Origin: Gemmatimonadota bacterium
Lineage (GTDB): Bacteria > Latescibacterota > UBA2968 > UBA8231
Assembly: GCA_002712305.1 (NCBI GenBank)
Contig: PATE01000144.1
Location: forward strand, 1 to 23,294
Length of the DNA stretch: 23,294 nt
Direction: 5' to 3'
Every line of letters starts with the position of its first letter. Position 1 is the first letter of the stretch. Below, piece after piece: positions 1 through 23,294 of the stretch. The notes beneath the pieces were generated by a model that saw nothing but the letters and a program-made list of their open reading frames with translations, made no database searches and had not been told where the DNA came from. The translations under genes were made by a program, and so were the position numbers.

Positions 1-526
1 CATCGGCGGGCACGGGGAAACGAGTCATTTCGATGTATTCGCAAACCAGCTCCGCGTCGATATCCACGAGCGTGTTGCTGCCGAACCGCTCCTGCACGAA
101 CTGTTTTCCTCGATCAACGTGGTACGGCGTCAGTTGTGCGTCCGTTTTCTCTGGGTCGAGAGCCACCGTTTCGGTTCCTACGCCGGTCGCACAAACTCCG
201 TTGCCATCGAGACGACAGACACCGCGCACATAGCCGATGTCATGACACAGAAGAGCGGTGAGGAAGTGGGCCCATTCCCGAGGGCTGACGCCCCCATCCA
301 GGTGTTTGCCGAGCAGAATCTGCTGACCCACGGTCGTGACGAGCATCGTGTGTTCGATGTCGTGATAGAGCATGTCCGAGTTGGCAATGTTCTCAAGGGC
401 AAGACGACCGATCCAGTTCACGTAGTTCCCGTAGATCGGTTCGAGTGCGCCGAAGGCGCCCTTGTAGTCGTCCTCGAGGCTCTTAGAGAACCGGTTGATG
501 GTCAGGTATTTAAAGTTGTAAAGCAT
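1..526 (-). CDS. HD-domain metal-dependent phosphohydrolase (3' end outside window)
   Basis: The frame reads leftward and leaves the window, so only the first 175 residues are visible. Metal-binding histidine/aspartate motifs typical of the HD superfamily are present: Y-H-D-I-E-H at residues 54-59 and C-H-D-I-G-Y at 94-99, with H95-D96 as the defining HD pair. The start is set by ATG at 526, since an in-frame TAA lies six codons upstream (542-544); the Shine-Dalgarno is weak. HD enzymes usually hydrolyse phosphomonoesters or phosphodiesters of nucleotides; the substrate cannot be read from sequence. It lies 149 bases downstream of the TIM-barrel gene on the same strand, so co-transcription is possible. 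The overall pattern resembles a family of stand-alone bacterial HD proteins. Family assignment is confident; function is not. Confidence 0.85.
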   Translation of the reverse strand, partial: MLYNFKYLTINRFSKSLEDDYKGAFGALEPIYGNYVNWIGRLALENIANSDMLYHDIEHTMLVTTVGQQILLGKHLDGGVSPREWAHFLTALLCHDIGYVRGVCRLDGNGVCATGVGTETVALDPEKTDAQLTPYHVDRGKQFVQERFGSNTLVDIDAELVCEYIEMTRFPVPAD

Positions 527-675
527 CTGAGCTCGGCAATCTTACGCGTGGTGTTGCAGGGCCCAACGCAACGACACCATGCTGGATGTCGTGTACTCGC
601 CGGGCGTGACGGTCTCAACAAGCTACACCGTGGGAGATGGGACGTCACATTGTCGTTCGCTGCCCGAGGCACACT

Positions 676-1680
676 CTACGCTGCCAGGACCGTGCAGGCG
701 GCGGCCGTCGTCTCCCGCACCTGATCGACGGTACCCATTCCATACAGTGTAGAGGCAATTCCAACGTCGTTGAAGACATAATCGAAGGCGGGAGTCCCCA
801 GATCCCTCCCTCCGGCCAGTGGTTTGATGGCGATCACAGGCTTTCGGGACTGACGAATCGCGTCGAGGGCCAGCTCTCGTGTGGGGAACATGTAGTGCCC
901 CAGTCGGTTGACGGGGGTAAGATAGGCATCCACATCAATGCCTTCGGTCTCCAACAGCGGGATCGTCACTCCCGCATGATGGACACTCGTGATCACCGTA
1001 TCGAAACGACCTCTCAGGAAGGCGATGTACTCCCGGATCAGATCGAAGCGCCCTGTCATCGCCAGCAGATCGATCTCAGCACCGGGGTCGGCGACGAGAA
1101 TCTCACATCCGGCGAAGAATCCGAGATACTGTTCCAGGACGCCATAGTCGATCTCAAAGCGTGACGCTTCTTCTTCGGTGTAGGGTGCCACGATATCGGG
1201 GGTGACCAGATTGTCCATGGATCCCGCCAACGTGTATCGAAGGATCTCATCCTGCTTGATCTTTTCCCGGAATGCGTCGCCACCGACACGCTCGTCGTGG
1301 GCATAGAAGGTGGCATGCGCCTGTTTGGCGTAGGAGACGATCTCTCCATCCAGCGTGACGGGGATCAGGATATAGGGCAGCAAGCCGATCTGCGTATCTG
1401 TTCGACGCTCCGTCTCCCAGACCGCCTGTAGATGGAGCCGATCGAGATGAGGAATCATGTGGTCCACCTGTGCCGTGGTCACGCCGAACTCTTCGACGGC
1501 AACACGCAGCACGTCAACGACCTGACCAACGGTGCCGAACCTTCGCAGATTGTCGGCGTCGCGTTCGGCGTCCTGATAGGAACAGCCATCATAGGGGTGG
1601 ATTCCCATGACCAGTCGAGGCACCTGTGCGGCACCGATGGACACGGTAGGAACACCACTTGCTTCGAGATAACTCTTCAT
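676..1680 (-). CDS. Uncharacterised TIM-barrel protein, aldo/keto reductase-like
   Basis: 334 residues, soluble, with no signal peptide or membrane segment. I do not recognise a named family. The alternating strand/helix pattern and the C-terminal part (P-V-I-A-I-K-P-L-A-G-G-R around 285-296, then a segment ending G-M-G-T-V-D-Q-V near 320) resemble the last strands of the aldo/keto reductase barrel, where a Gly-Met-rich turn precedes the final helix. The usual catalytic Asp-Tyr-Lys-His tetrad is not evident, so an oxidoreductase role should not be assumed. ATG 1680 is preceded by AAGG at a suitable distance. The HD phosphohydrolase gene follows it on the same strand and an amidase gene diverges upstream, suggesting a small metabolic neighbourhood of unknown substrate. 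Confidence 0.75.
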   Translation of the reverse strand: MKSYLEASGVPTVSIGAAQVPRLVMGIHPYDGCSYQDAERDADNLRRFGTVGQVVDVLRVAVEEFGVTTAQVDHMIPHLDRLHLQAVWETERRTDTQIGLLPYILIPVTLDGEIVSYAKQAHATFYAHDERVGGDAFREKIKQDEILRYTLAGSMDNLVTPDIVAPYTEEEASRFEIDYGVLEQYLGFFAGCEILVADPGAEIDLLAMTGRFDLIREYIAFLRGRFDTVITSVHHAGVTIPLLETEGIDVDAYLTPVNRLGHYMFPTRELALDAIRQSRKPVIAIKPLAGGRDLGTPAFDYVFNDVGIASTLYGMGTVDQVRETTAAACTVLAA

Positions 1681-1896
1681 TGCTCAAACCTTGTAGAAAC
1701 CGCCGGGTAGGCGGGCGCCATAGACATGAGACGAACCGGTTTGCCGAAGGGCGATACTGTTTGTCGAGGCAGAAGAAAGGGATCGTCGCAGAATGGCACC
1801 AGCGAATCGACTCTCGTGCAGACAACTCAGACACCGTAGACTTCAAACCCTCACCGTGAACACGCCTGTCAGTGGACCGAAACACATGGGTAGCGT
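1681..1896. other. Divergent intergenic region
   Basis: 216 bases between the divergent TIM-barrel (minus) and amidase (plus) genes; promoters for both should lie here. I see a short GC hairpin near 1700-1714 (CCGCC, five-base loop, GGCGG). I do not find a convincing sigma-70 -35/-10 pair on either strand, and no substantial coding frame. Confidence 0.4.
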
Positions 1897-3402
1897 ATGA
1901 GTTTGGGCGACGAGCTGGCCTACATGTCAGCCACACAGCTGGCCCAGCGCATTCGGAATCGAGACCTATCTCCCATCGAGGTCGTCGATGCCGTGATCGA
2001 ACGAATCGATGCGCGCAATTCGGACCTGAATGCCGTCGTATTTCGCGGCTACGACGATGCCAGAAAACAGGCTGTGGAGGCTGATCGAGCGGTCGCGGCC
2101 AAGGAAGCCTTGGGGCCATTACACGGCGTGCCGACGCTGATGAAGGATCTGTTCGATTTCAAGCCGGGTTGGATTACCACCTTTGGTGGCATGAGCGCCT
2201 TTGCCGACTTCGTGCCGGACTTCTACTGTGCCTATGCGGAACGCATGGAAGCCGCGGGCGCCATCCTATTGGGCAAGACAAACAGTCCGGTCCTTGGGTA
2301 TCGAGGCACGTGCGACAACTATTTGTTTGGCCCTTCGCGCAATCCCTTCGACACGACCAGGAACACGGGTGGATCCTCCGGTGGCAGTGCCGCCGCAGTG
2401 GCCGATGGGTGGGTGCCGATCGCCGAAGGCACCGACGGGGGCGGGTCCATCCGCATTCCCGCAGCCTGGTGTGGCGTCGTTGGATACAAGGCTTCCCTCG
2501 GCCGTGTTCCTTTACTGGTCCGGCCCAATGCTTTCATGGGAGACGCCCCCTTCATCTTCGAAGGACCGATCACCCGTAGCGTGGATGATGCGGCATTGGC
2601 CGTCACAGCCTTGTCGGGGTATCACCCGCGCGATCCTTACAGTCTGACCGAAGACGTCGACCTGTCGTCGGCGACGAAACGACCCATCGATGGCTGGAGA
2701 ATCGGCTATAGCGCAACCCTCGATGTGTTCCCTGTTGAATCTGCAGTCGCCGACGTGGTGGAGGAAGCGGTAGGCGCCTTCTCGCAAGCAGGAGCCCATG
2801 TGGAACCCGTCGAATTGGGCATTCAGCGATCCCACATGGAGTTGGCCGATCTGTGGTGTCGCCTCATCATGCCCGCCTCCCTGTCCACATTCGAGGTCTT
2901 CAAGTCCCAGGGAATCGACATCCTCGGCGATCATCGTCACGACCTGCCCCCTGAACTGCAGGCGTGGGTCGAACAGTGCATAGACATGCGTGTCGTCGAT
3001 TTCTATCGGGATCAAGGCATCCGTTCAGAGATTTTCGACGCTGTGCAGAATGTGTTCGAAGACTACGACCTGCTGATCTCACCAACCCTGGCCTGCATGC
3101 CCGTTGAGAACGCTACAGACGGCAATACGCTGGGGCCTGAATCCATCAACGGTGAGCCGGTGAATCGATTGATCGGCTGGTGTATGACGTATTTCACCAA
3201 CTTCACCGGCCATCCATCCGCATCGATTCCTGCCGGAATGAGCCCGGATGGACTGCCGGTGGGCATGCAGATCATCGGCAGACCCGGAGCCGATGCAGAT
3301 GTGCTGGCGGCCAGCGCGGTCTTCGAGCAGCTGCGCCCCTGGCATCAGACCTATTCGGTGTGCAACGAACGCACGCCTGGCCCAAGGCGATCCTCGCCTT
3401 GA
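1897..3402 (+). CDS. Amidase signature family hydrolase
   Basis: 501 residues, normal length for an amidase-signature enzyme (C-N hydrolases that include bacterial amidases, GatA and fatty-acid amide hydrolase). The Ser-cisSer-Lys triad is complete: K83 in M-K-D-L, cis-serine S160 in G-G-S-S-G-G-S, and nucleophile S184 in [10 protein letters not shown]. The 24-residue spacing between the two serines matches characterised members. There is no signal peptide, so it is probably cytoplasmic. ATG 1897 is used; a second in-frame ATG at 1924 is possible because neither has a strong Shine-Dalgarno. No gatB or gatC lies beside it, and the GatA role is therefore not supported. The natural substrate is unknown. 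Confidence 0.92.
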
Positions 3403-3413
3403 TCCGTCGTCAG

Positions 3414-3447
3414 AAAAAACAGGGAGCCACGCTCAATCGCGTAACTC
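3414..3447 (-). terminator. Rho-independent terminator of the tRNA operon
   Basis: Read on the minus strand just after tRNA-Leu: a 9-bp stem (GAGTTACGC with GCGTGGCTC, including two G-U pairs) with a six-base loop, then CCTG and a run of six T. The stem occupies 3424-3447 and the T-run 3414-3419. Confidence 0.65.
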
Positions 3448-3459
3448 GCTGTGAGTGAC

Positions 3460-3548
3460 TGGTACCGAGGGCGGGGCTCGAACCCGCACGGGCAAATATG
3501 CCCAGCGGATTTTAAGTCCGCTGCGTCTACCAATTCCGCCACCCCGGC
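3460..3548 (-). tRNA. tRNA-Leu (anticodon TAA)
   Basis: 89 bases including an encoded CCA (complement of 3460-3462). It has a 7-bp acceptor stem (GCCGGGG with a G-U closing pair), the D-arm sequence TGGCGGAATTGGTAGACGC, an anticodon loop with TAA and a long variable arm (a class II tRNA, as expected for leucine). The T-arm contains GGTTCGAGCC. It lies downstream of tRNA-Cys on the same strand. Confidence 0.95.
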
Positions 3549-3572
3549 AGATCTAAGCAGAAAGTACAACAT

Positions 3573-3609
3573 AAACGGCCCCTCTCGCCCGTTGACGAGG
3601 GAGCCGTTT
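3573..3609 (-). other. Hairpin between tRNA-Cys and tRNA-Leu
   Basis: Seven perfect outer base pairs (AAACGGC with GCCGTTT) enclose a further imperfect CCCTCG/CGAG-rich stem. No strong T-run follows on either strand. A processing structure in the tRNA precursor or a partial terminator are both possible. Confidence 0.5.
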
Positions 3610-3616
3610 AGAAAAC

Positions 3617-3690
3617 TGGAGGCGGCGCCCGGAATCGAACCGGGGATATGGGCTTTGCAGGCCCTTGCCTTACCACTTGGCCACGCCGCC
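3617..3690 (-). tRNA. tRNA-Cys (anticodon GCA)
   Basis: 74 bases including encoded CCA (complement of 3617-3619). The acceptor stem GGCGGCG/CGCCGCC is perfect, the discriminator base is U as expected for cysteine, the anticodon loop is CTGCAAA and the T-arm contains GGTTCGATTCC. It is the first gene of a Cys-Leu tRNA unit. Confidence 0.95.
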
Positions 3691-3707
3691 GCGAGAAGCA
3701 AGACGAG

Positions 3708-3736
3708 AAAGTAGCCAGCAGCCAAGCTGCTGTCAA
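3708..3736 (-). promoter_or_regulatory. Sigma-70-type promoter of the tRNA-Cys/tRNA-Leu unit
   Basis: On the minus strand a perfect -35 TTGACA (3731-3736) is separated by exactly 17 bases from TACTTT (3708-3713), which lies 17 bases upstream of the mature tRNA-Cys 5' end. The -10 matches the consensus at only three of six positions, but its position is ideal for a stable-RNA promoter. Confidence 0.6.
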
Positions 3737-3910
3737 TGCAGGCACTTGCGCGCTTTTTCGCGGTTGAGTGAGAGCACAAAAATCACCCTACTCGAGGTTC
3801 GGTGGTTCTGCTATATTCTGACCGCCAAACGTACAGAACCCGTGCGCCTCGCTTTCTCCCCGAGGCGCCGTGCACAAAAACACCCACAATCCCCCCGGAC
3901 TGAGTCGTCC

Positions 3911-4705
3911 ATGCGGCAGTATCTCGATCTTGTCGAGCGAATCATTGATCATGGCGTGGCCAAGTCGGATCGCACCGGCGTGGGCACACGTGCCGTTTTT
4001 GGTCATCAGATGCGTTTTGACCTGGCTGACGGCTTCCCAGTACTGACGACGAAGAAGCTTCATCTGCGATCGATTATCCACGAACTATTGTGGTTTCTCG
4101 CAGGCGACACCAATGTCGACTATCTGCATCAGCACGACGTCAAGATTTGGGACGAGTGGGCCGATGAAGATGGAAACCTGGGACCGATCTACGGGCACCA
4201 GTGGCGTTCGTGGGGGACGCCCGACGGCCAGACGATCGATCAGATTCAATCTCTTCTCGATCGAATTGGCAGCGATCCGGACAGTCGGCGCTTGTTGGTT
4301 TCAGCGTGGAATGTGGGAGAGATCGAACAGATGGCGCTGCCACCCTGTCACTGCCTGTTTCAGTTCTTCGTCGGCGACGGCAAGCTCAGCTGCCAGCTCT
4401 ATCAGCGCAGTTGCGATGTCGGGCTCGGCGTGCCCTTCAATATCGCCAGCTACAGCCTGCTCACGATGATGATCGCCCAGGTCACGGGTCTTCAACCCGG
4501 AGAATTCGTGTGGACGGGTGGTGATGTGCACATCTACAACAATCACATCGACCCCCTTCAGCAACAGCTGACCCGCGAGCCTCGGGAGTTGCCCCGCATG
4601 ATGATCGTCGACCGCGGTCAGGATCTGTTCGGCTTCAACTTCGACGACTTCAAGCTCGTCGGCTATCGCCCCCATCCGACCATCAAAATGGCGATTGCGG
4701 TCTGA
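3911..4705 (+). CDS. thyA: Thymidylate synthase
   Basis: 264 residues, exactly the length of E. coli ThyA. It converts dUMP to dTMP using 5,10-methylene-tetrahydrofolate in the cytoplasm. The catalytic cysteine is C146 in A-L-P-P-C-H-C; R21 and the R126-R127 phosphate-binding pair are present, as are the W-x-L-x-G-D-T region and the C-terminal K-M-A-I-A-V that closes the active site. ATG 3911 gives the canonical M-R-Q-Y-L start; extending the frame upstream would run into the tRNA genes on the other strand. A TATATT at 3812-3817 could be a -10 element, but I see no good -35. The prephenate dehydratase gene follows within a few bases, implying co-transcription. Confidence 0.98.
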
Positions 4706-4709
4706 GGCT

Positions 4710-5570
4710 GTGAGTCTCGCCATCGCCATTCAGGGCGAATTGGGTAGCAACAGTGAGTTGGCCGTGCGCGAGTTTTTCTCTGACCGCGTATCCTCCCCAA
4801 CCATCGTCCCCTGCCGCACATTCGACGAGTTGTTTGATGCTGTCCATGACGGCGTGGCCGATGGGGCCATGGCTCCCCTTGAAAACTCCCTGGCAGGCAG
4901 CATCCACGAAGTGTGGCGTCTGTTGGTCGAGCGTCCCCTACCTGTTTTCGGTGAACTTCGACTGCGGATCACGCATTGTCTGATTGGATTGCCCGGAACC
5001 GAACTTGGACAAATCAGGCATGTGCGCTCTCATCCTCAAGCCCTTGCTCAGTGTGAGAGATTTCTGCACGAGCTTGCCGATGTAGAAGTCGAAGCGGTCT
5101 ACGATACGGCGGGCGCCGTACAGATGCTGGCCAAATCCGGTGGTCCCCACGACGCGGCCATCGCCTCAGCACAGGCAGCCATCGACCACCACATGCACAT
5201 CATCGCTCGCGACCTGTCGGAGGGAGAGAACTTCACGCGTTTTCTCCTCCTCGGAGATGTCGCCGCCGACCAGCCGGGCGACTGCCGCAAGACAACCCTC
5301 GTTCTACAGATGGCTGATAGCGCTGCAGGAATGGCTGCGGTCATGACGCATTTACAGAACCATGATCTTCAGGTGCTGAAGGTAGAGACACACAAACGCC
5401 CGGGCGTGCCGTGGTCATACGATGTCTACCTCGAGGTCGCGGGCACCACATCCGAAACAGAGACACAGGCAGCTATCGAAGGCCTCCATACCTTCTCTGC
5501 GGCCTGCCACCTGATTGGCTCCTATCCGATGGGCCAGGACATCGAACCGCGAATCCAGACCAGATCCTGA
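4710..5570 (+). CDS. pheA: Prephenate dehydratase with C-terminal ACT domain
   Basis: About 286 residues. It decarboxylates and dehydrates prephenate to phenylpyruvate, the committed step of phenylalanine synthesis. The catalytic domain (about 3-180) shows P-L-E-N-S-L-A-G-S-I-H and the T-R-F motif at 176-178 containing the conserved catalytic threonine. The ACT domain (about 195-275) has a variant E-T-H-K-R-P in place of the usual E-S-R-P phenylalanine-binding motif, so feedback inhibition is likely but may be altered. GTG 4710 places the protein start where family members begin; TTG 4695 is an alternative that would overlap thyA. It is monofunctional, with no chorismate mutase domain. It ends tail to tail with a response-regulator gene. 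Confidence 0.93.
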   Translation: MSLAIAIQGELGSNSELAVREFFSDRVSSPTIVPCRTFDELFDAVHDGVADGAMAPLENSLAGSIHEVWRLLVERPLPVFGELRLRITHCLIGLPGTELGQIRHVRSHPQALAQCERFLHELADVEVEAVYDTAGAVQMLAKSGGPHDAAIASAQAAIDHHMHIIARDLSEGENFTRFLLLGDVAADQPGDCRKTTLVLQMADSAAGMAAVMTHLQNHDLQVLKVETHKRPGVPWSYDVYLEVAGTTSETETQAAIEGLHTFSAACHLIGSYPMGQDIEPRIQTRS

Positions 5571-5887
5571 CGGTTACCGGTGGCGGTAGTAGGTGGTGTG
5601 GGCTTCGCGCTCGCACACAAATTCTGCTTGTTGTTCCTCGTCGTCAGCATGACAACGGGCATGTCGGCCGTTGAGGGGGTCTGACGCACAAGTTGGAGTA
5701 ACTCGAAGCCAGACATATTCGGCATGTTCCAGTCCGTCAACAGCAGGTCGAAGCTGGATTCCTCCAGGTGATCCCAGGCTTCGAGTCCGTCAGCGGCCTC
5801 GACGATCTCCTCATATCCCAATCCGGTCAGCATCTGTTTGACGATGCCTCGCAGGGGTGTGGAATCCTCGACGAGCAGAACCTTCAT
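5522..5887 (-). CDS. Truncated CheY-like response regulator receiver
   Basis: The first 87 residues are a clear receiver domain: M-K-V-L-L-V-E-D at the start with acidic E7/D8, phospho-acceptor D52 in L-T-D-W-N-M-P, and the switch T82/T83. After T-T-R-N-N-K the similarity stops. The remaining 34 residues are Pro/Thr/Ser-rich and partly antisense to the end of the prephenate dehydratase gene. The conserved lysine and K-P-F segment of strand 5 and the last helix are absent. A shift of frame at the A-A-C repeat would instead end at a TAA at 5574-5576, only 3 bases beyond the opposing stop codon. ATG 5887 is chosen because GGAG lies 7 bases upstream. It is probably a broken or truncated gene; phosphotransfer competence is doubtful. 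Confidence 0.6.
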   Translation of the reverse strand: MKVLLVEDSTPLRGIVKQMLTGLGYEEIVEAADGLEAWDHLEESSFDLLLTDWNMPNMSGFELLQLVRQTPSTADMPVVMLTTRNNKQNLCASAKPTPPTTATGNRQDLVWIRGSMSWPIG

Positions 5888-5985
5888 GCACGAACTCCAA
5901 GACGGGTGAGACGACAACTTCCTGCGGACGAACTACAGCTTCAGATTCTAATTAAACCGTTACGCAGACCATCGCCAGCACTGAA

Positions 5986-6020
5986 GAGCGTGACCGCTCC
6001 AACCGAGGAGCGCGACCGCT
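5986..6020. repeat. Short direct repeat at the end of the pilin-like gene
   Basis: GAGCG(T/C)GACCGCT occurs at 5986-5998 and 6008-6020, differing at one base. The first copy also folds as GAGCG/CGCTC with a four-base loop. It lies at and just after the stop codon of the minus-strand gene ending at 6020, so it may be a degenerate transcription-end structure. Confidence 0.4.
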
Positions 6021-6382
6021 TAATCCTGCACGATACGCCGGACGGTGGGCGCCGAAGAATCGATCCCCCAACTGCCCGACTCACCGTCGGCATCCAGATC
6101 AGCGTGGACGACCACACGAAACCCTTCCGACTCGACGCGCGCTTCCCACCGATACAGATCGAGCCACTGCAGATAGTCGCGGTAGGTTTCATCCTCGAGG
6201 GCGAAGTAGCTGCCGTGACGGCGGAAGTGCGTGGCTTGCAGGTAGTAGAGCTGTTCCAATCCGGCTTCGAGTTGAATCTCTGCGCGACCGGCGGGTGTAA
6301 TCTTCGAGAAGTGGACGATGCCGAGTGCCAGCAAAGCCAGGACAAGCAAGACGATCTCGACACTCACCACGATTTGCCGCAA
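6020..6382 (-). CDS. Small membrane-anchored pilin-like protein
   Basis: 120 residues with one N-terminal hydrophobic helix (about 3-25, V-V-S-V-E-I-V-L-L-V-L-A-L-L-A-L), then an amphipathic stretch (L-E-A-G-L-E-Q-L-Y-Y-L-Q-A-T-H) followed by H-G-S-Y. That architecture is typical of type IV pilins and pseudopilins. The canonical prepilin peptidase site (Gly-Phe-Thr with Glu at +5) is not recognisable, so the assignment is structural inference. The C-terminal half contains an acidic D-L-D-A-D-G-E turn. The start is TTG 6382 with AGGGA about nine bases upstream. It follows the Ig-like lipoprotein gene by 48 bases and probably shares its transcript. Confidence 0.6.
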   Translation of the reverse strand: MRQIVVSVEIVLLVLALLALGIVHFSKITPAGRAEIQLEAGLEQLYYLQATHFRRHGSYFALEDETYRDYLQWLDLYRWEARVESEGFRVVVHADLDADGESGSWGIDSSAPTVRRIVQD

Positions 6383-6383
6383 G

Positions 6384-6413
6384 AGATTGCTTCCCTGGGT
6401 AGATTGCTTCCCT
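6384..6413. repeat. Tandem 13-base repeat containing duplicated ribosome-binding sequence
   Basis: AGATTGCTTCCCT occurs at 6384-6396 and 6401-6413 (period 17). On the minus strand each copy reads AGGGAAGCAATCT. The copy nearest the TTG start of the pilin-like gene is well placed as a Shine-Dalgarno; the other is a duplicate further upstream. Confidence 0.7.
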
Positions 6414-6430
6414 GAGTGACGATCTGCCCG

Positions 6431-8050
6431 TCAATGGATGTGCAGGTCTGCTTTCGTCGTCGTGGACGGTCTCAACTCGACGGATCCCAGCCAGCCAAAC
6501 GGCTCCGCTGGACGAAAGGGTTCCACCTGGCCTGGATCGTGTTGGGCGTCACCATCCACGTCGATGAACCCGAAGATTCCATACTGACCAGGCACCAGCC
6601 TCGTCACCCTCAGCTCGGGCCCTGAGGTCTGGAAAGAATAGCGCTCTTTTGTCGTGGACGCGACGATTCGAAACCGCGCACTGTCGGACGATGAGGAGAT
6701 GGCACCCTCGAGGATGGGGCGATCGATCTCGGGAAGAACGAGGGTTTCGACGCGTATCGAATCGACCAACTCATTCCCCGCTCGGTCCGAAATGCCGGTC
6801 CACACGCCCTCAAGGATCGTAGACCCGACGACCAGAGGTTTCGTCAGTTCGTAGGCCAGATGCAGGCCGTCCCGCCAGCGCCAGCGTCCCTGGGGCACAC
6901 GCGTAGAGTCGTTCGTCTTCCATAGCCCGGGGGACGGCAACTGTGGTGACATCATCTCATCGAAGGTGAAGACGAACTCTTCCACTTCGATGGCATACTC
7001 CCCGGGTCGAATGTCGACCACCTTCGGCGGACGCGTATCCGCTCGTCTCGCCCCAGGAATCTCTGCGTCCGGCTCCCCCTCAAGGGAAACAGAAACACTA
7101 CCCACCCGGATGCGGAGGGGATAGGTTAGGTCGGACGATTGCCGGCCCGTTATCACATAGATCCGGTTTGGGTCGGTGGGCGCGTTGTGCATTCCCAGCA
7201 CCTCCAACCCATCGATCTCGACCTCTACTGACTCCGCATCGCATGCGGTGTCGAAGACCAACAAGAGTCGGTGTTCGTCCAGGGCCGTCAATTGCTGCAG
7301 AAGGGGCGCCACTACCGGTGGAGTCAGATACAGGTCGCCGGCAGCGGTTGAGTCGCTGCCATCGATCGTGACATCACCAGAGGCAAGGGCGCGGAGTTCT
7401 CTATCCCCGAGGGTCCGGTCCTTGTCCAGATCGTCAAATGCCAGGAGTCGGTATTTCGTAGTGGCCAGACGCTCGAAGTGAAAAACGCCATCGCTGCCGG
7501 TCTGCGTCGCGTAGGCGGGTGGATCATGACCGAGTCGGCCATTGAAGTATTCGAGATCGTACGCCAGAACGGAGATCCCGTGACGTGGCCCCTCCTCATC
7601 GACGACGCGCCCCATCAAAACACCGGTGTCGAGGGCGTCTCCGGTTGAGAAAGCGAACTGCTCCGATGCCTCCAATCGGTTCCCGCGACGATCCTTGGCG
7701 TCGGTGCCGATGGTGATGACGTAGGTACGGTCCTGGGCCAACCCCTGAGCCAACTTGAGCCGAAGCGTCGCTGACCCCTCCCAATCCATCTCAAAATCGG
7801 TCGCAGGTGCCACGAAGATAGCTTCCTGGGTCGTGCGTCGGTCCATGGGCTCCGAAAAATCGATCTGGATGGCCGCGTCTGTTGCCACCGACGTTTGATC
7901 TGTTGCCGGCTGCGTCGAGGCAATGCGTGGAGGCGTCTGATCGATGGGGCCACCGGTGGGTGCAGACACTTTGGCACAGGCGCCAAGAAGCAGCATGAGC
8001 AGCACGTGGTTGACCACACTGGGCCTGCAGGCGCTGGGGTCAGCTCTCAC
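6431..8050 (-). CDS. Outer-membrane-type lipoprotein with Big_5 Ig-like domains
   Basis: About 539 residues. A lipoprotein signal ends in L-L-L-G-A-C with Cys25 as the lipidation site, followed by P-T-G-G-P and T-P-P. Residues about 36-130 form a Big_5 (SbsA-type) Ig-like domain with the F-S-E-P-M-D motif. A carbohydrate-binding/CarboxypepD-like segment with a D-L-D-K-D turn follows, then a second Big_5-like module beginning D-T-R-P-P-K (F-T-F-D-E-M-M), and a C-terminal F-I-D-V-D-G-D segment. The arrangement is common in FCB-group lipoproteins of unknown role, probably structural or adhesive on the envelope. GTG 8050 is preferred because GGGGG lies 7 bases upstream and it gives a charged signal start; it overlaps the recombinase gene by 11 bases. 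GTG 8017 is the alternative. Confidence 0.8.
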   Translation of the reverse strand: MRADPSACRPSVVNHVLLMLLLGACAKVSAPTGGPIDQTPPRIASTQPATDQTSVATDAAIQIDFSEPMDRRTTQEAIFVAPATDFEMDWEGSATLRLKLAQGLAQDRTYVITIGTDAKDRRGNRLEASEQFAFSTGDALDTGVLMGRVVDEEGPRHGISVLAYDLEYFNGRLGHDPPAYATQTGSDGVFHFERLATTKYRLLAFDDLDKDRTLGDRELRALASGDVTIDGSDSTAAGDLYLTPPVVAPLLQQLTALDEHRLLLVFDTACDAESVEVEIDGLEVLGMHNAPTDPNRIYVITGRQSSDLTYPLRIRVGSVSVSLEGEPDAEIPGARRADTRPPKVVDIRPGEYAIEVEEFVFTFDEMMSPQLPSPGLWKTNDSTRVPQGRWRWRDGLHLAYELTKPLVVGSTILEGVWTGISDRAGNELVDSIRVETLVLPEIDRPILEGAISSSSDSARFRIVASTTKERYSFQTSGPELRVTRLVPGQYGIFGFIDVDGDAQHDPGQVEPFRPAEPFGWLGSVELRPSTTTKADLHIH

Positions 8051-9008
8051 TGTTTTCCCCCGCCCGTGGATGAGCCTGATCGTAGCGACGCTGCACTGCT
8101 TCCATATCGACGGTGGAGGGTGTCGGTGCCTTTGACCGGCCCATGAGTTTCCCCACAACAGCCGCGTCTGTCCCTGTCGACAACGAATGCTCGGCGAAGG
8201 CCTTGCGAAGCGCGGTGGCTCCACGGCGTGGACGATCGATTCCTGAAGTCAGACCGCGTGTACCTTCCAGGCGTCGCAGATATGCCTCGAACACGAGTTG
8301 TGCTGAACGGGTCCGTAGCCGGCGTCCTCGCGCTGTTACGAACAGATGCCCGGCGTCGATTCGCTGAATGTCTTGTTGGCTGAGTGTATCCGCCCGTGCC
8401 GTCAGGTATTTTGACAACACACTCACCGACTGAGGCCCGAGAGGAATCGAGCGCCGGCGGCTACCCTCAATATGGAGGTGCGCCTGGCTTGAGTCGATGT
8501 GAGAAACCCGCAGGGCCAGCACCTCTTCAAGTCGAAGGCCACACCCGTATAACATCTCCATTAGGGCGAGATCCCGAATCCCAGTGAAGGACGTCCGAGA
8601 GGGCATTCGCAGAAGGGCCTTGATCTGTGTCGGATTCAGGCCACTGTCGGACGAGGCCGCCGGGGGCGAGTGGAGACCTCGGATCTGCGACCCGTCGACC
8701 AGGCCCACGCGATGCAGAAACGAGTAGAGGGCCCGAATCGACGTCAGTTTCCTTGCCACCGTCCGCGGTCGAAAACCCTCATCCACCAAGTGTTGGAGAA
8801 ACTCCGCCAGCGTCGCCCCGTCCACGACACCGATGCTGGGCCCCGCGATCCGCGTGTGGAGGAAGCGGCACAGCTGCCGCAGATCCGCCGCATAGGCCTG
8901 ACGACTCCGGCGGGAGAGGGGCTCGGCATTGTGGAGATCACGAACGAAGGCCTCCACTCCCGCTTCGTATGCGGAGTTCAAGGTCAACAGACCGGTGGGG
9001 CGACTCAT
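8040..9008 (-). CDS. Degenerate XerC-like tyrosine recombinase
   Basis: About 322 residues with the full XerC/XerD layout: an N-terminal SAM-like core-binding domain (about 15-100) and a catalytic fold ending in Y-D-Q-A-H-P-R-A, as in XerC. Numbered from TTG 9014, the first catalytic arginine is kept (R161, Y-G-C-G-L-R-L-E-E) and so is the second (R270). However, the H-x-L-R-H box reads T-A-L-R-K, the L-G-H box reads M-G-R, the beta-hairpin lysine is not evident, and the segment that should carry I-Y-T-H with the nucleophilic tyrosine is shortened to P-T-P-S-T-V-D-M. The frame is open over its whole length. It is therefore a probable catalytically inactive paralogue. ATG 9008 is used; TTG 9014 is possible. 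It heads the lipoprotein/pilin-like/receiver run. Confidence 0.85.
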   Translation of the reverse strand: MSRPTGLLTLNSAYEAGVEAFVRDLHNAEPLSRRSRQAYAADLRQLCRFLHTRIAGPSIGVVDGATLAEFLQHLVDEGFRPRTVARKLTSIRALYSFLHRVGLVDGSQIRGLHSPPAASSDSGLNPTQIKALLRMPSRTSFTGIRDLALMEMLYGCGLRLEEVLALRVSHIDSSQAHLHIEGSRRRSIPLGPQSVSVLSKYLTARADTLSQQDIQRIDAGHLFVTARGRRLRTRSAQLVFEAYLRRLEGTRGLTSGIDRPRRGATALRKAFAEHSLSTGTDAAVVGKLMGRSKAPTPSTVDMEAVQRRYDQAHPRAGENSES

Positions 9009-9229
9009 CGTCAAATACTCATAGCCGAGGGTCGACCCGGTTGGCCCAGATGTCCGTCATGGGTGCCTTCACACGCAAGTGGTTACCGATGCAAGCATAT
9101 AAGACATGGCGTACAGAAGAATAAGGGGACCCGCGATGGCCTGCACTTCTTGACACTCTGTGAACCCGTCCGTTTCATAGTTTGTAGAGGAAGTTGGTCC
9201 GTTTTCATCCCAACTCACAGGCACATTCA
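9009..9229. promoter_or_regulatory. Divergent promoter region with map promoter
   Basis: Plus strand: a perfect TTGACA at 9150-9155, a 17-base spacer and TTTCAT at 9173-9178 (four of six to consensus), predicting a transcript start near 9185. That leaves a leader of about 45 bases to TTG 9230 and favours that start over TTG 9194. For the minus-strand recombinase gene only weak TATATG-like elements are visible. Confidence 0.5.
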
Positions 9230-10003
9230 TTGATCGCAAGACGCTCGCCCGACGAGATCGAGGCGATACGCGCCGCGTGTCAGATCGTCAGCCGCGTACA
9301 TGGAGCCCTGGCCGAACGCATCGCGCCTGGAGTATCGACAGCTATTCTCGACGAGTTGGCAGAGGAGACGATTCGATCTCACGGTGCAGACCCGGCATTC
9401 AAGGGATATCACGGATTCCCTGCTTCGATCTGTGCCTCCGTTAACGATGAAGCCGTTCACGGTTTCCCGCGACCCGATCCTTTGCAGGAAGGTGATGTGT
9501 TGTGCGTCGACGTGGGCGTGCGCCTCAACGGTTGGTTCGGCGATGGCGCCTTTACACTCGCCGTTGGTGAACTGGCAGCTGATGTTGAGGGCCTGCTACG
9601 CGCCACTCAGCAGGCCCTCGACGCTGGTGTGCGTGCGGCTGTAGCAGACAAACACCTGTCGGACATCTCCCATGCCGTCGAGACCATCGCCAACGAGGCC
9701 GGAGTCACGGTGATTCAGGAATACGGCGGACACGGAATCGGGCGCGAATTGCACGAAGAGCCCCACATCCCCAATCACGGAGCTCCGGGCCGGGGGCCCC
9801 GTCTGCAAGTTGGCCAGGTCATCGCTATTGAGCCGATCTTCAGTCTCGGAGCCCCCGAAGTGGTTGTCGACGAAGACGGATGGACCACACGTACGAAGGA
9901 TGGCAGCGCTGCGGCTCACTTCGAGCACACTGTGGCGATCACCAAAGAAGGGCCGCGGATGCTGACGGAGCCGCGGACGGCGACGATTGCTGCAGCAGGC
10001 TGA
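9230..10003 (+). CDS. map: Methionine aminopeptidase, type I
   Basis: About 257 residues. It removes the initiator methionine from nascent proteins in the cytoplasm and is normally essential. All five metal ligands are present: D94 (C-V-D-V-G), D105 (F-G-D-G-A), H168 (G-G-H-G-I-G), E201 (A-I-E-P) and E232 (H-F-E-H-T), plus substrate-binding H78. TTG 9230 gives the family-typical start M-I-A-R-R-S-P-D-E-I and has AGG 8 bases upstream; an in-frame TTG at 9194 would add 12 residues but leave almost no leader after the predicted promoter. The insertion-free length indicates the simple type Ia form. A PhnP-like hydrolase gene follows 12 bases later and is likely co-transcribed. Confidence 0.96.
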   Translation: MIARRSPDEIEAIRAACQIVSRVHGALAERIAPGVSTAILDELAEETIRSHGADPAFKGYHGFPASICASVNDEAVHGFPRPDPLQEGDVLCVDVGVRLNGWFGDGAFTLAVGELAADVEGLLRATQQALDAGVRAAVADKHLSDISHAVETIANEAGVTVIQEYGGHGIGRELHEEPHIPNHGAPGRGPRLQVGQVIAIEPIFSLGAPEVVVDEDGWTTRTKDGSAAAHFEHTVAITKEGPRMLTEPRTATIAAAG

Positions 10004-10015
10004 AGCATACATCCG

Positions 10016-10771
10016 GTGAAGGTCACTCTACTCGGAACTGGCACTTCGGTGGGTGTGCCTCGGATCGGCTGCGACTGTCCAGTCTGCACGTCGGGCAATC
10101 CGCGAAACAAGCGGCTGCGATGTTCCGTTCTCCTCGAACACCTCGGCCGATCCGTCCTCATCGATACGTCACCCGATCTGCGGATTCAGGCTCTGCGCAA
10201 TGATGTTCGTAGCCTGGACGCGGTACTGTTTACCCATTCCCATGCCGATCACCTGCACGGACTTGATGATGTCCGGGCCTATTGCTTCGGTCGTGATGAA
10301 CCTCTCCCCGTCTACGGGGATCGCCAAACGCTGGAACGAATTCACCACGTCTTCGACTATGCCTTCGATTCGGCATGGGCCGAGGCTGTTCCGCGCCTGT
10401 CCCTCAACTATGTGGACGGTGATCTCGAGTTGTTTGGACTGCATGTAAGCCCTGTGCAAGTGCTACACGGCCGACTGCCCGTGCTGGCCTATCGCGTGGG
10501 TCGATTCGCCTACGTGACCGACTGCAGCAGCATTCCGGATGCCTCCCTGCAGAAACTGCAGGGTCTGGACACACTCGTGCTGGGTGCGCTTCGACACCGA
10601 GAGCACCCGACCCATTTCAATGTAGATCAGGCAATCGAGATGGTGGAACTGCTGCGCCCGCGCCAGGCCTACTTCACGCATATCGCCCACGACCTTGATC
10701 ATGAAGAGACCAACGACTACTTGCCCGAGCACATCGAGCTGGCCTACGACGGACTCGTTCTCGATGTCTGA
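10016..10771 (+). CDS. MBL-fold metallo-hydrolase, PhnP-like
   Basis: 251 residues of the metallo-beta-lactamase fold. The metal motif is T-H-S-H-A-D-H-L-H (H74, H76, D78, H79), with a later Y-V-T-D-C-S strand and a C-terminal F-T-H-I-A-H-D metal ligand region. Cysteines C19, C21 and C24 near the N-terminus match the structural zinc site of PhnP, the phosphoribosyl 1,2-cyclic phosphodiesterase; related proteins are general cyclic phosphodiesterases. No phosphonate genes are nearby, so a housekeeping nucleotide or cofactor phosphodiesterase role is more likely than C-P lyase function. The start is GTG 10016, just after map; no strong Shine-Dalgarno is visible, consistent with translational coupling. 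A bidirectional terminator follows. Confidence 0.9.
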   Translation: MKVTLLGTGTSVGVPRIGCDCPVCTSGNPRNKRLRCSVLLEHLGRSVLIDTSPDLRIQALRNDVRSLDAVLFTHSHADHLHGLDDVRAYCFGRDEPLPVYGDRQTLERIHHVFDYAFDSAWAEAVPRLSLNYVDGDLELFGLHVSPVQVLHGRLPVLAYRVGRFAYVTDCSSIPDASLQKLQGLDTLVLGALRHREHPTHFNVDQAIEMVELLRPRQAYFTHIAHDLDHEETNDYLPEHIELAYDGLVLDV

Positions 10772-10816
10772 GTCGCTCGATATCTGAATGGTCAGGCACG
10801 AGCCGCCCGCGCCCTA

Positions 10817-10859
10817 AAAGAAAGTGCGCGCCTCCCGAAGGAAGGCGCGCACTTTCTTT
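10817..10859. terminator. Bidirectional rho-independent terminator
   Basis: A perfect 17-bp stem (AAAGAAAGTGCGCGCCT at 10817-10833 with its complement at 10843-10859) and a nine-base loop. The stem is flanked by A-rich and T-rich ends on both strands. It lies between the convergent PhnP-like and nrdJ genes and can serve both. Confidence 0.85.
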
Positions 10860-10891
10860 GATCAATTGCCGGGGCGAGTGTCAGGATGGGG

Positions 10892-13312
10892 CTAACACTT
10901 TGACCATCCACAGTGTTTGCAGGTCAGACAACTGCCCTCGTGGGCGACCGTCGATCCGCATTCCGGACAGGTCACGAGGGTGCGTGATCCTCCACCTCCT
11001 GTCCCACCGCCGTCGCTATCGGCCGCCACCGCAGCCGGTTCGGACGCGAGGTCGACAGCAGAGTCGTGCAGGTCATGCGCAGGCAATTGGCCCGCCGTCC
11101 GACGTTGTAGATATCGCTCCAGGGCGCGGCCGATCGCATCGGGCGTGGAAAGAATCAGCTCTCCAGCCTCCCAGACGGGTGTCGGTCCCGAGATTCCCTT
11201 AAGCATGTCGACGATCTCTTGTGGATCGATCCCCGAACGCAGCGCCAGAGAGATGAGACGGCTGATCGCTTCGGATTGGGCAGCCGCATTCCCGCCGGCT
11301 TTGCCGATCGTGCTGAAGACTTCGCACAATCCGTGCTCGTCCTCGTTGATCGTGACGTAGATCTTGCCTTCACCGGTGTTGATCCGCTCAGTGACACCCG
11401 TCGTCACCGAAGGACGGGGTCGCATATGCCGTCCAGCAGCATCCTCAAGACCCTCTGCCTCTTCGGCCTTCTTCGCCTCGTCTTCCGTCTGCAGGATGCC
11501 TTCCCTGCTTCCTTCTCGATAGACGGTGACGCCCTTGAGACCCTCTTTGTAGGCCGTGATGTAGATATCGGCAACCGTCTCCGCCGTCGTCTCCTCGGGC
11601 AGATTGATGGTCGACGAGATCGAACTGTCCGTATATCGCTGAATGACGCCCTGCATCCGCACGCGGAAGTAGGGATCGATATCGTGCGCCGTCCGCACAT
11701 GCTCGGGAAGGTTCTCGTCTCCTCCGTACAACTCTTTGACCAGGGGGTGGTAGACTTTGTATTCACGAAAACTCTCGCCGTCCGCCTGCTTCACCCGACG
11801 CTTGTAGCTGGTGCAGAAGATCGGCTCCACGCCCGAAGAGGTCTGCGCCACGATCGAGCCCGTGCCCACGGGCGGCACGGTGATCAGCGTGGAATTGCGC
11901 AGGCCATGCTTGCGAATACGGTTCTGGATGCTCTTGGGAAGACTCTGCACAAACTTACTCTGCGAGACACCTTCCCAGTCGAACAGGGAGAAGGCCCCCT
12001 TCTCCTGAGCCAGATCAATGGAGGTCTCATAGGAGTAGTAGCAGATGGTCTGCATCATCTTCTCGACCGCGTCGAGGGCCTCATCGCTATCGTAACGCAG
12101 CCCCATCTTCACCAGGGCATCTCCGAGGCCGGTAATGCCGAGTCCCACGCGACGATCAGACTCGACGGCGTCACGAATCTTGGGCAACGCATGAGAGTCC
12201 ATGTTGTAGTCGATGACGTTGTCGAGGAAACGGGTCGATACGCGGGTCGCCTCGGCGAGATCCTCGTAGTCGAACGTGCCTTCGTCATCCACGAAACTCA
12301 GCAGATTCAGGTTGCCAAGGTTGCACGCCGTGTACGATGCCAGAGGCTGCTCACCGCAAGGATTGGTACTGGTGAGCGGATTGGCGTACTCGACGTTGTG
12401 ATACTCCTTCATGGTGTCCCAGAAGATGATGCCCGGTTCAGCGCTGGAATGGGCATTCGTGATCACCTTATTCCACAAGTCGCGAGCCCGAACCGTGCGA
12501 TAGATCTGACCGCCCCAGCGTAGATCGAAGTCCGTGTCGCCGATGACGGCCTCCATGAACTCATGGGTGATCAGGACGCTGATGTTGGCGTACTGCACCT
12601 TGGTCCGGTTGGAGTCATTCTTGATCGTGATGAAATCTTCGATGTCTGGATGATCGACACTCAGCGTCAGCATCAGAGCGCCTCGGCGACCGGCCTGAGA
12701 GACAGCGTTCGTGCTCTCGGACAGCAGATTCATGAACGCCGTGCAGCCAGGCGACTGATCGACGGTGGCATTCACCGGCGCCCCCTTGGGGCGCAGAATC
12801 GACAGATCCGTACCGACGCCGCCGCCGGTTCGATACACCATGGCCGATTCCTTCAAGCACGTGTAGATCCCCTCGAGACTGTCCTCTTCGATGGGAATCA
12901 CGTAGCAATTGGAGAGGGTGGGGCGACGTTTGGCTTCCTCACGACCCGCGCCGTGCATGACGCGGCCACCGGGAATGAACTTGTAGTCGATCAAGAGGGA
13001 GAAGAACTGATCATACCAGTATTGCTCGTCTTCCTCGACCGAGGCCATGGCTCGAGCAATGCGGTCCCACATCTGCAACGGCCCCGTCTCGCCTGGCGCC
13101 AGATACTTGCTTCTCAGGACATCGATCGCCAGATCGTTGTCGCCATAGTATGAGCGGGCGTCGGCGGCGCGTTCAAGCACTTCTTCGTGGCCATTCCGGC
13201 GGTATCCACGGCCCTCGAGTTGAGCGAGTAGATCCTCCAAACGGTGGACACTTTCGGGTGCTTCGGAATCTTGTGGGCCTGTAGCTTGTGGGCCTGCGGA
13301 ATGCTCGGACAT
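10892..13312 (-). CDS. nrdJ: Class II (adenosylcobalamin-dependent) ribonucleotide reductase
   Basis: 806 residues. It reduces ribonucleotides to deoxyribonucleotides with a cobalamin-generated thiyl radical, independent of oxygen. Key residues are visible: C136 (S-N-C-Y-V-I-P) and C330 (T-A-C-N-L-G) as the redox pair, the thiyl cysteine C319 in T-N-P-C-G-E-Q with N317 and E321. The cysteine spacing matches Thermotoga NrdJ closely. There is no N-terminal ATP cone. The C-terminus carries a TSCPD-like region and ends in a C-P-E-C/C-L-T-C/C-G-W-S-K-C cysteine cluster, the zinc/thiol-transfer tail. ATG 13312 has AGGGAGGG upstream; an in-frame TAA two codons before it fixes the start. It has its own NrdR-box promoter and a leader of about 340 bases, and implies B12 uptake or synthesis in the host. 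Confidence 0.97.
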   Translation of the reverse strand: MSEHSAGPQATGPQDSEAPESVHRLEDLLAQLEGRGYRRNGHEEVLERAADARSYYGDNDLAIDVLRSKYLAPGETGPLQMWDRIARAMASVEEDEQYWYDQFFSLLIDYKFIPGGRVMHGAGREEAKRRPTLSNCYVIPIEEDSLEGIYTCLKESAMVYRTGGGVGTDLSILRPKGAPVNATVDQSPGCTAFMNLLSESTNAVSQAGRRGALMLTLSVDHPDIEDFITIKNDSNRTKVQYANISVLITHEFMEAVIGDTDFDLRWGGQIYRTVRARDLWNKVITNAHSSAEPGIIFWDTMKEYHNVEYANPLTSTNPCGEQPLASYTACNLGNLNLLSFVDDEGTFDYEDLAEATRVSTRFLDNVIDYNMDSHALPKIRDAVESDRRVGLGITGLGDALVKMGLRYDSDEALDAVEKMMQTICYYSYETSIDLAQEKGAFSLFDWEGVSQSKFVQSLPKSIQNRIRKHGLRNSTLITVPPVGTGSIVAQTSSGVEPIFCTSYKRRVKQADGESFREYKVYHPLVKELYGGDENLPEHVRTAHDIDPYFRVRMQGVIQRYTDSSISSTINLPEETTAETVADIYITAYKEGLKGVTVYREGSREGILQTEDEAKKAEEAEGLEDAAGRHMRPRPSVTTGVTERINTGEGKIYVTINEDEHGLCEVFSTIGKAGGNAAAQSEAISRLISLALRSGIDPQEIVDMLKGISGPTPVWEAGELILSTPDAIGRALERYLQRRTAGQLPAHDLHDSAVDLASEPAAVAADSDGGGTGGGGSRTLVTCPECGSTVAHEGSCLTCKHCGWSKC

Positions 13313-13622
13313 CAGTTACCCTCCCTCGCACGATGCGATGCGCAAAATAGCGCCCTCATTAACGGTACGATGTGCATGTCGGCCAATCATCGCGAATGAC
13401 CCGAAACGAGATTCAGCACAAACCGTGAATGCAAGCCACCATGATCAGAAATAGCGGGTGGATTACGGGCTAAGTTATTGAATTTTATGGGGTTAATACG
13501 GGGGAGAGCAAACTGCGCGCTGATCGATTCCACCGCCTTCTCTCACTTCCACAACTGTCGCTTTCTCTCAATTCAGTAGCGATACCGTTCCACAGGATCT
13601 AAGGCCTTATGACTCCTTCAAC
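13313..13622 (-). other. Long untranslated leader of nrdJ
   Basis: Between the promoter/NrdR boxes and the nrdJ start there are about 340 transcribed bases with no recognised gene. Purine-rich GAGAGAA occurs twice. The conserved core elements of the cobalamin riboswitch are not recognisable. One 24-codon frame (13316-13390, minus) starts with ATG and ends with TAA two codons before the nrdJ ATG in the same frame; it has only a weak ribosome site and is not called as a gene. Confidence 0.45.
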
Positions 13623-13638
13623 CCACAAGATCTTGTGC
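13623..13638. promoter_or_regulatory. NrdR box 1
   Basis: A 16-base operator built on a perfect 14-base palindrome CACAAGATCTTGTG (13624-13637). It matches the NrdR-box consensus acaCwAtATaTwGtgt at all the strongly conserved positions. It lies just downstream of the predicted nrdJ transcription start. Confidence 0.7.
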
Positions 13639-13653
13639 TTTCGCTCAGCGCAG

Positions 13654-13669
13654 AGCCAATATACACGAC
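13654..13669. promoter_or_regulatory. NrdR box 2 (weaker)
   Basis: AGCCAATATACACGAC, a good half-match to the NrdR consensus. Its centre is exactly 31 bases from box 1 (15 bases between boxes), the three-helical-turn spacing seen for paired NrdR boxes. It overlaps the nrdJ -10 element. Confidence 0.55.
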
Positions 13670-13687
13670 CGCTTTCGGCGCTGTCAA
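13658..13687 (-). promoter_or_regulatory. nrdJ promoter
   Basis: Minus strand: a perfect TTGACA (13682-13687), an 18-base spacer and TATATT (13658-13663, five of six to consensus). The predicted transcript start is near 13651. The -10 sits inside NrdR box 2 and box 1 covers the initial transcribed region, so NrdR bound to both boxes would block initiation. Confidence 0.72.
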
Positions 13688-13735
13688 GGTTTTTGTGGTT
13701 TGTGTCACAATCCGGTGAAAATCGCACCCGGTCAA

Positions 13736-13788
13736 GACAAAAAACGGGCCCTCCAGGCCACCTGAGAGGTGGCCTGGAGGGCCCGTTT
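13736..13788 (-). terminator. Strong rho-independent terminator after nrdR
   Basis: A perfect 22-bp stem (13742-13763 with 13767-13788, three-base loop) followed on the minus strand by a run of six T. It ends the nrdR transcript before the separate nrdJ promoter. Confidence 0.88.
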
Positions 13789-13821
13789 CCAAGCCCGATG
13801 TTGCCCTGGATCCGGCGGCGG

Positions 13822-14271
13822 TTAGTTGGCCATCTGCTCCAGTTCACGCATGAAGTCGCTACGATCCTTAAACTGTCGATACACCGAAGCGTAACGGACG
13901 TAGGCGACGTCGTTGAGCTCTTTGAGCGCTTCCATCACTAACTCGCCGATCTGCTTACTCGGCACCTCCCGTTCGGCCAGATTGCTCAGATCGGACTCCA
14001 CCTGATCGATGAGTTCCTCCATCCGCTCCGCCGATACGGTCGTCTTATAACACGCCAGTTCGATCTTCTTCTGCAGTTTGCTGCGGTCGAAGGGCTCCCG
14101 ATTGCCATCGCGCTTGATGACAGTCAGTGGCGCATGCTCGATGTATTCGTATGTGGTGAATCGATTGTCACAGTTCGTGCACTCGCGACGCCGGCGAATC
14201 GCCTGGCCGTCTCGACAGGATCGTGAATCGACGACCCGATCGTCTTGGTGGTTGCAGAAAGGGCAACGCAT
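13822..14271 (-). CDS. nrdR: Transcriptional repressor NrdR
   Basis: 149 residues, the normal family length. An N-terminal zinc ribbon (C3, C6, C31, C34; M-R-C-P-F-C and C-T-N-C) is followed by an ATP-cone (about 48-138) that senses ATP/dATP. NrdR binds paired 16-base boxes and represses ribonucleotide reductase genes when dATP is high. Two candidate boxes lie just downstream at the nrdJ promoter, so its target is directly evident. ATG 14271 gives the canonical M-R-C-P-F-C start. A strong terminator follows the gene, so nrdR and nrdJ form separate transcripts. Confidence 0.98.
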   Translation of the reverse strand: MRCPFCNHQDDRVVDSRSCRDGQAIRRRRECTNCDNRFTTYEYIEHAPLTVIKRDGNREPFDRSKLQKKIELACYKTTVSAERMEELIDQVESDLSNLAEREVPSKQIGELVMEALKELNDVAYVRYASVYRQFKDRSDFMRELEQMAN

Positions 14272-14390
14272 TTGTCGTACCCGACCTCCGGTGAAGGTCC
14301 GCCCTGCAGTGGACGGTACCAGCCTTCGATGTCAGGGAGAAGTCCAAGGGAGGTGCACGCGGATCATAGGGGGGGTAGCTCGTCTGGAGC

Positions 14391-14420
14391 GGATTCGTCG
14401 GCCCGCGTGCCGGCGAATCC
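14391..14420. repeat. Inverted repeat upstream of nrdR
   Basis: A 12-base arm GGATTCGTCGGC (14391-14402) pairs with GCCGGCGAATCC (14409-14420) with a single G-T pair and a six-base loop. No T-run follows on either strand, so it is more likely an operator or leader structure than a terminator. Confidence 0.6.
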
Positions 14421-14427
14421 ATCAGAA

Positions 14428-14443
14428 ACTGACTTAAGTTAGT
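14428..14443. promoter_or_regulatory. Operator-like palindrome upstream of nrdR
   Basis: A 16-base near-perfect palindrome centred on ACTTAAGT, with one mismatched pair in 8. It lies in the nrdR upstream region, and does not match the NrdR consensus. Bound factor unknown. Confidence 0.35.
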
Positions 14444-14488
14444 GAAAACAGCTAGATATGGCAATGTTGGCGCTGAGATGAAACAAGC

Positions 14489-14521
14489 GCCAGCGGCACT
14501 CCCGAAAGAGGGCCGGCTGGC
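14489..14521 (-). terminator. Probable terminator of the TPR-exbBDD-tonB unit
   Basis: Starts 31 bases after the tonB stop: outer stem GCCAGC/GCTGGC with an inner GGC...CTC/GAG...GCC helix interrupted by single-base bulges, then GCTTGTTTC on the minus strand. The T-run is weak, so the call is moderate. Confidence 0.45.
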
Positions 14522-14552
14522 ACTTGATCACGCGCTGAAGCCATTTCTGGGC

Positions 14553-15221
14553 TTAGTTGAGCTGGAACCTGAAGGGCAACATGACCCAGACCTTGACCGG
14601 CTTGTCGTTCTGGATGGCAGGGCTGAAGGTCCATTGGGCGGCCGCTTTCTTGGCCGCATCATGGAAGACCTCGCTGCCGATCACACGCCCGATCGCCTCG
14701 ACCAGGCCTCGCTTGTTGACCAACACTTCAACCTGAACCGTGCCGGTAATCCCTGCCTTCCTGGCTATCTCGGGATAGACGGGTACGACCTCCTTCTTGG
14801 GATCTGGCTGTTTCTCCACTCGCCAGATCTCCACGATTTCTTCCTCTTCCTCTTCCAACTCCACTTCGTAGAGGTCTTCCAAAGGCGGCGGAGGCGCCAG
14901 ATCGTCGAGACCGAAGTCGAGATCGGTCTCCATAATCGTCGCGTCCTCGGGGATGTCATCGCTGTCAGAAGCGATAGGAACCACGGGCCTTGGCGGTGGT
15001 GGAGGTCTGCGCTCTTGGCGAGTCTCGGGAACGTTCTCGATCTGAATGATGACCGGCTCCGACTTGTCGTAGGCGTCGGCCTCAAAATGCGGAAAGATGG
15101 CCACCACGAGCAGATGGGCGACGAACGAGCCGCCGAAGCAGGCCCAGAAGGTCTTGCCGTAGCTGCGTCTCAGATCAGCCTCCGCCGTCTTCTTCCGCGG
15201 CATGTCTGCAGGTCGGTTCAT
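14553..15221 (-). CDS. tonB: TonB-family energy transducer
   Basis: 222 residues. A cytoplasmic basic start is followed by one transmembrane helix (about 25-44) that keeps the Ser-x-x-x-His pattern (S32, H36) used to engage ExbB/ExbD. A periplasmic linker with five consecutive prolines (73-77) and a strongly acidic stretch (six Glu in a row, about 123-128) follows, then the TonB C-terminal domain (about 145-222, V-Y-P-E-I-A-R-K-A-G-I-T-G-T-V). It transmits the proton-motive force to TonB-dependent outer-membrane transporters. ATG 15221 shares one base with the exbD stop codon, indicating translational coupling. No TonB-dependent receptor lies in the window, so the cargo is unknown. Confidence 0.94.
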   Translation of the reverse strand: MNRPADMPRKKTAEADLRRSYGKTFWACFGGSFVAHLLVVAIFPHFEADAYDKSEPVIIQIENVPETRQERRPPPPPRPVVPIASDSDDIPEDATIMETDLDFGLDDLAPPPPLEDLYEVELEEEEEEIVEIWRVEKQPDPKKEVVPVYPEIARKAGITGTVQVEVLVNKRGLVEAIGRVIGSEVFHDAAKKAAAQWTFSPAIQNDKPVKVWVMLPFRFQLN

Positions 15222-15637
15222 CAGGCACCTCCCCGTTGGCGATCCGTGGCAAAGTTCACTCTCAGCGCCTCTACGCGGCGCAGCTCCTGGATGACGTCTG
15301 ACACCAAGCCGAATTCAGCCCGCCCATCTCCCTTTATGGAGATGATCAGTCGAGGATTGGCGGTGATCTTGGCGTGAATCAAGGCCCCCACTTGATCGAG
15401 GCCAACAACTCGATCGTCGATGTTGATCGCTCCATTGGCACCCACCCAGATGCTGGTCACGTGCCGCCTCATCTCGAGCTTCTCGATCTTCTCTGCCTCG
15501 GGCAGCTTCACGGGGATGCCGCGGAAACGGACGAAGACGGTAGACACCATGAAGAATACGAGTAGCAGGAAGGCGATATCGGCCATCGATGCGGTAGGAA
15601 CCATCGCTCCCACGCGGGATTTCCTGGCAAATCTCAT
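15221..15637 (-). CDS. exbD: ExbD/TolR-family biopolymer transport protein (second copy)
   Basis: 138 residues with one N-terminal membrane helix carrying the essential aspartate D20 in S-M-A-D-I-A-F-L-L-L-V-F-F, then a periplasmic ExbD domain. It forms the proton-channel stator with ExbB. It differs from the neighbouring ExbD copy through most of the periplasmic domain, so the two probably form a hetero-oligomer or serve distinct roles. It starts 22 bases after the first exbD and overlaps tonB by one base. Confidence 0.93.
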   Translation of the reverse strand: MRFARKSRVGAMVPTASMADIAFLLLVFFMVSTVFVRFRGIPVKLPEAEKIEKLEMRRHVTSIWVGANGAINIDDRVVGLDQVGALIHAKITANPRLIISIKGDGRAEFGLVSDVIQELRRVEALRVNFATDRQRGGA

Positions 15638-15659
15638 CTGGTTCGTCCCATTCTGGTCG

Positions 15660-16079
15660 TCATCCTTCTGCGGGTTCAGCGATGGAGATTCGTGTCGCCC
15701 CAGCCAGCTTCAGTTCGTCAAGGACGTCGACGAACATTCGATACGTGCTGGCCCGCTCCGCTTTCAGCGAAACTATCAGGTTTTCGTTCGCCGCCAGCCG
15801 CTGCTGAATGTTGGTGCGCAGGTTGGCGAACTCGACCACCGTCAACTGGTCACTCTCGAAGAAGGCGATCTGATCCTGATCGTTGATCCACACGTTACAG
15901 ATGTTCTTCTGGCGAACCTCTTTGGTCTCGGCCACCGGGGGCAGATGCAGAGAGAGCCCCTTGTCCTGATTCATCGTCGTCGACACGAGGAAGAAAACGA
16001 TCAGAAGAAAGGCGATGTCCGCCATCGAGGAGGTCGGGATCTCCGGCGGCACTCGATTTGTGCGCTTGCGGAGGTTCAC
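15660..16079 (-). CDS. exbD: ExbD/TolR-family biopolymer transport protein (first copy)
   Basis: 139 residues with the membrane helix motif S-S-M-A-D-I-A-F-L-L-I-V-F-F and conserved D21, followed by a periplasmic domain. Start GTG 16079 lies 3 bases after the exbB stop, with AGGAG inside the end of exbB as its ribosome site. It is the first of two tandem exbD genes; together with ExbB it would form the proton-driven motor for the TonB encoded downstream. Tandem exbD copies are a known arrangement in several phyla. Confidence 0.93.
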   Translation of the reverse strand: MNLRKRTNRVPPEIPTSSMADIAFLLIVFFLVSTTMNQDKGLSLHLPPVAETKEVRQKNICNVWINDQDQIAFFESDQLTVVEFANLRTNIQQRLAANENLIVSLKAERASTYRMFVDVLDELKLAGATRISIAEPAEG

Positions 16080-16082
16080 GCT

Positions 16083-16709
16083 TTAGGACTCCTGTCCCTT
16101 GAGTTCGATCTCCGTCAACACATCGATGAAACCCGCCGTGTGCTCTTGCATGTCGGCGATGATCTTGTCGATCCGGGAGACAAAGAAGTTGTAGCAGAAC
16201 TGGATCAGGATTCCGACAACCAGCCCCGCCGCCGTCGTAATCAGAGCCTCCGAGATACCTCCGGCGACCATCGACGGATCGACGTCACCGGCGATCTTGA
16301 TCGCTTGGAAAGCGTTAATCATACCCGAAACGGTGCCGAGGAATCCAACCATGGGTGCCAGATTTGCGACAGTAGAGAGCCATACCATGCCACGCTCGAG
16401 AAAGGCCATCTCCACGGCACCTGCATTCTCGATGGCCTTTTCCACATTGTCGACACCACGATGCAACCGCAACAGACCGGCGTGGATGACGGAAGCGACG
16501 GGGCCGCGCGTTTCGGAGCACAGTTGTGCAGCGGCTTTGGCGCCTCCACCGGACCGCATTGCCTCCTCCAACTGCTGGAAGAAAGACTCCGCGTCGATCG
16601 CTGCCTTAGACAGATTGATCAGGCGCTCGATGGCGATCGCGACGCCGAAGATCAGCAGGAAGGCCAGCGGATACATCGCCCAGCCACCGTCGTTGAAGAG
16701 TTGAAGCAT
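16083..16709 (-). CDS. exbB: ExbB/TolQ/MotA-family proton channel protein
   Basis: 208 residues with three membrane helices (about 12-30, 112-136 and 152-176). The conserved signature A-N-L-A-P-M-V-G-F-L-G-T-V-S-G-M at 115-130 and the third-helix T-T-A-A-G-L-V-V-G are present. It forms the pentameric inner-membrane channel around ExbD. ATG 16709 has AGAGGG upstream. It follows the TPR gene by 47 bases in a five-gene unit. ExbB rather than TolQ is preferred because a TonB-type partner is encoded and no TolA, TolB or Pal gene is adjacent. Confidence 0.93.
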   Translation of the reverse strand: MLQLFNDGGWAMYPLAFLLIFGVAIAIERLINLSKAAIDAESFFQQLEEAMRSGGGAKAAAQLCSETRGPVASVIHAGLLRLHRGVDNVEKAIENAGAVEMAFLERGMVWLSTVANLAPMVGFLGTVSGMINAFQAIKIAGDVDPSMVAGGISEALITTAAGLVVGILIQFCYNFFVSRIDKIIADMQEHTAGFIDVLTEIELKGQES

Positions 16710-16756
16710 CGTACCCTCTCAGTGCGTTGTGAACAGAATCATCATCATCGTGTGAA

Positions 16757-17917
16757 TCAGCGATCATCATCTCCCGAGGAGTCACTGCCGAAGAATTGGC
16801 GGCGCAGTTTCTCTTCCTCGGTCTCGGGAGGGTGGATCTGCCAGATTCTCTGTTGTGCGACGGCCTCCCAATTCGGATCGGCTAAGGCAGATTCGAAGCT
16901 GGCCACCGCATCCTCGGCCTTGCCCGCCTCCCACAGCAGGTCACCTCGAAGAATCAGCAGATGCGCGTGACCCGACTGGCGACCGAGCCCTTTGCCGATC
17001 CATTGCATCGCGGCGTCAGTGTCTCCGGCTTGGATATGGAATTGGACCAGCGTCGCCACGTTCTCCAGATCATCGGGCTGGACCTGAGCCATTCCTTCGA
17101 GTCCAACGAGCCGGATGTCCTCGTCGCCGCGCCGTTCGCCGAGTTCGGCCAGCCTCAGATAGTGAGAATAGCGTCCGGCTGAGTCGCTGATGGTGAGTTC
17201 CCGCAACGTGGCGAAAGCGGCGTCGAAGTCACCCGTTTCTAACTGCAGATCGACCATTTTTCGGAGGGTTTCGATCTGATGGGTGCCCGTCTCTCCGAGA
17301 AGTCGCTGGCGCCAAGCGAGCGCCGCCTCAGCGTCACCAAGATCACTGTAGATCACGGCGATCAGCTCCGTTAATTCAGCGCGCAGCTCGGCTGCGATAG
17401 CGCGATGGTCGGCCAGCTCCTCATAGTGAAAGAGGGCGGCTTCGGCGTTCGCGCGACGCCGATGTTGGTCGCCGAGGGCTCGGCGGAAGCCGAGAAGGCG
17501 GGTGTCGTTCGGCTTTTTTTCCAGCAATCGCTTGAGGAAAACCCAACCGCTGTCGGGCTTTGATTCAGAGGAAAAGATCTGATAGAGAGACAGAGCCGTG
17601 TTGGCATGCGCAGAATCGAGCGCGGCCGCCTCGAGAAAGGCACCCTTGGCCCCAGCTTGGGCACCGAGGGCAAGGTGAGCGCGCCCTATGTAGTAGAGTG
17701 TCCGCCGATCCGGTTCCTGATACTTCAGCAGCTCAGTGTAGTAATCGACAACAGCTTGGTGATCTTTTTTGTCTCGCGATGTCTTGCCGAGAAATCGGTA
17801 CTTGCGGACGGAATCGGCCTTGACCACAGCCTCTTCCTGTGCCTCGACTGCTGACGACAGCAAGAGGGCCATCGCGGCGGCAGCGAGGATATAGTGACGG
17901 ACAAAAAGAATTCGCAT
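16757..17917 (-). CDS. Secreted tetratricopeptide-repeat protein
   Basis: 386 residues with a signal peptide (about 1-26, M-R-I-L-F-V-R-H-Y then an Ala/Leu-rich core, cleavage after V-E-A). The remainder is helical repeats of TPR type (for example Y-Y-T-E-L-L-K-Y, Y-Y-I-G-R-A-H-L-A-L-G, A-E-A-A-L-F-H-Y-E-E-L). The C-terminus is charged and acidic (S-G-D-D-D-R). It is probably periplasmic and may scaffold or organise the TonB/Exb complex encoded immediately downstream, as TPR proteins in similar clusters are thought to do; that role is inference. ATG 17917 is chosen over upstream in-frame codons because AGGAAAGG precedes it and the signal peptide starts there. Confidence 0.85.
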   Translation of the reverse strand: MRILFVRHYILAAAAMALLLSSAVEAQEEAVVKADSVRKYRFLGKTSRDKKDHQAVVDYYTELLKYQEPDRRTLYYIGRAHLALGAQAGAKGAFLEAAALDSAHANTALSLYQIFSSESKPDSGWVFLKRLLEKKPNDTRLLGFRRALGDQHRRRANAEAALFHYEELADHRAIAAELRAELTELIAVIYSDLGDAEAALAWRQRLLGETGTHQIETLRKMVDLQLETGDFDAAFATLRELTISDSAGRYSHYLRLAELGERRGDEDIRLVGLEGMAQVQPDDLENVATLVQFHIQAGDTDAAMQWIGKGLGRQSGHAHLLILRGDLLWEAGKAEDAVASFESALADPNWEAVAQQRIWQIHPPETEEEKLRRQFFGSDSSGDDDR

Positions 17918-18276
17918 GGTCCTTTCCTGCGTCTGGTCGCAGACGCTCGTGGCCCTGAGACACGCAAATCGTTCCGCGACAGACGCGTAAATATACCTCA
18001 CTCAGGGCCGGCGGCAACCGGAGAGGTCGCCGTTGAGTGACGTTCCATGGGATCGGCCTTCTCCTCCTCTTCGTTCGACAGATGTGTCGATGACCGGCAG
18101 GTGGTCTCCCGCACCTATATCCGATCGTTTGACAGATCTCTTTTCTCACCCCGATCTTCATATCTCTGTCGGCGTAACCAGTTCCAGTGGTAACAGTTAG
18201 GTCACAGAGCAAGGGTTGTACGCTCAGGCGACCGGACCAGTCGATCAAATTTCCCCGAAGATGGGCGGTGATCACG
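17918..18276. promoter_or_regulatory. Divergent control region between TPR/Exb/TonB unit and sigma factor gene
   Basis: 359 bases. Minus strand: TTGCCG (18012-18017), 16-base spacer and TATATT (17990-17995) form a plausible promoter for the TPR-exbBDD-tonB unit, with a leader of about 65 bases. Plus strand: a perfect TTGACA at 18129-18134, but only a weak -10 after it. An imperfect direct repeat GTAACCAGTT/GTAACAGTT lies at 18174-18183 and 18190-18198, before the sigma-factor gene. No coding frame is convincing. Confidence 0.45.
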
Positions 18277-18918
18277 GTGTCTACACAGGACATGAACGCT
18301 CCCAACGGGCAGACGTCTCCACCCAAGTTGTGGATCCGCACGGCCGAGTACGCCGACGACGCCGCGCGTGTTGAGCGTGTGCTGGCAGGCGACCAGCGTG
18401 CCTTTGGTGATCTGGTTCGTCAGTACCATGGCCTTTGTTATCACGTGTCCTACAAGGTTCTACGCAATGCGGGCGACGCCGAAGAGATCGTGCAGGATGC
18501 CTTCATCAAGGTTCACGGCGCGCTGGCTGAGTTTCGCGGAGAAGCTTCCCTCAAGACCTGGATCTTACGCATCGTCTGGCGTCTGAGTCTGAATCGCCAG
18601 CGGGACCGGTCACGCTCGGCCTGGTCGCGCTTGGGCCTCGATGGCGACGCCGAGGCGGATGTGGAGATGGTTCGGAGCCGTTCTGCGGAGCATCCTGACA
18701 GGGCCTATCAGGCGCAAGACACGAAGGAGAAGGTCCTGGAAGCTATCGACCGGCTGCCAGAGCCGCTGCGACAGGCTCTGGTTCTTCATGGATTCGAGGA
18801 ACTCGGATACGATGACGTCGCTCGTATCCTGCAGGTACCCGTGGGTACCGTCTGTTCGCGGATTCATGGGGCTCGCCGCAAATTGGCAGATGACCTTCAG
18901 CGTAGAGGATTGGTGTGA
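18277..18918 (+). CDS. ECF-type RNA polymerase sigma factor
   Basis: About 213 residues with sigma region 2 (about 43-110: F-G-D-L-V-R-Q-Y, then D-A-E-E-I-V-Q-D-A-F and the W-I-L-R-I-V-W-R segment) and sigma region 4 (about 150-205: L-P-E-P-L-R-Q-A-L-V-L-H and the helix-turn-helix Y-D-D-V-A-R-I-L-Q-V-P-V-G-T-V-C-S-R). It directs RNA polymerase to a stress or envelope regulon. The start is uncertain: GTG 18277 is chosen, with GTG 18268 and ATG 18292 as alternatives; all lie before the conserved domain. The anti-sigma gene overlaps its end by four bases (GTGA), the usual coupling that keeps the two proteins stoichiometric. Confidence 0.93.
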   Translation: MSTQDMNAPNGQTSPPKLWIRTAEYADDAARVERVLAGDQRAFGDLVRQYHGLCYHVSYKVLRNAGDAEEIVQDAFIKVHGALAEFRGEASLKTWILRIVWRLSLNRQRDRSRSAWSRLGLDGDAEADVEMVRSRSAEHPDRAYQAQDTKEKVLEAIDRLPEPLRQALVLHGFEELGYDDVARILQVPVGTVCSRIHGARRKLADDLQRRGLV

Positions 18919-19316
18919 GTATGTGGTCTCGGATGCGTGTGTGGTTCGGTTGGCGACTCGGCTCCGGCGGTGGCCCAGATGAACGGCTTTCGGCTTTCAT
19001 CGATGGCGAGTTGGATGATAGATCCCGCGAGGACATGGCTGCTGAGATTGCCCTCGACCCCGGCATTTGCGTGCAGGTTCAGCGGTTGCGAATGACAGAA
19101 GACCTGGCCCACTCAGCCCTGCAACCACCGTCGATACCGAACCCCGACGTTTGTGCCGAACACGTATTGGCACTCGCGACGGCGGACACCGGTGAGGTGG
19201 CAGCCGCGACGTCGCCGTCAAACTCGCGCGTGCCGACGGCGGTGCTGGCTTCGGTAGGACTGTTGCTGACTGCGGGAGTGGCCTTTGTCGGTCTGCGCCG
19301 CCGTGGGTTGGTGTAG
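18915..19316 (+). CDS. Membrane anti-sigma factor
   Basis: 133 residues. The N-terminal part (about 22-66, D-E-R-L-S-A-F-I-D-G-E-L-D then helices) matches the sigma-binding fold of RseA/RsiW-like anti-sigma factors. The zinc motif H-x3-C-x2-C of ZAS-type anti-sigmas is absent. A single membrane helix lies near the C-terminus (about 107-127) with only an R-R-R-G-L-V tail, so there is no sensory periplasmic domain. It presumably holds the adjacent ECF factor at the membrane. GTG 18915 overlaps the sigma stop codon. It ends 6 bases before accD, so accD may be part of the same transcript. Confidence 0.85.
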   Translation: MSMWSRMRVWFGWRLGSGGGPDERLSAFIDGELDDRSREDMAAEIALDPGICVQVQRLRMTEDLAHSALQPPSIPNPDVCAEHVLALATADTGEVAAATSPSNSRVPTAVLASVGLLLTAGVAFVGLRRRGLV

Positions 19317-19322
19317 GTAACC

Positions 19323-20207
19323 GTGAATTGGATCGAACGCATGAAGTCGGGCATTCTCACACGAATTAAACGTGATTTGCCCGAAGGGATCTGGACCAAC
19401 TGCAAACGGTGCGGTGAGACCACCTATCAGGCGGCTCTGGAACGCAATTCATGGATCTGTCCTCACTGCTCCAACCACTTCCCGATCGGCCACGGGCGCT
19501 ACGTGGATCTGCTCGCTGACAACGACAGTTTTACGGAGATCAACCCACAGCTGGCCACTGCAGATCCATTGAAATTCCGTGACCATCGGCGGTATGGTGA
19601 ACGGATTCGGGAAGCGCGTCGCAGTGCTTCGATGAATGAGGCGATTGCCACGGGGGTTTGTACGATCGGCGGACAACCGGTCGCCCTCGGCGTGATGGAC
19701 ACCCGGTATATCCTCGGCAGCATGGGAGGTGCGACGGGCGAAAAGATCTCGCGCCTGATCGATCGCGCCATCGAAGATCGCCGGACACTCTTGCTCGTAT
19801 GCCAGTCGGGCGGGGCTCGCATGCAGGAGAGCACATTCTCCCTGATGCAGATGGCGAAGATCAGTGCTCGACTGCGTCGCCTATCCAATCATGGATTGCT
19901 GTATGTGTGCCTCCTGACAGATCCTACCTACGGCGGCGTGACGGCGAGCTTCGCCATGCTTGGTGACCTGATCATTGCCGAGCCAGGTGCCCGGATCGGT
20001 TTTGCAGGCCAATCCGTGATCAAGCAGTTCATGGGGATTGATGAGTTGCCCGAGGGATTCCAGATTGCGGAGAATGTCCAGGAACATGGCTTCGTCGACT
20101 GCGTCGTCGCACGAAACGAGTTGGCCACGACCCTGTCGCGACTCATCGCCCTGATGGCCCCGGCCCAGGACGCAATGGCCGCATGCAGAGGCACCACCGA
20201 ATCCTGA
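19323..20207 (+). CDS. accD: Acetyl-CoA carboxylase, carboxyltransferase beta subunit
   Basis: 294 residues, normal size. With AccA it transfers the carboxyl group from carboxy-biotin to acetyl-CoA, making malonyl-CoA for fatty-acid synthesis. An N-terminal four-cysteine zinc ribbon (C27, C30, C46, C49) precedes the crotonase-like carboxyltransferase domain, with M-D-T-R-Y-I-L-G-S-M-G-G-A-T-G-E-K and the S-G-G-A-R-M-Q-E motif. The start is GTG 19323. accA is not in the window. It is followed in the same reading frame by bioY after a single TGA, linking a biotin-dependent enzyme with biotin uptake. Confidence 0.97.
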   Translation: MNWIERMKSGILTRIKRDLPEGIWTNCKRCGETTYQAALERNSWICPHCSNHFPIGHGRYVDLLADNDSFTEINPQLATADPLKFRDHRRYGERIREARRSASMNEAIATGVCTIGGQPVALGVMDTRYILGSMGGATGEKISRLIDRAIEDRRTLLLVCQSGGARMQESTFSLMQMAKISARLRRLSNHGLLYVCLLTDPTYGGVTASFAMLGDLIIAEPGARIGFAGQSVIKQFMGIDELPEGFQIAENVQEHGFVDCVVARNELATTLSRLIALMAPAQDAMAACRGTTES

Positions 20208-20261
20208 ACAGGCCCAACGATCACACCCGGACTGCTGACCCGTATTGCGCTGGTTGCCGCC

Positions 20262-20750
20262 TTGACCGCGGTAGGCGCTCATCTGCGCATTCCCCTTCCC
20301 TATGTCCCCCTCACCCTACAGACCGGCGTCGTCTGCCTGGCGGGCTTGTGGCTGGGCCCTCGAGCAGGCTCGATGAGTCAGATCGTGTACCTGCTGGTCG
20401 GACTCGTCGGATTCCCCGTGTTTGCCAAGGGCGGCGGCCCTCAGTATGTCCTGGAACCCTCCTTCGGTTATCTGGTGGGATTTGTACCCGGCGCGCTGGG
20501 GGTCGGCGTCGTGGCCGGACACTCCCCCAGCTTCCTGCGGGCCTGCCTGGCTGTGGGTGTGGGGCTGCTCATCATTTACGCTGTCGGCGTTGCGGGACTC
20601 TTCCTCAACCTTCGCTACGTCCTGGCCAGCGGACTCGACGCAGTGAGCATCTTTCATCTTGGCCTGGCGCCACTTCCGAAGGACCTCGTTGTGGGATTGG
20701 GTGCCGCCTGGGCAGGTCGTCGATTGGGGACCGCTCTGCCGCGTCGGTAA
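20262..20750 (+). CDS. bioY: BioY biotin transporter substrate-binding subunit
   Basis: At least 162 residues; a very hydrophobic protein with about five or six membrane segments. It carries BioY hallmarks: I-P-L-P-Y-V-P-L-T-L-Q-T near the start, F-P-V-F-A-K-G-G-G, and E-P-S-F-G-Y-L-V-G-F. BioY is the S component that captures biotin, alone or with an energy-coupling module. TTG 20262 is the first standard start codon, but family similarity (L-L-T-R-I-A-L-V-A-A-L) runs upstream to about 20232. The same frame is open back to the accD stop codon at 20205-20207 without an ATG, GTG or TTG. A non-standard start (for example CTG at 20232 or 20235) or readthrough of accD is possible. Confidence 0.88.
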   Translation: MTAVGAHLRIPLPYVPLTLQTGVVCLAGLWLGPRAGSMSQIVYLLVGLVGFPVFAKGGGPQYVLEPSFGYLVGFVPGALGVGVVAGHSPSFLRACLAVGVGLLIIYAVGVAGLFLNLRYVLASGLDAVSIFHLGLAPLPKDLVVGLGAAWAGRRLGTALPRR

Positions 20751-20783
20751 CGACACCGTGACTGAGGGCCAGCGGAAGGCCGC

Positions 20784-22121
20784 CTAGAAGATGTTACGGT
20801 ATTTGAAGGCCATGAACGCCTGCTCTGCAGACACACCCACCTCTACGCGCAAAACAAAGTCAGCATTCCAGTAGGTACGCAGGCCTACACCAGTGGTGAC
20901 GTGGGTACCCCCCAGACTCAGACCGCTGACCCCAGGTGACACCTGGCCTGTATCGAAGAAACCGATGCCGTGAAGTTCGAAGTATTGCTTCAAGAAACGC
21001 CTGCTACCCAGATGGTAGCGGGCCTCGGTGTTGGTCGCGAGCCGAATGTTGTCGGTGAACCGCTGACGATCGAAGCCACGCAGAGTGTCTGAGCCGCCGA
21101 GCCCCTTTACCCGAAGACTGCCACCGAATTCGCCGTAGGCGAACAGGGGCACCGCGCCTTTCAGGGCTTCGAAGATCGTTCGGTGGGCGATGTTCAACCG
21201 TTCCCCGACGGGCCAGTATCTGGCATCGGTGACTGTGTATCGCTGGAAGTCGATCTCCTCGAAGAAGAGCCCCAGCAGTGAGTTCCGGGATGTTTCGTAC
21301 GACCACTCCTGAAACAGGCCTTCTCGTGGGATGCTGGGGTCGTCTCTCGTGTCCCACACGAGGGTAAAACTGACAAAGCCGGAGACACCATCCACCACGC
21401 CATCGGGCGTGCCCTCCTGAACATAGAAGGAGACGTCACCGGAGGGACTCACGTCGTTGCGCTCCAGCCCCAGACCCATCGAGAGTGAAACGGGGCCATA
21501 GATCGCTCGAACCAGCCTCAGCAAAACACTCGGCTGCTCCAGGATGTAGAAGTAATACTTCTCATCCAGGAAATCCACGTGGTTGACGTCGATCAGATCC
21601 TCGTTGCGATCACTGTCATTGGACAGTCCGTAGTAACGTGCGCGGATATCCCGATGCGAACTGAGCCGCAGCTGGATTCCCCATCCCGTCCCAGAGATGT
21701 GAGGAACCTTCAGACGGATGTAGTTCGTCCGCTTGCCCTTGGTGGAGTTCACCGAATGGAAGGTGAACTTGTACCGGTAGGGTCTGCGCGAGTAATCCGC
21801 GACCTGTAGGCGAGCGCCTCTGTTCCAGCCAGAGGAGGGGCTGTAGTAGATGATGGGCAGTCCCGTTGCACCGTAATCGCGTCCCCGCAGTCGTACCTGT
21901 CGCCGCTTGGCCATCCAGCGAACGGCGCCGACGGTTGGCCGGGTGGTGCCTCCGATCAGTCGTTGGCGTCGAGGCTGCGTGAGACTGTCTGGCGTCGCCG
22001 CCGTGCTGTCGGCCGCTGACTGCTGCGCACTGACCATTCCGGGCAGCATGGCATAGACCAATGCGCCACCCGCATAACACAGCCAGCGACGCGCGGGGCG
22101 AAATGCGCAGTCAGGGCTCAC
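20784..22121 (-). CDS. Omp85-superfamily outer-membrane beta-barrel protein
   Basis: 445 residues. A signal peptide (about 1-32, cleavage near V-S-A-Q-Q) is followed by about 100 residues without a clear POTRA domain and a beta-barrel region (about 120-445) resembling the BamA/TamA surface-antigen domain. The motif D-T-L-R-G-F corresponds to the conserved V-R-G-F/Y of barrel loop 6, and the protein ends in phenylalanine as outer-membrane barrels do. The lack of obvious POTRA repeats argues against BamA itself; a patatin-less or single-barrel Omp85 relative is more likely. GTG 22121 overlaps the surE stop codon by four bases, so translation is probably coupled. Confidence 0.85.
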   Translation of the reverse strand: MSPDCAFRPARRWLCYAGGALVYAMLPGMVSAQQSAADSTAATPDSLTQPRRQRLIGGTTRPTVGAVRWMAKRRQVRLRGRDYGATGLPIIYYSPSSGWNRGARLQVADYSRRPYRYKFTFHSVNSTKGKRTNYIRLKVPHISGTGWGIQLRLSSHRDIRARYYGLSNDSDRNEDLIDVNHVDFLDEKYYFYILEQPSVLLRLVRAIYGPVSLSMGLGLERNDVSPSGDVSFYVQEGTPDGVVDGVSGFVSFTLVWDTRDDPSIPREGLFQEWSYETSRNSLLGLFFEEIDFQRYTVTDARYWPVGERLNIAHRTIFEALKGAVPLFAYGEFGGSLRVKGLGGSDTLRGFDRQRFTDNIRLATNTEARYHLGSRRFLKQYFELHGIGFFDTGQVSPGVSGLSLGGTHVTTGVGLRTYWNADFVLRVEVGVSAEQAFMAFKYRNIF

Positions 22122-22990
22122 CGACCACTGCCCGTTTCGAAACGCGCCTGGTCGGCAGAATCGATGGGGGCCGTCAGATCGAAGCGTAGGGGCGTCATGG
22201 CCACCTGACCCCTTTCCAGCACTTCGATATCGCCATCTTCGCCAGATCCGACGCGGCGATAGCCGTTGTAGTGATGTTCGAAGGATCCGTCATCGCACTG
22301 TCGGAAGAATGAACCATAACTGGTTGGGGTAACCCGCGTGAGACAACGGGGTGTGGAGATCTGGATATCCGGGGGCATGTTCACACTCAAGACGGAAGAA
22401 CCCGCCGGCAGGCCATGGGTCAGGACCTCTGCCGTGATCTGCCCGCTGACGGCAGCCCCATTCTTCCAGGTCGACTCGAGGAAATCCTCTCGTTCTGTTC
22501 GCCAGCGAGCATAATCCTGAGCCCGCAGCTGCACGGAGAATGCGATAGAGGGAACACCCGACAGCATTCCCTCAACGGCGGCACCGACCGTACCCGAGCT
22601 GAGCAGGAACGCGAGACCTGCATTGGCCCCAACATTCATTCCTGACACGACCAGAGACGGAGGGTTTGAGTAGAGACAATGGACGCCGACGTTTGCGCAA
22701 TCGGCGGGAGATCCATCCAGAGAAAACAGCGGACAGGGCAGATCCTCGTCCTGGCGTTCAAGCCTTGGACGGGCAAAGCGACTGAGTGTCTTTGAGGTCC
22801 AGCTGAATTCCTGTGCTGGAGCGATGCCCACCACGGGACACAACTCGGAGATCTCCGTCAACAGTGGACGCAGCGCAGGAGAGTCGACTCCGTCGTCATT
22901 GGTGACCAGAACCCACTCTCCCCGAGGATGTTCCGGCAGATGGACCGCTGTGTTCAAAGAGTGTTTCCCGTCACGTCGAGGGGGGTGCAC
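22118..22990 (-). CDS. surE: 5'/3'-nucleotidase SurE
   Basis: About 290 residues. The SurE fold begins V-L-V-T-N-D-D-G-V-D-S-P-A-L (N31, D32, D33 in the metal site). It also has V-S-G-M-N-V-G-A-N-A-G with N119 and S-S-G-T-V-G-A-A-V-E-G. SurE dephosphorylates nucleoside monophosphates and is often linked to stationary-phase survival. The loop that normally reads R-S-G-x-S is instead S-W-T-S. GTG 22990 is preceded closely by a likely -10 (TAATAT at 22998-23003), so the transcript would be almost leaderless; a later start such as TTG about 11 codons downstream is possible. It overlaps the Omp85 gene downstream. Confidence 0.92.
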   Translation of the reverse strand: MHPPRRDGKHSLNTAVHLPEHPRGEWVLVTNDDGVDSPALRPLLTEISELCPVVGIAPAQEFSWTSKTLSRFARPRLERQDEDLPCPLFSLDGSPADCANVGVHCLYSNPPSLVVSGMNVGANAGLAFLLSSGTVGAAVEGMLSGVPSIAFSVQLRAQDYARWRTEREDFLESTWKNGAAVSGQITAEVLTHGLPAGSSVLSVNMPPDIQISTPRCLTRVTPTSYGSFFRQCDDGSFEHHYNGYRRVGSGEDGDIEVLERGQVAMTPLRFDLTAPIDSADQARFETGSGR

Positions 22991-22997
22991 CGGCGGG

Positions 22998-23026
22998 TAT
23001 ATTATCCATTATTTAGCTGTTCACCA
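22998..23026 (-). promoter_or_regulatory. Candidate surE promoter
   Basis: Minus strand: TTGGTG (23021-23026), 17-base spacer, TAATAT (22998-23003). The predicted transcript start lies within a few bases of GTG 22990. Both hexamers are partial matches, but the spacing is ideal. Confidence 0.4.
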
Positions 23027-23107
23027 ACCACCGATCTGGCTATCTTAGCGAAACGTGCGCCGATAGGTATACGAGCAGGTGGAGCTTGCCCGATTTTGGA
23101 ACACGCG

Positions 23108-23294
23108 ATGATGCTGCAGGAGCTCGAATCGCTGGCCGAGCAATTGGCCATCGAGGTACGCCACGAGCCCCTGGCAGGTCCACGTGGAGGCCTTTGCCGT
23201 GTGGGAGGCCGAGATCTCATCCTGATCGATCGGAACCTGCCCCTGTTGGAGCGCGTCGAGTTGATGGCCAACGCTCTTTCGAAAATGCCATTGG
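23108..23294 (+). CDS. Conserved hypothetical protein (3' end outside window)
   Basis: The first 62 residues are visible: M-M-L-Q-E-L-E-S-L-A-E-Q-L, then I-E-V-R-H-E-P-L and G-G-L-C-R-V-G-G-R-D-L-I-L-I-D-R-N-L-P-L-L. The pattern resembles a widespread family of short hypothetical proteins with no known function. The start ATG 23108 has GGA 7 bases upstream; TTG 23096 is an alternative. It diverges from surE. Confidence 0.7.
   Translation, partial: MMLQELESLAEQLAIEVRHEPLAGPRGGLCRVGGRDLILIDRNLPLLERVELMANALSKMPL

Follow-up and report, generated by a model that had tools for sequence, protein, structure and literature searches.

XerC is among the most widely conserved bacterial recombinases, and XerC and XerD are the pair by which joined chromosomes are untangled in most bacteria. 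The C-terminal tail is the partner-docking element of Xer recombinases, and in Xer synapses these tails control the catalysis of the partner, the XerC tail controlling XerD (PMC5052618). The replacement of XerCD by a single recombinase is already known, as are dead repressors built on the recombinase fold. A recombinase gene adjacent to dif is a possible hallmark of the single-recombinase systems (PMC5357621), one of which, XerL of the Legionellales, had been overlooked before (PMC9765430). A recombinase fold that became a repressor has been published for MrpR of SPbeta (PMC10516654). In the literature searched, we found no report of a naturally dead XerC orthologue under selection, and none of a selected dead XerC beside a dif-linked third recombinase. 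The locus described here lies in a window of 23,294 nucleotides, the whole stretch of DNA that was analysed.

The xerC locus and its catalytic positions

The xerC gene of the window and its two neighbours are organized as follows:

6431 to 8017, minus strand: gene of an Ig-like lipoprotein, directly downstream of xerC and its conserved neighbour in the family
8040 to 9014, minus strand: xerC orthologue, catalytically dead, 324 aa from TTG 9014 or 322 aa from ATG 9008, stop codon at 8040 to 8042
9194 to 10003, plus strand: methionine aminopeptidase-like gene (by resemblance), divergent neighbour, syntenic in genomes G001, G005 and G009

The order topA, xerC, Ig-like lipoprotein is found in g2, in two g5 genomes, in g4 and in g7, and in g1, the genus of the window, the lipoprotein gene lies downstream of xerC as elsewhere in the family. 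Since this neighbour has been kept, the locus is orthologous, and by tree and gene neighbourhood the window gene is the vertically inherited xerC of the family. In the sister genus g3, topA adjoins the lipoprotein gene with ~290 bp between them and no xerC (G003:C8, L226 3690-4030), a gap so short that xerC must have been deleted from the locus there. XerC and XerD were not found in G006, which is 73% complete and in which topA was not found either, and this genome was left out of the evidence.

The window protein comprises a Phage_int_SAM_1 domain (PF02899, E 6e-13) followed by a Phage_integrase domain (PF00589, E 6e-17). Among NCBIfam families it matches XerC TIGR02224 best (E 1e-45), with a score of 156 bits that falls far short of the curated cut-off of 335 bits. 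The following elements, all on the minus strand, were placed on the gene:

8685 to 8975, minus strand: N-terminal SAM-like DNA-binding domain, residues 14-110 (PF02899 spans residues 20-102)
8532 to 8534, minus strand: retained Arg I (R161), by alignment
8445 to 8483, minus strand: beta2-beta3 hairpin, residues 178-190, with a gap in the alignment where the catalytic Lys of the GKG motif is missing
8214 to 8216, minus strand: HxxR His position, now Thr267, by alignment
8205 to 8207, minus strand: retained Arg II (R270), by alignment
8136 to 8138, minus strand: LGH His position, now Arg293 (MGR), by alignment
8106 to 8135, minus strand: SKAPTPSTVD, residues 294-303, standing where Xer proteins have the helix bearing the catalytic Tyr, by alignment and by a model devoid of this helix
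8061 to 8105, minus strand: C-terminal tail MEAVQRRYDQAHPRA, residues 304-318, helix alpha-N, by conservation and by helix 304-314 of the model

Alignment to XerC and XerD indicates that four of the six catalytic positions are lost, namely the hairpin Lys, both His and the Tyr, so that just the two Arg are left of the Arg-Lys-His-Arg-His plus Tyr set that characterizes a XerC recombinase. The original prediction, made from the letters of the window, had read most of this correctly: its T-A-L-R-K in place of HxLRH corresponds to Thr at residue 267, its M-G-R in place of LGH to Arg at residue 293, and the Tyr segment it described as shortened lacks three residues as well as a Tyr at the nucleophile column. 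The two active-site arginines it took to be kept are Arg161 and Arg270, and its Y-D-Q-A-H-P-R-A does match the XerC tail. The loss of the beta2-beta3 Lys comes in addition to those it listed. It had also considered that another Tyr, such as that of YDQAH, might sit in the active site, which does not apply here, as nearly all intact XerCs possess this Tyr together with the catalytic one. As a substitute nucleophile, the YDQAH Tyr was therefore rejected, being a residue of the tail in a protein whose other catalytic groups are gone except for the arginines. The window XerC is almost certainly non-catalytic.

An alignment-based AlphaFold (AF2) model of the window XerC (mean pLDDT 84.5) is predicted to adopt the two-domain tyrosine-recombinase fold. 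Structure comparison reports hits with the XerA-like 4a8e (Z 20.4, rmsd 10.0 over 258 residues), with XerH on difH (5jjv; Z 19.9, rmsd 3.4 over 274 residues) and with XerD-FtsK gamma (5dcf; Z 16.5, rmsd 3.0 over 169 residues). The structures of the phi3T repressor SroF (PDB 9rd5, 9rgl) return Z 14-16, below most Xer matches (Z 16-20). Residues 291-303 of the model are a coil where Xer proteins have the Tyr-bearing helix, and the tail helix 304-314 is present.

Descent and selection of the dead XerC

The same catalytic losses appear by alignment in all seven genomes of the genera g1 (G000, the genome of the window, and G001), g2 (a single genome) and g5 (four genomes), which answers the proposal, made with the original prediction, to look for orthologues sharing them. 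The orthologues of the window XerC are found at L008 (62% identity), L009-L011, L015 and L028, and a scan of genome contigs returned distant relatives alone. In G001, of the same genus, the segment that replaces the Tyr helix in the 62%-identical protein is of the same type, MGKSRAPTP---ASMNLEDVQRRYDQAHPR. Intact XerC is found in two genera of this family, g4 and g7, and in other families of the class.

G000 is a draft in 146 contigs, which might suggest a sequencing or assembly error, or a frameshift hidden in a normal xerC; the original prediction had named relatives with intact residues as a sign of this. Such relatives do exist in g4 and g7, but every g1, g2 and g5 genome has the losses, and because they are common to all of these, sequencing error is excluded. 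A frameshift or assembly error is ruled out by the six other assemblies with the same losses, including that of the 62%-identical protein of the same genus, and dN/dS (see below) indicates selection on the protein as read. The probability left to this explanation is negligible.

The six dead XerCs of full length (the seventh copy is not full-length) form one clade with support 96/98 in a tree built from 66 sequences of XerC, XerD and the third recombinase, where they lie inside the family XerC and beside the g4 XerC. Several branches of the dead group were flagged as long by the tree program, and branch order there is less certain than the grouping itself. The tree of Xer3, the third recombinase described below, independently groups g1, g2 and g5 (100/97). 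A single dead-XerC clade and a matching Xer3 grouping therefore point to one loss followed by vertical inheritance, and on these phylogenies the four catalytic positions are shown to have been lost in the ancestor of g1, g2 and g5.

The reading frames are open in six of the dead-XerC genomes; in the seventh, G012, a run of N interrupts the gene, and what can be read of it is open too. The frames stay open down to 32% identity. In the conserved core, dN/dS is 0.133 for the G005/G009 pair of dead XerCs (bootstrap 0.069-0.217) and 0.147 for G000/G001, where dS is saturated. The corresponding values are 0.071 and 0.138 in two pairs of intact XerCs, and 0.125 in XerD from those g5 genomes. The broken frames or relaxed selection of a pseudogene are thus not observed. 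With intact XerC at comparable divergence as reference, the dead clade loses 0.38 of identity across its three catalytic segments and 0.06 outside them (Mann-Whitney p 3e-7; of 291 circular label shifts, 1 is as low). The drop is 0.04 in the N-domain (0.45 within the dead clade versus 0.49 in intact XerC) and 0.03 in the C-terminal tail (0.55 versus 0.58); over residues 291-303, identity is 22% among the dead XerCs versus 70% in intact XerC. Such a local loss of constraint is the pattern that would be expected for a protein still binding DNA and its partner and no longer cutting. The original prediction of a retained gene rather than a fresh pseudogene has thus held up, with seven orthologues in three genera forming one clade (96/98), dN/dS of 0.13 (0.07-0.22) and constraint released in the catalytic segments. 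The roles it suggested, DNA binding or that of a partner subunit, would fit the conserved N-terminal domain and the conserved C-terminal tail.

Xer3, the dif-like sites and the drift of XerD

The third recombinase, Xer3, is encoded in G000 at C17:21624-22676 on the minus strand (L098:18918-19970). It occurs in 22 of the 25 genomes of the family, in copies 58-84% identical to that of G000, and is absent from the 35 class and phylum genomes sampled. Xer3 comprises about 320-360 aa, and its motifs TAHxxRHT and LRHKDLKTTMxYYE are conserved in every copy that is complete in this region, the active site being intact. It has no close relative in viral contigs, and the best phage matches listed share at most 28-29% identity with it. 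G000 contains no intact XerC: its other PF00589 matches are XerD, Xer3, a 423-aa phage-type integrase and two fragments of 96 and 73 aa. A 96-aa ORF of this genome (C78; L005 1501-1632) corresponds to a tyrosine recombinase in its C-terminal catalytic portion only and is probably an integrase remnant. In G015, which is 96% complete, there are exactly three Xer-like genes, XerD, Xer3 and the dead XerC.

G000 as a whole contains a single match to the family dif pattern, AGTGCACATCACGGGTATTATGTAAGCA, with its core at C17:21450-21471, 150 bp from the Xer3 stop, and none to the reversed control. The plain E. coli dif pattern gives matches near the control level. It had been proposed with the original prediction to search this genome for other xer genes and for dif, and XerD, Xer3 and this dif-like site are what was found. 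Dif-like sites flank Xer3 in g1, g2, g4, g5, g6 and g7, and matches of the family pattern adjoin it in G001, G002, G005 and G009; outside G000, some matches lie away from Xer3 too. The Xer3 gene is thus adjacent to putative dif sites, as defined by pattern. Paired dif-like sites ~50-75 bp apart are seen beside Xer3 in two dead-XerC genomes, G001 (L099, about 10503 and 10554) and G005 (L102, about 3720 and 3795), with a conserved TTATGTAAA-type arm and a variable arm on the XerC side.

Regarding the replication terminus, whose placement rests on sampled windows, the GC skew switches at Xer3 in the complete genomes G018 and G024 and in G020, G023 and G001, with no clear call in G015. In G001, which has a dead XerC, the skew is positive over the 100 kb left of Xer3 and negative over about 90 kb right of it. 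In the complete genome G018, Xer3 is located exactly at the skew flip, with four dif-like motifs around it scoring 15.2, the best dif-like score in 400 kb sampled elsewhere being 13.5. Four such motifs around Xer3 are a feature of g7 (L111 of G018; L113-L117); in L111 they are convergent, those left of Xer3 (6457+ and 9402+) being in forward and those right of it (12931- and 18497-) in reverse orientation.

The elements with which a XerC works are encoded in G000, namely XerD (C113), FtsK gamma (C105) and the 28-bp dif-like site (C17:21450), the active site of XerD being non-canonical. Among the XerD loci read in the family f1 (L044, L047-L063, L065-L068), the canonical Lys is replaced by Arg, by Glu or by a gap in 19 of 22 genomes; in the remaining three, which all belong to g4, a lysine stands one position away and may be the canonical one. 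The His of HxxR is Gln in the XerD of all six dead-XerC genomes examined, as well as in two of g4, and these dead-XerC genomes keep the Tyr, the LGH His and both Arg of XerD. Outside the family, the full Arg-Lys-His-Arg-His-Tyr set is found in nine out of nine XerDs read, and a tenth locus (G056), which has a XerC-like end, is also intact. In G024, Arg I of XerD is Gly.

The XerD of G000 (L001, C113) has a rewritten C-terminal tail, PSDLPAAAVDAPSLPTDPTPPRP, after the Tyr, the usual tail being found in no other frame. In g3, XerD ends just after the catalytic Tyr, devoid of the usual tail, and G001 and g5 keep it. The three recombinases also differ in their rate of divergence. XerC/XerD/Xer3 identities are similar in the intact genera, e.g. 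80/75/79%, and amount to 63/61/84% within g1 and 43/50/73% between G000 and G005. In the dead clade, XerC and XerD thus diverge faster than Xer3, the best conserved of the three.

Possible roles of the dead XerC and comparison with known systems

We lean, with somewhat better than even confidence, towards a reading in which Xer3 took over cutting at dif and the dead XerC was kept as a non-catalytic, DNA-binding partner of XerD. Xer3 would perform strand cutting at dif, either alone like XerS, XerH and XerL or paired with XerD, and the chemistry of XerC would no longer be needed; indeed, the loss would be tolerable because Xer3, with its intact active site, lies beside a dif-like site. The dead XerC would remain as a non-catalytic subunit on its dif half-site or on XerD, and its tail, docked in the XerD cleft, would, under FtsK, hold XerD in the dif complex or regulate it there. 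In favour of this reading count the losses common to the three genera, the local release of constraint, Xer3 at the skew switch beside a dif-like site, the drift of XerD within the family, the deletion of xerC in g3, FtsK gamma in G000, the control of XerD by the XerC tail (PMC5052618) and the Tyr-independent function of XerC in P. aeruginosa (PMC9431673). A partner subunit predicts that the XerD tail is dispensable where XerC cannot cut and that the XerC tail is kept where XerD may need control, in line with two cases, the XerD tails of G000 and g3; G001 and g5 keep theirs. Against this reading, the XerD of the dead clade still has its Tyr and may therefore still cut, the rewritten XerD tail weakens the idea of a tight two-way XerC-XerD contact in G000, XerC diverges faster in the dead clade, and most of the genomes are drafts, G000 being 91% complete. 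A more elaborate version, which we put forward tentatively and hold to be the less probable one, is a three-recombinase dif machine in which Xer3 cuts while the dead XerC and a catalytically weakened XerD stay on dif as a pair of pseudo-enzymes, giving an FtsK-gated control and a directionality that a lone recombinase would lack.

The dead XerC might instead have become a DNA-binding transcription regulator unrelated to dif, like MrpR/YopR of SPbeta. A catalytically dead tyrosine-recombinase repressor does exist (PMC10516654), the model of the window protein resembles SroF, though less than it resembles most Xer structures, and XerC of P. aeruginosa has a non-catalytic regulatory function (PMC9431673). 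However, a stand-alone repressor would need no XerD-docking tail, which is here as conserved as in intact XerC; the ancestral neighbour has been kept, XerD co-occurs, and neither a target site nor a regulon was found. We regard such a conversion as unlikely. If the XerCD pair were vestigial instead, Xer3 doing everything and XerC slowly decaying before its loss, this would agree with the absence of xerC from the g3 locus, with XerC and XerD outpacing Xer3 in divergence in the dead clade and with the family-wide erosion of the XerD active site. Yet neutral decay should lead to broken frames and to relaxation in every domain, whereas the frames remain open down to 32% identity, dN/dS (0.13-0.15) stays close to that of intact XerC and XerD, and constraint is lost around the active site only. 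Decay has a small probability and is by now largely refuted. Smaller still is that of a pair whose XerC is inert and whose XerD performs a single strand exchange unaided, the junction being resolved by replication or another nuclease and Xer3 forming a separate system. E. coli XerD does make the first exchange after contact with FtsK (PMC5052618), FtsK gamma is present, and the XerDs of dead-XerC genomes retain the Tyr, the LGH His and the two Arg; against it, the same XerDs lack the canonical Lys and have Gln for His, the dif-like site adjoins Xer3, and it is Xer3 that is best conserved in the clade.

Should the takeover by Xer3 with a retained XerC subunit be true, g1, g2 and g5 would represent a natural separation-of-function experiment for XerC, in which one could test which of its functions (half-site binding, control of XerD by the tail, regulation) outlast catalysis. 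These genera may also show an intermediate between the two-recombinase Xer system and single-recombinase systems such as XerS, XerH and XerL, and a possible series would start with a new recombinase at dif, followed by erosion of the XerD active site, death of XerC and finally its deletion as in g3.

As compared with the XerCD-dif-FtsK system, the window XerC is alike in its orthology, its xerC-lipoprotein neighbourhood (with topA upstream in the sister genera) and its two-domain fold, and its genome in having XerD, FtsK gamma and a dif-like site; it differs by lacking the Lys, both His and the Tyr, by scoring under the family cut-off and by the third recombinase at dif. We infer that it may act like a structural Xer subunit, being a XerC by descent that fails the catalytic definition. 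Xer3 resembles the recombinases of XerS/difSL, XerH/difH and XerL/dif (PMC5357621, PMC9765430) in its length, intact active site and terminus location, and its gene adjoins its dif-like site as those of XerS and XerH do. However, the Xer3 genomes differ from these systems in still carrying XerD, found in G000 and most genomes of the family, together with a dead or intact XerC, their dif-like sites have the E. coli-type look, and the activity of Xer3 is predicted; Xer3 is thus best described as a candidate single-recombinase Xer system that is not the only Xer of its genome. With MrpR/YopR and SroF (PMC10516654; PDB 9rd5, 9rgl), the window XerC shares a tyrosine-recombinase fold without catalysis, which has been demonstrated for MrpR. 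MrpR keeps the Tyr and the Lys and lacks other key residues, whereas the window XerC keeps both Arg and lacks the Lys, both His and the Tyr; MrpR and SroF are phage repressors, whereas the window gene occupies the chromosomal xerC locus and not a prophage. Lastly, the P. aeruginosa XerC (PMC9431673) is similar in having a role that does not need the catalytic Tyr, but it is a normal enzyme with a second role.
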